From an uncultured Pseudomonadales bacterium (lineage in GTDB: Bacteria; Pseudomonadota; Gammaproteobacteria; Pseudomonadales; Azotimanducaceae): a stretch of DNA of 64,000 bases. Shown here piece by piece: positions 1 to 64,000 of this stretch (the stretch's first letter is position 1; each line of letters starts with the position of its first letter). The stretch lies in assembly GCA_958296165.1 (NCBI GenBank), contig OY282447.1:1178001-1242000 (forward strand). Reading direction: 5' to 3'. The notes beneath the pieces were generated by a model. That model did no database searches and was not told the DNA's origin. It worked only from the letters and a program-made list of their open reading frames with translations. The position numbers and the translations under genes are program-made.

Positions 1-699
1 TACGACTGCATAGAGGCCGACATCACCGAGCTTAATCTTCCTCGCGAATGCGTGCGCTTCGTCACCATGAGCCACTTTCTAGAGCACCTGCCCAACCTAG
101 ACGCTGTGTACCGTACATTGAAGAGTGCAGCAGATGCGGCCTCGGACTTCCTCTTCATACAAGGTCCCTACTTCGATGCCGACGAATACCTCGCTACCCA
201 CGGACTGAAGTTCTACTGGTCGGACTGGCACGGCCATCCGTGCCGCCTGACCAGCACCCAACTAGCGAGCATACTGGACAGCCTGATGCTGCGCGAATAC
301 GTCGTCATGGCCCGTCAACCTATTCTGGACTCCGACCATTCCTGCATTCACCCCGTGAGTTCGCCGCGAAACCAGCACCACTACATACCCGGCACGCATC
401 CGCGAAAGCCGTTTCGGACCTTCGAACGTCCCCTTTACAAGGAGATGGTGTGCCTCGTCCGGCTACAGCCACTGAGCGACTGGTCCGTCCTTGTCCAAGC
501 GCACGGGAGTGTAGACTGCATTGGTGGCACTTTGCCTGGAACGAAGGGGTCGAGTGGCGGGGCACAGACCGAAGGAGGTCAGACCGGCGATGATCGACAA
601 AAGGGCTGGCGAGTTCGGCACTCCGTCAACTGCCTTCTGGGTCTAAGTAAGGGCCTATGCTTACGGTTTCTGAACCGCGTTCAGACAACACGGCATTGA
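1..699 (+). CDS. class I SAM-dependent methyltransferase, 5' end outside window
   Basis: The frame is open from base 1, so the N-terminus with the SAM-binding glycine loop lies upstream. The visible part begins YDCIEADITEL and runs into FVTMSHFLEHLPN, the post-III 'HxLEH' segment of class I methyltransferases, followed by an aromatic-rich stretch with DWHGHPCRLT. The substrate cannot be read from this. After about residue 150 (KEMVCLVRLQP) the sequence becomes Gly/Gln/Arg-rich and no longer looks like a folded methyltransferase. The last 74 bases also overlap the convergent gene. The true C-terminus may have been shorter, lost to a frameshift or a mutated stop. The family call is fairly sure; the 3' boundary is not. 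Confidence 0.7.
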   Translation, partial: YDCIEADITELNLPRECVRFVTMSHFLEHLPNLDAVYRTLKSAADAASDFLFIQGPYFDADEYLATHGLKFYWSDWHGHPCRLTSTQLASILDSLMLREYVVMARQPILDSDHSCIHPVSSPRNQHHYIPGTHPRKPFRTFERPLYKEMVCLVRLQPLSDWSVLVQAHGSVDCIGGTLPGTKGSSGGAQTEGGQTGDDRQKGWRVRHSVNCLLGLSKGLCLRFLNRVQTTRH

Positions 700-1273
700 A
701 GGGATCGATGTAAGCGCCGATGTACCAGATTTCAACATGCGCTCGGTCGGGGCCGTCGTCGGGGTCGATGTACTCGCCAACGCGTCGGGGGGCCGCATGC
801 GTCCGGTCCGAGGCGTCGTTGGGGTCGATGTACTCGCCAACGCGTCGGGGGGCCGCATGCGTCCGGTCCGAGGCGTCGTCGGGGTCGATGTACTCGCCAA
901 TATGCCTCGTCTGCCTATCGATTGAGGCGACGACCGCCAACTCGGCATCGAGACTGGCATCCAAGTCATCCCGCTGCTTCGCCTCGTTCGTTGCCTTGCG
1001 GAACGCTAGTTCGCGTTGGTCAGCGCCTAGCACAGTTTCGTCTCGATTTGGCGTCGAGACGAGGTGGCGATGTTCTTCTTCTACTACGCCGCCCGCATAT
1101 TCAGGAGACGGAGACAGTTCCGTGTGAGCGTCTCGGCCAGACCGCTGCTGAACCACCATCAAGCCTACTGCCAGTCCTAGCGTTACGGCCGCGCCCCAAA
1201 ACAGTGGCCACTGCACGTCTCGCACCCTGATGGTGCTAGCTGTGCTTAGGGCTCCGCAGAGTAAATACCGCAT
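626..1273 (-). CDS. small membrane-anchored protein with five GEYIDPDD-type repeats
   Basis: This is a 215-aa protein with no family that I recognise. The start is well supported: AGGAGG lies 6 nt before the ATG. Residues about 22-41 form one hydrophobic segment (LFWGAAVTLGLAVGLMVV), so it is probably a single-pass membrane or signal-anchor protein. The middle is charged. From about residue 125 the C-terminus carries five copies of a motif of the form (I/V)G-x-Y-(I/L)-DP spaced 20 residues apart: IGEYIDPDD, VGEYIDPND, VGEYIDPDD, IGAYIDPFN, IGPYLDPEG. The inner units also share ASDRTHAAPRR. The next gene upstream on the same strand, 49 bp away, encodes another small exported protein. Function unknown. 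Confidence 0.7.
   Translation of the reverse strand: MRYLLCGALSTASTIRVRDVQWPLFWGAAVTLGLAVGLMVVQQRSGRDAHTELSPSPEYAGGVVEEEHRHLVSTPNRDETVLGADQRELAFRKATNEAKQRDDLDASLDAELAVVASIDRQTRHIGEYIDPDDASDRTHAAPRRVGEYIDPNDASDRTHAAPRRVGEYIDPDDGPDRAHVEIWYIGAYIDPFNAVLSERGSETVSIGPYLDPEGS
733..900. repeat. 60-bp in-frame tandem repeat
   Basis: Bases 781-840 and 841-900 are identical except for one base (t at 820, c at 880). Bases 733-780 are a diverged third copy sharing the 20-base core that ends each unit (761-780, 821-840, 881-900). The period is exactly 20 codons, so copy-number change would keep the reading frame of the host gene. Two further, much more diverged units are visible only at protein level. Confidence 0.95.
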
Positions 1274-1322
1274 AGAGCCCTCCTAGGTACACCGATGCAA
1301 GCGGAGCAACGTTGAACACGCG

Positions 1323-1691
1323 CTACAAGACATCAACGCGATAGGCAAAGCAAAAGCCGTTGTGCTTGCGCTGATCGTCTATGTAAACGCGCACTTGGCG
1401 GCCGGTGAAGAAAGCCATCTGCGCCGAATCAAGCATGCGCATGGCATTCGCCTTTGATGTCACATGGTCGCCAGAACAACTCAACGTCACCCACGGCTGG
1501 TCGGGACAGTCCAATTCTGACGGGAGCGCATCAGCGAGTTGCACCATGCAACCGCCAAACTTATCGTCAGCGCCAACCATCGTCCGACTCACGGTCGTTT
1601 GGATCCACATCGTCGCTGCCACCGACGGGATGTGTAGCGGCAGCACAACCACCACAGCGACAGCAAGGACTTTCAGCATGCTCTTGTCCAC
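1323..1691 (-). CDS. small exported cysteine-containing protein (paralogue A)
   Basis: This 122-aa protein starts at GTG, with GGAGGT 6 nt upstream. An N-terminal hydrophobic stretch (LKVLAVAVVVVLPLHIPSVAA) reads as a signal peptide with likely cleavage after SVAA. The mature part has four cysteines: FGGC, ELDC, TLSC and GFCF. It also has a conserved-looking core, AMRMLDSAQMAF, followed by TGRQVRVYIDD and a final RVDVL. A second, frameshifted copy sits at 13852-14249 with the same core. The family is not one I can name. The size and Cys pattern suggest a small disulfide-stabilised periplasmic or secreted protein. Its neighbour downstream is the repeat protein at 626-1273. Confidence 0.75.
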   Translation of the reverse strand: MDKSMLKVLAVAVVVVLPLHIPSVAATMWIQTTVSRTMVGADDKFGGCMVQLADALPSELDCPDQPWVTLSCSGDHVTSKANAMRMLDSAQMAFFTGRQVRVYIDDQRKHNGFCFAYRVDVL

Positions 1692-1768
1692 TTCGGCACC
1701 TCCAATTCCTAGGCTTAAGCCAACACAACAAACATAACACGCTTAGAGTACTATGCAAGTGCTTAAAG

Positions 1769-2430
1769 CTAGGGCACTGGGGCCGTCCGACGACGGTCGG
1801 AACGCCGCGGAGTTCCGCAACGGACGCGAGCCGGCGGCCTGGCTGGGCCTCGTGCCGCGGCAGCGCGTAGTGGTGGTGCGCCTAGGGCTGGTGTCGAAAG
1901 CGCCCGCGCATGCGGGGACGGGGCGAGGGCCGCCCCAGCGGCGCTGCGCCAGCGAGGCCGCGAACTCGGCGATCGCCGTCGGTCCCCCGCGCACCCACCA
2001 GCTTCGCGGCCGACGCCGGCAACCCCGCCGGCTCGTCCAGCCCGCGCAGAGCCTCCCGCGCGCCGTGCGACCTCGCGTAGCCCCGCGTCTCGCCCAGTTC
2101 GACGCCGGTAGCACGTCCCCTCGAAACGCGACGGATCCACGAACGTCTCCGCCAGCAGCGCCGGGTACCCAGCGCCCCTTCATGTCCGACAACAGACGCC
2201 GCAGCGACATCGCCCGCGACGCCAGGTCGGCGCCTCGCGCCCGGCAGGATCAGAAAGCGCGTGTTGTTCGCCACCAGCCGCAAGCGCGGGAACTGCTGCT
2301 CCGGCACCGAGCCGATCCAGGCGTCGAGCGCCTTCACCTTGAACGCGCCGGACTGCCAGCCGACCAGCGCCAGCCAGCGTCCGTCCGCCATCTCCGCCAC
2401 GTGCCGAACCCCGCCCCCGAACAGACATCG
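1769..2430 (-). pseudogene. decayed DUF4338 (DruA-like) gene, several frameshifts and truncated
   Basis: No single frame gives a protein, but successive pieces on the minus strand read like one DUF4338 protein. They are ADGRWLALVGWQSGAFKVK then RLVANNTRFLILP (about 2394-2240), DLASRAMSLRRLLSDMKGRW (about 2228-2168), YPALLAETFVDPSRFEGTCY (about 2165-2105) and LGETRGYARSHGARE (about 2096-2050). These match, in order, the 'LGxxGWGSxA...VNNxRFLILP...LASxxLxxxL...ETFVDxxRFxGTCYxAxNW...LGxTxGRG' layout I know for the family. The first step is between 2228 and 2233. The N-terminal third is missing. DUF4338 proteins are often encoded near mobile elements; DruA of Druantia anti-phage systems carries the domain. 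No Druantia partner gene is nearby. Confidence 0.65.
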
Positions 2431-2483
2431 AAACCCTGGAGGTCAGCGTGGTGTGGTCCTTGAGGCAAGGCCCAGCTGTCGGC

Positions 2484-3356
2484 TCAACGCAATGATCGGA
2501 TGTATTCGCGCAGCGACGGTTGCCAAGACTGGGTATCGAGGCCGAAGGCGCGGCGCAGCTTTGCCGCATCCAGCCTCGAATTGAGCGGTCGCACCGCTTT
2601 CGACGGCCACTCGGAAGTGCTGATGGCGCGTATGGGCGGCGCTGTGTTCAGCACGCCCATCTGCGCACCTACACGAACGATCTCGCGCGCGAAGGCGCAC
2701 CACGACAGCGCTGGGGTTGTGGAGTAGTGGTAGGTATCCCACCGATCGTCGCCGCGCACCACCGTCTTGGCGATTGCGCGGACGGTCGCAGCGATGGCGG
2801 TCGCCGGCGAGGGTGCGCCAACCTGATCGTCCACCACGGCGAGGTCGCGACGGTCGCGAGCCAAGCCGAGCATGGTGTCTACGAAGCCGCGGCCGAGACG
2901 GCCGAACACCCAGCTAACGCGCAATATGACGCATCTGTCGGTAGCTGTGCGCAGGGCTTGTTCGCCGGCAAGTTTCGACGCGCCGTACACGCCGAGCGGA
3001 TTCGGTGCGTCGTCCTCCGCATAGCTCGCGCTCTTGGCGCCGTCGAAGACGTAGTCGGTAGAAAGGTGGATGATGCCGATGCGCCGTGCAGCACAGGCTT
3101 CGCCGAGCACTCCTACCGCGTCGGCGTTGGCCGCATAGGCGAGTTGTGGTTCGTCTTCGGCGCGGTCTACCGCGGTGTAGGCGGCGCAATTCACCAAGAT
3201 GTCCGGCGCCAGAGCGTCGAGCCGGTGCGCCACTTGGTCGGGCTTGGTGATGTCCAAATCCTGACGGTCTAAGCCCGCCACGGAGAAATCCGGCGCATCG
3301 AGACGCACGACTTCGCTGCCTACCTGGCCAGCCGCGCCGGCGACCAGCACCTTCAC
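2484..3356 (-). CDS. rmlD: dTDP-4-dehydrorhamnose reductase
   Basis: The enzyme catalyses the last step of dTDP-L-rhamnose synthesis, NAD(P)H-dependent reduction of the 4-keto group, in the cytoplasm. The 290-aa product has the SDR glycine motif GAAGQVGSE at the N-terminus, the Thr-Asp-Tyr (STDYVFDG) and YGASKLAGE active-site segments, and the sugar-binding RPLNSRLD near the end. I chose the GTG at 3356 because its GTGA overlaps the rmlC stop and the protein then starts exactly at the Rossmann strand (VKVLVAGAAGQ). The longer open frame upstream is only the antisense-like shadow of rmlC. It is the last gene of the rmlA-rmlC-rmlD run. Confidence 0.95.
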   Translation of the reverse strand: MKVLVAGAAGQVGSEVVRLDAPDFSVAGLDRQDLDITKPDQVAHRLDALAPDILVNCAAYTAVDRAEDEPQLAYAANADAVGVLGEACAARRIGIIHLSTDYVFDGAKSASYAEDDAPNPLGVYGASKLAGEQALRTATDRCVILRVSWVFGRLGRGFVDTMLGLARDRRDLAVVDDQVGAPSPATAIAATVRAIAKTVVRGDDRWDTYHYSTTPALSWCAFAREIVRVGAQMGVLNTAPPIRAISTSEWPSKAVRPLNSRLDAAKLRRAFGLDTQSWQPSLREYIRSLR

Positions 3357-3892
3357 CGCGCAACGTACTCGTCGAGGGTGGGATTGCGGCTGTCGGCTAC
3401 CGACAAGATGGGGTCTTCGATCGGCCACTGAATGCCGATGGTCGGGTCGTTCCAGGCCACGCCGCGAGCGTCGCCTGGGCGATAGTGCGCCGTACACTTG
3501 TACTCGAAGTCCGCGACTTCGGACAGCACGCAGAACCCGTGCGCGTAGCCCGCCGGAATGAACAGCTGCACATGGCTGGCGTCGTCCAGATAGACGCCCA
3601 CATGCTCACGAAACGTCGGCGAGCTGGGGTTGACGTCTACCGCTACGTCGTACACGCGGCCACGCGATACGCGCACCAGCTTGCCTTGCGGTTGTTGTTC
3701 CTGGAAGTGCAGCCCGCGCAGCACGCCACGGCGCGAACGAGAGTGGTTGTCCTGCACGAAATCGTGGCGCAGCGCCTCGAACTCGCTATAGCGGTTCTTG
3801 CTGTAGCTCTCCAGCAAGAACCCGCGGTCGTCTCCGAAAACGTCCGGACGTATCACAACAACGCCCGGCAACGCCGTTTCCTCCACACGCAT
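3353..3892 (-). CDS. rmlC: dTDP-4-dehydrorhamnose 3,5-epimerase
   Basis: This 179-aa cupin epimerase acts before RmlD on dTDP-4-keto-6-deoxyglucose. Visible family marks are DDRGFLLESYS, QDNHSRSRRGVLRGLHFQ (the catalytic His is in LRGLHFQ), GKLVRVSRGRVYDVAVD and FIPAGYAHGFCVLS. The length is normal. The gene starts 3 nt after the rmlA stop and its own stop overlaps the rmlD start, so the three are almost certainly co-transcribed and translationally coupled. Confidence 0.97.
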   Translation of the reverse strand: MRVEETALPGVVVIRPDVFGDDRGFLLESYSKNRYSEFEALRHDFVQDNHSRSRRGVLRGLHFQEQQPQGKLVRVSRGRVYDVAVDVNPSSPTFREHVGVYLDDASHVQLFIPAGYAHGFCVLSEVADFEYKCTAHYRPGDARGVAWNDPTIGIQWPIEDPILSVADSRNPTLDEYVAR

Positions 3893-3895
3893 CAG

Positions 3896-4783
3896 CTAGC
3901 GTTCTCCGACCTCGGCCAGCAAGCCCTGCAGGTATTCGCCGTACGGACGGCCGGCGAAGGACGCAGCCAGCCGTGCGAGATCGTCGTCGGATATCCACCG
4001 CATGCGCCAAGCCACTTCCTCCGGGCACGCGACCTTCAAGCCTTGCCGATTTTCTATCGTCTGCACGAACAAGCTGGCCTCCAGCAAGGATTCGGGCGTG
4101 CCGGTGTCCAGCCAAGCCATGCCGCGCCCGAATTGCACGACGTTTAGCCTGCCTTGGCGCAGATAGACGCGGTTGAGGTCGGTAATCTCCAATTCGCCGC
4201 GTGCGGAAGGCTGCAGCGATTCGGCAACGCCGACTACGTCGTTGTCGTACACGTAAAGGCCGGTTACGGCCATGTTGGATCGCGGCCGGGCAGGTTTCTC
4301 TTCAATGCGCAACGCACGCCCGCGTGCGTCCACTTCCAACACGCCGAACTGGGCCGGGTTCTTTACCGGGTATGTGAATACGGTTGCGCCTTGGTTGGCC
4401 TCGATGGCTCCGCGGGCCCTTCGAGAGAGCTCGTTGCCGAAGAAGATGTTGTCGCCGAGGATCAGCGCAACGGGCGAGCTGCCCACGAACTGCTTGCCGA
4501 CAACGAAAGCATCCGCTAGGCCGCGTGGCTCGTCCTGGACAACATAGGAGAAGCTCATGCCCCACTGCGTACCGTCGCCAAGCAAGGCGCGCAGAAGCGG
4601 CGTGTCTCGTGGCGTGGAGACAATCAGCACATCGCGCACGCCGCCGAGCATCAGCGTCGTCAGCGGGTAGTAGACCATGGGTTTGTCGTAGACGGGCAAG
4701 AGCTGCTTGCAGACGCCGATTGTCACCGGATGCAGCCGCGTGTTGTGTCCGCCGGCGAGTACGATGCCCTTGGTTTCTGTCAT
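3896..4783 (-). CDS. rmlA: glucose-1-phosphate thymidylyltransferase
   Basis: The enzyme forms dTDP-glucose from glucose-1-phosphate and dTTP, the entry to the rhamnose pathway. The 295-aa length is typical. Motifs include KQLLPVYDKPMVYYPL, LILGDNIFFG and the C-terminal WLDTGTPESL. The nucleotide-binding loop reads GGHNTRLHP (residues 11-19) where most homologues have GGSGTRLYP, a substitution worth noting although the Arg is kept. No Shine-Dalgarno sequence is obvious. rmlB (4,6-dehydratase) is not in the window. Rhamnose made here would feed O-antigen or another surface glycan; the methyltransferase at the left edge could belong to a glycan locus, but that is inference. Confidence 0.96.
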   Translation of the reverse strand: MTETKGIVLAGGHNTRLHPVTIGVCKQLLPVYDKPMVYYPLTTLMLGGVRDVLIVSTPRDTPLLRALLGDGTQWGMSFSYVVQDEPRGLADAFVVGKQFVGSSPVALILGDNIFFGNELSRRARGAIEANQGATVFTYPVKNPAQFGVLEVDARGRALRIEEKPARPRSNMAVTGLYVYDNDVVGVAESLQPSARGELEITDLNRVYLRQGRLNVVQFGRGMAWLDTGTPESLLEASLFVQTIENRQGLKVACPEEVAWRMRWISDDDLARLAASFAGRPYGEYLQGLLAEVGER

Positions 4784-4827
4784 GGCGCGATCTAGGTTAG
4801 CAGCACATTGGCCGTATACAAGGATGA

Positions 4828-4914
4828 TGGTGCCGAAGAGAGGATTCGAACCTCCACGGACGATCGCCCACTACCCCCTCAAGGTAGCGTGTCTACCAGT
4901 TCCACCACTTCGGC
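4828..4914 (-). tRNA. tRNA-Leu (anticodon GAG), CCA encoded
   Basis: Read on the minus strand, the acceptor stem GCCGAAG (4914-4908) pairs with CTTCGGC (4838-4832). This is followed by A and an encoded CCA (4830-4828). The T-loop GGTTCGAATCC is intact. The anticodon stem CTACC/GGTAG holds the loop TTGAGGG, anticodon GAG at 4880-4878. The long variable arm expected of a class II tRNA is present. Placement next to secG matches the conserved gammaproteobacterial secG-tRNA-Leu order. Confidence 0.96.
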
Positions 4915-4934
4915 GTGTTCAGCCGCCAATCATA

Positions 4935-4958
4935 ACTCAGGCCATCACTCAGGCCATC
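4935..4958. repeat. exact 12-bp tandem duplication downstream of secG
   Basis: ACTCAGGCCATC occurs at 4935-4946 and again immediately at 4947-4958, between the tRNA-Leu gene and the 3' end of secG. It is one of many such short tandem duplications in the gaps of this window. Confidence 0.95.
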
Positions 4959-4978
4959 AACTTCGGCAATCACTCCGG

Positions 4979-5341
4979 TTATAGCTCCGGCAAGTCTGAA
5001 TCTGGGTCTGTTTCGCTAGTTTCGTCAGCTTCGGCGGGCGCTTGGCCGTCGTCCACGGGCAGTTCGATCACCGGCAAGCCGAAATCGCGCACTGCCTCGG
5101 CGCGTTCCTTCGCGCTGTAGGCCAGGCCGAAGGAGATCAGGAAGAAGCCGATGGCCAGCCAGACCGTCGTCTTGGTTAGGAAGGAGGCCGAACCGGCGCT
5201 GCCGAACAGCGTGTTGGCGCTGCCGGAGCCGAACGCCGCGCCCACGTCGGCACCCTTGCCCTGCTGTATGAGCACGAGCGCACCGAGGGCCACGGCGTCT
5301 ATCACCAACAGGATGAGAAGAATGGTCTCAACGGTATTCAC
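4979..5341 (-). CDS. secG: preprotein translocase subunit SecG
   Basis: This small subunit of the SecYEG channel assists protein export across the inner membrane. The 120-aa protein has two hydrophobic segments (about 5-25 and 57-76) separated by the characteristic loop QQGKGADVGAAFGSGSANTL. It ends in an acidic, Pro/Asp/Glu-rich cytosolic tail, which is common in gammaproteobacterial SecG. The start overlaps the tpiA stop by four bases (ATGA), and tRNA-Leu follows downstream, the usual order. Confidence 0.95.
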   Translation of the reverse strand: MNTVETILLILLVIDAVALGALVLIQQGKGADVGAAFGSGSANTLFGSAGSASFLTKTTVWLAIGFFLISFGLAYSAKERAEAVRDFGLPVIELPVDDGQAPAEADETSETDPDSDLPEL

Positions 5342-6120
5342 TGTGTACCTGTCGTGTCATTGGTCGTGGCCGCGCACGGTGCGCAAGCAGCCGCACAGCA
5401 TATCGCCGCGAACGCCGTTGCGTCCAGCGATGCTCCACCCACCAAACCACCGTCGATATCCGCCGCGGCGAATAGCGCGGCGGCGCCGTCGGCCTTGATG
5501 CTGCCGCCGTAGAGCAGCCGCGTTCGAGCAGCCACGCCGGCGCGGCCCAGCCGTTCCCGAATCGCGGCGTGCATGTCTTGCGCCACCGCCGGCGTTGCCG
5601 TTGCGCCGGTGCCAATCGCCCACACCGGCTCATAGGCAATAGTGGCGTGCTCGAGGGCCGGAGCAGGGGCGTTGTCGAGCACAGCGGCGAGCTGCGCGTG
5701 TACGGTCGCATGGGCACGGCCGCTACGCCGCTGCTGCAACGTCTCTCCAACGCAAAGAATCGGGTTCAAACCAGCTCGTTTGGCGGCCTGGAACTTCTGC
5801 GCCACTATCGCGTCGCTCTCGCCGAACAAACTGCGCCGCTCCGAGTGGCCAATGATAGCGTACTCGGCGCCCAAATCCCGGGCCATTTCCGCCGCATGTT
5901 CTCCGGTGAGAGCGCCGCTCGGCACGGTGGCGACGTTTTGCACGCCGAATCGTATGCGCCGACCTCGGAACGCGGCCACACACTGCGCGAGGTACGCTAG
6001 CGGCGGACAGATGACGACATCGACGCCCACCGGAGCATCGCCATACTGCGATGCGAAGGATGTGATGAATCGTCGGTCGCCATGCATCTTCCAGTTGGCA
6101 ACCACCAACGCGCGCCGCAC
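5338..6120 (-). CDS. tpiA: triosephosphate isomerase
   Basis: The enzyme interconverts dihydroxyacetone phosphate and glyceraldehyde-3-phosphate. All catalytic elements are visible: Lys in VVANWKMHG, His in AIIGHSERR, Glu in AYEPVWAIGTG, and the phosphate-binding LLYGGSIK. The GTG at 6120 gives a 260-aa protein beginning VRRALVVANWK, the normal TIM start. The 15 extra codons upstream have no family counterpart and are rejected. It ends with a Cys/Ala-rich tail (AAICCAAACAPCAA) that is longer than usual. Its stop overlaps the secG start. Confidence 0.95.
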   Translation of the reverse strand: MRRALVVANWKMHGDRRFITSFASQYGDAPVGVDVVICPPLAYLAQCVAAFRGRRIRFGVQNVATVPSGALTGEHAAEMARDLGAEYAIIGHSERRSLFGESDAIVAQKFQAAKRAGLNPILCVGETLQQRRSGRAHATVHAQLAAVLDNAPAPALEHATIAYEPVWAIGTGATATPAVAQDMHAAIRERLGRAGVAARTRLLYGGSIKADGAAALFAAADIDGGLVGGASLDATAFAAICCAAACAPCAATTNDTTGTQ

Positions 6121-6225
6121 GCCTAGGGTCTCGCCGCCCGGAAAAGGCGGCGCCGTGGCGCACAAATGCCTGGCGCATTGGGCGACGCCAACGTAGAACT
6201 CCTTAAGGCGTGGGCGTTGGCGGCG

Positions 6226-7566
6226 CTAGCCGCCGTTGGCCTGCCGCGCCACGTCAGCCAGCACCGCGGCGCGGTCGCGCACCTCGTCGGCATGCTCGCC
6301 CTCCACCATGATGCGCACGACCGGCTCCGTTCCGCTCGGGCGGATGACGACGCGGCCATGACCCCGTAAGGCATTCTCTACATCTCTTGCCGCATCCACA
6401 ACGGTTCCACTGCCCGCCACCGCTGCCGGGTCGTGCGTTTCAACGTTCACTGTCGCCTGCGGCAGCTTGTGTATGCCGTGGTATAGCTCGCGCAAGGACT
6501 TGCCCATTTCCACCATCGCGGCAAGCACTTGCAGGGCAGAGACAATGCCGTCGCCGGTGGTAGTGAGGGCCAGGCAGACCAGATGGCCGGACGTCTCGCC
6601 GCCGAGCTGCCAGCCGTTCGCGCGCAGTCTTTCGAGCACATAGCGGTCGCCTACGGCGGCGCGCTCGAAAGGGATGCCGCAGGTCTCAAGCGCTCGCTCT
6701 AGCCCAAGGTTGCTCATCACCGTGCCGACCACGCCGCCCTGCAAACGACCGCGCAGAAAGCCGGATTTGGCAATGATGTACAGCAGATCGTCGCCATCAA
6801 CGACTTGGCCGTCGGCATCCACCATCACCACCCGGTCGCCATCGCCATCGAAGGAAATGCCGACATCAGCGCCGACTTCCACCACTTTCGCCGCCGCGGC
6901 CTGCGGATGCGTGGAGCCGCAACCGCTGTTGATGTTGGTGCCATCCGGCTCGACGCCGATGGCGGTCACGTCCGCGCCGAGTTCCTCGAATACCTTGGGC
7001 GCTACCGCATAGGTGGCGCCGTGGGCGCAGTCGACGACGATCTTGAGGCCGCGCAAATGCAGCCCGCGTTCAACGGTGCTCTTGCAGAACTCGATGTAGC
7101 GGCCGCGCGCATCATCGATCCGAAACGCCCGCCCCAAGGCTTGCGAGCCGACCGAGATCATGGGCTGCTCCAGCTGTTGTTCGATGGCGGCCTCGCGTTC
7201 GTCCGGCAGCTTGTTGCCTTCGGCGTCGAAGATCTTGATGCCGTTGTCGTCGAAGGGATTGTGCGAAGCGCTGATGACGATGCCGGCGTCGGCGCCCAAC
7301 GTACGGGTCAGGTAGGCGACGGCCGGCGTGGGGATGGGACTCAGCAGGTTGACGTTGACGCCGGCCGAAACCAGCCCGGCTTCCAGCACGGACTCGATCA
7401 TATAGCCGGAGATGCGCGTGTCTTTTCCGATCAGCACCAGCGGCGAACCATCGGAGGCGAGCACCTTGCCGATGGCCCAGCCTAGCCGCAGACAGAAATC
7501 CGGAGTGATGGGGCCAGTGCCTACCTGTCCGCGAATGCCGTCGGTGCCGAAAAAGTTCCTCTTCAT
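6226..7566 (-). CDS. glmM: phosphoglucosamine mutase
   Basis: GlmM converts glucosamine-6-phosphate to glucosamine-1-phosphate for peptidoglycan and LPS precursors. The 446-aa protein starts [16 protein letters not shown]. It carries the phosphoserine loop [14 protein letters not shown], the metal loop SFDGDGDR and the C-terminal phosphate-binding [16 protein letters not shown]. The ATG at 7566 is preceded by a purine-rich leader. The open frame extends 17 codons further upstream, but that extension is the translated leader. folP, which normally lies between ftsH and glmM, is absent. Confidence 0.96.
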
Positions 7567-7625
7567 CGCTGCTCTACCTTCCTGGCCCTTCCATCTTCCA
7601 CCTTCCACCCTTTCCACCCTTCCTG
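7567..7625 (-). other. purine-only-like leader of glmM with repeated GGTGGAA
   Basis: On the minus strand the 59 bases before glmM are almost all purines and contain repeated GGTGGAA/GGAAGG units. The stretch holds several overlapping Shine-Dalgarno-like sequences and many GG runs. It could be a slippage-prone ribosome-loading leader or form G-rich structure. This is description only. Confidence 0.5.
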
Positions 7626-7686
7626 CACAGGTACTGCTGTAGCGCTTGAGCCCACGCCAGTGCGCGGTCTCGCTCTGCGTCGGTTT

Positions 7687-9618
<1,932 letters not shown>

Positions 9619-9712
9619 ATCAACCCTTCGAGGCCCGAGTTCGCGATGCGTCGAGTCGCCTCACGCAAGACGGGAGAGCCTACACTGAATCGTCGCCAAG
9701 CGCCAACTTTGG

Positions 9713-9730
9713 GTGCCTAGCGTGCCTAGC
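9713..9730. repeat. 9-bp tandem duplication between ftsH and greA
   Basis: GTGCCTAGC is repeated head to tail at 9713-9721 and 9722-9730 in the gap upstream of ftsH. The rest of this 213-bp gap shows no gene. Confidence 0.9.
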
Positions 9731-9831
9731 GGCAGGACATAAGATGCGGCCGAAGCGCCGCAATGCAAGAGACTGCGGGCTGGTTTGCTTTGAAGTTCAG
9801 CTGCGCCGACCTGCCCGGTGCGCTTTGGCGG

Positions 9832-10302
9832 TCACAAGTAGGCGATTTCTTCAATATCGTACTCGCGCTTGCCAGCCGGCGTTTCCACTACGGCCGTATC
9901 GCCTTCGCTCTTGCCGATCACAGCCTTGGCGAGCGGCGACATCACCGAAATCTTGCTGGCCTTGAGGTCGGCCTCTTCCTCGCCGACGATCTTGTAGCGC
10001 ACTTCGGCGCTGTTCTCGATGTCAAACAGAGTGATGGTGGCGCCGAATACGACCTTGCCATTGGGCCTGACCTTGGTGACATCGATGATTTTGGCATCCG
10101 CCAGCTGCGCTTCGATGTGGCGAATGCGGGCTTCGGTAAGGCCCTGACGCTCCTTGGCAGCGTGGTATTCGGCGTTCTCGCGCAGATCGCCGTGCTCGCG
10201 TGCCGCGCCTATGGCCTTGGCGAGGCGCGGTCGCATCACGTTCTTCAAGTTCATCAACTCCTCGCGCAGCTGCTCGGCGCCGTTTACGGTCATTGGGGTC
10301 AT
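9832..10302 (-). CDS. greA: transcription elongation factor GreA
   Basis: GreA rescues backtracked RNA polymerase by stimulating transcript cleavage. The 156-aa protein has the N-terminal coiled coil ([20 protein letters not shown]), the acidic tip region [17 protein letters not shown] with the catalytic acidic residues, and the C-terminal FKBP-like domain ending [15 protein letters not shown]. The start ATG at 10302 overlaps the carB stop (ATGA). Longer open frame upstream is inside carB and is rejected. carB-greA coupling is a conserved gammaproteobacterial arrangement. Confidence 0.96.
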
Positions 10303-13300
10303 GTCGTCGTCTGCTCCGAGCCGTTTGCAGTCACTGCGGTCATGTCGTCGCGCTGCTTCTCCTGACCCTTGCCCTGACCAGCGCTTTGGTTCGTGGCTGT
10401 GCCCAAGGCGGTGTGCAGGTCTTGCAGGCGGCGCACCTCGTCGACGGGGCCGTGACGTATCGCCTTGCAGAACGCTTCGCCGCCGGCCAGCGTTGTTGTG
10501 TAGCACACCTTGTGGCGCAACGCGAGTCGGCGGATGGCGGCCGAATCAGCGATCGCCTGACGACCCTCCGTGCTATTGACGATCAGGTCGACGTCGTCGT
10601 TGCGCAGCAAGTCGGTGATGTCCGGGCGGCCTTCTATGACCTTGTTGACCACATCGCAAGCCACGCCGGCCTTGCGCAAGCTAGCCGCGGTGCCGCGCGT
10701 GGCGACGATTCTGAATCCCAGCGCGGCTAGTTTCCCGCCCACACTGCCAACGAACGGCTTGTCGGAAGGCTTGACGCTAACGAACGCGGTGCCGCCGGTG
10801 GGCAATTGTTCGCCGGCACTGAGCGATGCCTTGGCGAATGCCTCCGCGAAGCTGTCGCCTACGCCCATCACCTCGCCGGTAGACTTCATTTCCGGGCCCA
10901 GGATGGGGTCCACGCCGGGGAACTTCGGAAACGGGAATACCGATTCCTTCACGCAAACGTAGTGTGGCACCACTGCCTTGGTGAAGCCCTGCTCGGGCAA
11001 GGTTTGGCCAGCCATGCAGCGCGCCGCCACCTTGGCTAACGACACGCCGATGCACTTCGAGACGAACGGCACGGTGCGCGAAGCGCGAGGATTGGCCTCC
11101 AGCACGTAGATGTCGTCATCCTGCAATGCGAGCTGGACGTTCATGAGGCCCACTACGCCAAGCTCCCGCGCCAGCGCTTTCACTTGATCGCCAATCTCGC
11201 CCTGCAAATCTTCGTTGAGCGAGAAAGGCGGCAGGGCGCAGGCGGAGTCGCCTGAATGAACGCCGGCTTGCTCAATGTGCTGCATGATGGCGCCGACGAC
11301 AACGTGCTGGCCATCCGACACCACGTCGACGTCCAACTCCACCGCCTGTTCCAGGAATCGATCCAACAGCACCGGCGACGAATCGGACGCATCGACGGCA
11401 TCGGCGAAATAGCGCTTGAGCTCGGCTGCGTTGTAGACGACCTCCATCGCCCTTCCACCCAGGACGTAGGACGGCCGAACTACGATGGGATAGCCGATTT
11501 CCTCAGCCTCGGCCACGCCCTCGGCGACCGTCAGGGCAGTGCGATTGGAGGGCTGGCGCAGGCCCGCTTTCTCGATCACCGCTTGGAAGCGCTGGCGGTC
11601 CTCGGCGCGGTCGATGGCGTCTGGGCTGGTGCCGATGATGGGCACGCCGGCGGACTCTAGAAGATCGGCGAGCTTGAGGGGCGTTTGCCCGCCGAACTGC
11701 ACGATCACGCCCTCCGGCCGCTCCACGTCGACGATGGCCAGCACGTTCTCCAACGTCACCGGCTCGAAATACAGCCGATCCGAAGTGTCGTAGTCCGTGG
11801 ACACCGTCTCCGGGTTGCAGTTCACCATGATGGTCTCGAAGCCGTCCTCGCGCATGGCCAGAGCGGCATGCACGCAACAGTAGTCGAACTCGATGCCTTG
11901 GCCGATGCGGTTCGGCCCGCCGCCGAGCACCATGATCTTGCGCCGCGTTGTGGGCGCGGCCTCGCATTCCTCCTCGAACGTGGAATAGAGATAGGCAGTA
12001 GTGGCCTCGAACTCGGCCGCGCAGGTGTCCACGCGCTTGAACACTGGCTTCACGCCGGCGGCCAAGCGAGCGGCGCGAGCATCCTCTTCGGCACAACCAA
12101 GCAGCTCGGCAAGGCGCATGTCTGAGAAGCCGTCGCGTTTCAGCCGCCACCAGTCTTGTCGAGCCAGATCCGCAACGGCGCAGCGCGCGATGCGCTGTTC
12201 GGCCTGCACCAGTTCTTCCACTTGGGCGAGGAACCACGGATCGATGCATGTGGCCTGCTGCACCCGCTCGACGTCATGCCCGGCTCGAAATGCATCCGCG
12301 ACGTACAGTATCCGCTCCGCTCCGGGCCGGCTCAGTTCATGAATGAGCCGGTGCCGCTGCTCCTCGCCGCCTTGTGGGTCAATGCGCGGCGCCAGGCCGG
12401 CGATGCCGGTCTCCAAGCTGCGCAGGGCCTTCTGCAACGACTCCTTGAACGTGCGACCGATGGCCATGGCCTCGCCCACCGACTTCATCTGCGTGGTCAG
12501 CTGGTCATCCGCCTGCGGAAACTTCTCGAAGGTGAAGCGCGGCACCTTCGTCACCACATAGTCGATGGCCGGCTCGAAGGATGCAGGCGTGGCGCCGGTG
12601 ATGTCGTTGTCCAGTTCGTCCAGCGTATAGCCAACGGCCAGCTTGGCGGCCACCTTGGCGATGGGAAAACCTGTGGCCTTGGAGGCCAGCGCGGATGAGC
12701 GCGACACGCGCGGATTCATCTCGATCACCACCATCCTTCCCGTCTCCGGATCGATGGCGAACTGCACGTTGGCGCCGCCGGTTTCGACGCCGATTTCGCG
12801 CAGCACCGCGATGGAGGCGTTGCGCAGAAGCTGGTACTCCTTGTCTGTCAAGGTTTGCGCCGGCGCCACGGTGATCGAGTCGCCGGTGTGGATGCCCATC
12901 GGGTCCACGTTCTCGATGCAGCAGACGATGATGCAGTTGTCGCGCCTGTCGCGAATCACCTCCATCTCGAACTCCTTCCAGCCGAGCAGGGATTCGTCGA
13001 TGAGCAGCTCGCTGGTAGGCGATAGATCGAGGCCGCGGCGGCAGATTTCCAGAAACTCGTCGCGGTTGTAGGCCACGCCGCCGCCGCTGCCGCCCAACGT
13101 AAACGACGGCCGAATGATGCAAGGGAACCCGATGCGGCTCTGCACTTGCTGCGCCTCCTCCAAGCTGTGCGCGATGGCGGAGTGCGGCGTGGCGAGGCCG
13201 ATGCGCTTCATTGCCCCTATGAAGCGTTCGCGGTCCTCGGCTTTGTCGATGGCATCCTGGCTGGCGCCGATCAGCTCTACGCCATGCTCTTCGAGCACGC

Positions 13301-13616
13301 CTTCGCGGACCAGATCCAAAGCGCAGTTGAGCGCCGTCTGGCCACCCATGGTCGGCAGCAAGGCAGCCGGCTTTTCGGCCGCGATGACCTTGGCCACGGT
13401 GCGCCACTCCACAGGCTCTATGTAGGTGGCGTCGGCGCTGGCCGGGTCGGTCATGATGGTGGCCGGATTGGAGTTCACCAGCACCACGCGATAGCGCTCG
13501 TCCTTGAGCGCTTTGCAGGCTTGGGCGCCGGAATAGTCGAACTCGCACGCCTGGCCAATCACAATGGGCCCGGCGCCGAGAACGAGTATGGAATCGAGGT
13601 CGTTTCGACGAGGCAT
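10299..13616 (-). CDS. carB: carbamoyl-phosphate synthase large subunit
   Basis: CarB makes carbamoyl phosphate for arginine and pyrimidine synthesis. The 1105-aa protein has the two homologous halves, each with an ATP-grasp carboxyphosphate/carbamoyl site. The first begins [20 protein letters not shown] and the second has [21 protein letters not shown] methylglyoxal-synthase-like allosteric domain lies near the C-terminus ([18 protein letters not shown]). About 30 extra residues rich in Gln/Asp/Thr follow that domain, so the protein is slightly longer than the E. coli enzyme. carA is not upstream here; the next gene is a frameshifted exported-protein gene, so the small subunit must be encoded elsewhere. 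ArgF in this window would use the product. Confidence 0.97.
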
Positions 13617-13851
13617 TGCTAGCGTAGCTTCTCCCGACGCAGGGGCAACACGGAAGACGTCCTGTGTCGGGGCGTAGCCCAGCCTCGGCTAAGTCTCAAG
13701 GGCGCAAGAACTAACGCGCTAGGACAAGTGCGCAAATGCACACCCCCCATGCAGCGTCAACGGCTCGCGCCATTCACAACGAGCCTTACACCGACGCGTG
13801 TTTCAAGAGCGCGGGCGGAACCTAATCCGCCTACGCATTCGGCACCCAAGC

Positions 13852-14249
13852 TCAGGACGCCGGCAATACGTCGATGCGAGTGACGGAGCACATGTTGCCT
13901 TGCTGCTTTTCTGGGTCGTCGTCGACCCAAACGGTTACCCTGCGACCCGTCATGAACGCCAGCTGAGCGGAATCGAGCATCCGCATGGCGCTGGACTTGG
14001 CAATGTGCTTGCCGGCGCAGTCGACGGTCACCCAGCTGTTGGCGCAATTCAGTCGGGCGGTACTGGGCGCCACGCTCAGGAGTGCGGCGCAACCGCCGAA
14101 CTGGTCGCTGGCTTCGGCTAGCGTACACGCGCAATCGTGGTAGTCACTCTCGACGTCGTAGCTTGGGCAGGCAACGCGAGCGGCAGGGCCATGGCCAAAG
14201 TAACTACGGCCGCCTTTACCAGACGGCCCTGCGACAGACGGGCTTTCAT
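13852..14249 (-). pseudogene. frameshifted small exported cysteine protein (paralogue B)
   Basis: An ATG at 14249 with AAGGAG 6 nt upstream opens a clean signal peptide (KAAVVTLAMALPLALPAQA) followed by TTSRVTTTIARV. That frame then stops near 14134. The next frame continues with LAEASDQFGGC, then WVTVDCAGKH, AMRMLDSAQLAFMTGRRV and RIDVLPAS. Adding one base near 14137 (GT-ACG) joins the two and gives a protein that aligns end to end with paralogue A (1323-1691), including the FGGC, the AMRMLDSAQ core and the VDVL-like end. The gene is therefore either a recent one-base-deletion pseudogene or carries a sequencing error. It lies just upstream of carB, where carA would often be. Confidence 0.75.
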
Positions 14250-14407
14250 CTCCATCTCCTTGGGAATCCAATGCGCATTGTAATACCACCAACCGCGTGG
14301 AATTGTCTACTGTCTAGGCTCGCGAAATCTGCCCACGTTGCCGGCCGACATTGCCGCATGAAGTCGTCGAGCGTTGCGACGCCAGCTACTAGCGAAAGGG
14401 AGCTGCC

Positions 14408-15766
14408 ATGCCTGTGGAGACCACGCAGAACGAGCCGGCGGAGCGCATCAAACATCTGATCGCGGCCGATCCCGGCGCCGTCGATGCCTACCTGAATCGC
14501 CTGCCGGGTACCGACGTCGTGCGAGCCATGTTCCGGTTGGACGAAGACGAGCGCAACGCCGTGTTGCTGGCGCTGGCGCCGAGCACTGCGGCGGAGTTCA
14601 TCGAAGACGTGCCAGACGAAGTGGCTGCCGATCTGATCGAGGCGCTGCCGGCGGCACAAGCCGCTTCCATCGTGACCGCCCTGCCGCGTCACGAGCGAGC
14701 CGATGTGCTGGCCGAAGTCGAAGACGCTGATCGACATCGCATCCTAGGCGCGATGCCACCGGCGAGCGCTGCCGACGCGCGCGAACTGCTGACCTACCCG
14801 GCAGAGTCGGCCGGCGGGCTGATGGTGCGCGAGTTCCTGGCCTTCCCTGCTGGCACGGCGGCGCGCACGGTGTTGGAAGAGCTGACGTCCGGTACGCGGA
14901 ATCTGTCCCGCCACCTGCTGCAACACGCATATGTCGTGGCGCCGGATGGCCGCCTGGCCGGCGTTGCGCTCACCAAGGAGCTGGTGGGCTCGGCGCCGTC
15001 GGAGCGCATCGAGCGCCTGGCGAGGCGCGCCACGGCGATCAATGTGGATGCGGATCTCAGCACCGTGGATGCCTGCCTAGCCGAATCGGAGGCGTTGTCG
15101 CTGCCGGTGACCGATGACGTCGGCCGCCTGCTCGGCGTCGTCGAACGCGAACACGTGGACGATGCCCTAACGGAACGCGCTACCGACGACCACTTGAAGT
15201 CGCACGGCATCGTCGGCGGCGAGGAACTGCGCGGCATGCCGCTCGGCGAACGCGCTCGCAAACGCCTCTCTTGGCTGTCGATCAACATCGTCCTGAACAT
15301 GATCTCGGTGAGCGTGATCGCTGCCTTTGAAGAAACCTTGGCCGCAGCGATCGCGCTGGCGGTCTTTCTGCCCATCGTCTCCGACATGAGCGGCTGCTCG
15401 GGCAATCAGGCGGTGGCGGTGAGCATGCGCGAACTGGCGCTTGGCATCGCCGCTCCCCGCGACGCCTTGCGCGTGTGGTGGCAGGAAGCCAAGGTTGGCA
15501 TGTTGAACGGCCTCGCGCTGGGTGCGCTGCTCGGCATCGCCGCTTGGGCTTGGAAGGGCAATCCGGTGCTAGCGGCCGTGGTGGCGGCGGCGTTGGCCCT
15601 CAACACGGTCGTCGCGGTGTCGATAGGCGGCACCGTGCCGCTGCTGCTCAGGCGCATCGGCGCCGACCCGGCGATCGCTTCCGGGCCAGTGCTGACCACC
15701 GTTACCGACATGTGCGGCTTCTTCTTGGTGCTTGGCCTCGCCACTTTGGCCCTCGCGTGGCTGTAG
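14408..15766 (+). CDS. mgtE: magnesium transporter MgtE
   Basis: This 452-aa inner-membrane Mg2+ channel has the usual layout. First comes an N-terminal helical MgtE-N superhelix (about 1-130, with repeated ALPAAQAASIVTALP-like units). A pair of CBS domains follows (about 135-255), then five transmembrane helices from about residue 290. The pore signature lies in the second to third helices: LPIVSDMSGCSGNQAVAVSMRELALG. The family is gated by Mg2+ binding between the N and CBS domains. The start ATG follows a plausible AAGGGAG ribosome site at 14395. It stands alone, read away from the carB block. Confidence 0.95.
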   Translation: MPVETTQNEPAERIKHLIAADPGAVDAYLNRLPGTDVVRAMFRLDEDERNAVLLALAPSTAAEFIEDVPDEVAADLIEALPAAQAASIVTALPRHERADVLAEVEDADRHRILGAMPPASAADARELLTYPAESAGGLMVREFLAFPAGTAARTVLEELTSGTRNLSRHLLQHAYVVAPDGRLAGVALTKELVGSAPSERIERLARRATAINVDADLSTVDACLAESEALSLPVTDDVGRLLGVVEREHVDDALTERATDDHLKSHGIVGGEELRGMPLGERARKRLSWLSINIVLNMISVSVIAAFEETLAAAIALAVFLPIVSDMSGCSGNQAVAVSMRELALGIAAPRDALRVWWQEAKVGMLNGLALGALLGIAAWAWKGNPVLAAVVAAALALNTVVAVSIGGTVPLLLRRIGADPAIASGPVLTTVTDMCGFFLVLGLATLALAWL

Positions 15767-15806
15767 CGCCACGGTTCGGCGTGTACTGGCTGTAATATAG
15801 ACGCCC

Positions 15807-15905
15807 ATGACGTACTGTCTGGCCATCAGCGTCGACGCCGGGTTGGCGTTCGCTTCGGATTCGCGCACAAATGCCGCCAACTCCGTGGGGGAAGCCGTAC
15901 GATGA
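15807..15905 (+). pseudogene. 5' stub of an Anbu-type proteasome-like peptidase gene
   Basis: A 32-residue open frame begins MTYCLAISVDAGLAFASDSR followed by TNA. This matches the N-terminus I know for the proteasome-like peptidase Anbu (COG3484), whose members start MTYxxAxxxxAGLVFxSDSRTNAGVD. After TNA the similarity is lost and a TGA follows. The rest of the gene (about 200 codons in intact members) is missing. The TGA overlaps the ATG of the next gene, so translation of the stub, if any, could couple to it. Usual Anbu neighbours (alpha-E protein, ATP-grasp, transglutaminase) are absent. The stretch is short, so confidence is moderate. Confidence 0.55.
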
Positions 15906-17170
15906 TGAAGGGACTGGCGAGCACCTTGACGCGGCGCATCGTCGAGGCGATCAGCGCGTCTTCGTCACTGCCATTCCGCGCCACGTTTCCGGACGGCTCG
16001 GAGCTCGTGGCTGGTGAAGGCAAACCCATCGTGACCGCGGCGTTCAAGACTGCGAGCGCCGCTTGGCGCACGGTGATATTTGGCCATGTCGGCTTCCTAG
16101 AGGCATATTTCGACGGCGACATCGATATCGAAGGCGATCTGCGCGACTTGATGACGGTGGGTTTCGACGCCGGTTTCGACGAATCCTCGGGTCTCCTGGT
16201 GGGCATCCGCAACCGCTGGCACGGCCTGCGCTTCAACAATCGCACCGGCGCGATGCCGAAGGAGAACGCCCGCTACCACTATGGCCTAGGCGCGGACTTC
16301 TACGCCAAGATGCTCGACGATCCCTATCTGATGTATACCTGCGCCTACTACGAGCATCCGCAGCAAACCGTGCTCGAAGCGCAGATCGCCAAGATGGAGC
16401 ATGTCGCGCGCAAGGTGCGGCTGCGGCCCGGCGATCGCGTGATCGACATGGGCTGCGGCTTCGGCGGCTTCATGTTCTATGCCGCCGAGCAGCACGGCGT
16501 CCACGTCACCGGCGTCAACACCACCACAGAGCAGGCGGACTGGGTGAAAGCCAAGATCGCGGCGCGTGGCCTCGAGGGCCAGCTCGCGATGCATGAAGCC
16601 GACGTGCGGCAAGGTTTCGGCCAGTACGACAAGGTGGTCTCCATCGGCGTCATGGAACACGCTGGCCGCCACCAGCTGCGCGAAGTTGTGCGCGCCCATG
16701 CGCAGGCATTGAAGCCGGGCGGTTTGGGGCTGATCCACTTCATCGGTCATGTCGGTGACCGCGCTACCGATTTCTTCATCCGCAAATACATCTTCCCGGG
16801 CGGCTGGATACCCAGCTTGTCCAAGGCACTGGACGCCATGGAGGCCGAGGGATTGGAGATTCACGACGTGGAGAACCTGCGCCGCCACTACGCGCTGACG
16901 TTGGACGCTTGGACCGAGAAGTTCGAAGCCAATTGGGAGGCCATCCGGGCAATGGACCCCAGCCGCTTCGACGAACGCTTCCTGCGCATCTGGCGCACCT
17001 ATCTGATTGGCTGCGCTGAGATGTTCCGCGCCAAGCTGAGCCAGACGAATCTCTTCCAAATCGTGTTCAGCAAAGGCAACGTCGATACCGACAACTATCC
17101 CATGACGCGCCGGCACCTCTACGAACAGCCGCTGCCGGCGCAGGCGTCGACGCAACAAGTCGACGGCTGA
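15902..17170 (+). CDS. cyclopropane-fatty-acyl-phospholipid synthase-like methyltransferase (TmsB-like candidate)
   Basis: This 422-aa SAM-dependent methyltransferase of the CFA synthase family acts on unsaturated phospholipid acyl chains. It has an N-terminal lipid-binding-like domain (FLEAYFDGDIDIEGDLRDL), the SAM loop VIDMGCGFGGF (about 180), ITxxEQ-like TTTEQADW, the VSIGVMEHAG segment, and the C-terminal bicarbonate-site-like YRRLY/RLWRTYL region (FLRIWRTYLIGC). The stop overlaps the start of the flavoprotein gene (TGATG), so the two are coupled. That pairing is the arrangement of tmsB-tmsA, which make 10-methyl fatty acids through a methylene intermediate. Ordinary cyclopropane synthesis needs no partner reductase, so the pair favours methyl branching. 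GTGGGGGA 9 nt upstream is the likely ribosome site. Confidence 0.85.
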   Translation: MMKGLASTLTRRIVEAISASSSLPFRATFPDGSELVAGEGKPIVTAAFKTASAAWRTVIFGHVGFLEAYFDGDIDIEGDLRDLMTVGFDAGFDESSGLLVGIRNRWHGLRFNNRTGAMPKENARYHYGLGADFYAKMLDDPYLMYTCAYYEHPQQTVLEAQIAKMEHVARKVRLRPGDRVIDMGCGFGGFMFYAAEQHGVHVTGVNTTTEQADWVKAKIAARGLEGQLAMHEADVRQGFGQYDKVVSIGVMEHAGRHQLREVVRAHAQALKPGGLGLIHFIGHVGDRATDFFIRKYIFPGGWIPSLSKALDAMEAEGLEIHDVENLRRHYALTLDAWTEKFEANWEAIRAMDPSRFDERFLRIWRTYLIGCAEMFRAKLSQTNLFQIVFSKGNVDTDNYPMTRRHLYEQPLPAQASTQQVDG

Positions 17171-18516
17171 TGGAAACAGCCGCTGCGCAAGGGCACGAGC
17201 GCCGCGCCCGCGCCTTCGCCGCTGCCTTGGCGCAAGCCTGTCGTGGTGCCGGCGTGCGTCGGCTGAACAAGCCACTCTCGAATCTGTTCCGCGACCGCGA
17301 AGCCAACGGGCGCGGTTTGCCGGCCGCGGAACTGACGCATGTGCTGGAAGTAGATGCCGCGGCCGGCTGGGCGGATGTCGAAGGCATGATTCCCTACGAC
17401 CTAGCCCTCAACGGCACTTTGCCGCACGGCGTGGCGCCGCGCGTGGTGCCGCAGCTCAAGTCCATCACGGTCGGCGGCGCGGTGGCGGGCATCGGCATCG
17501 AGGCCACCTCGTTCCGCCATGGGCTCGTACACGAAACGGTGCGCGAGATGGATGTGGCGTTGGCGGACGGCAGCATTGTCAGCGCTACGCGAGACAACGA
17601 TCACGCCGACCTATTCGCGGCCATGCCGAACAGCTACGGCACCTTGGGCTACGCCACGCGCCTGCGCATCGAGACCATGCCCGTGCAACGCTACGTCCAC
17701 GTAAGCCATCGACGCTTCAAGGAAATAGAGGCGTTCTTCGCCGCCATCGAGCAGGCATTCGACGCCGACGCGGATTTCCTCGATGGCGTCGCATTTGCGC
17801 CGGACGATTTCGTCCTCAGCACCGCCGCCTTCGTCGCCGCGGCACCCCACGTCAGCGACTATACGTTCGAGAACATCTACTACCGTTCGCTACGCGAACG
17901 CGACGAGGACTACCTCACCGCGCACGACTACTTCTGGCGCTGGGACACCGACTGGTTCTGGTGCTCGAAGAACTTGGGCGCCGAGAATCCGATCCTGCGT
18001 CGGCTGCTCGGTCGAGAGCGGCTAGGCTCGCGTTTCTATCAGCGCGTGATGCGCGCGAACAGCCGCTGGCGGCTGTTGGAGACAGCCGAGCGGGTGGCTG
18101 GCTACCGGCGCGAATCGATCATTCAGGATGTGGACTTGCCGCTTGCCACTGCCCCGGATTTCCTCGCTACGCTCATGGCGGAGATAGGCATCTTCCCCGT
18201 TTGGGTGTGCCCGGTGCGCGATACCGGCGGCGTGTACGCGCCGCTCTTTCCGGCCCCAGCAGCGCGCTACGTCAACTTCGGCTTCTGGGACACCCTGCGG
18301 TTCAACGTCGGCTACCCGGCCGGCCACTTCAATCGCAAGGTGGAAAGCGCGGTGACTCGACTGGGCGGCATCAAGTCGCTGTATTCGTCGTCGTTCTATA
18401 GCCGCGAGGAGTTCGACCGGATGTACGGCGGCGACAGCTACCGGCAGGTCAAGCGCCGCTACGACCCCGACGACGCGCTCGGCGACCTCTATGCCAAGTG
18501 CGTTCGCCCACGCTGA
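17170..18516 (+). CDS. DHCR24-like FAD-binding oxidoreductase (TmsA-like candidate)
   Basis: This 448-aa FAD_binding_4 flavoprotein has an N-terminal PCMH-type FAD domain. It includes PQLKSITVGGAVAGIGIEA, FRHGLVHETVREMDVALADG and LFAAMPNSYGTLGYATRLRI, which closely recall sterol delta-24 reductase (DHCR24). The C-terminus has WFWCSKNLG and aromatic-rich stretches of the substrate domain. Such enzymes reduce or oxidise C=C bonds in lipids. Directly coupled to a CFA-type methyltransferase, the likely job is reducing the 10-methylene acyl chain to 10-methyl. A third tms gene is not present. No signal peptide or TM is visible. The FAD fold is certain; the substrate is inference. Confidence 0.85.
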   Translation: METAAAQGHERRARAFAAALAQACRGAGVRRLNKPLSNLFRDREANGRGLPAAELTHVLEVDAAAGWADVEGMIPYDLALNGTLPHGVAPRVVPQLKSITVGGAVAGIGIEATSFRHGLVHETVREMDVALADGSIVSATRDNDHADLFAAMPNSYGTLGYATRLRIETMPVQRYVHVSHRRFKEIEAFFAAIEQAFDADADFLDGVAFAPDDFVLSTAAFVAAAPHVSDYTFENIYYRSLRERDEDYLTAHDYFWRWDTDWFWCSKNLGAENPILRRLLGRERLGSRFYQRVMRANSRWRLLETAERVAGYRRESIIQDVDLPLATAPDFLATLMAEIGIFPVWVCPVRDTGGVYAPLFPAPAARYVNFGFWDTLRFNVGYPAGHFNRKVESAVTRLGGIKSLYSSSFYSREEFDRMYGGDSYRQVKRRYDPDDALGDLYAKCVRPR

Positions 18517-18632
18517 GGAACCACTCGACGGCGGCGTCCTCGTTGCCATTGGCCGGGCCGTGCCGGTCACGCCGGTGCCAAGCGACAAATCGCTACTGCT
18601 AGTATCCGCCGTCCGCAACCAATAGGCCGCAC

Positions 18633-19484
18633 ATGGACAACCCACCCGTCTTCGAGATCGAACTGCCATCCTTTCAAGCCGATGTGGTCGAACGATCCCG
18701 TCAAGTTCCCGTCGTGGTGCTGTTCTGGACCGACCAAGTTGCCCCGGCCGCGGAGACCAAAGCCGCCCTCGAACGGCTTGCCGCGCAATACCAAGGCAAG
18801 TTCGCGTTGGCGCTGTCCGACGTGGCCAAGGACCAAACGCTCGCGCAGCAGTTGCGCGTGCAGGGCATTCCCAGCATCCGCGTGATCCAGGACGGCCAAC
18901 TTGCCGAACAGATTGAAGGCCCGCAGGGCGAGAAGGTGCTGCGAGAGTTGATCGACCGCCTAACGCAATCGCCTAGCGACATGTTGAAGGATCAACTTGC
19001 CGCCCATCTGCAAGCCGAAGACTTCAACGGTGCGCTAGAGGTGCTTCAGCAAGCCATCCGTGCCGAACCGGGCAACGCCGCCTTCAAGGTCGAGTGGGCA
19101 GACGTGCTGCTCATCCAAGGCGATCTAGAAGGCGGTCGCACAGTGCTCGCCGCCATCGCCGAAGGCGTAGCCGAGCGGGAACGCCCGGCGACGCGCCTAG
19201 CGCTGCTCGAGGAAGCCGCTGGCTTGGGGCGGCTTGGCGACGCGCTTGCAGCCGTCGAGCGCGACGAAACGGATTTGGACGCACGCTACCGTGCAGCCAT
19301 CCTGCTCACGCGCGAACGCCGCTATGTCGATGCCTTGGAGCAGGCCATGGCAATCTTGCAACAGGACCGACAATACCGTGACGACATCGGTCGGGTGACA
19401 ATGGTGCGCATCATGTCCTTGTTGGAGAAAGGCTCGAATGTTGCCAAGCAATACCGGCGCCGGATGTTCAATTTCCTGCATTGA
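18633..19484 (+). CDS. cnoX: thioredoxin-TPR co-chaperone, CnoX (YbbN) type
   Basis: The 283-aa protein has a thioredoxin-like domain (about 1-110) followed by a TPR-like helical domain (about 115-283), the CnoX/YbbN architecture. E. coli CnoX protects proteins from oxidative unfolding and delivers them to GroEL and DnaK. The active-site position reads FWTDQVAPAAE: no cysteine is present where thioredoxins have WCGPC and where E. coli CnoX has SQHC. The domain cannot do dithiol chemistry, and chlorine-type activation through that Cys is also excluded. It begins 116 bp after the flavoprotein and is probably independent. Confidence 0.88.
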   Translation: MDNPPVFEIELPSFQADVVERSRQVPVVVLFWTDQVAPAAETKAALERLAAQYQGKFALALSDVAKDQTLAQQLRVQGIPSIRVIQDGQLAEQIEGPQGEKVLRELIDRLTQSPSDMLKDQLAAHLQAEDFNGALEVLQQAIRAEPGNAAFKVEWADVLLIQGDLEGGRTVLAAIAEGVAERERPATRLALLEEAAGLGRLGDALAAVERDETDLDARYRAAILLTRERRYVDALEQAMAILQQDRQYRDDIGRVTMVRIMSLLEKGSNVAKQYRRRMFNFLH

Positions 19485-19500
19485 CAAGGCAAAGCCGACA

Positions 19501-19516
19501 GTAAGCGTTCACTTAC
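19501..19516. promoter_or_regulatory. 16-bp imperfect dyad, operator-like
   Basis: GTAAGCGTTCACTTAC reads nearly the same on both strands: arms GTAAG and CTTAC, inner GCG against CAC. It sits 16 bp after the cnoX stop in the gap leading to the glutamine-synthetase-family gene. The size and form resemble TetR-type operators, but no regulator gene is adjacent. Confidence 0.25.
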
Positions 19517-19529
19517 CAGTTGGCGGTGG

Positions 19530-19727
19530 TTATTCACATGCGGCGCATGAGGGCAAGAACGAGGTCGCTGCTTTGCGCGACTCGCCCTTGAGTACGGAGA
19601 CGTTTTTGTAAAGCATTGAAAAACAAGGACAAATAGCTTCTAAACCGCATCAAAGGAAGCTGTTCGGACGCGGCTGGCAACTTGATGTAAGGCTTGCATC
19701 CCAAAGTTATACAGAGATTTATCCACA
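19530..19727. promoter_or_regulatory. cluster of DnaA-box-like sequences in an AT-richer gap
   Basis: TTATCCACA (19719-19727) is a perfect DnaA box. TTATACAGA (19707-19715) and TTATTCACA (19530-19538) each differ by one base from known strong boxes. They share the same orientation, and between them lies an AT-richer stretch around 19605-19640. The gap is 268 bp long and holds no gene. No dnaA, dnaN, parAB or mnmG neighbours are visible, so a chromosomal origin is unlikely. DnaA titration or regulation of the downstream gene is possible. Confidence 0.4.
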
Positions 19728-19752
19728 GGCTAGTCAGTGCAGGACGGGGAAC

Positions 19753-21114
19753 ATGGACAACGACGTCGACAAGAAAATCAGCGCATACCGGCAACGCAGT
19801 GTGCGCCAAGCGATGCTGGGCCTAGCCGACATCGACGGCGTGTTGCGCGGCAAGTTCGTGAGCTTGGAGAAGCTCGAGAGCGTGTTGACGAAGGGTGGCG
19901 GCTTCTGCGACTGCGTGTTCGGATGGGACATGGACGACCAGCTCTATGAAGGCGCGGGCAGCGATGCGGTCACCGGTTGGCACAGCGGCTTTCCGGACGC
20001 CCGCTACCGCTTGATCGTCGCCAGCGAACGCGCCCTGGCGGACGGCACGCCTTACTTCATGGGCGAGTTCGCCTCCGCCGATGGCGGCGATCACGCTGTT
20101 TGCCCGCGCACTCTGCTGCGCCGCGTTCTGGCCAAGGCGGCAGACATGGGCTTGTCGGCAAAGGCCGGCTTCGAGTACGAGCTGTTCGTCTTCAACGAAA
20201 CCCCGCAGAGTGTACGCGCCAAGGGCTATCGCAACCTGACCGCATTTACGCCGGGCAACTTCGGCTACTCCGTGCTGCGTGCCGCCGCCCACGCCGATAG
20301 CTTTCGAGCCTTGATGGACTTCTGCGCCGACTTTCGCATGCCGCTCGAAGGCTTGCACTGCGAGACCGGCCCAGGTGTTTGGGAAGCCGCGCTTGCCGCC
20401 GCCGAAGGCTTGGAGGCGGCCGATCGCGCCACGCTGTTCAAGACGTTCTCCAAGGCCTTCTTTCAGCAGCGCGAGCTGATGGCGACGTTCATGGCCAAGT
20501 GGTCTATGGACTATCCAGGGCAAAGCGGCCACTACCACTTTTCGTTTCTGGATGCGGCTGGCGAGAACGCATTCGCTGGCGCTGGCGTACCGGATCGCGT
20601 TCGTTGGGCGCTAGGCGGCCTGGTGCGCTATGTGCCGGAGTTCCTCGTGATGCTGGCGCCGACGGTGAACAGCTTTACTCGCCTAGTGAAGGGTGCGTGG
20701 GCGCCGACGGCTTCCAGCTGGGGCATCGACAACCGCACCGCGGCATTTCGCTTCATCCCCGGCGAAGACGCGCAGCAGCACATCGAGTGCCGCGTTGGCG
20801 GGGCGGATGGCAATCCCTATCTAGCTGCTGCCGCGACGCTGGGCGCGGCGCTGGCCGGCATCGAAGACAGGATCGAACCGCCGGAAGCGATCGAGGGCAA
20901 CGCCTACGAGGCGGAAGACGGCCTGCCGGAAACCCTGCGCTTCTCGCCAACCCTGCGCCACGCTGCCGGCCGCTTTGCCGCTTCGGCGATGGCACGGGAG
21001 TTGTTCGGCGGCACTTTCGTCGACCACTACGCGGCGAGCCGCATGTGGGAGGCTCGACAAGCGGAGCGCCACGTAGACGATTGGCAACTCGGCCGCTACT
21101 TCGAGATCGTCTGA
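19753..21114 (+). CDS. glutamine synthetase family protein (possibly gamma-glutamyl-amine ligase)
   Basis: The 453-aa protein has the two-domain GS layout: an N-terminal beta-grasp (about 15-100, LADIDGVLRGKFV) and the catalytic domain. Active-site segments include GFEYELFVF, GLHCETGPGVWE, KWSMDYPGQSGHYHFSF (metal/ATP His) and NRTAAFRFIPG with RVGGADGNPYLAAAA. The WSMDYPGQSGHYH and 'E-x-GPGVWE' wording is nearer to GlnT/PuuA-like enzymes than to GlnA. It lacks the adenylylation-loop sequence of GlnA (NLYDLPPE). The likely reaction is ATP-dependent gamma-glutamylation of an amine, with ammonia possible. GGGGAAC precedes the start ATG. It is unlinked to puu genes, so the substrate is open. Confidence 0.85.
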   Translation: MDNDVDKKISAYRQRSVRQAMLGLADIDGVLRGKFVSLEKLESVLTKGGGFCDCVFGWDMDDQLYEGAGSDAVTGWHSGFPDARYRLIVASERALADGTPYFMGEFASADGGDHAVCPRTLLRRVLAKAADMGLSAKAGFEYELFVFNETPQSVRAKGYRNLTAFTPGNFGYSVLRAAAHADSFRALMDFCADFRMPLEGLHCETGPGVWEAALAAAEGLEAADRATLFKTFSKAFFQQRELMATFMAKWSMDYPGQSGHYHFSFLDAAGENAFAGAGVPDRVRWALGGLVRYVPEFLVMLAPTVNSFTRLVKGAWAPTASSWGIDNRTAAFRFIPGEDAQQHIECRVGGADGNPYLAAAATLGAALAGIEDRIEPPEAIEGNAYEAEDGLPETLRFSPTLRHAAGRFAASAMARELFGGTFVDHYAASRMWEARQAERHVDDWQLGRYFEIV

Positions 21115-21163
21115 CGAGGTTGGCGGCGAGATTTCGGCGACTCCGAACAGCCGCCTCTTCGAT

Positions 21164-21373
21164 CTACTCGTCGCGGTTCGGCAGGAGTATCCAAGCCACG
21201 ATGTAGGCTGCCAAGACGATTTTCCAAGAGAAAATGGCGGCAACCACCAAAGCGACACGGAAAAACGCCGGATCGATGTTGAAGTAGCGGGCCGTACCGG
21301 CGCAGACGCCGGCGATCCAGCCGTCCTTTCTGTCTCGCGCCAAGCTGGTGCGGATGCGTTCGAGTCGGTTCAT
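21164..21373 (-). CDS. PspC-domain small membrane protein
   Basis: This 69-aa protein is essentially one PspC domain: DGWIAGVCAGTARYFNIDPAFFRV, then the hydrophobic helix ALVVAAIFSWKIVLAAYIVAWILLP. Members sit in the inner membrane; in enterobacteria PspC senses secretin or envelope stress with PspB. No pspA or pspB is nearby. The ATG has AGAGGAGC just upstream. A second small membrane protein gene lies 44 bp upstream on the same strand. Confidence 0.9.
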   Translation of the reverse strand: MNRLERIRTSLARDRKDGWIAGVCAGTARYFNIDPAFFRVALVVAAIFSWKIVLAAYIVAWILLPNRDE

Positions 21374-21417
21374 GTTGCTCCTCTCTAAGTTCCTCTAAGC
21401 CCTTGCGATCGGTGCGG

Positions 21418-21597
21418 TCAGCTGCAGAGGGCGGGCAGATCGTCGGCGTGCTGGCCGGCTGGCGCGTCGTGCGTCGCCAGGGCGGCCGTGCCGAGCTCGG
21501 CTTCGGCGAAGATGCCGAAGCCGAGCATGGCAACCACCAGCAGGATGACTGCTGCGACGGTGGCCCTCGGCGCGCTGATTCTCGAGATCCTAGTCAT
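21418..21597 (-). CDS. putative 59-aa small membrane or exported protein
   Basis: A short frame codes MTRISRISAPRATVAA followed by a hydrophobic run (VILLVVAMLGFGIF) and then a polar Ala/Asp/His tail ending PALCS. Basic N-terminus, 15-20 residue hydrophobic core and small polar tail fit a signal-anchored or exported small protein. It reads in the same direction as pspC, 44 bp before it, so co-transcription is likely. No good ribosome site is visible. I recognise no family. It is supported by composition and context only. Confidence 0.45.
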   Translation of the reverse strand: MTRISRISAPRATVAAVILLVVAMLGFGIFAEAELGTAALATHDAPAGQHADDLPALCS

Positions 21598-21672
21598 TTG
21601 GCGAAGTCTCGCGGCAAAACTGATGCGAGCTTTGTTTCAAGTCGTGTGCCAAAGTTCACATATGCACACAAC

Positions 21673-21692
21673 TGTTTGATTTTGTTTGATTT
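21673..21692. repeat. exact 10-bp tandem duplication
   Basis: TGTTTGATTT occurs twice head to tail (21673-21682, 21683-21692) in the AT-rich gap before the acyl-CoA ligase gene. Confidence 0.9.
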
Positions 21693-21873
21693 TCAACTAG
21701 TCCAATCGCGCAGTCATGTTCGGCGAGGCGAACTTGTGGCCAGTTTCGCCACGCCCGCGGGCCGACAAATCGGCTGCGAGGTGGTACGGACCCTGCCGAT
21801 TGATCGGATGTACAACGTTGGAGACCTAGCGTAGGCTACATGAACGGTAGGGGAACGAACGAGGAGGCGGCGT

Positions 21874-23532
21874 ATGGCCATGCAGCGCACTCCGCTGCTG
21901 ATGTCGCGGATCGTAGATCGTGGCGCCATCGTGTCTCCGCAGGTGGAGATCGTCACCGCCACGGCGGCTGGCATGCGGCGGCAGACTCTTGCCGAAACCC
22001 GCACCAGAGCGCACAGGCTCGCTCACGCGCTCGCCGACGCCGGCATTCGCCCCGGCGACCGCGTCGGCACGTTCATGTGGAACGGCTCGCGACACCTCGA
22101 GGCATATCACGCAACAGCCGGCATGGGCGCGGTGCTGCATACCCTGAACATCCGCCTCTCGCCCACCGATCTCGAATACATCATCGGCCACGCGGCTGAT
22201 CGGATCATCATCGCCGATGCCGACGCGCTGCCGTTGTTGGAGGCGCTCGCCGGCCGCATTCCTTGCGTGGAATTGGTGGTGGTTGCCGTGGAGGAAGGCT
22301 TCGAGAATTGGCACACGAGCGTAGCGCCGGCGGTGGACTACGAGGCATTCATCGCCGCCAAGCCCGACCGCTACGATTGGCCGGAGCTCGACGAGAGCGC
22401 CCCGTTGGGCCTGTGCTACACCAGCGGCACCACCGGCAATCCGAAGGGCGTCGAGTACGAACATCGCTCGCAATACCTGCACACCATGGCGCAGTGCATG
22501 ACGGACTCGATGGGGCTTTCCGCCACAGACACCGTGCTTGGCATCGTGCCCATGTTCCACGCCATGGGCTGGGGCATTCCGTGGTCGGCGCTGATGCTCG
22601 GCTGCAAACAAGTGATGCCGCACCGCTTCTTGGATCCGGCCCGGCTGGTGGCGTTGATGGCCGCCGAGCGCGTCACGCTTTCGGCTGCCGTGCCGACCAT
22701 TTGGCAAGGCGTCAAGGCGGCCATTGAAGCGCAGCCGGATCGGTACGATCTCTCTGCCCTCTCGAGGCTGACGTGCGGCGGCTCGGCGCCGCCGCCTTCG
22801 CTGATTCGCTGGTATCACGATGTTCTTGGCGTAGAGATGATTCAGGGCTGGGGCATGACCGAGACAAGCCCCCTCGCCACGCTCTCGCGCCGCGCGATGA
22901 AGCACGGGGATCCGTCGCGGCCGGTCGATGAGCAGCTCGCCAACGTCGCCAAGGCCGGGCAGCTGCTGCCCGGCTTGGAACTGGACATCTTCGACGAAGA
23001 CTTCAATCGGCTGCCGCACGATGGCGAGACCGTTGGCGAAATACTCGTGCGCGGGCCGTGGATTTGCTCGGAGTACTACAACAACCCGCAGCCAGAGCGT
23101 TTCCACGATGGCTGGTTGATCACTGGCGATGTCGGCAAGATCGACCCTGAGCACTACCTCATCATCGCCGACCGCTCCAAGGACCTCGTCAAGAGCGGCG
23201 GCGAGTGGATCTCATCGGTGGACTTGGAGAATCACATCGTTGCCCTCGCTGGCGTCGACCAAGCCTGCGTAGTGGCCCAGCCACACCCGAAGTGGGGCGA
23301 GCGTCCGGTCGCGTTGGTGATACTGGAGCGCGACGCCGACGTGCCGCCGCAAACCATCCTCGACCATTGCGCGACGCACTACGCGAAGTGGCAGTTGCCG
23401 GACGACATTCTCTTTGTCGATGCCATACCCCTCACTTCCACCGGCAAGATGGACAAGAAGGCCGTGCGTGCAGATTTGGCAACGCAGGGCTACGAGCTAC
23501 CGGATCTGCGCACCGCAGGAGGCTTACCATGA
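21874..23532 (+). CDS. medium/long-chain acyl-CoA ligase (AMP-forming)
   Basis: This 552-aa ANL-superfamily enzyme activates fatty acids to acyl-AMP and then acyl-CoA. It shows the P-loop CYTSGTTGNPKGVEYEHRS (about 182-200), the motif IQGWGMTETSPLATLS, the GWLITGDVGKID hinge-side Asp, RSKDLVKSGGEWISS, and the C-terminal catalytic Lys in TSTGKMDKKAVR. GAGGAGG 7 nt before the ATG supports this start. The stop overlaps the start of the SLC23 permease gene by four bases (ATGA), a pairing I cannot explain functionally. Confidence 0.93.
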   Translation: MAMQRTPLLMSRIVDRGAIVSPQVEIVTATAAGMRRQTLAETRTRAHRLAHALADAGIRPGDRVGTFMWNGSRHLEAYHATAGMGAVLHTLNIRLSPTDLEYIIGHAADRIIIADADALPLLEALAGRIPCVELVVVAVEEGFENWHTSVAPAVDYEAFIAAKPDRYDWPELDESAPLGLCYTSGTTGNPKGVEYEHRSQYLHTMAQCMTDSMGLSATDTVLGIVPMFHAMGWGIPWSALMLGCKQVMPHRFLDPARLVALMAAERVTLSAAVPTIWQGVKAAIEAQPDRYDLSALSRLTCGGSAPPPSLIRWYHDVLGVEMIQGWGMTETSPLATLSRRAMKHGDPSRPVDEQLANVAKAGQLLPGLELDIFDEDFNRLPHDGETVGEILVRGPWICSEYYNNPQPERFHDGWLITGDVGKIDPEHYLIIADRSKDLVKSGGEWISSVDLENHIVALAGVDQACVVAQPHPKWGERPVALVILERDADVPPQTILDHCATHYAKWQLPDDILFVDAIPLTSTGKMDKKAVRADLATQGYELPDLRTAGGLP

Positions 23533-25301
23533 CCACTACCGTTCGCTACGAACCCCACGAAAAGCCGGGCCACGCGCTCGCGCTTGGCATGGCGGCGCAA
23601 CTGGCGGCGCTGACTTGCGCCAGCATCATCATTACGGCGGTAATCATCATCCGCGCCGCCGGCGGGAGCGAGTCGTACCTGACTTGGGCCGTGTTCGCAG
23701 TGCTCCTGGTGAGCGGCCTGACGACCGCCTTGCAGGCGCGCCGCGTCGGGCCTGTCGGCGTCGGCTATCCCGTGGTAATGGGAACCTCCGGCGCCTTCAT
23801 CGCGGTCTGCGTCACCGCCATCGCGGACGGCGGCCCAGCAATGTTGGCAACTTTGGTAGTCATCTCGTCGCTGGTGCAGTTTCTGCTGGCATGGCGTCTG
23901 GTCTGGCTGCGGCACATCGTCACGCCCACGGTGGCCGGGACCGTCGTGATGCTGATCGCGGTTACCGTCATGCCCATCGTCTTCGAGCAACTCAAGGACG
24001 TGCCTGCGGATGCGCCAACGTTCGCCGGCCCAGTGTGTGCCGGGGCAACGCTGATCGTCATCGCGGTGCTGGCTTTGCGCAGCGCCGGCTGGCTGCGATT
24101 GTGGGTGCCGATCATCGGCCTCTTGGTAGGTTGCGTCACCGGCGCCGTGTTCGGCCTCTACGATTTCGGTCGCATTGCCGAAGCTGGTTGGATCGGCTTC
24201 CCTACCAGCGGCTGGCCCGGTCTCAACTTCGATTTCGACGCCACGTTCTGGGCCCTCCTGCCGGCGTTCATCTTCGTTACGCTGATCGGCGCCATCGAGA
24301 CCATCGGCGACGCTTCGGCCGTGCAAGGCGTCTCATGGCGCAAGCCGCGCGCAACGGCCTTCCGCGAAGTGCAAGGCGGCGTGGCCGCCGATGGCGTGGG
24401 AAACCTGCTCTCCGGGATTGCCGGCACCGTGCCCAACACCACTTACTCCAGCAGCATCGCCGTCATCGAGCTCACCGGCACCGCCGCCCGCCGCGTCGGC
24501 GTGTGGATCGGCGCGATATTCGTGGTGATGGCCCTGGTGCCCAAGCTCGCGGCCGTGATGCTGGCGATCCCCGGGCCTGTGGTTGCCGCCTATCTCGCCG
24601 TATTGCTGGCAATGCTGTTCGTGCTGGGCTTGAAGATGGTTGTCAAGGAGGGCCTGGACTACCGCAAGGGCATGATCGTCGGCCTGTCGTTCTGGATTGG
24701 CGTTGGCTTTGAGCAGGAGGTGATCTTCGCCGAGCACCTTGGCGAGTGGTGGGGCGCCCTGCTCGGCAACGGCATGACCAGCGGCGGCCTGACAGCGATG
24801 TTGCTCACCGGACTGCTGCAGGTGATCGGCACCCGTCGTCGAACCATCGAGACCACGCTCACCGACAAGTCGTTGCCGGCGGTGGACGCGCTGCTGCGCA
24901 GTTTCGGCAAGCGCCATGGCTGGCACGATGACGCCACCAACCGCCTGCGTTCGGCCGGCGAAGAAGCGCTGCAATGCCTGTTGGCCAGCGAGCGCGAACA
25001 CGCGCAGAAAGAGCCTGACGAGCCTGAGGAATCCAAGGGATCTAAGAAAAAGGAGCGCCTGTTGCTGGTGAGCGCCCGCGATGACGGCCCAGACGCCGAG
25101 CTCGAGTTCACCGCCGTCCACAGCGACCAGAACGTGCAGGACTTGATGGCGCTGCTGCCGGAAGCGCCCGAGAGCGTTGAGCGCGAGGTGTCGTTGCGCC
25201 TGTTGCGGCACCACGCCTTGTCTGTGCGACACCAGCAGTATTACGACACGGACATCCTCACAGTGCGCGTCGATGGCGGGAGCGGCGGCGAGTCTGCTTA
25301 A
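23529..25301 (+). CDS. SLC23/NCS2-family permease with C-terminal cytosolic extension
   Basis: The 590-aa protein is a nucleobase-ascorbate (uracil/xanthine type) permease. It has about 12-14 TM segments from residue 20 to 430, with family stretches MGTSGAFIAVCV, ETIGDASAVQGVSWRKP and GNLLSGIAGTVPNTTYSSSI. After the last TM a polar extension of about 150 residues follows. It contains a short helix pattern RLRSAGEEALQCLL and later LLLVSARDDGPDAELEF, then DILTVRVDG, loosely like an HATPase/anti-sigma-factor fold. This is not part of the transporter core. The ATG at 23529 overlaps the ligase stop; a much longer upstream frame is antisense-free read-through of the ligase gene and is rejected. Confidence 0.88.
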   Translation: MTTTVRYEPHEKPGHALALGMAAQLAALTCASIIITAVIIIRAAGGSESYLTWAVFAVLLVSGLTTALQARRVGPVGVGYPVVMGTSGAFIAVCVTAIADGGPAMLATLVVISSLVQFLLAWRLVWLRHIVTPTVAGTVVMLIAVTVMPIVFEQLKDVPADAPTFAGPVCAGATLIVIAVLALRSAGWLRLWVPIIGLLVGCVTGAVFGLYDFGRIAEAGWIGFPTSGWPGLNFDFDATFWALLPAFIFVTLIGAIETIGDASAVQGVSWRKPRATAFREVQGGVAADGVGNLLSGIAGTVPNTTYSSSIAVIELTGTAARRVGVWIGAIFVVMALVPKLAAVMLAIPGPVVAAYLAVLLAMLFVLGLKMVVKEGLDYRKGMIVGLSFWIGVGFEQEVIFAEHLGEWWGALLGNGMTSGGLTAMLLTGLLQVIGTRRRTIETTLTDKSLPAVDALLRSFGKRHGWHDDATNRLRSAGEEALQCLLASEREHAQKEPDEPEESKGSKKKERLLLVSARDDGPDAELEFTAVHSDQNVQDLMALLPEAPESVEREVSLRLLRHHALSVRHQQYYDTDILTVRVDGGSGGESA

Positions 25302-25365
25302 GAGATCATGCCTCATCCCGGATCAACGCGAGCGGGCGTGACGGCCGCCGTCGCAGAGCGCGCAA

Positions 25366-27069
25366 GTGAGTGACGCCGCCGAAAGCACGAGTCCTGTCGC
25401 GGCGCCGCGGCTGGACGTCAGCGCGTTGTTGCAGCTGCTTTGCATCGGTGGGCTGGGCGTCGCCGTGCTGGCGGTCATTCTCTGGGTGCTGGCGCAATGG
25501 AACGAAGGCGGCGCTGGCGAGGCCGTGGACTTGGCGACAGGCACGGTGACGCTCACGCTCGCTCAAGAGCCGCCGCAGATGGATTCCACGCGCGGCACCG
25601 ATCAAGTGAGTTTCCGCATCCTAGGCCATGTGATGGAGGGGCTGCTGCGCTACGACGAGAACGACGGACTGGTCGGCGCGATGGCCGAGCGCTGGCGAAT
25701 CGACGACCAATCCGCCACGTTCTGGCTGCGCCCCAATGCGCGCTGGAGCAACGGCGAACCCGTCACCGCGCACGACTTCGTGTTTGCGTGGCGCAAGGTG
25801 GTTGAACCGGCCAACGCTTCGCAATATGCCTTCATTCTCTATGGCATCAGGAACGCGGAAGCCGTGAACAACGGCGAAATGCCGGTCGAAGCGCTGGCAG
25901 TGCGCGCCAGCGACGACCGCACGCTGGAAGTGGAGTTCGCCCGTCCGGTGCCGTACTTCGACAAGCTCACGGCGTTCGCCACCTACAATCCCATCAACCA
26001 GGCTTTCTACGAGTCCACCGACGGGCGCTACGGCGCGGATGCCGACGAGCTGCTCTACAACGGCCCGTTCGTGATCTCGCGCTGGGTGCATGGCGCAAGT
26101 TTGCGATTGGAGAAGAATCCAGCCTATTGGGATGCCGATCGCATCCAGCTGAACGCCATCGACCACGCCTACATCACCACGGACGCCAACGCCGTTCTGA
26201 ACCTCTTCAAGGACGACAAAGTGGCCTTGGCGGCCTTGAACGCGGAGAACTTGGAAGACGCTCTGCAGCAGCGCTGGGAAATCAACCGCTTCTCCACCGG
26301 CTCGGTGTACTTTCTGGAGCTCAACCACCGCCCGGAGCGGCTCACCAGCAATTACCACTTGCGCAAGGCGCTGCAGGCCGTGAACGATCCGGCTGAACTG
26401 GTGTACAAGATCATCAAGCTGCCCGGCAACCTGCCGGGGAACTCGCTGTTTCCGGTGTGGCTGAAGGGCGTACACGGGCATTTCCGCCAGGAGCATCCCG
26501 CCCCGGCGCACACGCCCGACGAAGCGCAGGGTCGGCGCTACCTGGCGCGGGCCTTGGATGAGCTAGGGCTTGAGGAACTGCCGCCGCTGGTGATGCTGAC
26601 CGGCGACAGCCCCTCTGCCAACAAGCAGTCCGAGTACTATCAGAACGTCTTCAAGCAGAAGCTCGGCATCGATGTGAAGATCGACAGGCAGATCTTCAAG
26701 CAGCGGCTGGAGAAGATGACGGCCGGCGATTTCGACCTCGTGGCGGCGGGCTGGGGGCCGGACTACGACGATCCCATGACCTTCGCCGACCTGTTCGCGT
26801 CCTGGAACGAGAACAACCGCGGCCGCTACTCGAACCCGGCACTCGATGCGCAGGTGGACATCGCCCGCTCGTCTAGCGACGCCCGAACGCGCATGGGCGC
26901 GATGGCAGAAGTGCAGCAGATGCTCTATGACGACGCCGTGATCCTCGTGCAGTACGAAAGCGGCTCGGTGTACGTTGCCCATCCCCGCGTGCAGGGTCTG
27001 GTGCGGCGCGTGGTCGGCACGGACCCGGACTACACGAACGCGTGGATCGCGCCTCTTGGCGCTGGATGA
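25366..27069 (+). CDS. peptide ABC transporter substrate-binding protein (OppA/DppA family)
   Basis: This 567-aa SBP_bac_5 family protein is the receptor of the importer encoded by the next four genes. The binding core starts GTVTLTLAQEPPQMDSTRGT and has LLRYDENDGLVGAMAERW and WSNGEPVTAHDFVFAWRKVV, the classic OppA start. Instead of a short signal peptide it begins with about 20 polar residues and then an uninterrupted hydrophobic helix (LLQLLCIGGLGVAVLAVILWVLAQW) with no clear cleavage site. It may stay membrane anchored. GTG is the only reasonable start in frame. Confidence 0.93.
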   Translation: MSDAAESTSPVAAPRLDVSALLQLLCIGGLGVAVLAVILWVLAQWNEGGAGEAVDLATGTVTLTLAQEPPQMDSTRGTDQVSFRILGHVMEGLLRYDENDGLVGAMAERWRIDDQSATFWLRPNARWSNGEPVTAHDFVFAWRKVVEPANASQYAFILYGIRNAEAVNNGEMPVEALAVRASDDRTLEVEFARPVPYFDKLTAFATYNPINQAFYESTDGRYGADADELLYNGPFVISRWVHGASLRLEKNPAYWDADRIQLNAIDHAYITTDANAVLNLFKDDKVALAALNAENLEDALQQRWEINRFSTGSVYFLELNHRPERLTSNYHLRKALQAVNDPAELVYKIIKLPGNLPGNSLFPVWLKGVHGHFRQEHPAPAHTPDEAQGRRYLARALDELGLEELPPLVMLTGDSPSANKQSEYYQNVFKQKLGIDVKIDRQIFKQRLEKMTAGDFDLVAAGWGPDYDDPMTFADLFASWNENNRGRYSNPALDAQVDIARSSSDARTRMGAMAEVQQMLYDDAVILVQYESGSVYVAHPRVQGLVRRVVGTDPDYTNAWIAPLGAG

Positions 27070-27076
27070 CCAAGCC

Positions 27077-28009
27077 ATGCTGCGCTATACCGTCAAGCGA
27101 CTGATCCAGGGCGTCGTCACGGTCTGGTTCATCGCCACCGCCACGTTCTTCGCCATGCACGCCGTGCCGGGCGATCCGCTCACCAGCGACAAGGCCGTCT
27201 CGCCGGAGATCCGCGCCAACCTGGAAGCGCGCTATGGCCTCGACCGGCCGCTCGTCGAGCAGTATTGGATCTACCTCACCAACATGGCCAGCGGCGACTT
27301 CGGCATTTCCTTCACGCAGCAGAACCGCGAGGTGAACGACATCATTGCCGAGCACTTCAAGGTCTCTGCCACGCTCGGCATTCTCGCCATCGTCTTCGCC
27401 GCATTCGGCGGCATTCTGTGGGGCGCAGTCACGGCGCTGTATCGCAACCGGGCGCCGGACATCGTGATCGTGTTCCTGGTGATTCTCGGCATTTCCGTGC
27501 CGAGTTTCGTATTCGCCGCCTTCGGTCAGCTGAGCGTGGTGAAGCTCAACGACTGGCTCGGCTTCACGCTGGTGCCCGTGGCGGGCTGGGGCACGGTGCA
27601 GCACATGATCGTGCCGTCGCTGGTGCTGGGCTTGGGCACGATGGCGTTTCTCACCCGGCTGATGCGCTCGTCGATGCTGGAAATCGTCAACGCCGATTTC
27701 GTGCGCACGGCGCGCGCCAAGGGGCTGCCGGCCACGCGCATCTTCCGCAAGCATCAGTTGCGCAACGCGATCTTGCCGGTCATCACCGTGCTCGGCCCGT
27801 CCATCGCGGCGATCACTACCGGCGGCTTCGTGGTGGAGCTGGTGTTCGCGATTCCCGGCCTCGGCCGCTATTTCGTGCAGGCGGTGCAGCAGTTGGACTA
27901 CACGGTCATCATGGGCACCACCGTGCTCTACGGCGCGTTTCTGGTGTTCATGGTAATCGCCGTGGACATCGTCTACGGGCTGGTGGACCCGCGCGTGAGA
28001 CTGGATTGA
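27077..28009 (+). CDS. peptide ABC transporter permease 1 (OppB/DppB family)
   Basis: The 310-aa inner-membrane permease starts MLRYTVKRLIQGVVTVWFIA, which is standard for OppB, with six TM segments. The EAA loop that contacts the ATPases is visible as FVRTARAKGLPATRIFRKHQLRNA. The ATG is 7 nt after the binding-protein stop. The final codons lie inside the 82-bp duplication, but the stop is unaffected. It ends DPRVRLD. Confidence 0.95.
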   Translation: MLRYTVKRLIQGVVTVWFIATATFFAMHAVPGDPLTSDKAVSPEIRANLEARYGLDRPLVEQYWIYLTNMASGDFGISFTQQNREVNDIIAEHFKVSATLGILAIVFAAFGGILWGAVTALYRNRAPDIVIVFLVILGISVPSFVFAAFGQLSVVKLNDWLGFTLVPVAGWGTVQHMIVPSLVLGLGTMAFLTRLMRSSMLEIVNADFVRTARAKGLPATRIFRKHQLRNAILPVITVLGPSIAAITTGGFVVELVFAIPGLGRYFVQAVQQLDYTVIMGTTVLYGAFLVFMVIAVDIVYGLVDPRVRLD

Positions 28010-28137
28010 TGGCAGCGGCGACGCTTTCCTTCGAGCCCGTTCGCATCGAGCGCGATACGGGCTGGTGGACCCGCGCGTGAGGCTGGATTGATGGCAGCGG
28101 CGACGCTTTCCTTCGAGCCCGTTCGCATCGAGCGCGA
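27974..28137. repeat. 82-bp tandem duplication spanning a stop/start junction
   Basis: Bases 27974-28055 and 28056-28137 are the same 82 bp with a single difference, a at 28000 versus g at 28082, which is synonymous (aga/agg Arg). The unit contains the last codons and stop of permease 1 and the first 15 codons of permease 2. Because 82 is not a multiple of three, the first copy of the permease 2 start (ATG 28009) reads only 23 residues and hits a TGA at 28078-28080. The second copy (ATG 28091) reads the full gene. Confidence 0.97.
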
Positions 28138-29482
28138 TGTCGAAACCGTAGCGCGCCCGTCGCTCTCCTATTGGCAGGATGCCTGGATTCGCCTGAAGGC
28201 CAACACGCGAGCGCTGATTTCGCTGTATCTCGTTATCGGCCTGCTGGCGTTTACGCTGTTCGGGCCGCTGATTTGGCGCGTCGACCCGGCCGTGCAGGAT
28301 TTGGACCAGATCAGCGTGCCGCCCGGCGCTGGCCGCGACGTGACCGTGGTAAATGCCTACACGCCTTGGCAGGGCGTTACGGCGACACCGCTGCCGGGCG
28401 AGCCTGGGCGTACGCTGGCGGCGCCGGCGGTGCTCGCAGTTGTCGGCGAGCCGACCACCCGCGCCGTGCGTCTGCGTTGGGAACCGGTGCCGGGCGCAGC
28501 CAGCTACCGCGTATTCCGCAACATCTTCGATCCAGAACCAGACGGCGCGTTGGGGCTGCCGATAGGCGACGTGCTGAATCCTGCCAACGTGAGCTTCGAG
28601 GACCGGCTGGATCTGAAGCCGCTCACCTATTACTACTCGGTGGTGGCCTTGGACGGTTCGGGTGCGCAGTCGGATCGCGCCGCTGCGACCGTGGCCGTCA
28701 CTCGGGTCATCACCGCCGCCGAAGCGGCCCAGAAGGGCCTGATCGAGCAAGCGAGCGACGCACGGCCCGGCGACGTGCTGCAGCTGCAAGTCCACCCGCT
28801 CGGCACCGACTACCTAGGCCGCGACATGCTGGCCCGCCTGATGCACGGCGCCCGCGTCTCTCTGTTCATCGGCATCATCGCGCCCTTCGCCTACGTGATG
28901 GTCGGCATCCTCTACGGCAGCGTGGCCGGCTTCATGGCCGGGCGAGCGGATCAGATCCTGATGCGCTTCGCCGATTTCGTAGTGGCACTGCCGTTCCTGC
29001 TGTTCATGATTCTGTTCCGCATCCTGTTCAACGTGCAGCCTGGAGACGACGGCATCTATCCGATGATGGTGGCGATGATCCTGCTCGGCTGGCCGGCCGC
29101 GGCGCGCCTTGTGCGCGGTCAGATCCTGCAGATCCGCGAGGAAGGCTACATCGGCGCCTCGCGCCTGCTCGGCGCCAAGACCAACTATCTGGTGCTGCGC
29201 CACATGATCCCAAACACCATGGGCGTGATTCTGGTGACCCTCACCTTCGCGGTGCCGAGCGCCATCTTCACCGAGGCGTTCCTCTCCTTCATCGGCATGG
29301 GCGTGGCGCCGCCGACGCCGAGTTGGGGCAGCATGTGCAACGAGGGGCTGAAGACCATGCTGACCACGCCGCACGAGCTAATCGCTCCGGCGGCGCTCAT
29401 CAGCGTCACCGTGCTGGCCTTCAACCTGCTCGGCGACGGCTTGCGCGACGCCTTGGATGCACGCATGAGGTCTACGGAATGA
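28091..29482 (+). CDS. peptide ABC transporter permease 2 (OppC/DppC family) with fibronectin-III-like insert
   Basis: The 463-aa permease has the OppC N-terminal helix (about 41-62), then a long periplasmic loop before the core permease helices, which begin near residue 255. The core has the EAA loop (GYIGASRLLGAKTNYLVLRHMIPN). Within the loop, residues about 118-204 read as a fibronectin type III domain: TTRAVRLRWEPVPGAASYRV is the B-C strand signature and LTYYYSVVALDGSGAQS the F strand. Typical OppC is about 300 aa, so the insert accounts for the extra length. The start is the second copy of the duplicated ATG. Confidence 0.93.
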   Translation: MAAATLSFEPVRIERDVETVARPSLSYWQDAWIRLKANTRALISLYLVIGLLAFTLFGPLIWRVDPAVQDLDQISVPPGAGRDVTVVNAYTPWQGVTATPLPGEPGRTLAAPAVLAVVGEPTTRAVRLRWEPVPGAASYRVFRNIFDPEPDGALGLPIGDVLNPANVSFEDRLDLKPLTYYYSVVALDGSGAQSDRAAATVAVTRVITAAEAAQKGLIEQASDARPGDVLQLQVHPLGTDYLGRDMLARLMHGARVSLFIGIIAPFAYVMVGILYGSVAGFMAGRADQILMRFADFVVALPFLLFMILFRILFNVQPGDDGIYPMMVAMILLGWPAAARLVRGQILQIREEGYIGASRLLGAKTNYLVLRHMIPNTMGVILVTLTFAVPSAIFTEAFLSFIGMGVAPPTPSWGSMCNEGLKTMLTTPHELIAPAALISVTVLAFNLLGDGLRDALDARMRSTE

Positions 29483-30495
29483 GCGCCCTCTTGGACGTGC
29501 GCGACTTGCGCGTGGAGTTCGACACCTACGGCGGCACCGTGCAGGCGGTGCGCGGCGTTTCATTCGCGCTCGAAGGCGGCAAGACGCTGGCCATCGTCGG
29601 CGAGTCCGGCTGCGGCAAATCCGTGACGGTGCAGAGCATCATGGGCCTCATCCCCAGGCCGCCCGGCCGGATCACCGGCGGCGCCGCCACACTCGACGGC
29701 CACGACATCCTGCGCGATCAGAAGATCGACGGCAAGGACATCCGCGGCCGCCTCGTCGGCATGATCTTCCAAGACCCCATGACGTCCCTCAACCCCACTA
29801 TGACCATCGGCGACCAGATTGCGGAGACGCTGCAAGTCCACCGCCGCTACAGCCGCCGCCAGGCATTCGCGCGCGCCATCGAACTCATCGAGATGACGCG
29901 CATTCCCGAAGCTGCCAAGCGGGCGCGGCAATACCCTTTCGAGTTCTCCGGCGGCATGCTGCAACGGTCGATGATCGCCATGTCGCTGGCGTGCGAACCC
30001 GCCATCCTGATCGCCGACGAGCCCACCACGGCGTTGGACGTGACGATCCAAGGGCAGATTCTCGACCTGATGGGCGACCTGCAGCGCGACACCGGCATGG
30101 CCATCGTGCTCATCACCCACGACTTAGGCGTGGTGGCCCGCATGGCCGACGACGTGCTGGTGATGTACGCCGGGCAGGTAGTGGAGAGAGGCGGCGTGGA
30201 CGACGTGTTCTATCGTTCCGCCCACCCTTATACGCTGGGCCTGAAGGCGGCGATGCCCACCAACCGTAGCGACGCCGAACAGACGCTAACGCCCATTGAC
30301 GGCAGCCCGCCGGACCTGTTCGCGCCGCCGCCCGGCTGCGGCTACTTCGCGCGCTGCCCGCACGCGATGCAGGCTTGCGAGGGGAACCCGCCGCAAGCGT
30401 TCGCGCTCGGCACCGGCCACGAAGCGCGCTGCTGGCTGCATCACGCCGACTGCGGACAGGATGCCGGCGCGGTGTACCGAGAGCACAGCCAATGA
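29479..30495 (+). CDS. peptide ABC transporter ATP-binding protein 1 (DppD/OppD family)
   Basis: The 338-aa cytosolic ATPase has Walker A GESGCGKS, Q-loop IFQDPMTSLNP, signature FSGGMLQRSMIA (a little off the common LSGGMRQRV), Walker B ILIADEPTTALD and switch His ITHDLG. The C-terminal oligopeptide domain carries the Cys cluster (GCGYFARCPHAMQAC and C in EARCWLH) that often binds an Fe-S cluster in this family. The ATG overlaps the permease 2 stop (ATGA). Confidence 0.95.
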   Translation: MSALLDVRDLRVEFDTYGGTVQAVRGVSFALEGGKTLAIVGESGCGKSVTVQSIMGLIPRPPGRITGGAATLDGHDILRDQKIDGKDIRGRLVGMIFQDPMTSLNPTMTIGDQIAETLQVHRRYSRRQAFARAIELIEMTRIPEAAKRARQYPFEFSGGMLQRSMIAMSLACEPAILIADEPTTALDVTIQGQILDLMGDLQRDTGMAIVLITHDLGVVARMADDVLVMYAGQVVERGGVDDVFYRSAHPYTLGLKAAMPTNRSDAEQTLTPIDGSPPDLFAPPPGCGYFARCPHAMQACEGNPPQAFALGTGHEARCWLHHADCGQDAGAVYREHSQ

Positions 30496-31460
30496 GCGCG
30501 CTGGTTGAAATCCGCAACCTGACCAAGCACTTCCGCATCGGGCGCGGGCAGGTTGTGCATGCCGTGGACGACGTGTCGCTCGACATCGGCCGACGCGAGA
30601 TCGTCGGCCTGGTCGGCGAGAGCGGCTCCGGCAAGTCGACGCTGGGCAAGACCGTGCTCGGACTGCACGACAAGACCGGCGGCAGCGTGGTCTACGACGG
30701 CGAGACTCTGCCGTCCAAGTACAGGCCGCCGGACTTCCAGCGCCACGCCCGCATGATGCAGATGATCTTCCAGGACCCGTACTCGTCCTTGAACCCGCGC
30801 ATGACCGTAGGCGAGATCGTCGGCGAGGGCTTGAAGCTGCATGCCAAGGTCACCGCCGTGGACGTGCGGGAGAAGGTCGCGGACTGGCTGCGCCGGGTGG
30901 GCCTCGAGCCGGATCACATGTCGCGCTATCCGCACGAGTTCTCGGGCGGTCAGAGGCAGCGCATCGGCATCGCCCGCGCCTTGATTCTGGGCCCGGAGTT
31001 CGTGGTGTGCGACGAGCCCATCTCGGCCTTGGACGTATCCGTGCAGGCGCAAGTGGTGAACTTGCTCGACGAACTCAAGGAGTCGCTGGGCCTGACCATG
31101 CTGTTCATCGCCCATGACCTCTCAATGGTGCGTTACGTCTCGGACCGGATGGCGGTGATGTACCTAGGTTCGCTGGTGGAGCTCGGCCCTGCCAACCGCG
31201 TCTTCTTCGCCCCGAAACACCCCTACACCGAGCTCTTGATCGGCGCCAACCCGGAACCCGATCCGCGCTCCGAACGCAGCCGCGAATCCGTCGCCATTCG
31301 CGGCGAGATCCCGTCGCCAGTGAACGTGCCGGACGGCTGCCGCTTCGCCAACCGCTGTCCCAAGGTGATGGACGTATGCAGGGAAACAACGCCCGCTCTC
31401 GCGCCGGTGGCCGATGCCGACCAGCCGGATCGGCTCGTGGCCTGCCATCTATATCCTTAA
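30492..31460 (+). CDS. peptide ABC transporter ATP-binding protein 2 (DppF/OppF family)
   Basis: The 322-aa partner ATPase has Walker A GESGSGKST, Q-loop IFQDPYSSLNPRMTVGEIV, signature FSGGQRQRIGIARAL, Walker B FVVCDEPISALDVS and FIAHDLSMV. The C-terminal Cys pattern is CRFANRCPKVMDVC. The ATG overlaps the stop of the preceding ATPase (ATGA). It ends the five-gene operon, so the importer is complete: one receptor, two permeases and two ATPases. Confidence 0.95.
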   Translation: MSALVEIRNLTKHFRIGRGQVVHAVDDVSLDIGRREIVGLVGESGSGKSTLGKTVLGLHDKTGGSVVYDGETLPSKYRPPDFQRHARMMQMIFQDPYSSLNPRMTVGEIVGEGLKLHAKVTAVDVREKVADWLRRVGLEPDHMSRYPHEFSGGQRQRIGIARALILGPEFVVCDEPISALDVSVQAQVVNLLDELKESLGLTMLFIAHDLSMVRYVSDRMAVMYLGSLVELGPANRVFFAPKHPYTELLIGANPEPDPRSERSRESVAIRGEIPSPVNVPDGCRFANRCPKVMDVCRETTPALAPVADADQPDRLVACHLYP

Positions 31461-31493
31461 GGCAGCAGCGATCTGCCTAGGCTGACGCGGCTC

Positions 31494-32798
31494 TCAAGCG
31501 GCCTCGAACTCGGCCAAGCGCCGTGCATGCGCGGATGCGTTGAAAAACGCCAAAATACACGTCGAGATCAACAGCAACGTGCCCATCACTAGGAAGTCCT
31601 GCAAGAAATGAAGGTCGTCCACGATGGCGAGCGCCCAAGCGCCAAACGAACGGGCCAAGTTGGCGAGCGCCATGTAGACGGCGAACTGCGTCGCCGAAAC
31701 CGTGCGCCGGCATAGATTCATGAACAGCGCGATGATCGATACGAAGATCAGCTGCTCGAGCAGGGTAACCAAGCAATACAACGCCAAGACGACGTCCGTA
31801 TCCGCCCATAGCCACGGCATCGCGCCAGCGCCGAGATGCGCCACCGCGCTCGCCAACAGCGAGATGATCAGCACGCGCTTGGCGCCGAAGCGATCGATAT
31901 AGGGGCCGGCAAATATAACCAGCGCCGCAGCCGCGAAACCAGCGCCGCCAACGAACTGGGTGTATTGCTCGGTATTGAAGCCGAGCTCCTGGGTGGCGAC
32001 GGTTGGGAACACCACCAATGCCATGCCGGTGCGCAGTCGAGCAACGAACTCCACGGCAATGGCAACCAGACTCATTGGCAAGATCAGCGCGCGCCCCACC
32101 TCAACGGTGTTGGCGAAGAAGCTCGGCTTCCCTTGCGTAGCGCGGCGCGCGCCACTGCCGCGGCTCCACGGCATGAGACGGTCTTCGGGACGTTCGCGCA
32201 ACAACGCCGCCAACACGAACACCAAGCCCACCATCGCCGCACAGGCGAACGCGCCGGCCGCAATGCCGCCAACAGCCAGCAACGCACCCGAAGCGGCGCC
32301 GAATGCCGAGCTAGCCGCGGCCTGCCCGAAACCCATGAAGGCGTTGGCGCGGCCTCGTTCACCTTCGGGCACCACGTCGATGGCCATGCCGTCGACCGCC
32401 ACGTCCTGCGTCGACGAGAAGATGTTGACCACCACGCCGGCTACCGTTAGGGCCAGCAACGAACCGCCATCGACGCCGTAGCTGAAGCCCGCGCCAACGA
32501 ACCCGAACGCCAGCAGAGACAGCACGAGGCCGCCCTGCAAGACGATCACCCAAGGTCGCCGGAAGCCCATCGGCAGAAACGTGAACCGATCCATAAACGG
32601 CCCGGCGATCAGCTTGAGCGCCCACGGCAAGCCGATCCAGCCAACGTAGATGGCCACCTCGGCGTCGCTCGCGCCGTGTTCGGACAGCCACGGCGGGATG
32701 GCGATCGCCAACAGGCCGATCGGTACGCCCTGGGCAAAGTAGAAGGCGCTGAAACTGCCGAAGCGCAGCCAGCGGGATTGGCTGAGGACGAGTTGCAT
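31494..32798 (-). CDS. AmpG-like MFS transporter
   Basis: This 434-aa 12-TM major-facilitator protein has the AmpG/acetyl-CoA-transporter group mark STQDVAVDGMAIDVVP and the first-helix GVPIGLLAIAIPPWLSEHG. AmpG members carry muropeptides for cell-wall recycling, although several related clades have other or unknown substrates. The gene is convergent with the peptide ABC operon and is followed on its own strand by nothing closely linked. The AmpG-group assignment is good; the substrate is uncertain. Confidence 0.85.
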   Translation of the reverse strand: MQLVLSQSRWLRFGSFSAFYFAQGVPIGLLAIAIPPWLSEHGASDAEVAIYVGWIGLPWALKLIAGPFMDRFTFLPMGFRRPWVIVLQGGLVLSLLAFGFVGAGFSYGVDGGSLLALTVAGVVVNIFSSTQDVAVDGMAIDVVPEGERGRANAFMGFGQAAASSAFGAASGALLAVGGIAAGAFACAAMVGLVFVLAALLRERPEDRLMPWSRGSGARRATQGKPSFFANTVEVGRALILPMSLVAIAVEFVARLRTGMALVVFPTVATQELGFNTEQYTQFVGGAGFAAAALVIFAGPYIDRFGAKRVLIISLLASAVAHLGAGAMPWLWADTDVVLALYCLVTLLEQLIFVSIIALFMNLCRRTVSATQFAVYMALANLARSFGAWALAIVDDLHFLQDFLVMGTLLLISTCILAFFNASAHARRLAEFEAA

Positions 32799-32822
32799 GG
32801 TCGCGAGCCTTCCTTCGTGCGG

Positions 32823-33251
32823 CTACTCGCCTGCCTGCTCGTGAACCACCATCCAGTTGATGCCGAACTTATCTGTACACATGCCGAAGTACGCGCCCCA
32901 GAAGGTCGTCTCCATCGGCATCGTGACGGTTCCGCCAGCGGCGAGCGCGGCCAGCAACGCATCGCCCTCGGTGGCGCTCTCGACGCTCACGGAGAGCGAG
33001 AAGTTGTTGCCGACCGCAAGCGGCGGGCCGTGCGAACTGTTGTCGCTGCCCATCAAGACGCCATCGCCAACGGACAGCGACACATGCATGACCTTGTTCT
33101 TGTCCGCTTCCGCAAAGCCCTCGTCCGCCGGGCCGTCGCCAAAGGTGGAGAACACGTGGAAGTCGCCGCCGAACACGGCGCGGTAGAACTCGAACGCCTC
33201 GCGGCAGTTGCCGTCGAAGGTGAGGTAGGTGCTGTAGGTGCTTACGGACAT
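32823..33251 (-). CDS. VOC-superfamily (PhnB/glyoxalase-like) protein
   Basis: This 142-aa protein has the 3-demethylubiquinone-methyltransferase/PhnB-type vicinal-oxygen-chelate fold: YLTFDGNCREAFEFYRAVFGG at the start, VMHVSLSVGDGVLMGSD in the middle and FWGAYFGMCTDKFGINWMV at the end. Members have no single reaction; many are unassigned. It lies 24 bp upstream of the MFS gene and 23 bp downstream of the SMP-30 gene, all on the minus strand. Confidence 0.88.
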   Translation of the reverse strand: MSVSTYSTYLTFDGNCREAFEFYRAVFGGDFHVFSTFGDGPADEGFAEADKNKVMHVSLSVGDGVLMGSDNSSHGPPLAVGNNFSLSVSVESATEGDALLAALAAGGTVTMPMETTFWGAYFGMCTDKFGINWMVVHEQAGE

Positions 33252-33274
33252 GGTCTCTACCGTGCTTTGCTTTG

Positions 33275-34129
33275 CTAACTACTGTTCAGTTTCACTCTAG
33301 CCGACGGCACCGGCAGGCCGGCTACCTCCACTTCAACGCGAAACACCGCGCCGTTGCGGTCGCCGCCGCTGCCGTCCGAGCCGCTGACGATGTATAGCGT
33401 TTGCAGGTCGGCGCCGCCAAAACACACGCTGGTGACCATCGGCACCGGCACTGCCAGGCTGCGCCGCAACGCGCCGTTCGGCTCGAAAACGCTGACGACG
33501 CCGCCGCCAGCGACCGCTACCCAGACGCTGCCGTCCGCCGCTACCGCCAAACCATCGGCTGCGCCCTTTGCGGTGCGGGCGAAGGAAGTCTTGGCGCCCA
33601 AGTCGCCGTTTTCCGCCACGCCGTAGCGATAGATGGTCTGACGTCTAGAATCCGAGTGATACAGCGTGCGGCCGTCCGGCGAGAAGCCGAGGCCGTTGGT
33701 GAGCAGCACATCGCGCCCGACAATGCGGCTCGATCCGTCAAGGTCGATCAAGTGAAGATCGCCCGCGACCTGCTCGCCAGGCTCGAACACGGGGCTGCCC
33801 AGCGAACCGACATAGATGCGTCCAGCGGCATCCGTGGCGAGATCGTTGTAGCCGACGTTGCCCTGCGCCGGGTCTCGATCCAAGAGGACGATCGTCGAGC
33901 CGCCAGCGAAGCTCTTGAAGGCGATGTTGCGGCCGCCCACCACCATGCCGCCGTTTTCGTGCAAGGCCATGCCGCCGATGCCGCGCCGGTGCGGGAACAC
34001 CGTCGTCACCACGCCGCGCGCATCTAGACAGTACACGCCGCCGCCATGCACGTCGCTGAACAAGAGGCCACGGCCCGGCACCCAGACGGGCCCTTCGATC
34101 AATCCGTAGCCATGCGCAAGCTGTTCCAC
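33275..34129 (-). CDS. SMP-30/gluconolactonase-family lactonase
   Basis: The 284-aa six-bladed beta-propeller has the family start YGLIEGPVWVPGRGLLFSDVHGG (Glu and Asp metal ligands), NDLATDAAGRIYVGSLG and LTNGLGFSPDGRTLYHSDS. This family hydrolyses sugar lactones or related esters with a divalent metal. There is no signal peptide, so it is likely cytosolic. It follows the enoyl-CoA hydratase gene by 42 bp. Confidence 0.9.
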   Translation of the reverse strand: MEQLAHGYGLIEGPVWVPGRGLLFSDVHGGGVYCLDARGVVTTVFPHRRGIGGMALHENGGMVVGGRNIAFKSFAGGSTIVLLDRDPAQGNVGYNDLATDAAGRIYVGSLGSPVFEPGEQVAGDLHLIDLDGSSRIVGRDVLLTNGLGFSPDGRTLYHSDSRRQTIYRYGVAENGDLGAKTSFARTAKGAADGLAVAADGSVWVAVAGGGVVSVFEPNGALRRSLAVPVPMVTSVCFGGADLQTLYIVSGSDGSGGDRNGAVFRVEVEVAGLPVPSARVKLNSS

Positions 34130-34171
34130 TTGTTGCCTCCCTCTCTTCTCTTCTTGCGCCCGGTTCCCTTG

Positions 34172-34993
34172 CTAGCGCCCGGTGAAGTTCGGCTTGCGCC
34201 GTTCCAGGAACGCTCGCACGCCCTCCTCGAAGTCTTCGCTTTGGAACATGCCGTTCAGATGCACCATCAAATGATCGACAGCGGTGTCGTAGGATTCCTC
34301 CAAACCCATCCGCATCATGCGCTTGGTGGTCTGCACGGCCATCGGGGCGTTGTCGGCGATGTCCTCCGCCCACTGCATCGCCGTCGGCATGAGTTCGTCG
34401 TTCGGCACGACGGCGTTCACCAAGCCGATCGCCAACGACTCCTGCGCATCGATGGTACGCGCACGGTAGTAGAGCTCGGCCGCCTTGGCCCAGCCGATCA
34501 AGCGCGGCAGTAGCCAGGTGCCGCCGCTCTCCGGCACCACGTTGCGCTTGGCCGTTACCGCCGCCATCTTTGCCGATTCAGCGGCGATGCGGATGTCCGC
34601 CAGCAAGGTGAGATCCATGCCGTAGCCGGCGGCGGCCCCGTTTACTGCACAGATCACCGGCGTATCGACGTGCCACATCACGTTGATGGGCGCATCGCGC
34701 AGATCGAACAAGCGGCGCGGGCGGTTGTCGCCCTGGCGTTGGCCTCGGCTGCCGATGCCGCCTTCGTTCACCGCCACCAAGTCGAGGCCGGCGCAAAAGC
34801 CACGCCCGGCACCGGTAAGCACGATGCAGCGGGTGTCCGGGTCCTTGTCCGCTTCCAACAGCTTGGCCGACAGTTCGCTGAGCATCTGGCCGCTAATTGC
34901 GTTCAGCCGCTCCGGGCGGTTGAGCGTGAGCACGGCGATGCGATCCTTCTGTTCGACGAGCAGTTCTTCGGTGCTCGATGGGCTGATTGCCAT
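34172..34993 (-). CDS. enoyl-CoA hydratase/isomerase family protein
   Basis: This 273-aa crotonase-fold enzyme has the oxyanion segment GAGRGFCAGLDLVAVN and INVMWHVDTPVICAVNGAAAGYGMDLTLLADIRIA. The ATG at 34993 is chosen because AAGGAG lies 8 nt upstream; the alternative TTG start would translate that ribosome site. The catalytic-Glu region reads VVPESGGTWLLPRLIG, where ESGGT..LPR is the usual wording. The role could be beta-oxidation or another acyl-CoA reaction. A second, different crotonase is at 57490. Confidence 0.92.
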   Translation of the reverse strand: MAISPSSTEELLVEQKDRIAVLTLNRPERLNAISGQMLSELSAKLLEADKDPDTRCIVLTGAGRGFCAGLDLVAVNEGGIGSRGQRQGDNRPRRLFDLRDAPINVMWHVDTPVICAVNGAAAGYGMDLTLLADIRIAAESAKMAAVTAKRNVVPESGGTWLLPRLIGWAKAAELYYRARTIDAQESLAIGLVNAVVPNDELMPTAMQWAEDIADNAPMAVQTTKRMMRMGLEESYDTAVDHLMVHLNGMFQSEDFEEGVRAFLERRKPNFTGR

Positions 34994-35166
34994 GTGCTTC
35001 TCCTTCAAGTTGGCGTGGGCAAGTATTCCGCGTGGCGACGGCGCAAGACAAGCTGCGCCGGCTTACCCGCAGCGCCGTCGATCCGTCGGCGGGCCCGGAC
35101 AGCGCCTTGACGCGCTGCACACGCGCCACTATTCTCGCACGCACTTCCTACCCCCGACCCCCTGCT

Positions 35167-37284
35167 ATGACGAACTTGCCCTTCGTTCGTTTGTCGTTGC
35201 CTGTGCTTGCGTTCGGTTTGAGTGCGCATGGCGACCTCGCGGAACGCTCGACCGCCCGCGTAGCGGCCTTGAAGCAGGCGCCAACGCTCGATGGCCATGT
35301 GGCCACGGACCCCGCTTGGCAAGGGCTTACGCCGCTCACCAACTTCAAGCAGTTGCAGCCGGACAACGGCCAGGCGGCCACGCAGCGCACAGAAGTGTAC
35401 ATCGGCTTCACCGCACAAGCGCTCTATGTGGCCGCGATCTGCCACGAAGAGGACCCCTCTAAGATCGTCGTCTCCAACGACGGCTTTGCCTCCGATACCT
35501 TCACGTTCGTGATGGACACCTTCCGCAACGAACAGACTGCTCTGGTGTTCGGCACCAACCCGGTGGGCGCCGAGTACGACGGCCAGACCGACAACAGCTT
35601 TCCAGACTGGAACTGGAGCACGGTTTGGGAAGTGCGCGCGCGCACGCACGAAGGCGGCTGGAGCGCGGAGTTCGAGATACCCTTCACTTCGCTGCGCTAT
35701 CCATCCACGGAACCCGACGAAGAGCAGGCTTGGGGCATCAACTTCGCACGCGTCATCCGCCGCAACAACGAGTTCGCCTACTGGTCGCCCGTGCCCAAGC
35801 AGCTCAGCATGTATCGGCTGGACTTGGCTGGCATCGTCGAAGGCTTCCGCCCGCCCCGCCAGGGCCGCAACTTGAAGTTCATGCCCTACGCGCTGGCCGG
35901 CCTGACGCGGCCGCAAGGAGAGGACGGCAGCCGCGAACAGGAGGCCGGTTTCGACGTGAAGTATTCCATCACGCCGAGCCTAACGCTCGACCTCACCTAC
36001 AACACCGACTTCGCGCAGGTGGAGTCGGACCGCCAGCAGGTGAACTTCGGTCGGTTCAGCCTCTTCTTTCCCGAAACGCGGCCGTTCTTCTTGGAGAACG
36101 CCGCCTCGTTCAATGTCGACGCGCTGCTGTTCCACAGCCGCCGCATCGGCATCGGCGACGACGGACGGCGACTGCCCATCCATGGCGGCGTGCGTGTGTC
36201 CGGAAAGGCCGGAAGGGCCACCAACGTCGGCTTCCTGCACATGCGCACAGACGCGGATTCGGCCTCCGCCGAGAAGGCGGATTTCACCGTCCTGCGCCTA
36301 AGCCAAGACCTGCCCAATCGCTCCTCGATCGGCTTCATCGGCACCAATCGATCCACCACCGACGACCGCCAAACCTACGGCGTCGACGGGCGCGTCGGCA
36401 TAGGCGACTACACAACGCTGAACGGCCACGTGGCGCAAACGAGCAAGCGGGGAGACGTAGCAGACAACCACGCGTTCTGGTTCTTCGGCAATTACGACTC
36501 GCCCACTTGGGCGTACAACGCCGGTTACGCGGAGGTGGGGGCCGGCTTCGAACCGGCCGTGGGCTTCGTCTCGCGCCGCAACTACCGCAGATTCCAGACC
36601 TTCGTGCAGTACACGAAACAAATGGAAGGCAAGTGGAACTTAAGCGAGTGGAAGCCGCATGCCAGTTACGAAGGCTATTGGGATTTCGACGGCTTCTACG
36701 AAAGCGGTTTCATTCACATCGACAGTTGGTTCTTGTGGCGCAACGGGGCGGACCTTTGGACCGCCATCGACTTCGCTCACGAGGGCGTGAAAGAACCATT
36801 TTACGTTGCCGGGGCGATGGTGCCCGCCGGCGAGTACGACAATCCGAAGCTGAATGCCGGCGTGAACTCGCCGGCCGGCAAGCCATTTCGGGTTGGGTTC
36901 TTCACCAACCTCGGCGGCTATTACAACGGCAAGAGCATATCCGCCTCGCCTTTCTTGAGCTACCGCAAGGACGAGACGCTCACCGCGGCCTTCTCGTGGA
37001 ACTACAACCGCATCGATCTGCCGAGCACCGAAGAGGCGTTCAACGTGAACCTCGTGCAAGCGAGGCTGGAATACTCCTTCACGCCGAAGATCAGCCTGCA
37101 AACGTTGCTGCAGTACAACGACGCCAACCATGTACTGGCCGCGAACGTGCGCTTTTCTTGGCAGCGCTCCGGCAACTCCGGCCTCTATGTGGTGTACAAC
37201 GAAATAGACGACCGCAGCGACATGCCCTTGCGCTCAAGGCGCGAGATCGCCGTGAAATACAGCCACATTTTCGACGTGCTGTAA
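35167..37284 (+). CDS. DUF5916 protein with N-terminal carbohydrate-binding-like domain, predicted outer-membrane
   Basis: The 705-aa protein starts with a signal peptide (FVRLSLPVLAFGLSAHG). A CBM9-like module follows (about 30-200, APTLDGHVATDPAWQGLTPL, TEVYIGFTAQALYVAAIC), then the DUF5916 region with the marks FARVIRRNNEFAYWSPVPK, SLTLDLTYNTDFAQVESDRQ and FPETRPFFLENA. The remainder alternates aromatic and polar residues and ends in KYSHIFDVL, as expected for an outer-membrane beta-barrel. The function of DUF5916 is not established. The ATG at 35167 gives the signal peptide directly at the start; the longer frame runs through the region upstream of the hydratase gene and has no signal. 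Confidence 0.85.
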   Translation: MTNLPFVRLSLPVLAFGLSAHGDLAERSTARVAALKQAPTLDGHVATDPAWQGLTPLTNFKQLQPDNGQAATQRTEVYIGFTAQALYVAAICHEEDPSKIVVSNDGFASDTFTFVMDTFRNEQTALVFGTNPVGAEYDGQTDNSFPDWNWSTVWEVRARTHEGGWSAEFEIPFTSLRYPSTEPDEEQAWGINFARVIRRNNEFAYWSPVPKQLSMYRLDLAGIVEGFRPPRQGRNLKFMPYALAGLTRPQGEDGSREQEAGFDVKYSITPSLTLDLTYNTDFAQVESDRQQVNFGRFSLFFPETRPFFLENAASFNVDALLFHSRRIGIGDDGRRLPIHGGVRVSGKAGRATNVGFLHMRTDADSASAEKADFTVLRLSQDLPNRSSIGFIGTNRSTTDDRQTYGVDGRVGIGDYTTLNGHVAQTSKRGDVADNHAFWFFGNYDSPTWAYNAGYAEVGAGFEPAVGFVSRRNYRRFQTFVQYTKQMEGKWNLSEWKPHASYEGYWDFDGFYESGFIHIDSWFLWRNGADLWTAIDFAHEGVKEPFYVAGAMVPAGEYDNPKLNAGVNSPAGKPFRVGFFTNLGGYYNGKSISASPFLSYRKDETLTAAFSWNYNRIDLPSTEEAFNVNLVQARLEYSFTPKISLQTLLQYNDANHVLAANVRFSWQRSGNSGLYVVYNEIDDRSDMPLRSRREIAVKYSHIFDVL

Positions 37285-37340
37285 GTCAGACGTCTTTAAC
37301 GTGGCAGCTCGGCCGCACGGGCCGGCACCGCCGTCATGCG

Positions 37341-39044
37341 CTAATTGGGCGAGTTCTGGCCAGCACCACGCCGGAGCTCCAACACCTGGCCAGCGCGAAC
37401 ATCGCCGAAAGCCTCCACCGCGCCGCCCGGCCACCGCACCTGCACATCGCGCACGAGCGAGCCTGTTGGCCACTCGCCCAAACCGAAGTGAACGTGCGGA
37501 TCGTTGGCGGCGAGATAGCTCGACGCTACCTGCACGTCGCGGTAGACGCGAGACGCGCCGAGCATCACCGAGACGGTGGCCCCATACGCGTCTCGCCCCT
37601 CGTCGAGGACGCGAAATCGCACCCAGCTGCCGCGGTTCGAGATGCGATTCATCAGCAGGTAGGGCGGCGCGTCGCGATTGACGACGAGCATATCCTGCCC
37701 GCCGTCGCCATCCACATCGCCAACTGCAACGCCGCGGCTGGTGTGAACGAGCAAAGCCGCAACGCCGCCGCCGGGAACTGGCTCAAACGACGCCGCACGT
37801 GCGCTGCTCGCCGCGCCTCGATAGAGCAGGTTCGGTTCCGCAAAGGCGTCCTGGGCGGCTGCGACGTCTCCATCCACTTTGCCGTTGGCCTGGTACAAAT
37901 CAAACCAGCCGTCGTTGTCGAAATCCGCAAGGGCAATGCCGAAGCGCGTGTAGCGGCGGCTGCGCGCACCGAGACCGACCGCCGCGGAGGCATCTTGGAA
38001 GTAGCCGCCTTGGTTGCGAAAGTAGGAGTCCGTCTCGCCTTGCAGATTCACCACCAGCAGGTCGGTGTCGCCGTCGCGGTCCACATCGGCGGCGCCGACG
38101 CCCATGCCAGCCTTGGCGATGCCGTGTTCATCCATCGCGCAGCCCCATGCCGCGGCTTCATCCCGGAACGCGAGTTGGCCCTGGTTAAGCCATAGCTGGT
38201 TGACCGTCTTGTCGTTGGCCACGAAGACGTCTACAAGACCATCGCCGTTGAAATCCGCCGCGGCCAGGCCCAAACCGTTGCCATAGGCGCGAGCGATGCC
38301 GGCAGCTACCGTCACGTTGGTGAAGGCGCCGTCGCCATCGTTGCGGAACAAGCGATCCATGGCCGGGGCATCGTAGGTGGTGGGCGCGCAGTAGGTGGGA
38401 TTGCCTCGTGAGCGGCAGTCCTTCTCGATGCTTAAGGACCAGTCGATGTAGTTGACGACGAAGAGATCGAGATCGCCGTCCGTGTCGAAGTCCACAAAGG
38501 CAGCCGCCGTGCCCCAGCCGGAATCGGCGACGCCAGCGGCCGTGGCGACGTTCTCAAACACGCCGTCGCCATCGTTGCGCAACAAGGCGTTCGGGCCAAC
38601 GTTGGTGACGTATAGGTCGATGTCGCCATCGTTGTCGTAGTCGCCAGCGGCAACGCCCATGCCATAGCCGGTATCCGCGGCCGCGCCTGGCAGCAGCTCG
38701 AAACGGCCATCGCCGCGGTTCAGGTAGAGGCGGTTCCCAGCCGCGGCGCCCTGCGCTTGGGTACCGCCGTCGACGCGCCCGCTTTGCACCAGATAGGCGT
38801 CTAGGTCGCCATCGCCGTCCACATCCGTCAGCGCAGCGCCTCCGCCGACGATTTCCGGCAACAGCGGGCGCTCGGCAAAGCCGGAGCGATGCTCGAAGTC
38901 GATGCCGCGCTGCCGGGCTTCTTCGCTGAACCATGTGGCTGCGGTGTGTTGTTGGTCGCGCTTGCAGGCCGACAAGATCAGCGCCGCGGCCACCACTGCG
39001 ACCGCTGCCGCAAGCACCGACGCACTTCTCTTTGGCCCTCTCAC
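37341..39044 (-). CDS. CRTAC1-family (FG-GAP/VCBS + ASPIC/UnbV) lipoprotein
   Basis: The 567-aa protein has a lipobox LILSAC (Cys about 27). Many FG-GAP/VCBS calcium-binding repeats follow (DVDGDGDLDAYLV, DYDNDGDIDLYVTN, DFDTDGDLDLFVVN, DFNGDGLVDVFVAN), forming an integrin-like propeller. The C-terminal ASPIC/UnbV module ends HFGLGEWPTGSLVRDVQVRW PGG. Such proteins are surface or periplasmic with unclear roles; some clades are linked to polymer or peptide handling. It is coupled to the TPR gene upstream by a 4-base overlap. Confidence 0.88.
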   Translation of the reverse strand: MRGPKRSASVLAAAVAVVAAALILSACKRDQQHTAATWFSEEARQRGIDFEHRSGFAERPLLPEIVGGGAALTDVDGDGDLDAYLVQSGRVDGGTQAQGAAAGNRLYLNRGDGRFELLPGAAADTGYGMGVAAGDYDNDGDIDLYVTNVGPNALLRNDGDGVFENVATAAGVADSGWGTAAAFVDFDTDGDLDLFVVNYIDWSLSIEKDCRSRGNPTYCAPTTYDAPAMDRLFRNDGDGAFTNVTVAAGIARAYGNGLGLAAADFNGDGLVDVFVANDKTVNQLWLNQGQLAFRDEAAAWGCAMDEHGIAKAGMGVGAADVDRDGDTDLLVVNLQGETDSYFRNQGGYFQDASAAVGLGARSRRYTRFGIALADFDNDGWFDLYQANGKVDGDVAAAQDAFAEPNLLYRGAASSARAASFEPVPGGGVAALLVHTSRGVAVGDVDGDGGQDMLVVNRDAPPYLLMNRISNRGSWVRFRVLDEGRDAYGATVSVMLGASRVYRDVQVASSYLAANDPHVHFGLGEWPTGSLVRDVQVRWPGGAVEAFGDVRAGQVLELRRGAGQNSPN

Positions 39045-40531
39045 TGTCTTGCCTCCGACGAGCGGATTCTCGCTCGCGCCGCCGCGATCTCTTCGGAAGA
39101 GATGCCGGCAGCCGCAGCCAGCGCAAGAGCTGCTCGCGCCTCTGCAACACGGCCAGCTTCGATGAGCGCGTGGGCAAGGTACAGATGTGCCCGCGCATGG
39201 GCAGGATCCAAGCGCACGGCTTCCTCAAAGCGTTCGATGGCAACGGGCCAGCGCTCGCGGTAGCCCTCAATGAGCCCGGCGTAGAACAGCAATGCCGCGG
39301 TTTGCACACCGTCGCGCACTGCGGCTTCGACGGCCGCCAAGGCTTCGTCGTGGCGTGCGACGTCTACCAGCAGCGCCACTTGTTCTTCTCGCGCCGGCAA
39401 GAAGCTCGGCCGCAACACCAAGGCGCGGTTCACATGAAGCAACGCCTCCTCGCGTTGGTTGAGTTGGCCGTAGGCGAGAGCGATGTTGAAGTGGAACAGG
39501 TGGTTGCCCTCGTGCCGTTCCAACGCCGGCAACAACACATCCAGCACTGCCTGCGGCCGATCCGTTGTGCCGTAGGCGGCGGCCAGGTTGTTGAGCAGGA
39601 CGCGGTCGTGCGGCTGTTCCTCGCGCAGCGGTTCCAGAATGCGCAACGCCGCCTGCGCTCGACCCTGCTCGATCAGCGTTTCCGCCTTGCTCAGCATGCC
39701 GCTGAAACCTCGCACATGCGCCGTGAGCGCCTCGCGTCGTTCGTCCACCCAAGTGAGCGGCGTCGCCTCGCGGCTGCGTTCCGCGTAGCGTCGCGCCTCG
39801 TCTTCCCGCCCGAGCGCCCGGTAGGCTTGCGCCAAGATGCGCGAGGGATGGGGATGGGCGAAGTCCGCGACGACGGGTTCTAGGAGGGCCGCCGCCTGCT
39901 GCGCGTTCCCTTCGCGCAGCAACGCACGCGCCAAGCCGACCGTCGCCGCAAGCATGGCGGAGCCCTCGGCGGTCGAACGGGCGAGCGCATCTCGCAAGCG
40001 CGTGCGGCCAGGATCGTCTGCCGCCGGCAGTGATGGCGGTTCGGCGAGCGCCAGCGCGCGTTGGAATGCTTGAGCGGCCTCGTCGCTGCGATCGTCATCG
40101 AGCAGCCAAGTACCGCGCCACAGCCACGCCGGCGGGTAAGCTGGATCCAACTTGAGCGCTCGTTCCAAGTTGCCGAGCGCAGCCTCTTGAGCGCCGGATT
40201 CCGCCAACAACAACGCGCTCAGATAGGGCCAGCGCCCATCGTGCGGGTCTAGTTCCTCCGCTTGCGCGTAGCTGGCAAGGGCCGCATCCGCAAAGCCGTT
40301 GGCGTGGTAGGCCATCGCCAAGCGGCCACGCATGGCACCCGATGCCGGCAGCGCCTGCGCCGAAGCCACGCGCTCCGCCAAGAAGGCGGCAAGCGCCGGC
40401 TCGGCGGAGTCCAGCCCCTGCACCACCAGCGCATCGTTCTGCTCCATACACCCCGCCATCGCGGCTGCACAGGCCAGCGCAACCGTGCTTACGAGCGTTG
40501 CGGGGCCACGGCAGACAAGAGACGTATTCAT
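39041..40531 (-). CDS. TPR-repeat lipoprotein
   Basis: The 496-aa protein starts MNTSLVCRGPATLVSTVAL and carries a lipobox-like AMAGC, suggesting a lipid-anchored periplasmic protein. The body is made of tetratricopeptide-like repeats (MAYHANGFADAALASYAQAEELD, LNNLAAAYGTTDRPQAVLDVL, NIALAYGQLNQREEALLHVNRAL). It likely scaffolds an assembly with the CRTAC1 protein, whose start overlaps its stop. The start at 40531 is preferred to the longer frame because it gives the signal sequence at the N-terminus. Confidence 0.85.
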   Translation of the reverse strand: MNTSLVCRGPATLVSTVALACAAAMAGCMEQNDALVVQGLDSAEPALAAFLAERVASAQALPASGAMRGRLAMAYHANGFADAALASYAQAEELDPHDGRWPYLSALLLAESGAQEAALGNLERALKLDPAYPPAWLWRGTWLLDDDRSDEAAQAFQRALALAEPPSLPAADDPGRTRLRDALARSTAEGSAMLAATVGLARALLREGNAQQAAALLEPVVADFAHPHPSRILAQAYRALGREDEARRYAERSREATPLTWVDERREALTAHVRGFSGMLSKAETLIEQGRAQAALRILEPLREEQPHDRVLLNNLAAAYGTTDRPQAVLDVLLPALERHEGNHLFHFNIALAYGQLNQREEALLHVNRALVLRPSFLPAREEQVALLVDVARHDEALAAVEAAVRDGVQTAALLFYAGLIEGYRERWPVAIERFEEAVRLDPAHARAHLYLAHALIEAGRVAEARAALALAAAAGISSEEIAAARARIRSSEARQ

Positions 40532-40752
40532 TCCCTTGATGGCTGCGTGTAGGGATGCGGGCCCAGCGAGCTCCAACGAACCGGCGTCCCCTCGTTAGTG
40601 GCCCAGCCGCGAACTGAGCACGTGAGTCGCACTACCGATCCGTATAACAGGCGGCATCCGCTTGAGCCGGAATGGCCAGCCAACGTAGCACAAGCCGTTG
40701 TCGGGTATCCTGCCGACGTCACTCGGCGAAGATCGATTCGTTGATGGCTGTT

Positions 40753-41127
40753 TTAGATCATAGACTCGCATACCTTGTCGATCTTGTTTTGAAGTGCCTC
40801 AATTGCTGGTCGTTTCGCCTCGAGTACCTCGTCTTCGCCTTGGGAGCAATCGAACCAGTAGGACTCCAATGCGTCTCTTAGATCGAATAATTCCTCTTCG
40901 GTGAGCTCGATTTCAGTCGTTCGTGGCTCGCGTTCCTTGCCCATATTAGCGACCTCGGACAGAGAGCCGGCACGAAGATCATCAATGAGAGAATGCGCCG
41001 ACTCTACCGCTTCTCCGTAGCTTTGGCGGGGACCTGGTAGACACTCTAGGAGATATTGGGCGGCACGCCCTCCAATCTCATGCTGCCCCCAGATTTCGCC
41101 ATTGTCGTGTTCAAGAACAACACGCAT
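40753..41127 (-). CDS. hypothetical 124-aa acidic protein downstream of nrdB
   Basis: I do not recognise this protein. It begins MRVVLEHDNGEIWGQHEIGG and has a Glu-rich middle (TTEIELTEEELFDLRDALES) that looks helical. The ATG at 41127 is preceded by GGAGAGACAGG, better than the GTG eight codons earlier. Base composition is visibly more AT-rich than the neighbours, as in the island between nrdA and nrdB. It could be a further accessory gene. Confidence 0.6.
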   Translation of the reverse strand: MRVVLEHDNGEIWGQHEIGGRAAQYLLECLPGPRQSYGEAVESAHSLIDDLRAGSLSEVANMGKEREPRTTEIELTEEELFDLRDALESYWFDCSQGEDEVLEAKRPAIEALQNKIDKVCESMI

Positions 41128-41212
41128 CCTGTCTCTCCGCGACTCTACCAAGACTGTACGTTAACCGAGGAAGGGTTCGTCTTCCAGTGATTCCTTGTGT
41201 GTTGAAGCCCGT

Positions 41213-41314
41213 TTAGGAGCATTGCTCAAGGTAGCTCAGCCCCGCCGCTGTAAGTCGATAGACCGCCCGGCCCTCCTTCTTTTCAATCCGCGAACCAGTG
41301 TGCTTTGTTTTCAA
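41213..41314 (-). pseudogene. 3' remnant of a winged-helix DNA-binding protein gene
   Basis: Directly downstream of nrdB, overlapping its stop, a 33-codon frame reads [20 protein letters not shown] followed by LTAAGLSYLEQCS and a stop. The 'GxxRIEKKEGRAVYRLTAAGxxYL' wording is that of the wing and last helix of MarR/ArsR-type winged-helix proteins. The recognition helix and everything N-terminal are missing. It is too short to be a functional regulator and is probably a fragment left by a rearrangement. Confidence 0.4.
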
Positions 41315-42651
41315 TCCCAGCTCAACGCCCCGCCCGTTTGATACTCCGTCACCCGCGTTTCGAAGAAGTTCTTCTCCTTCTTCAAGTCCATGATTTCAGA
41401 CATCCACGGGAACGGATTCTTGGCGCCGGGGAACTGTTCATCCAAGCCGATCTGGGCTAGGCGGCGATTGGCGATGAATTGCAGATACTCGGCCATGGTG
41501 TTGGCGTTCATGCCGAGCACGCCGCGCGGCATGGTGTCCTTCGCGTAGCGCGTTTCGAGTTCAGTGCCTTCGAGGATCATGCGCGTGGCATTGCCTTGCA
41601 TGTCGGCATCCCAGAGCTGCGGGTTTTCCAGCTTGATCTGATTGATTACGTCTATGCCGAAGTTCACATGCATGGATTCGTCGCGCAGGATGTACTGGAA
41701 TTGCTCCGAGGTACCGGTCATCTTGTTGCGACGGCCCATGGAGAGAATCTGCGTGAAGCCGCAGTAGAAGAAGATGCCCTCCATCACGCAGTAGTAGGCG
41801 ATGAGGTTCTCAAGCAACGCCTTGTCGTTCTGCTCGGTGCCGGTTTGGAAGTTGGGGTCGGCCAGTTCACGGGTGTACTTCAGCGCCCAGGATGCCTTGT
41901 GCGCAACGCTCGGCACCTCGTGGTACATGTTGAATATCTCGCCTTCGTCCATGCCAAGGGACTCGATGCAGTACTGGTAGGCGTGGGTGTGGATGGCTTC
42001 CTCGAAGGCTTGGCGCAGCAAGTATTGCCGACACTCCGGATTGGTGATGAGCCGGTAGACGGAAAGCACCAGGTTGTTGGCTACCAGCGAGTCTGCCGTA
42101 GAGAAGAAGCCGAGGCTGCGCTTGACGATCGTGCGCTCGTCTTCGGAGAGGCCGTTCTCCGACTTCCACAGCGCCACGTCTGCGGTCATGTTGATCTCCT
42201 GCGGCATCCAGTGATTGGCGCAGCCGTCGAGATACTTCTGCCACGCCCAGTCGTACTTGAACGGCACTAGCTGGTTGAGATCGGCGCGGCAATTGATCAT
42301 GCGCTTCTGATCCACGGTGACGCGCTCGCCGGGTTCGATCGCGGATTCGCGATCCAATTGCACGGCCGCTGCGATAGCGGGTGCGGGCTTGGCGTCGGCC
42401 GGCTCGACTGTTTCGAGAACAGGCGCCATGACCGGGACTGTGGGCACAGGCGGCGGTATCGGCGCGGGCTCGGCGATCGAGGGCGTTCGCAGCACGTTTT
42501 CGACAACGGTCGTGTCGACGACCGCCGCCACTTCGTGCCGAGCAGCGACAGCCGCCGCGGACGAAGTGGTGGCCCGCATCGGGGGCGTCACTTGCGCGAC
42601 GACGGGCGGCGGAGCGTCGCCGTGTTCTTCGAAGTCTTCCCAACTCAACAT
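41311..42651 (-). CDS. nrdB: ribonucleoside-diphosphate reductase subunit beta (class Ia)
   Basis: NrdB houses the di-iron tyrosyl radical needed by NrdA. The 446-aa product matches the Pseudomonas-type NrdB from [20 protein letters not shown] to the C-terminal NrdA-docking tail [18 protein letters not shown]. The metal/radical segment EEAIHTHAY has Glu, His three residues on and Tyr seven residues on, as in class Ia. The first 110 residues are a low-complexity Ala/Pro/Val linker, common in this group. In relatives it directly follows nrdA. Here a 2.4-kb island of three genes lies between. Confidence 0.97.
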
Positions 42652-42653
42652 GG

Positions 42654-43322
42654 TTAACTCTCCTCAACCGGAATTTCTCGAACGCGCCATGCCGCTCTAT
42701 TGCGCAAGCGCGAGTAGCTCAATCTGGCTCGGAAGCGCTCGCCTCTTGTCGGTGAGTTGCGCCCCGCCAACCAGATCGTATCGGTAGCGCTTGGGTTGTA
42801 GCGCTGCTGCAGGCGTCCGTTCGGAATGCACGCAACGACGATGCGCTCCAATCCATGCGAGCCGCCCTGTTCTGCGTAAACATACTTGGCAATCACGGTC
42901 ACGACCTGAAACTCCTTTCCGCCACGCGAAATCACTTGATCTAGTAACCCAGGTTCGTCAACCGCCGCGCCGCCTCTCGTTCTCATCCTCACGCGCATTG
43001 ATGTTTGGGACATTTGGATCGTAGCCGTCTGGTCTCCATCGGACTTTTCCGCTTTCGCATCAAGCATTGGTGCAACGGGTTGCGCGACCGGAAGAAACAC
43101 ATAGATGGCCTTCTTGATGTCCACCTTCCCGTAAAGCCGATCGCTAAGGCTCGGTAATCCCATTGTCTCAACCGCTTCTCTCGTCACATCCTCGGCGATG
43201 TCTTGCGGCAAGTCGGTCTCCTCACGGAAAATCGTCTCTGCCTGTTCTGCGTAGTCCATCAGCGCTTGCACAACCATCTCCAAAGCAGTTCGTTCCACAT
43301 GCTCCAACTCATCGAGCGTCAT
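42654..43322 (-). CDS. SfiI-family type II restriction endonuclease
   Basis: The 222-aa protein aligns by eye with SfiI along its length. The start [19 protein letters not shown] compares with SfiI LDELESVEKQTLRTIVQAL. The catalytic-type segment MLDAKAEK (residues 87-94) compares with LVDAKAS. Near the end, [19 protein letters not shown] then SPTRGER compares with ARLKQRYNPDPDT and SPARGEV. SfiI is a tetrameric enzyme cutting GGCCNNNNNGGCC; whether this protein shares that site cannot be read from the sequence. It is somewhat shorter than SfiI (269 aa). Its start overlaps the end of the methyltransferase gene by 14 bp. Confidence 0.82.
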
Positions 43323-44328
43323 CGGTCCGCCTGTGCGCCATGTGTACGTACTCGGTGTCAATGTCGATGCCAAGCCAATGCCGGCCTAGCAGTTTCGCTA
43401 CCTTGGTTGTGGTTCCCGTGCCGACGAACGGATCCAGCACCACGCCGCCGGGCGGCGAGAACAGGCGGATCACGCGGCCTGCGAGTTCCTCGGGGAACTC
43501 GGCTTCGTGACGATCGTTGCGGCTTACCGACCTGATTCTCCACACGCCGCGGGAACCCCACTCCGCCCATTCGCTTGGCGTCAGCCGATGGCGGTCGTAC
43601 TCGGTGATGCCGGGGCGCCAGAAAACGTAGATGTGCTCGAACTCGTCCACCGCCCGGTAAGAATTGGAATGCCATCGGCTGTTCGCCCAGCAAGGGTCTT
43701 TGTGCCAGATGCGCTGGTCGTAGAGATAGAGCCCGGCCTCTTCCGCCCACTCGGCGACCAGGCAACCGGTCAACAGCACTTTGGTGGACGTGGATTGCTT
43801 GCCGCCGCGCACGTTGTTGTGCTCCAAACGCCGCTGAATGGTCTGCTCGCTGCACCCTAGCAGGGCGGCTAGCTCTTGGCGCTTTGCTTGCGGATGCGCT
43901 TGCCGCGCGGCAAGAACCTGCTCGCGCGTTACGGAATTGGTCTTGCGGCGCACATTGTTGGCTTGGAACTTGGGTATGGAAGCGTCCGGAAAGCACAGAA
44001 TGTCGCCGATGTTGATGGCAAGGAAGCCGCCGGGCTTGATGACCCCGCTATGGCAGTGGATCACGCTGCGCAGGAGCTCCTGCCAATCGTCGAAAGACAG
44101 GTGACGTTCGTAGGACTTGCCGACGTAGTACGGCGGCGACCAGAAGCTAAGATCGACGCTCGCCTTGGGCAGTTGCGCCAACCGCGTTCTGGCATCGCCC
44201 GCGAGAATGCGATCGAAGGCGTAGCCGTGGCCGTTGACCACCGGCACATTCGCCCCGCCGCAGTCTCCGCAGATAGCAACCGCGTGCCGATCAATCGTCA
44301 GGCATTGTTGAACAGTACACTTCGTCAT
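43309..44328 (-). CDS. DNA (cytosine-N4 or adenine) methyltransferase with zinc-ribbon-like start and internal HTH
   Basis: This 339-aa methyltransferase is the likely protecting partner of the SfiI-like nuclease. Motif IV is SPPYY (64-68), favouring N4-cytosine. The SAM motif I, DPFVGTGTT (299-307), comes after it, so the order is the beta class. Cys4, Cys9, Cys20 and Cys23 at the N-terminus form a possible zinc site. Residues about 130-178 (REQVLAARQAHPQAKRQELA, ALLGCSEQTIQRRLEHNNV) read as a helix-turn-helix inserted between the motifs. Such an HTH could target the enzyme or let it regulate its own operon; no separate controller gene is present. It is 5 nt from the metallopeptidase gene. 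Confidence 0.88.
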   Translation of the reverse strand: MTKCTVQQCLTIDRHAVAICGDCGGANVPVVNGHGYAFDRILAGDARTRLAQLPKASVDLSFWSPPYYVGKSYERHLSFDDWQELLRSVIHCHSGVIKPGGFLAINIGDILCFPDASIPKFQANNVRRKTNSVTREQVLAARQAHPQAKRQELAALLGCSEQTIQRRLEHNNVRGGKQSTSTKVLLTGCLVAEWAEEAGLYLYDQRIWHKDPCWANSRWHSNSYRAVDEFEHIYVFWRPGITEYDRHRLTPSEWAEWGSRGVWRIRSVSRNDRHEAEFPEELAGRVIRLFSPPGGVVLDPFVGTGTTTKVAKLLGRHWLGIDIDTEYVHMAHRRTDDAR

Positions 44329-44333
44329 TTTGA

Positions 44334-45035
44334 CTATTTCCGTTGGATCAAATCTAGCTCCACTAGGCGCAAGGCCATGGCCGTTGCCGTTACGCCATAC
44401 TCATCCTTAATGGAACGAAAGTGTCCTTCTCCGATATTTGTGCAGATACTCACGGCCCTTGCACGCTCTAAATCGGCGTCTTTGCCCGGCCTCAAGAGCC
44501 GTTCATGGTCCGTTTTGTCCAACCACCAAGCCAAGTTCTCGTCCACCCTAAGCGGTATGCTTCCAAATCTGTTCTTAAGGTCTTTAGCTATCCATTTTCG
44601 CGGCATCAAGTAGGCCGCCGCGAATTCATCTGCCTCCCTTTCGCGCTTTGGTCTTTTAGTTAGCAGATTTATAGGTCTATCTCGATGTTCTATCGCGTAT
44701 CCATGCAGTAACAAGTGGCCTAGTTCGTGTGCAGCTGTGAATAGTCTTTCGTCCGGCGGTGAACTTTCGGACGTGGTGACTGTCTTGCCTAGGCGGTCTA
44801 GCCGCCCTGCGATCACGCTGCGTTTGATTCCCGCCGACCCACCTACAACGCGCATTTCCATGTCGAGGTCAGGTCGTTCCTCGTAAGTGAAGCCCATCAT
44901 CTCGAACGCATATTTCGGATGCAGGTACTGCCTCGCATTCTTAGCGTCCGGAAAGCGCGACCTTACATACTCTAGAACTTGCTTGCGCAATGTCGTCGCT
45001 TTACGATGAATCGTCTTCTTGTCCATGCTCGTCAC
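44334..45035 (-). CDS. ImmA/IrrE-family metallopeptidase
   Basis: The 233-aa protein has the M78 zinc motif AAHELGHLLLHG (HELGH 103-107) and the third-ligand region EREADEFAAAYLMP. Relatives cleave repressors or antitoxins of mobile elements (ImmA of ICEBs1) or control DNA-damage responses (IrrE). No XRE-type repressor partner is beside it. The genes next to it are the restriction-modification pair, suggesting a shared accessory island. The GTG at 45035 and ATG at 45026 are both possible starts. Codon use is noticeably more AT-rich than nrdA, consistent with acquisition. Confidence 0.85.
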   Translation of the reverse strand: MTSMDKKTIHRKATTLRKQVLEYVRSRFPDAKNARQYLHPKYAFEMMGFTYEERPDLDMEMRVVGGSAGIKRSVIAGRLDRLGKTVTTSESSPPDERLFTAAHELGHLLLHGYAIEHRDRPINLLTKRPKREREADEFAAAYLMPRKWIAKDLKNRFGSIPLRVDENLAWWLDKTDHERLLRPGKDADLERARAVSICTNIGEGHFRSIKDEYGVTATAMALRLVELDLIQRK

Positions 45036-45047
45036 CGTCCGCCAGTC

Positions 45048-48000
45048 TTACTGACACGCTTCGCAGTCGGGATCGTCGATGGCGCAGGCCGCTGGCAGGT
45101 CGGCGGCAGCGGTGAATGTCGGCTGGTCGTTCGTCGCCGTGTGGCCCGGCTCTTGGGCTGCCATTGATGTGCCCGACGATTGGCCGTCGGCCGCTACGGC
45201 GTTCAGCGAGCCAGTCTTCTCCAGTGTCGATTTCTCGGTGCTGGTCGCGCTCGTTGCTCTTAGGTAATAGGTGGTCTTCAAGCCGCGCAGCCAGGCCATG
45301 CGGTAAGTGATGTCCAGCTTCTTGCCGGAGGCGCCAGCAATGTAGAGGTTCAAGGACTGCGCTTGGTCGATCCACTTCTGCCGGCGGGCGGCGGCATCCA
45401 CCAGATAGCGGGGCTCGACCTCGAAGGCTGTCGCGTACAGGCTCTTCACTTCCGGCGGGGCGCGATCGATCTGCGCCAAGCTGCCGTCGTAGTACTTGAG
45501 ATCGTTGGCCATCACTTTGTCCCACAGCCCAAGATGCTTCAGATCGCGCACCATGTACGGGTTCACCACCGTGAACTCCCCCGACAGATTCGATTTCACG
45601 TACAGGTTCTGATACGTCGGCTCGATGGATTGCGAAACGCCAACGATGTTGGCGATGGTCGCCGTCGGCGCGATGGCCATGACGTTGGAGTTGCGCATGC
45701 CGCGCTCGCGCACCTTGCGGCGCAGCTTGCCCCAGTTCAGGGAAGTGGAAAGGTCGACGTCGCAATAGTCCCGGCCGCGCTGATCGGCGAGGCGCTTGAG
45801 GGAATCGATGGGCAATGTGCCGCGGCTCCACAATGAACCCTCGAAGGTGGCGTAGCTGCCGCGTTCTTCAGCCAGCCGCGACGACGCATCGATGGCGTAG
45901 TAGGACAGCGCTTCCATGGATTGATCGGCGAAATTGACGGCCGCTTCGGAAGCGTAGGGAATGCGCAGCTTGTAGAGCGCGTCCTGAAAACCCATGATGC
46001 CGAGGCCCACCGGCCGGTGCCGCATGTTGGAGGTGCGCGCTTGCGGTGCCGCGTAGTAGTTGATGTCGATCACGTTGTCGAGCATCCGAACCGCCGTGCG
46101 CACCGTTCTCTTGAGCTTCTTGGTATCGAGCGCCGGCCGGCCTTTGGCGTTCGGGACGACATGCGCGGCGAGATTCACAGAGCCTAAGTTGCACACCGCG
46201 ATCTCTTCCTTCGAGGTGTTCAACGTGATCTCGGTACACAGGTTCGACGAATGCACCACGCCGACATGCTGCTGCGGCGAGCGGACGTTGCAGGCGTCCT
46301 TGAAAGTGATCCACGGATGCCCCGTCTCGAACAGCATGGAGAGCATCTTGCGCCACAGTTCGTTGGCCTTGACGCGCTTGAACAGCGTCAGTTCGCCGCT
46401 GCGGGTCTGCCGTTCGTACTCCAAGTAGCAGGCCTCGAAATCCGCGCCCCAGCAGTCGTGCAGATCGGGCACCTCGTTGGGGGAGAACAGCGTCCACTCG
46501 CCATCCTCGAAAACGCGCTTCATGAACAAATCCGGCACCCAGTTGGCGGTGTTCATGTCGTGGGTGCGGCGGCGGTCGTCGCCGGTGTTCTTGCGCAGTT
46601 CCAAGAACTCCTCGATGTCCAAGTGCCACGTTTCCAAGTAGGAACACACGGCGCCTTTTCGTTTGCCGCCGTTGTGCGCCAGAGCGCTGGTGGTCATGTA
46701 GGATTCGTCGCCTTCGACTTTCAGGTCCACGACGAACGGCACTGGTGGCAGATTCTTCGTCGAGCGGACGCGACTGAATACACAGTTTTGGAAGACGAAC
46801 CAGTTGTGCTTGGCGATAGATCGGCAGTTCAGCTTGCTGGCGAGCGCCGGCACGGCTGGCACGCGGATATCCCACGCCTTCACAACACCATTGAAGTACG
46901 CTTTGGAGCCGTCGTCGCGAATGCCCTCATGCTGCTGCTCACGCTCGCGGTATTGTCCCGCCGTGGGCACGCCCAAACGGAGCAGTTGATAGCGAACACC
47001 CTCGGCCAACGCCTCGGACGTGCTTGTGAAATAAATCTCCTTACCGCGAGCGACGCCCCCGTCAGTTTCCAGCAGGCCTTGCAGCAAGGACAACGTCTGC
47101 GCCTTTGGCAGATGACTGAAACGGCGGTGGATTCGTTTCTTGCCGTCCGCGTCGTAGAGATCGTCGCGGGAAAGGCCAAGCGAGTTGCCACCGCCGCTCA
47201 GATATTGTCCAGTAGTGCCGTCGCGCACGAGGCCGACCCCCGTCGACCAGTGGACTTGGCGATAGCGGTCGCCGCGGCCAGTCGTCCAATAGTGGATGCC
47301 CTTGCTCGCTAGGTAGTCGGCGACGAAGCGCAAGTGGGCATCGCGCATCGGGTTGCCGCTCACGCCCCATTGCAGGCCCCCCTTGGAACAGTGTCCGTCG
47401 CCCAAAAGAATGCCGTAGAACCGGGCGTCGTCCTCGTTGAACCCGTGTACGGATACGACTTCCCGCGGAATGGCTTGCGCCACGTAGTCACCTTTTTTCA
47501 GCTGGCCGGCTTCCGTCCACCGAGGTTCCACCTTCCCCTTTGTCAGCCAAGCCATCGTGCGGCCAGTCGACTGCTCCATGGGCACGCCTTGAATGGACCA
47601 GATCGGATGCCCAGCCGTTATGCGTAGTGGTTGTACGGCGTGCTTCACACGCAACTCCACCATCGGATCCGTTTGGTTGTATGTCATGGTCTTCAGCACT
47701 TGGCGGTATTCGCCGCGCTGGCCCAGCACCAAGTCGTTGGTGGTTACGCCGCTGATAGCTTTCACGCCGTCGGCCGTATGCACCCGCGTGTCTGGTGCAA
47801 AGCACTGATTCACAGCTACCGCCGTGTCGTTCACCACCTTCAGGAACGGCACCACGCCTTGGGACTTGCCGTTGGTGCCCTTGATGTAGGCACCGAGCGC
47901 CCGCACCGGCGTCCAGTCGTTGCCGAGGCCGCCGGCCCACTTGGAGAGCAGGGCGTTGTCGCGGATGGCGCTGTAGATGCCGTCGAGGTCGTCGGAGACG

Positions 48001-49163
48001 GTGGTTAGGAAGCAGGAGGACAGCTGCGAACGCATCGTGCCGGCGTTGAACAGGGTGGGCGTCGAGCTCATGTAGTCGAAAGACGACAACAGGTTGTAGA
48101 ACTCGATGGCGCGTTGCTCCGGCTGATCTTCCTCAATGGCAAGCCCCATCGCCACGCGCATGAAGAACACCTGTGGCAACTCGAAGCGCGTGTCGCCGCT
48201 GTGGATGAAGTAGCGGTCGTAGAGCGTCTGCAGGCCCAGATAGGTGAACATCTCGTCGCGCTCGGGCTTCAGCGCCTGGCCCAAGCGTTGAATGTCGAAG
48301 CGTTTGAGCTCCGGCGCCAGCAGTTCCAGCGCAACGCCACGGTCGATGAAGGCGGCCAGCGCCGGCGCATACAGAGCCGCCATTTCGTCTTGCGTCGCCT
48401 GCGTTGTGCCGCCGAGGGTGGCGCCGCCGGCGATGCCGAGGAAAGTAAGCGCTTCCGATCGCAGTTGGTCCAGCAGCAGGCGCGCCGATGCGTAGGTGTA
48501 GTTGGGCTCCTCTTCCACCAGGGCGCGCGCCGTCATCAGCAAGCTGGTCTTTAAGTCCTTCTCGGTAATGCCGTCGTACATGTTGGCCAGCGCTTCGTTG
48601 ATGACGCGTTCCGGTTCCACGTCGTTGAGGCCACGACATGCCTGCACCACCACCGTGTGCATGCGCTCAGCATCCAAGCGTTCTCGGCTACCGTCGGCGG
48701 CCACTACGTGAATAGTGCTCGGCGCGGTTGCCGGAGCAGGAGCGGCAGCTTTGGCGGCGCGGATGCGGGCGTGTTCCTCGCGGTAGAGCACGTAGTCGCG
48801 CGCCACCTTGTGCTCGCCAGAGCGCATCAGGGCCAGTTCCACCTGGTCCTGAATGTCCTCGATATGAATGGTGCCGCCGGAGGGCATGCGGCGCCCGAAG
48901 GTTCCGGTGACTTGCTGCGTCAAGCCGGTGACGAGCTCACGGATGCGCGTTGAAGCTGCCGCGGTGCCGCCTTCGACGGCTAGGAACGCCTTGGTGAGCG
49001 CGATCTGGATCTTGTCGTCGTCGTAGGTTACGACGGTGCCGTTGCGCTTGATGACGCGCAACTGCCCCGGTGCGGTGGCGACAATCGATGGCGACGGCGG
49101 CGCTTCTGCTGCCAAAGCTGGCGGCGCTCCGTTTAGCGAAGTGCTTGGCGAGTTGGTTTGCAT
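45048..49163 (-). CDS. nrdA: ribonucleoside-diphosphate reductase subunit alpha, intein-containing precursor
   Basis: NrdA reduces ribonucleoside diphosphates to deoxy forms. The 1371-aa frame contains two N-terminal ATP-cone regions (RVIKRNGTVVTYDDDKIQIA and a second from IHVVAADGSRERLDAERM). The catalytic barrel has SSCFLTTVSDDLDGI, NLCTEITL, GLGIMGFQDALY and the C-terminal redox Cys pair in DPDCEACQ. An intein interrupts the barrel at VAVNQ/GGKRKGAV (residues 454-831), leaving a 993-aa extein of normal size. Without splicing, the active-site barrel would be split, so function depends on the intein. Confidence 0.96.
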   Translation of the reverse strand: MQTNSPSTSLNGAPPALAAEAPPSPSIVATAPGQLRVIKRNGTVVTYDDDKIQIALTKAFLAVEGGTAAASTRIRELVTGLTQQVTGTFGRRMPSGGTIHIEDIQDQVELALMRSGEHKVARDYVLYREEHARIRAAKAAAPAPATAPSTIHVVAADGSRERLDAERMHTVVVQACRGLNDVEPERVINEALANMYDGITEKDLKTSLLMTARALVEEEPNYTYASARLLLDQLRSEALTFLGIAGGATLGGTTQATQDEMAALYAPALAAFIDRGVALELLAPELKRFDIQRLGQALKPERDEMFTYLGLQTLYDRYFIHSGDTRFELPQVFFMRVAMGLAIEEDQPEQRAIEFYNLLSSFDYMSSTPTLFNAGTMRSQLSSCFLTTVSDDLDGIYSAIRDNALLSKWAGGLGNDWTPVRALGAYIKGTNGKSQGVVPFLKVVNDTAVAVNQCFAPDTRVHTADGVKAISGVTTNDLVLGQRGEYRQVLKTMTYNQTDPMVELRVKHAVQPLRITAGHPIWSIQGVPMEQSTGRTMAWLTKGKVEPRWTEAGQLKKGDYVAQAIPREVVSVHGFNEDDARFYGILLGDGHCSKGGLQWGVSGNPMRDAHLRFVADYLASKGIHYWTTGRGDRYRQVHWSTGVGLVRDGTTGQYLSGGGNSLGLSRDDLYDADGKKRIHRRFSHLPKAQTLSLLQGLLETDGGVARGKEIYFTSTSEALAEGVRYQLLRLGVPTAGQYREREQQHEGIRDDGSKAYFNGVVKAWDIRVPAVPALASKLNCRSIAKHNWFVFQNCVFSRVRSTKNLPPVPFVVDLKVEGDESYMTTSALAHNGGKRKGAVCSYLETWHLDIEEFLELRKNTGDDRRRTHDMNTANWVPDLFMKRVFEDGEWTLFSPNEVPDLHDCWGADFEACYLEYERQTRSGELTLFKRVKANELWRKMLSMLFETGHPWITFKDACNVRSPQQHVGVVHSSNLCTEITLNTSKEEIAVCNLGSVNLAAHVVPNAKGRPALDTKKLKRTVRTAVRMLDNVIDINYYAAPQARTSNMRHRPVGLGIMGFQDALYKLRIPYASEAAVNFADQSMEALSYYAIDASSRLAEERGSYATFEGSLWSRGTLPIDSLKRLADQRGRDYCDVDLSTSLNWGKLRRKVRERGMRNSNVMAIAPTATIANIVGVSQSIEPTYQNLYVKSNLSGEFTVVNPYMVRDLKHLGLWDKVMANDLKYYDGSLAQIDRAPPEVKSLYATAFEVEPRYLVDAAARRQKWIDQAQSLNLYIAGASGKKLDITYRMAWLRGLKTTYYLRATSATSTEKSTLEKTGSLNAVAADGQSSGTSMAAQEPGHTATNDQPTFTAAADLPAACAIDDPDCEACQ
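46671..47804 (-). other. intein with LAGLIDADG homing endonuclease inside nrdA
   Basis: The 378-residue insertion begins CFAPDTRVHTADG (Cys1, block A). It has a block B His in RITAGHPIWS, two LAGLIDADG-type motifs (FYGILLGDG and LLQGLLETDG), block F VPFVVDLKVEGDES, and ends ALAHN (block G His-Asn). The extein joins as VNQ-GGKRKGA, which is exactly the uninterrupted NrdA sequence of Pseudomonas. The residue after Asn is therefore Gly, not the Cys/Ser/Thr that the standard splicing mechanism needs. That makes canonical splicing doubtful. Confidence 0.9.
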
Positions 49164-49634
49164 GATCTAGCTATTCTCCCCTCATACTGAGTGTATGTCC
49201 AGCACCATATCTAGCGTAGGCAGCAAACGGTAAGTTGTGGCAAGTTGTAAGGAACACCGACGCGCTCAGTTGATATTCTTGAAGGCCCGATGTTGGCTGT
49301 AATCCGCCTCGACTACTCCTTGCTTTCTGTTCTCAACCCCTAGATATAGGTATCCGACAACCCTTAACGACCACATATACATACTTTCTGGGCACTTTGC
49401 AACAACCTTTTCCGCCGTCGTTAGGACCTCCCTGAACCCCTGTGGATGAATCTGTACTCTGCACGTTAGCAACCTGTTAGTCCGCCAACGCCCCCTAGAT
49501 GTAGTGTTTGCAGTTCCGTCCGTAGAAAGTGGATTGCTTGTGTTTAACCTGTTGATAGCTATGAAAAGCGTTGGCTTGAAGCCCCGGGTTCCCGGCGCTA
49601 ACGTGCATCGAGAACGTTTCTCAAGGAGCCGCCC
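49164..49634. promoter_or_regulatory. 471-bp divergent gap between nrdA and glpK
   Basis: I see no credible gene here; it is more AT-rich than the flanks. It must hold the nrdA promoter (leftward) and glpK promoter (rightward). A near-match to the DnaA box, TGTGGATGA, lies at 49441-49449. Two partly similar sequences, CCCCTAGATATAGG near 49336 and CCCCTAGATGTAGTGT near 49491, and GCACCATATCTAGCGT at 49202-49217, are weak NrdR-box look-alikes with the wrong spacing. Confidence 0.4.
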
Positions 49635-51116
49635 GTGCCACTTCTGCTTGCCCTCGATCAAGGCACGTCCAGCTCGCGCGCCCTCCTGTTCGATGCCGCC
49701 GGCCGTCAGGTGGCGGCGGCGCAACGCGGTTTCGACCCGCTATTCCCGCACGACGGCTGGGTGGAGCTAGAGCCGGAGACCCTATGGACCACTACCTTGG
49801 CCGCCGGCCGCGAAGCCATCGCCAAGAGCGGCGCGCGGCCAGCGGACATCGCCGCCATCGGCATTACCAATCAGCGCGAGACGACCTTGGTTTGGGACGC
49901 GCGCAGCGGCAAGGCGGTCGGCAACGCCATCGTCTGGCAAGACCGCCGCACCGCCGCGCACTGCCAGCAGATCATCGAGGAAGGCATGGAAGCGGAGTTG
50001 GTGGACGCCACTGGCCTGCTGGTGGATCCCTACTTCTCCAGCACCAAGCTTGCGTGGCTGCTGCAAGATTCGGAGCTGAGGGCGCGCGCCGAAGTCGGTG
50101 CGCTCAAGTTCGGCACGGTAGACAGCTTTCTCATCTGGCGCTTGACCAAGGGTGCGCGTCACGCCACGGACGCCACCAACGCCTCGCGCACGCAGCTCTT
50201 CGACATTGGCCGTCAAGCATGGAGCGGGCACCTCTTGGACTACTTCAACGTGCCTGCCGCCATGCTGCCGCACGTTCTCGACTGCGCGGACGATTTCGGC
50301 ACCGCCGACGCCGAGTGGTTCGGCGCCCCGATACCCATTCGCGGCGTCGCCGGCGATCAGCAGGCCGCATTGATTGGCCAAGCCTGCTTCGCGCCCGGCC
50401 AAACCAAGAGCACCTATGGCAGCGGCTGCTTCGTTGTCGCCAACACCGGCAGCCAGCGCGTGTACTCGCGTTCAAGATTGCTAACCACCGTTGCCTATCG
50501 CTGCCGCGGCGAACCCACCTTCGCGGTGGAAGGCAGCATCTTTAACGCCGGCGTCGCCATCAAGTGGCTGCGCGACAAGCTGCGCGTGATCAACGGCGCC
50601 GAGGAAACCGAGGCCGCGGCGCGGCGTACCGGCGGCGACACCGGCGGCGTATTCGTGGTACCAGCGTTCACCGGCTTGGGAGCGCCACATTGGGATCCCG
50701 AAGCACGCGGCCTGATTACCGGGCTGACGCTCGATTCCGGCCGAGATCAGATCGTCACCGCCACGCTGCAGAGCATCGCCTACCAAACCGCGGACTTGCT
50801 CGCTGCCCTGGCGAACGATGACGTACATGTGACGCAGGTGCGCGTCGATGGTGGCATGGCGGCCAACAACTGGTTCTGCGCGTTTCTGGCCGACGTGCTC
50901 GGCCTTCCGGTGACGCGCCCCTTCAACACGGAATCCACGGCTCTCGGCGCTGGTCTGCTGGCGTCGGTGGGGGCCGGGCTGCATCACGATCTTGAAGCGG
51001 CGGCCGACGCTTGGCGGATTGGCGCGTCGTCGCAAACCTTCGTGCCCCGTGCGTCGGAGCAAGTGCGCAACGGCTGGCTTGATGCGTGGCACGCCGCGGT
51101 GCGGCGCGCTTTGTAG
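49635..51116 (+). CDS. glpK: glycerol kinase
   Basis: GlpK phosphorylates glycerol to sn-glycerol-3-phosphate. The 493-aa FGGY kinase has LALDQGTSSSRALLFD at the start, ITNQRETTLVWD, GVAGDQQAALIGQACF, the phosphate-2 loop KSTYGSGCFVVANTG and the adenosine region RVDGGMAANNWFCAFLAD. GTG at 49635 with AAGGAG 7 nt upstream is the start. It stands alone, without glpF or glpD beside it. Confidence 0.96.
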   Translation: MPLLLALDQGTSSSRALLFDAAGRQVAAAQRGFDPLFPHDGWVELEPETLWTTTLAAGREAIAKSGARPADIAAIGITNQRETTLVWDARSGKAVGNAIVWQDRRTAAHCQQIIEEGMEAELVDATGLLVDPYFSSTKLAWLLQDSELRARAEVGALKFGTVDSFLIWRLTKGARHATDATNASRTQLFDIGRQAWSGHLLDYFNVPAAMLPHVLDCADDFGTADAEWFGAPIPIRGVAGDQQAALIGQACFAPGQTKSTYGSGCFVVANTGSQRVYSRSRLLTTVAYRCRGEPTFAVEGSIFNAGVAIKWLRDKLRVINGAEETEAAARRTGGDTGGVFVVPAFTGLGAPHWDPEARGLITGLTLDSGRDQIVTATLQSIAYQTADLLAALANDDVHVTQVRVDGGMAANNWFCAFLADVLGLPVTRPFNTESTALGAGLLASVGAGLHHDLEAAADAWRIGASSQTFVPRASEQVRNGWLDAWHAAVRRAL

Positions 51117-51125
51117 GCTAGGCAG

Positions 51126-52031
51126 CTAGGCCGCCCGCTCGGTGCCGGCCTTCAGCAAGTGGTAGAGCAGGGCCTTCCCCGTGGTGTAGCGGTTGTATGC
51201 CTGTCGGAAGACGACGCTGCGCGGATGGTCGAACACGTCGCTGGCCACTTCAGCGCCGCGTTCCGCCGGCAGGCAGTGCATGAAGATGGCGGTGTCGTTG
51301 GCTGACTCAAACACCTCCTTGGTGATCGCGAAGGGGCCGAACAACTCCATCCTTTGCGAACGCTCCTCTTCCTGCCCCAGCGAAACCCAAGTGTCCGTAT
51401 ACACCACGTCGGCGCCCCTCACTGCGTCCGCTACGTTGTCGAAATAGGTCAGCTGGCTTTGGCTTTGCGCCTGCTCGATGGTCGGATCAGACGTTCGCGC
51501 CGGTTCGGGAACCGCCACTTTCATCTGCGCACCGAGCGGGCAGCATATCTCCGCCAAGCTGCGCAGCACGTTGGTGAAGTCGCCAGCGTAGGCAACGGTT
51601 ACTTCGGTCAGCGGCTTGGCGCAGTGCTGAACAATCGTCAAGGCGTCGGCCAGTGCTTGGCAGGGATGGGCGAGGTCGGTCATGCAGTTGATAATCGGAA
51701 CCGGCGTTGCTTCGGCCATCTGCGCTAGCAGCTCGTGATCGCCCATGCGAATGAGCAGCAGGTCCGCATAGTCGCCAATGACCCGCACTTCGTCCACAGC
51801 GTGCGCCTTGACGAAGTTGGTGGAGCGCAAGTCTGCATAGCTGGTGGCGCAGCCCAGTTCGCCCAGCGCGCGCTCGAACGAAAACCGCGTGCGCGTGGAC
51901 GTTTTCTCGAACAGCAGGATGGCGCGTTTGCCTTGCAGCAGCGGCGGCAAGTCGCCTACGTCGCCAGCCGCGGTGGCGAGAATCTCGTGCGTCAGTTCGA
52001 GGGATATGTCTCGATTGGTGAGGAAGTTCAT
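51126..52031 (-). CDS. argF: ornithine carbamoyltransferase
   Basis: ArgF condenses ornithine with carbamoyl phosphate to citrulline. The 301-aa protein has the carbamoyl-phosphate loop STRTRFSFE, the PCQALADALT segment (HPCQ), the ornithine motif and the conserved HCLPAERGAEV. It follows argD by 47 bp on the same strand, forming a two-gene arginine unit, and ends 9 bp from the convergent glpK stop. Confidence 0.96.
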   Translation of the reverse strand: MNFLTNRDISLELTHEILATAAGDVGDLPPLLQGKRAILLFEKTSTRTRFSFERALGELGCATSYADLRSTNFVKAHAVDEVRVIGDYADLLLIRMGDHELLAQMAEATPVPIINCMTDLAHPCQALADALTIVQHCAKPLTEVTVAYAGDFTNVLRSLAEICCPLGAQMKVAVPEPARTSDPTIEQAQSQSQLTYFDNVADAVRGADVVYTDTWVSLGQEEERSQRMELFGPFAITKEVFESANDTAIFMHCLPAERGAEVASDVFDHPRSVVFRQAYNRYTTGKALLYHLLKAGTERAA

Positions 52032-52078
52032 TCGTATTTTCTTCCGGCGCCGATCGCGCAGCGCCTTGGCCGGCGTTG

Positions 52079-53266
52079 CTAGTCCAGCGCTTCGATCAGC
52101 CCAACCACAGCATCTACCGCCCTATCGGCTTCGTCGTCGCTCATGTTGAGCGGCGGCAACAGGCGCACGTTGGTGTCGGCCGCTACATTGATCAACAGGC
52201 CCTGCTGCAACGCCTCGCCGACGAGCCCGGTGCAAGGTTCGGTGAGTTCGATGGCAAGCATCATGCCCTTGCCGCGTATTTCTTTGACGCGGTTGTTGCC
52301 GCGCAGCCGCGTGCTGAAGTCCGCGAGCATGCGCTCGCCCAACTCCGCGGCGCGGTCGATCAAGCCGCCCTCCAATTCATCGATCACCACGTTGGCCGCG
52401 GCGCAGGCCAGAAAGTTGCCGCCGAACGTAGAGCCGTGGGTACCGGCAACCAGCATTTCCGCAGCCTTTGCGCGGGCGAGACAAGCACCGATGGGCATGC
52501 CGTTGCCAAGCCCCTTGGCGGTCGTGACGACATCCGGCAGCGCCGCGGTGTGCTGATACGCGAAGTAGCGCCCGGTGCGGCCATTGCCAGTTTGCACTTC
52601 GTCGAGCATCAGCAGCCATTCGTTGCGGTCGCAGACGCGCCGCAGTGCATCGACATAGCCATCGTCCGGGATGCGAATGCCGGCTTCGCCGAGGATGGGT
52701 TCCACCAGCACGGCGACTGCGTTCTTGTTGTTGGCGGCAATCTTCTCGATGGACGCAATGTCGTTGTAAGGTGCGCGGACGAAACCCGCAAGCAACGGTT
52801 CGAAACCCGCCTGCACTTTGCGATTGCCGGTTGCGGTAAGCGTCGCCATGGTGCGGCCGTGGAAGCTGCCGTCCACGACGATGACATCCGGCGCGTCGAT
52901 GTTGCGGGCATGCCCGTAGAGCCGAGCGATCTTGATGGCGGCCTCGTTGGCCTCGGCGCCGGAGTTGCAGAAGAACACGTTGTCCATGCCCGCGATGGCG
53001 CAAAGGCGCGTGGCCAGGCGTTCTTGCGAAGGGATGCGATACAGATTGGAGGTATGCAGCAGCGTTGCCGCCTGCTCGGCGATTGCCGCTGCCACCTTGG
53101 GATGCGCATGGCCCAGCCCACACACCGCGATGCCGGCGAGGGCGTCCAGATACGCCTTGCCAGCGTCGTCGTAGAGGTAGCTGCCGGCACCGCGCACGAA
53201 CGCCACCGGCATGCGTGCGTAGGTCGGCATCACCGCCGCGGGGATTTCCTCGAAACCGGAAGCCAT
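52079..53266 (-). CDS. argD: acetylornithine aminotransferase
   Basis: This 395-aa PLP enzyme of the class III aminotransferases works in arginine synthesis, sometimes also as succinyldiaminopimelate transaminase. It shows YLDALAGIAVCGLGHAHP, FCNSGAEANEAAIKIAR, the FHGRTMATLTATGN segment, DEVQTGNGRTG and the PLP Lys in VVTTAKGLGNGMPIGA. Length and start are typical. Confidence 0.95.
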   Translation of the reverse strand: MASGFEEIPAAVMPTYARMPVAFVRGAGSYLYDDAGKAYLDALAGIAVCGLGHAHPKVAAAIAEQAATLLHTSNLYRIPSQERLATRLCAIAGMDNVFFCNSGAEANEAAIKIARLYGHARNIDAPDVIVVDGSFHGRTMATLTATGNRKVQAGFEPLLAGFVRAPYNDIASIEKIAANNKNAVAVLVEPILGEAGIRIPDDGYVDALRRVCDRNEWLLMLDEVQTGNGRTGRYFAYQHTAALPDVVTTAKGLGNGMPIGACLARAKAAEMLVAGTHGSTFGGNFLACAAANVVIDELEGGLIDRAAELGERMLADFSTRLRGNNRVKEIRGKGMMLAIELTEPCTGLVGEALQQGLLINVAADTNVRLLPPLNMSDDEADRAVDAVVGLIEALD

Positions 53267-53459
53267 GGCTACCTCCTGTTGCTCCTGCTCACACCCTCTC
53301 GGGCGGCATTCCCGACCTTAGAAACAGCACCGGGCAGCTATCGCCGCCCGGAAACGAGCGAGCATAGCGAAGGGCAGATGGCGGTTCAATGGCATTTTCG
53401 GCGCTCGGCTAGGCGTGCGATCTCGCCCGCGAGCGGCCTCGCCGAAAGGGCCGTTCTGC

Positions 53460-54367
53460 CTATTGCGACCGCTTTGCCAGTTCGGCTTCGAGTTGGGCAA
53501 CGCGGCTCGCTGCTGCAGCCGCACGGGCCTCGGCGGCAACCGCTCGTTGCTGGGCGGCCACGACCTGTTGTTCCGCGGCAGCCACTTGTTCCTCTGGCGT
53601 GGGCACGAGTCGGCCGGATGCCGGGTCGAACCAGCGCAGCTTGCCGGCGGTGCCCAACTCGTGGTCGCCGTCCGGCCACGGCTCGGTGTGGCAGAGGCAC
53701 AGGCCAAGGACCTTGCTGTACACGCCGCGCAGGCCGTCGAGGGGTGCCTCGACCGGCAGAGGGCGGTACGAGCCGCCATGCAGCTCGTACCCTTGCAGCC
53801 TCGGTTCGACGTGGTCGTCCGGGTCGAACAGGAAGTACTCGCCCACGCCCATGGCGGCGTACAGCGCCGGCTTCCTGTAGACGTCGTTGCGCCAGTTGTT
53901 CGGCGACAGCACCTCCAGCACGAAGCTCGGCACGATGGACTCGCGCCAGGCGACGTACGACTGCCGATCCCGCAGCGGCGCGCCGAAGGAGACGAACAGG
54001 TCCGGCGCCAGGCGCGCGGCTGCGGCTGGCCGTCCTCGCCGGCGCGCTCGAAGTAGACGAACAGGTCCGCCGCCACGACGACGTCCGGGCGGCCGGCGTA
54101 GCGAGACTTGACGCCGGGGTAGATGCCCGCGCAGAGGACGTGGTGGGGCGTTCCGAGCGGCACCCTCAGATGCTCTTCTTCTTCGCTCGGCAGGTCGTGC
54201 TCGTCGAGCAGCCGGTGCGCCGTGGCCGTGTGGGGAATGCCGCGCCGGGCCAGCGCGTCGGCCAGCCAGTAAGGCGGCCGGCGGGCGTCGTCGCCGCGCT
54301 GCCGGCCAGCGTCGCGCCGTGACTCGCCGCGCGGGCTGGAAACGGGCTGGAAGAAGGGATCGGCCAT
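53460..54367 (-). pseudogene. frameshifted Uma2-family (DUF820) endonuclease-like gene
   Basis: An ATG at 54367 with GAGGAGC upstream opens a protein beginning MADPFFQPVSSP and continuing to RPDVVVAADLFVYFERAG. That frame then diverges. The adjacent frame picks up LAPDLFVSFGAPLRDRQSYV, FVLEVLSPNNWRNDVYRKPA, LYAAMGVGEYFLFDP and a coiled-coil tail of Ala/Gln/Glu repeats. One missing base near 54012 explains the switch. Joined, it is a full-length Uma2 protein with its C-terminal coiled coil. Uma2 genes are often multicopy and of uncertain role. Confidence 0.75.
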
Positions 54368-54769
54368 CCGCTCGCTCCTCTGCCAAGGTGGGTGCGGCAT
54401 CCGCACAGGCCGTCGGCGCGGACCGCCAGAACTGTAGCACGACGCCTGATCGGTGCAGCAATGCGGGGGCGCGCATCGCCGGCGCCGACGTTGCTTGCCG
54501 CAGATTGAGGTATGCAGTTCTTCGCATTGCGGTTTTCGGCCGTAGGCAGGCCGGCGACAGTCTTCGACAGGCCGAGCCTTCGCGACCATGGGCAAGTTCG
54601 GCAATTGCTGTGCGAGATCGCCGCCATTGGGCTTGGTCTGCTTAGGGTTCGCCGACTGGACCTTCGGGAGGCCCTCCCACGCTTTTCGCGGCGGCCGCAG
54701 GGCTGGCGGCAGCCGGTCTGTTTCGTGGCAAACTTACCGCCTCGTTCATAGGCGACTTTAGGAGCAGCC
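54368..54769. other. 402-bp gap without recognisable gene
   Basis: Short open frames on both strands look like composition artefacts. No hairpin-plus-T terminator or strong promoter stands out. AGGAG directly before 54770 belongs to the next gene. Confidence 0.5.
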
Positions 54770-55948
54770 ATGACATCGAATGACGAAGTCGTACTGGGTA
54801 TGTCCGCCGCCTTCTCCGGCCCTTCGAGGGGCTTGGGCAACGAGCTCTATCGTGGCATCGTGGCCTGCTTGGACCAGGTGAACGACGAGGGTGGCGTCGG
54901 CGGCAAGCGCATTGCGCTACGCGCCTTGGACGATGCCTACCAGCCGGATCAGTGCGTGGCGAACACCACCCGATTGATGCTGGAGGACGACGTGTTCGCA
55001 CTGTTCAGCTACGTTGGCACCCCAACGGTCGCTCGGGTGCTGCCGCTTCTGCAAGCCTTGCAGGACCGCCACACGTACCTCTTCTTCCCCTTCACCGGTG
55101 CGCAGCCGCAGCGCGAGCCGCCGTATGGCGAGTTCGCGTTCAATCTGCGCCCTTCCTACCGGGCCGAGACCGCTGGCCTCGTGGACAACTTGCTAGACAT
55201 CGGCTGCGAGCGCATCGCCGTGTTCTATCAAGACGACGACTACGGGCGCAGCGGTTCCGCCGGCGTTCGCGAAGCGCTGCGCCGCCGCGGCGAGCAACTC
55301 GCCGGCGAAGCGTCGTACGTTCGCGGCCATCCGTTCTTGCTCACCACGAGTCCACAGGTGGAAACCGTCAAGACCGCGGATCCAGACGCCGTAATCTGCG
55401 TAGGCTCCTACGCCGCGTGCGCGGCTTTTCTGCGCGATGCCGTGGATGCGGGGCTGCGGGTGCCCATCGCCAATCTGTCCTTCGTCGGCAGCGAAAACCT
55501 GCTCAAGCTCATCTCCACGGAACGCGACAACTATGAGAAGTATACGAACCTGCTTGTGCATTCGCAGGTCGTGCCGAGCTACGAGGACGAGAGCATCCCC
55601 GCCGTGAGCGAATATCGAACCTTGCTGCAGCGCCACGATCCGCAGCCGCCACGCCATCTAGATACGGAAGGGTACGAGCCGTTCCCCTACAGCTTCGCCA
55701 GTTTGGAGGGCTTCCTGAACGCCAAGCTGATGGTGGAGATTCTGCGCCGTTTGGGGTCAGACCCGAGCCGTGAAAAGCTCGAACAAACCGTGTTCACCAT
55801 GCAGGACTTCGACATCGGCATCGGCGAGCGCGTTTCGTTCTCGCCAGACCGCCGCCAAGGGCTGCTGCGCGTGTACTACACGGTCGTGGAAGGCGGGCGA
55901 TTCGTGCCGCTCACCGACTGGCCGGCGCGGCTTGGCGCGCCGGCGTAG
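54770..55948 (+). CDS. AmiC/LivJ-like periplasmic-binding-fold protein without signal peptide
   Basis: The 392-aa protein has the branched-chain amino acid/amide receptor fold (Periplasmic_binding_6): VLGMSAAFSGPSRGLGNELY, FALFSYVGTPTVARVLPLLQ, IAVFYQDDDYGRSG and DPDAVICVGSYAACAAF. The start is fixed by AGGAG 5 nt upstream and an in-frame TAG at 54749. There is no signal peptide, so it should be cytosolic. That resembles AmiC, the cytosolic sensor that controls an antiterminator, more than a transporter receptor. No ami or liv transporter genes are beside it. Confidence 0.8.
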   Translation: MTSNDEVVLGMSAAFSGPSRGLGNELYRGIVACLDQVNDEGGVGGKRIALRALDDAYQPDQCVANTTRLMLEDDVFALFSYVGTPTVARVLPLLQALQDRHTYLFFPFTGAQPQREPPYGEFAFNLRPSYRAETAGLVDNLLDIGCERIAVFYQDDDYGRSGSAGVREALRRRGEQLAGEASYVRGHPFLLTTSPQVETVKTADPDAVICVGSYAACAAFLRDAVDAGLRVPIANLSFVGSENLLKLISTERDNYEKYTNLLVHSQVVPSYEDESIPAVSEYRTLLQRHDPQPPRHLDTEGYEPFPYSFASLEGFLNAKLMVEILRRLGSDPSREKLEQTVFTMQDFDIGIGERVSFSPDRRQGLLRVYYTVVEGGRFVPLTDWPARLGAPA

Positions 55949-56009
55949 CTCGCCTGCCAACGACAAATAGGCACCAACGGCAGCTGTGGGGCACGGTGCC
56001 GGGAGCGCT

Positions 56010-56435
56010 ATGCGCGACGCCTTCCGCATCGTCGTTCACACCTTGGTGTGGGACGACAACGCGCACTTGCTGCTCCTGCGCCGCGCCAACACGGGCTTCA
56101 TGGACGGGCGCTATACGTTGCCGGGCGGCCACCGCCGCGGCGGCGAAACGGCCAGCGCCGCCGCAATGCGTGAATGCCATGAGGAAGCCGGCATCGAAAT
56201 CGAGCCGCAGCAGCTGCGTCCGATCGCCGCGCTGCCCTACCGAGACGGCGTGAACATCGTCTTCGAGGCCATCGCCTGGACGGGCAGCGCCGTGATCGGC
56301 GAACCGAGCAAGTGCGACGACCTCGTGTTTGCGATCCCTCACCAATTGAGTCGGCTGCCAGCGCCGGTGGCGCCTTTCATTCCACACGCGCTGGATTGCC
56401 GTTCCAGCGGAACGTGGTTCCGCGAGTTCGAGTAG
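56010..56435 (+). CDS. Nudix hydrolase
   Basis: The 141-aa protein has a complete Nudix box ([20 protein letters not shown] followed by EAGI), the metal-binding motif of pyrophosphohydrolases. The start ATG at 56010 gives [20 protein letters not shown], the normal first strand. It is 61 bp after the AmiC-like gene on the same strand. The substrate cannot be read. Confidence 0.9.
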
Positions 56436-56458
56436 TATCCGCAGCGGTAGTATCCGCA
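56433..56458. repeat. 15-bp-period duplication before mdh
   Basis: TAGTATCCGCA at 56433-56443 and 56448-56458, separated by GCGG, starting within the stop codon of the Nudix gene. Confidence 0.9.
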
Positions 56459-56493
56459 AAGAGCGCACCGAACCATCGAATGCGGGGATCGTC

Positions 56494-57471
56494 ATGACCA
56501 CAGCAAAGAGAGTGACCGTTACCGGCGCGGCCGGGCAAATCGGCTACGCGCTCGTGTTCAGGATCGCCTCCGGCGCCATGCTGGGACGGAACCAGCCGGT
56601 GATCCTGCAGTTGCTGGAGATACCGCCCGCCATGGATGCGCTGCGTGGCGTCATCATGGAACTCAAAGACTGCGCCTTTCCGCTGCTGCAGGGCATCGTC
56701 GCCGCCGACGACCCAAACGTGGCATTCAAGGATGCCGACATGGCGCTTCTGGTCGGCTCCCGTCCACGCGGCCCCGGCATGGAGCGTAGCGACCTTCTAG
56801 AGGCCAACGCAGCGATCTTCTCGGTGCAGGGCCGAGCGCTAAACGACCACGCGGCGCGCGACGTGAAAGTGCTGGTGGTGGGCAATCCGGCCAACACGAA
56901 CTGTTTAATTGCCCAACACAATGCCCCGCATCTGAACCCACGCAACTTCACCGCCATGACCCGCCTCGATCACAACAGAGCGCTGGCGCAGCTCGCCGCC
57001 AAGACCAACGTAGCCCTAGCGGACATCGAAGGCTTGGCCATTTGGGGCAACCATTCGCCCACGATGTATCCAGACTTGCATCACACCACGGTTGGCGGCG
57101 TGCCAGCTTTGCAGCGCGTCGACATGGCTTGGGTGCAGGACGACTTCCTCCCTACCGTGCAGAAGCGCGGCGCCGCCATCATTGCGGCGCGCGGCGCTTC
57201 AAGCGCTGCTTCTGCCGCCAACGCGGCAATCGACCACATGCGCGATTGGATCGCCGGCGCTGCTGGCGTCGTGAGCATGGGCGTGTACTCGGACGGCAGC
57301 TACGGCATTGCCGAGGGGCTGATCTTTTCGTATCCCGTGGTGTGCGCCGATGGCGACTGGCAGATCGTCGGCGGTTTGAGCGTGAACGAGTTCAGCCAAG
57401 GCAAGTTGGATGTCACCGAGGCTGAACTAAAAGAAGAGCGGGACGAAGTGGCGGCGCTGCTAACGTCCTAA
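56494..57471 (+). CDS. mdh: malate dehydrogenase (NAD)
   Basis: The enzyme catalyses malate/oxaloacetate interconversion in the citric acid cycle. The 325-aa LDH/MDH-fold protein starts [16 protein letters not shown] (NAD loop) and has [14 protein letters not shown]. The catalytic segments are [14 protein letters not shown] and [13 protein letters not shown] (His). Substrate-loop Arg residues are in [15 protein letters not shown]. It matches the cytosolic-type MDH of many gammaproteobacteria and actinobacteria. Confidence 0.95.
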
Positions 57472-57489
57472 GAACGCTTGGGCACTCGT

Positions 57490-58347
57490 TCACGCATCGG
57501 GCGTCAGCCACGCATTGAACTTCGCTTGGCGTTTCTCGTGGAACGCGCGCACGCCTTCGCGAGCGTCTGGATGGTGGTCCGAAATGCCCGTCTTTGCCGC
57601 AATCTCGTCTAGGCTCTGCTCCCAGCTCGTCTCCGCGGCGTTGTAGATCGAACGCTTCAGCAACCGCATGGACACTTGCGGGCCGTTGGCGAGTTCGCTG
57701 GCCAAATCCATCGCCGCAGCTTCGAGCTGATCGCCCGGCACTACTTCATGGACGAGCCCCAGCTCCAGAGCCCGCTCCGCCGTCACGATCCGCTTTCGCA
57801 TCAGAAAGTCCATCGTGCCCGCCACGCCGAGCAACTGCACCAAGAGATACTGCCCGCCTTCGTCCGGCAACAGGCCGAAGCGCAGCGTCGCGCTTCCCAT
57901 GCGGGCGCCGGCGGCGGCGATGCGGAAGTCGCAGGAGAGCGCGAGCGAGAAGCCGGTTTGGATGGCAACGCCGTTGACGGCGGCGATGCTGAGCTTGTCC
58001 AAGCCGCGCAGTGCGGTGTTGACGCGCTGCGAGATGGTGCGCAGACCGTTGTAGGTGCCGATGCCGCTGTCGTGGCCGTGGCTGATCTCCGGTACCAGCG
58101 CGTTGCCGGCGATCGGCACGCTGCCGTAGCCCTTCAGATCGTCGCCGGCGCAGAAGGCACGGCCGCTGCCGATGAACACCAACACGCGCACGGCGTTGTC
58201 CATCTGCGCCTGCGTAATCGCCTCTACCAGATCGCGTTTGATGGTGGCCGTCATGCCGTTCAGGCGCTCCGGGGTGGTGAATTGAAACCAAGCAATGCCG
58301 TTGTCGCGCATCGTTATCTCGAAGCCTCGGAATTGGCCAGTGTCCAT
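57490..58347 (-). CDS. enoyl-CoA hydratase/isomerase family protein (second copy)
   Basis: This 285-aa crotonase-fold protein has the oxyanion segments GSGRAFCAGDDLKGYGS and LSIAAVNGVAIQTGFSLALSCDFRIA, and the LLPDEGGQYLLVQLLG catalytic region. It differs clearly from the hydratase at 34172. Its leader lies in a 15-bp tandem duplication. It is convergent with mdh and follows the MBL gene on the minus strand. Confidence 0.92.
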   Translation of the reverse strand: MDTGQFRGFEITMRDNGIAWFQFTTPERLNGMTATIKRDLVEAITQAQMDNAVRVLVFIGSGRAFCAGDDLKGYGSVPIAGNALVPEISHGHDSGIGTYNGLRTISQRVNTALRGLDKLSIAAVNGVAIQTGFSLALSCDFRIAAAGARMGSATLRFGLLPDEGGQYLLVQLLGVAGTMDFLMRKRIVTAERALELGLVHEVVPGDQLEAAAMDLASELANGPQVSMRLLKRSIYNAAETSWEQSLDEIAAKTGISDHHPDAREGVRAFHEKRQAKFNAWLTPDA

Positions 58348-58348
58348 G

Positions 58349-58378
58349 ATCCAACAGTCCTTAATCCAACAGTCTTTA
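58349..58378. repeat. 15-bp tandem duplication at an RBS
   Basis: ATCCAACAGTCCTTA (58349-58363) is followed at once by ATCCAACAGTCTTTA (58364-58378), one mismatch. On the minus strand this is the region just before the second hydratase start, and each copy contains the purine-rich AAGGA or AAAGA. Confidence 0.95.
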
Positions 58379-58392
58379 CCTTGAGCGGCCGG

Positions 58393-59076
58393 CTAGCCCA
58401 TCACCTGTTGCCAAGTGGGCAGGTCCTTTACGGCCAAGTAGGCGTTGATCTGCTTCGCCTCGCCCATCGTGGCGTTCGGCACGGCGCCGTAGTTGTGGCC
58501 CGGCAGCAGCAGCGTGTCGTCCGGCAGCGCCTTGAGCTTCTGCAGGCTGTGATACATCTGCTCGGCGTCCGAGCCCGGCAGGTCCACCCGCCCGCAGCCA
58601 TCGATGAACAGCGTGTCGCCCGACACCAAGGTGTTCTTGATGCGAAAACACTGCGAACCTGGCGTGTGTCCGGGCGTGTGCAGGAACTCGATCTCAACGG
58701 CGCCCACCGAGAGCTTGTCGCCAGAATCCACCTTCACTAGATCGGATTCCGAAATACCGGTGACTTTGCGTACGCCGCCGGCTTCTTCGCGGTGGGCATA
58801 CACCTTGACTGGATTCCTCTCTAGCAGGTCCGTGACGCCGGCGATGTTGTGGCCGCGCATGCCGCCGCCGATGTGGTCGGGGTGGTAGTGCGTAGCCAGC
58901 GCCGCGGTCAGCGTGTAGCCCTTTTCGGCGATGTGGGCCAACAGGCCGTCGATGTCCCAGGCCGGGTCCACCACGGCCACTTGGCGGGCGCTGCGGGAGC
59001 CCACCAGATAGGTGAAGTTGGCCATCGGCCCGATCTGAATCTGCTCGACTATCAGTTCGTTGTCCGCTGCGTGCAT
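58393..59076 (-). CDS. MBL-fold hydrolase (glyoxalase II/persulfide-dioxygenase-like)
   Basis: The 227-aa metallo-beta-lactamase-fold protein has the metal motif THYHPDHIGG, the His in HTPGHTPGSQCF, the Asp in VSGDTLFIDGCGRVDLPG and the final His in LLPGHNYG. The GRVDLPG-type wording is shared by ETHE1/Blh persulfide dioxygenases and glyoxalase II relatives. The ATG at 59076 has GGAG five bases upstream and is preferred to the ATG at 59091. Confidence 0.88.
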   Translation of the reverse strand: MHAADNELIVEQIQIGPMANFTYLVGSRSARQVAVVDPAWDIDGLLAHIAEKGYTLTAALATHYHPDHIGGGMRGHNIAGVTDLLERNPVKVYAHREEAGGVRKVTGISESDLVKVDSGDKLSVGAVEIEFLHTPGHTPGSQCFRIKNTLVSGDTLFIDGCGRVDLPGSDAEQMYHSLQKLKALPDDTLLLPGHNYGAVPNATMGEAKQINAYLAVKDLPTWQQVMG

Positions 59077-59142
59077 GGCGTCTCCGAGCATGGAGCGCCT
59101 ATTTCAACACGAACAAGCGGCCTATGCGCGAGTTTGCAGGGC

Positions 59143-59246
59143 GGCGAGCGCCCCCGGCGCGGGGCGAGCGCCCTAGGCGCGGGAGCTGGGGTTGCGGGCA
59201 TTTTTTTGATGCATGTCCGAAAACGGCCAGCGGACGCCAGCGGACG
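59143..59246. repeat. two short tandem duplications in the ada-alkA promoter gap
   Basis: A 20-bp unit at 59143-59162 is repeated at 59163-59182 with two mismatches, and CCAGCGGACG is exactly repeated at 59227-59236 and 59237-59246. The gap between the MBL gene and the ada-alkA gene is 197 bp and also contains a run of seven T. Confidence 0.9.
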
Positions 59247-59273
59247 TCAGTGGGCGGCACTATATTGAGTGTC

Positions 59274-60671
59274 ATGTTGCCTAGCCGGGACATCTGCCGC
59301 AGCGCTCACATGGCCCGCGACCGACGTTTCGACGGCCGCTTCGTGGTGGCGGTGCTGTCTACCGGCGTGTTCTGTCGGCCGATCTGTCCGGCGCCGGCGC
59401 CAAGGCCGGAGAACGCTCGCTATTTCGCCGCTCCCGCAGCCGCTTTGGCCGAAGGCTACCGGCCTTGTCGCCGTTGCCGCCCCGAGACCGCGCCGACCGC
59501 GCCTGAGTGGTCGCGCGGCAGCGACATCGCGCTGCGCGCCCTGCGCTTGGTGGAGGATGGCTTTCTGGACGACCGGCGCACGTCGGACCTGGCGACCGCC
59601 GTGGGCGTCGGCAGCCGCCACTTAACGCGCCTGTTCGGCGCGGAAGTGGGCGTAGGCCCTAGCGCTTTCGCACGAGCCCGGCGTCTGCTGCTCGCGGTTC
59701 GTTTGCTGGACGAGACGGATCTCACGATCAGCACGGTGGCCATGAGCGCGGGCTACCGCAGCTTGCGCCGGTTCAACGCGGAGTTCCGCGCCACTTTCGG
59801 CACACCGCCCTCTGCACGGCGACGCGCCGGCGCCAAACCTCCGCCGCAAGCGCCGCTGGTGCTTAGGCAGACCTTCCGCACGCCCTACCACGCCGGTTGG
59901 ATGTTCTCGTTCCTGCAACGCCGCGCGATTCCGTGCCTAGAGTCGGTAACACGGCACTGCTATCGGCGGCGTATAGGCGCCGACGGCTGGCTGGAAGCAA
60001 AGCTGGATGGGCTTGCCACCAGTGCCTTGCGCGTGTCGATTCCCGCCTTCGCCGTCGGCACTGCCGCCGACTTCCTCGCCCGCTTGCGCCGCCTGTTCGA
60101 TTTGGACGCCGACCCTGCCGCGATAGATGCACACTTGGCCACGGAGCACACGCTCGCGCCTTTGGTTCGCGCCGCGCCGGGCCTGCGCGTGCCCGGCACT
60201 TGGGATGCCTTCGAGGGCACGGCACGGGCGATCTTGGGCCAGCAGGTCAGCGTGCAACGCGCCGCGGTGCTGGCCACGACGCTGTGCGAACGCTTCGCCG
60301 ACGGCGCCTTCCCAACGCCCGCCGCTCTGGCGAATGCCGACGTGGCCGCCATCGGCATGCCCGGCACACGCGGGCTCGCCGTATCGGCCGTCGCGCAGCG
60401 AACGCTCAGCGAAGGCGACGGCTGGCTGAAGGATGCGGCCGCACTGCGCGCGGGCTTCGCGGAAATCCGCGGTTTGGGGCCGTGGACTGCGGAGTATGCG
60501 GCGATGCGTGTCAGCCGCGACCCGGATGCATTTCCAGATGCAGACTGGGGCGTGTTGAAGGCGCTCGGCCGGCCGGCTGCCACGGCGCGACGCTGGGCGG
60601 AACCATGCCGGCCGTGGCGAGCCTACGCGACGATGCACCTATGGCGTTCGAGAACAACGCAGGAGGATTGA
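59274..60671 (+). CDS. Ada-AlkA fusion: methylphosphotriester-sensing regulator and 3-methyladenine DNA glycosylase
   Basis: This 465-aa bifunctional protein has three parts. First is the Ada N-terminal zinc domain with its four Cys (GVFCRPICPA and RPCRRCRPE), which accepts methyl groups from phosphotriesters. Second is an AraC-type HTH (about 85-180, VGVGSRHLTRLFGAEVGVGP). Third is an AlkA glycosylase domain with helix-hairpin-helix IRGLGPWTAEYAAMRV and the catalytic Asp in FPDADWGV. It both activates the adaptive response and excises alkylated bases. The ATG at 59274 is the natural domain start. It overlaps ogt (TGATG), a classic alkylation-repair pair. Confidence 0.93.
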   Translation: MLPSRDICRSAHMARDRRFDGRFVVAVLSTGVFCRPICPAPAPRPENARYFAAPAAALAEGYRPCRRCRPETAPTAPEWSRGSDIALRALRLVEDGFLDDRRTSDLATAVGVGSRHLTRLFGAEVGVGPSAFARARRLLLAVRLLDETDLTISTVAMSAGYRSLRRFNAEFRATFGTPPSARRRAGAKPPPQAPLVLRQTFRTPYHAGWMFSFLQRRAIPCLESVTRHCYRRRIGADGWLEAKLDGLATSALRVSIPAFAVGTAADFLARLRRLFDLDADPAAIDAHLATEHTLAPLVRAAPGLRVPGTWDAFEGTARAILGQQVSVQRAAVLATTLCERFADGAFPTPAALANADVAAIGMPGTRGLAVSAVAQRTLSEGDGWLKDAAALRAGFAEIRGLGPWTAEYAAMRVSRDPDAFPDADWGVLKALGRPAATARRWAEPCRPWRAYATMHLWRSRTTQED

Positions 60672-61165
60672 TGTTCTACACATTTGCACCCAGCCCGCTA
60701 GGCGAGCTGCTGCTCGCCGGCTCGCACAATGCGCTGAGGATCATCGGCTTTCCATCCGGCAACAAGGCACGCCGTCCAGAACCCGCCTGGCGACGCTGCG
60801 ACGCCCCGTTCGCCGATGCGGCGCAGCAGCTCGCCGAGTACTTCAACGGCAGACGCCACGCCTTCGACTTGGCGCTGCAGCCACACGCTACGCCCTTTCA
60901 GGCCGAAGTGCTCGATGCGTTGCAGCGCATTCCCTACGGTGAGACGCGCAGCTACGGCGAAATAGCGCGTGCAATCGGCCGACCCAGGGCGAGCCGCGCG
61001 GTAGGCGCCGCGAACGGCAGCAATCCGCTGCCCATCGTAATACCGTGCCACCGCGTGATCGGCAGCAGCGGTGCGCTGACCGGTTTCGGCGGCGGCCTGC
61101 CGGCCAAGCGCTATCTATTGGACTTGGAGCGGCGCCATTGCGGCGCCACCGGCGCGGTACGCTAG
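60671..61165 (+). CDS. ogt: methylated-DNA--[protein]-cysteine S-methyltransferase
   Basis: The 164-aa suicide repair protein removes O6-methylguanine. The active-site Cys sits in IVIPCHRVIGSSGALTGF. The winged-helix segment is GETRSYGEIARAIGRPRASRAVG. The start ATG overlaps the stop of the Ada-AlkA gene. Its 3' end overlaps the convergent monooxygenase-fold gene by four bases. Confidence 0.96.
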   Translation: MFYTFAPSPLGELLLAGSHNALRIIGFPSGNKARRPEPAWRRCDAPFADAAQQLAEYFNGRRHAFDLALQPHATPFQAEVLDALQRIPYGETRSYGEIARAIGRPRASRAVGAANGSNPLPIVIPCHRVIGSSGALTGFGGGLPAKRYLLDLERRHCGATGAVR

Positions 61166-61443
61166 CCGACCACGTCGAACCGCTTGAGCTCCGGCCGCCC
61201 CGCCATCAGCCCGGCGAACTTCGCGCCGGCAGCCTTGAAGTGGTCGCTGGCGCCGTGCGCCCTGAGCGCTTCCTCGTCGTCGTACAGCTCCATCACCGCG
61301 TAGCCTTCGTCGTCCTTTACCAGCGTATAGAGCTGGTTGCCGGGTTCGTTGGCGCGCACTTGGGCGGCGAGTTCCAGCATCACCGTCTCGAAGTCCTTCT
61401 CTTTGCCGGCAGCGACTTTCAAGCGAGCGAGCAGTGCGATCAT
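61162..61443 (-). CDS. antibiotic-biosynthesis-monooxygenase (ABM) fold protein
   Basis: The 93-aa dimeric alpha-beta-barrel protein has MIALLARLKVAAGKEKDFET, ELAAQVRANEPGNQLYTLVK and FKAAGAKFAGLMAGRPELKR, typical ABM domain wording. Members include small quinol monooxygenases, but most are unassigned. GAGG lies upstream of the ATG at 61443. Longer frame upstream is rejected because it runs antisense into the Nudix gene. Confidence 0.88.
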   Translation of the reverse strand: MIALLARLKVAAGKEKDFETVMLELAAQVRANEPGNQLYTLVKDDEGYAVMELYDDEEALRAHGASDHFKAAGAKFAGLMAGRPELKRFDVVG

Positions 61444-61540
61444 GGGCGAATCCTCATGGGTTGGTTGCGGACTGGGTTTCCGGCAGGATGGGGGCTTTAA
61501 GAGCTTCCAAGAGGCCGTTGGCGCGGAGCATAGCGCGGTC

Positions 61541-62086
61541 ATGCATCGAAACAAACTGCTGCGCTTGCTGGATCGCTACGAAGCCCGCCACCCTGCCGAG
61601 GACGTGGCACGATTCCGTCGCTTCGTTGAGCGCCAGCCGCGCTGCTTCGAGCGCGACTGCTGGGACGACGGCCACGTCACCGGTTCGGCGCTGGTAATCA
61701 CGGCCGATGCTTCGGCGACGCTGCTTACATTGCACGCCAAGTTGCACAGGTGGCTGCAGCTGGGCGGCCATGCGGACGGCGAGGCGGACCCGCTCGCGGT
61801 GGCCTGCCGCGAAGCGGGCGAAGAGTCCGGGCTCGCCGTTCGGCCGCTTTCGACGGACGCCATCGACCTGGACATCCACGCCATCCCCGCCCGCGGCGCC
61901 GACCCCGCACACTTCCACTACGACGTTCGGTTTGTGCTGGTCGCCGAGCCGGGGCCGCTGGCCATCACGCACGAATCGGTTGCGCTCAAGTGGGTGCCGA
62001 TGGACGCGATAGCGGCCGTCACGCGGGAACAATCGATGCTGCGCATGGCGGCCAAGTGCCGGGCGTTGATAGCCAACATGTCGTAA
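61541..62086 (+). CDS. Nudix hydrolase (second)
   Basis: The 181-aa protein has a Nudix-type box with a slightly relaxed pattern (GGHADGEADPLAVACREAGE followed by ESGL) and an N-terminal helical extension. It starts MHRNKLLRLLDRYEARHP. It follows the ABM gene divergently and is read toward the DinB-like gene. Family members of this form often act on nucleotide or sugar-nucleotide pyrophosphates. Confidence 0.85.
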   Translation: MHRNKLLRLLDRYEARHPAEDVARFRRFVERQPRCFERDCWDDGHVTGSALVITADASATLLTLHAKLHRWLQLGGHADGEADPLAVACREAGEESGLAVRPLSTDAIDLDIHAIPARGADPAHFHYDVRFVLVAEPGPLAITHESVALKWVPMDAIAAVTREQSMLRMAAKCRALIANMS

Positions 62087-62126
62087 GCTCGCAGCGTGCG
62101 GATTGCGCAGCGTGCGAGAGGCCAGT

Positions 62127-62600
62127 GTGATCGCCGAACTCGAACAGCCCTACCGGCAAGTGCAGATGTCTCTAGAGCCGCGCAACGAGCTCTTTGCAGC
62201 GCTGACGAATGCAGACTTAGCCTTCTCGCCTGGCGGCAGCGCACCCCCGCTGGGCGAACTGTGCGTGAGCTTGGGCGAAACGCAGCATGCCTATGCGGAA
62301 TCTTTCCGAACCTTCAAGGCGGACTTCGAGTACCGCTACCCAGACCGCACGATCGTCGGCGACGTCGAGCGCATCCGCATCTGGCACGGCGAACTCGATG
62401 CGCAGTTGGATGCGGCGCTGGCGAGCCTGTCCGACGCCGACGCCAAGCGCACCGTCGCCCGCGAAGGCGAGCAAGTACAGCTTGCCGAGCACTTGCTCGT
62501 CTACCAGGAGGCGCTGCTGATTTTCTACGGCAAGGTCTTCGTCTATCTGAAGACGCGCGGCCTAGCCATGCCGCGCAAATGGGGCGCTTGGATCGCCTAG
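62127..62600 (+). CDS. DinB-like helical-bundle protein
   Basis: The 157-aa protein from the GTG at 62127 has AGAGG 5 nt upstream. Helical segments with spaced His residues, LCVSLGETQHAYAESF, IWHGELDAQLDAAL and QLAEHLLVYQEALLIFYGKV, resemble the DinB/YfiT four-helix metal-binding bundle. Such proteins include thiol transferases and are otherwise unassigned. The gene is 8 bp upstream of msrA. Confidence 0.6.
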   Translation: MIAELEQPYRQVQMSLEPRNELFAALTNADLAFSPGGSAPPLGELCVSLGETQHAYAESFRTFKADFEYRYPDRTIVGDVERIRIWHGELDAQLDAALASLSDADAKRTVAREGEQVQLAEHLLVYQEALLIFYGKVFVYLKTRGLAMPRKWGAWIA

Positions 62601-62608
62601 GAGGAGGC

Positions 62609-63205
62609 ATGTTCAATAGAATCTCGACGTTGGCGCTGTGCCTGCTCGCCTGCACGGCGTTCGGCGAACAGAAAACGGTGCTGTTCGCCGGCGGTTGCTT
62701 CTGGTGCATGGAGCCGCCCTTCGACGAACTAGACGGCGTGCTGGAGACCACTTCCGGCTACACCGGCGGGCGCACCGAATCGCCAACCTACAAGGAAGTC
62801 ACCTACGGCGACACAGGCCACCTAGAGGCAGTAAAGGTCACCTACGACGCCGACAAGGTGGACTTGCGCACCTTGCTGGACGTGTACTGGCGCAACATCG
62901 ACCCGTTCGATGACCGCGGCCAGTTCTGCGACAAAGGGCCAAGCTACCGGGCGGCGATTTTCGTGGCCGGCGACGCGGAGCGTGAGTTGGCCGAGGCGAC
63001 GAAGCGCGAGTTGGAAGCCAAGCTAGGCGCCAAGTTCGTCACCCGCATCCTGCCGCGCACCGCGTTCTATGGCGCCGAGGACTACCATCAGGACTACTAC
63101 CGCAAGAACCCGCTGCGCTACAAATACTATCGCCTGCGCTGCGGCCGCGAGAGTCGGCTCCGAGAGGTGTGGGGCACGGCGCGTGGCAGCGAGGGCGCGG
63201 AGTAG
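62609..63205 (+). CDS. msrA: peptide-methionine (S)-S-oxide reductase, exported form
   Basis: MsrA repairs oxidised methionine. The 198-aa protein carries a signal peptide (ISTLALCLLACTAFG) and then the active site GGCFWCMEPPF. YTGGRTESPTYKEVTYGDTGH and PFDDRGQFCDKGPSYRAAIF follow, so it acts in the periplasm. GGAGG 3 nt before the ATG is the ribosome site. The stop TAG is followed in the same frame by the next gene. Confidence 0.93.
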   Translation: MFNRISTLALCLLACTAFGEQKTVLFAGGCFWCMEPPFDELDGVLETTSGYTGGRTESPTYKEVTYGDTGHLEAVKVTYDADKVDLRTLLDVYWRNIDPFDDRGQFCDKGPSYRAAIFVAGDAERELAEATKRELEAKLGAKFVTRILPRTAFYGAEDYHQDYYRKNPLRYKYYRLRCGRESRLREVWGTARGSEGAE

Positions 63206-63211
63206 GCGCCG

Positions 63212-64000
63212 TTGCTCGCGCCGAGCGTCGTTCGCGATGACGAAGACTTGGCCAGCTTGCTCGCCGCCGGCTGGGGGCTCCGCCTCGCATCCGCGACGCT
63301 TCTGAGCACAGGAACAGCCAACTGCCGCGTGCTGGTGTGCGACGGCGAGCGGTACTTCCTCAAGGAGCATGGCCGTTCCACACAGCCGTTGCAGCTGCAG
63401 CGCGAACGCCGCCTGCTGGCCCATCTAGCCGGTGAACGCATCCCGGTCGGCACTGTCATCAGCACATGCGACGGGGCGGCATTCATCGCCCATCGCGAAC
63501 GCTTGTTTCAGCTGCAGTCGTTCGTAGCGGGCCACACTTGGCCGAAGCACCAAGCACCGCAGTGGCTACTCGAAGAACTGGCCCTAACGCTAGGCAGAAT
63601 CGTCCGTGCTCTGGCGGCAGTGCCCCGTTTGCCAAGCGGCTGCGGCAAGTGGTTTGCCGGGCGCTTGCCGGCGCGGGCACAGCGTCTGCGCGAGCTAGCC
63701 ACGCAGATCGAAGCTGCGCCTTGGCTGCGCGAAGACGAACGCAGTCGCTTGAGCGAGAGTGCGCGAACCAGAGCGCAGATCGTCGAACGCATTGCGGGCT
63801 GTGGCCCGTCCGCACGCGACTTTACGATCGGCAATACACACGGCGACTACTCACTCCTGCAAGTGCTCTGCGCGAACAAGGCGATCTCGGCTGTGGTGGA
63901 CTTCGAGAAGGCGAGCCAACTTCCCTACGTTTGGGAGGTCGTCCGCTCGTTCACTTACGCCCACCCATCGTGCCGGCAGGGTGGTTTGGATCAGGCTGCT
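63212..64000 (+). CDS. APH/choline-kinase-family phosphotransferase, 3' end outside window
   Basis: At least 263 codons remain open to the end of the window. N-lobe features are LLSTGTANCRVLVCDGERYF and LKEHGRS (Lys). The catalytic-loop-like TIGNTHGDYSLLQVLCANK and the metal-binding VVDFEKASQLPYVWE define the aminoglycoside phosphotransferase-like kinase fold. The metal Asn of HGDxxxxN is Gln here (HGDYSLLQ), a form I have seen in other members. No ATG exists; the first start codon in frame is TTG at 63212, seven bases after the msrA stop. The substrate is unknown. Confidence 0.8.
   Translation, partial: MLAPSVVRDDEDLASLLAAGWGLRLASATLLSTGTANCRVLVCDGERYFLKEHGRSTQPLQLQRERRLLAHLAGERIPVGTVISTCDGAAFIAHRERLFQLQSFVAGHTWPKHQAPQWLLEELALTLGRIVRALAAVPRLPSGCGKWFAGRLPARAQRLRELATQIEAAPWLREDERSRLSESARTRAQIVERIAGCGPSARDFTIGNTHGDYSLLQVLCANKAISAVVDFEKASQLPYVWEVVRSFTYAHPSCRQGGLDQAA

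Follow-up and report, generated by a model that had tools for sequence, protein, structure and literature searches.

Class 1 inteins have been described with Cys, Ser, or Thr at the +1 position, and for domains without a +1 nucleophile cleavage is said to exceed splicing (PMC4031507, PMC3359363). For the A-type BIL domains, a route was proposed in which an N-terminal thioester is formed, the C-terminal Asn cyclizes, and the freed amine attacks the thioester (PMC4031507). In the BILs covered by that source cleavage predominates, and one BIL with Tyr at +1 did not splice until this residue was replaced by Cys, an argument against easy splicing without a nucleophile (PMC4031507). Inteins are also reported from reductases, e.g., MCA2543 of Methylococcus capsulatus (PMC517821). 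Here, an intein followed by Gly in the class I ribonucleotide reductase large subunit, NrdA, is compared with these systems.

The interrupted nrdA gene

The window, i.e., the whole analyzed stretch of 64,000 nucleotides, carries an ORF of 1371 aa (45048..49163) encoding an NrdA precursor with two ATP-cone stretches. The genes and gene parts of the window described here are all on the minus strand (-). The ORF was assigned to NrdA by profile search (PF02867, E 1.2e-188; NF005544, 1680 bits). By alignment to empty NrdA genes, the precursor was divided into an N-extein of residues 1-453 (47805..49163), ending in AVNQ, and a C-extein (45048..46670, stop codon included), which starts with GGKRKGAV of loop 2 and holds most of the catalytic barrel. 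The intein, 378 aa from Cys1 to Asn378 (46671..47804, precursor residues 454-831), was delimited by alignment, profiles, and predicted structure, and is placed exactly between Q453 and G832. The spliced NrdA is expected to have 993 aa.

The preliminary description of this DNA had located the insertion exactly at VNQ/GGKRKGA. This matches the NrdA of P. aeruginosa (5im3), which is uninterrupted at Q442-G443 in the alignment, and the empty genes, in which Gly-Gly follows VNQ in 71/71 uninterrupted NrdA genes of the 80 loci fetched by similarity. It had also read the +1 residue as a Gly inherited from native NrdA, and this reading holds: the codon is GGC (46668..46670), encoding a residue without side-chain nucleophile, proposed below to supply its amine after Asn cyclization. 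The Gly is not the product of a misplaced junction, because moving both boundaries by one residue fails to restore VNQGG. A reading as an intron at the RNA level was weighed as far as the open frame and the Hint anatomy reach.

The intein blocks claimed before, i.e., Cys1, the TAGH block B, LAGLIDADG motifs, and terminal His-Asn, were all found. Cys1 (codon 47802..47804) is the predicted thioester-forming residue. Block B is T63-A-G-H66 (47607..47618), block F has Asp360, and the C-terminal cyclizing pair is His377-Asn378 (46671..46676, with the Asn378 codon at 46671-46673). The homing endonuclease part, recognized by motifs and profile, covers about intein residues 115-290 (46935..47462, approximate limits). 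Both acidic LAGLIDADG motifs are retained, i.e., LLGDGH and LLETDGG, so that an endonuclease is predicted from the sequence. LAGLIDADG_3 (PF14528) matched the window intein alone at E 3.8e-09 and was found in 10/10 family members scanned.

The window intein was below the cut-off for two splicing profiles, i.e., PF14890 Intein_splicing (17.6 bits) and Hint_2 (24.7 bits). When the joined Hint parts of 11 of the 20 members were scanned, Hint_2 was matched in 11/11 (best 1e-07), Intein_splicing in 11/11 (best 4.3e-06), and PT-HINT in 10/11 (best 3.5e-06). Against the sequences of solved structures, the joined Hint profile found the gp41-1 intein (6qaz, 7.5e-06) and then a BIL (2lwy, E 3.6e-05). 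The AlphaFold2 model built with 20 sequences had a mean pLDDT of 86.6 and pTM of 0.85. Its top Foldseek matches were whole-length inteins, i.e., TliVMA (7qsu, E 1.4e-18, TM by query 0.61) and PI-SceI (structures 1ef0/1vde; 1ef0 at E 1.7e-18, TM by query 0.52).

The nrdB gene for the class I small subunit, the NrdA partner, was identified by profile match (PF00268, 41311..42651). The nrdA and nrdB genes are separated by three ORFs of the same orientation (42654-45035), i.e., an M78/ImmA-like protein (PF06114), an N6/N4 DNA methylase (PF01555), and an SfiI-type restriction endonuclease (PF11487, E 9e-46). By these domains, the three ORFs appear to be a type II restriction-modification module within the nrdAB cluster. 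At locus L001, which carries an intein at the same site, a frame directly downstream of nrdA has an end that by eye resembles that of the PF01555 methylase. Matches to an NrdR-box-like pattern were found at 49202-49217, 49492-49507, and 59257-59272 with 3 mismatches each (0.02 expected); two of the three are just upstream of nrdA.

The same-site family and its +1 residue

Twenty inteins were collected at this NrdA site, from the window, nine genome loci, eight further genomes, and two viral contigs. The nine loci (L001-L008 and L024) were found among 80, which are the best 80 of at least 586 relatives, so that 9/80 is not a frequency. Their sources are gamma- and betaproteobacterial records, a Chlamydiae MAG, a Verrucomicrobia MAG, and Nocardiopsis halophila DSM 44494 (L006), whose same-site intein is in a host with a second PF02867 gene. 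In 369 genomes of the host's class, the intein was found in the own genome and eight more; 11 of the 369 had matched, and G164 and G140 were left out as weak partial matches. In a phylum sample of 398 genomes, the intein was found in the own genome only. The viral contigs had it in 2/3 loci (L095 and L096), and the third, L097, with 24% identity, was left out of the family. The 'phages' collection gave no match and the 'plasmids' collection one partial match of 30.6% identity. The family spans several bacterial phyla plus viral contigs. Neither Gly+1 splicing in NrdA nor a same-site Gly+1 intein family was found described in the literature searched; the family may be listed in intein databases.

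In the alignment, Cys1, Thr63, His66, Asp360, His377, and Asn378 are invariant in all 20 members. The comparison with other inteins at the site, suggested in the preliminary description, gave Gly-Gly at +1/+2 in 20/20, with no Cys, Ser, or Thr, and the -1 Gln is likewise invariant. Gly+1 had been presented there as a peculiarity of a single gene; with Gly in every intein at the site, it is the rule. Replacement of the missing nucleophile by another Cys of the intein was rejected, as no conserved Cys column other than Cys1 is present in the 20-member alignment. Ser or Thr is found at positions 344 and 368 in every member, and Thr371 in 19/20, the exception being Val in L005.

As a control, the 369 class genomes were searched with PF14890, whose last position is the terminal Asn, so that the profile is blind to the +1 residue. 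Of 30 fetched intein loci, which are a part of the matches, 27 had a match reaching the profile end. Cys, Ser, or Thr was read at +1 in 27/27 of these ends (C 13, T 8, S 6), with 10/27 sharing the C-extein motif CGEQ and so being incompletely independent. The own genome had no PF14890 match at the control threshold, so the control covers conventional inteins only. Three NrdA proteins carry a second intein at another site, and there the +1 residue is conventional, i.e., KN/T in L007, GQ/C in L096, and HN/C in G305/L104. The second intein of L096 has a terminal Gln in place of Asn.

In classification, the family shows the class 1 residues Cys1, T63/H66, and H377-N378 in 20/20 each and departs from class 1 at the +1 residue, which is Gly in 20/20 and not Cys, Ser, or Thr. 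It is not of class 3, since Cys1 is present and Asp360, taken as position F:4, is in all 20 members in place of Cys. The His-Asn end without a +1 nucleophile is that of an A-type BIL; the site, being loop 2 of NrdA, is not the variable region of a non-conserved protein expected for one. A-type BIL domains are not known to carry a homing endonuclease. The features of a homing intein were also observed, i.e., acidic LAGLIDADG motifs (in the window; lost in L001), sporadic distribution, and a tree conflict with the host gene.

The insertion site is within loop 2, the specificity loop of NrdA. Aligned to the human enzyme (5d1y, tagged chain), the -1 Gln falls on the last residue of 'VDQ', at chain position 308. 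It is taken as Q288; the matches to untagged human and yeast chains, from the same search, start at 288-289. Loop 2 (residues 285-295) is described as relaying the signal of the effector site to the catalytic site, with Q288 and R293 touching the substrate (PMC3483043). A permanent break in this loop would be expected to impair specificity control. Although a single base change would give a Ser or Cys codon at +1, such a change is presumably not tolerated, because the mature enzyme has Gly-Gly in all the empty genes, and the intein would have had to adapt.

Host dependence, selection, and mobility

The own genome is one contig of 5,069,597 bases with 98.08% completeness. Both of its PF02867 matches are the two exteins of the interrupted nrdA. 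The profile search of this genome gave no match for NrdD and no RTPR gene above cut-off, the sole RTPR match being weak and inside the nrdA frame. Among the 18 intein-bearing bacterial genomes, the interrupted NrdA is the only PF02867 gene in seven (G000, G074, G151, G305, G747, G754, and G755), and in the last six no NrdD and no RTPR above cut-off was found either. In G056 and G097, it is accompanied only by a short extra PF02867 fragment match. The NrdA C-terminus match of G056 is in a stretch containing two TGA stops, and the additional C-terminal fragment of G097 matches 89 profile positions about 6 kb downstream. A further PF02867 match is present in the other nine (G090, G136, G358, and G748-G753), being partial in G752. 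NrdD was found in 1/18, i.e., G748, and RTPR above cut-off in none of the nine of these genomes searched for it. Several of the 18 hosts are draft genomes or MAGs, in which absence is weaker, including G747-G755 because completeness figures are not given for them. Where it is the sole class I/II large subunit of a host, the NrdA precursor must therefore be processed.

The intein moves horizontally between genes. The exteins of L089 and L092 are sisters (support 1.0), and their inteins group with L088 and with the viral L096. Between viral L095 and the window, the exteins are 43% identical and the inteins 55%. From this conflict of intein and extein trees, it follows that the element is mobile and that a newly invaded gene must be able to tolerate it.

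L001 has the extein nearest to that of the window among the longer exteins compared, and its same-site intein has 361 aa (6303-7385). Both acidic positions of its endonuclease are replaced (LLGAGH and LLEAGG) and its splicing residues are intact, so by its motifs it would be an endonuclease-dead stage of the homing cycle. Between window and L001, identity is 79% in the Hint part (residues 1-75 and 340-378) and 56% in the endonuclease part (115-289); in the other 18 comparisons with the window, the Hint-minus-endonuclease difference was -8 to +13 points. The dN/dS of this pair (Nei-Gojobori; limits slightly wider than in the identity comparison, dS about 0.8-1.1 and moderately saturated) was lowest in the C-extein (0.14), similar in the Hint part (0.22) and the N-extein (0.23), and higher in the endonuclease (0.42 or 0.48, from two alignments). 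The splicing domain of L001 is still under purifying selection. Thus, in one pair, its conservation after the loss of homing is about as strict as that of the enzyme. Of five other pairs, one was saturated and the other four, with dN/dS of 0.09-0.26 for the endonuclease and 0.10-0.23 for Hint, were without the L001 pattern.

Proposed splicing route and comparison with known systems

The residues for thioester formation and Asn cyclization are all present, and only the nucleophile for transesterification is absent. We propose, with a probability of roughly 0.66, that the intein excises itself and rejoins Q453 to G832 by an amine-attack route free of a nucleophilic side chain; splicing by any route is somewhat more probable than that. 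The element, a mobile LAGLIDADG intein with the anatomy of class 1, would be functional and would splice without a +1 side-chain nucleophile. Cys1, aided by Thr63 and His66 of block B and Asp360 of block F, would accept the N-extein as a thioester. Asn378, aided by His377, would then cyclize and release the alpha-amine of Gly+1. The unhindered Gly-Gly amine, held near the thioester by the intein and the folded NrdA barrel, would attack the thioester directly, giving a native peptide bond. We infer the ligation, the order of these steps, and the amine attack. Sortase likewise resolves a Cys thioester with oligo-Gly amines. Several points weigh against this route. By analogy, a sole reductase would require a good yield from chemistry by which BILs mostly cleave, and ligation may not be strictly required, as there is a precedent for an active NrdA in two pieces. 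The Asn side chain of an Asn-Gly pair deamidates readily, which would spoil the cyclization unless the active site prevents it. The conserved S/T344, S/T368, and T371 are possible alternative nucleophiles, and half of the hosts (9/18) have another PF02867 match.

The main rival to splicing is cleavage alone, which we consider unlikely. Both ends would be cut, by hydrolysis of the Cys1 thioester and by Asn cyclization, and the NrdA halves would reassemble into an active enzyme. Double cleavage would need the same conserved residues; the split NrdA of phage Aeh1 is reported as fully functional (PMC2988022), and BIL domains without a +1 nucleophile are reported to cleave mostly (PMC7664689). However, loop 2 would be severed next to the presumed Q288, the substrate selector, hosts with a sole reductase would rely on a nicked enzyme, and the -1 Gln and the Gly-Gly are invariant in 20/20 interrupted and 71/71 empty genes. 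Splicing through Ser/Thr368, Thr371, or Ser/Thr344, by a branched intermediate from which the N-extein is passed to the Gly amine, is more doubtful still. The conservation of these residues (20/20 for 344 and 368, 19/20 for 371) would suit it, and class 3 inteins are cited as showing that an internal residue can substitute (PMC4031507, PMC7664689). However, Cys1 is kept in 20/20, so the class 3 logic of replacing Cys1 is inapplicable, position 4 of block F is Asp and not Cys in 20/20, and T371 gives way to Val in L005.

A further reading is an NrdA that is inactive, unspliced or dead, with another reductase supplying the cell; the preliminary description had offered it for a dead NrdA. The hosts with another PF02867 match, and G748 with NrdD, would allow it, but no other reductase was found among PF02867, NrdD, and RTPR in the window's genome, with about 2% of it estimated missing, and in six others no further PF02867 gene and no NrdD. 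All 20 frames are open, and purifying selection acts on both exteins (dN/dS 0.23 and 0.14, window versus L001). This reading is very improbable. Least probable is that the +1 codon was misread in sequencing or assembly: a single base separates GGC from Ser or Cys codons, but 20/20 records agree, native NrdA also has Gly, and the Gly+1 of the relatives refutes it. Among the three outcomes offered before, unusual splicing is therefore best supported, the dead enzyme is contradicted for this host, and cleavage alone keeps the low standing given above.

In this host and six others, in which no second enzyme of the kind was found, an essential enzyme has to be processed at Gly+1. If the exteins are ligated, protein splicing can do without transesterification, the BIL mechanism gains a native example under high demand, and protein engineering acquires a splicing element with nothing but native Gly-Gly left behind. 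If there is only cleavage, a class I reductase would be working although its specificity loop is broken, likewise a surprising outcome.

Among known systems, TliVMA (7qsu) and PI-SceI share the whole-length Hint plus LAGLIDADG fold with the NrdA intein. The class 1 LAGLIDADG inteins share Cys1, the T..H pair, the block-F Asp, and His-Asn, whereas Cys, Ser, or Thr follows in them and Gly follows in 20/20 of the NrdA-site family. The second inteins of L007, L096, and G305/L104 are in the same host protein, but at other sites and with conventional +1 residues. The intein of Aquifex aeolicus NrdB (R2) is likewise in a class I reductase, near functional residues, and with a LAGLIDADG endonuclease; unlike that of NrdA, it interrupts the small subunit and is followed by Cys, with Leu229-Cys230 as the reported spliced bond (PMC8772380). 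In phage Aeh1, NrdA is likewise interrupted by a mobile endonuclease, the mobE insertion, in a region critical to function, but mobE is described as a free-standing gene for the endonuclease, and NrdA is left as two polypeptides (PMC2988022). The A-type BIL (2lwy) has the same His-Asn end without a +1 nucleophile, and the amine-attack route proposed for BILs would fit the NrdA intein. BILs are described in variable regions of non-conserved proteins and as mostly cleaving (PMC7765530, PMC4031507), whereas the NrdA intein has an endonuclease and occupies the invariant core of an essential enzyme. By this analogy, the amine-attack chemistry of BILs is proposed here for an endonuclease-bearing intein within an essential enzyme.
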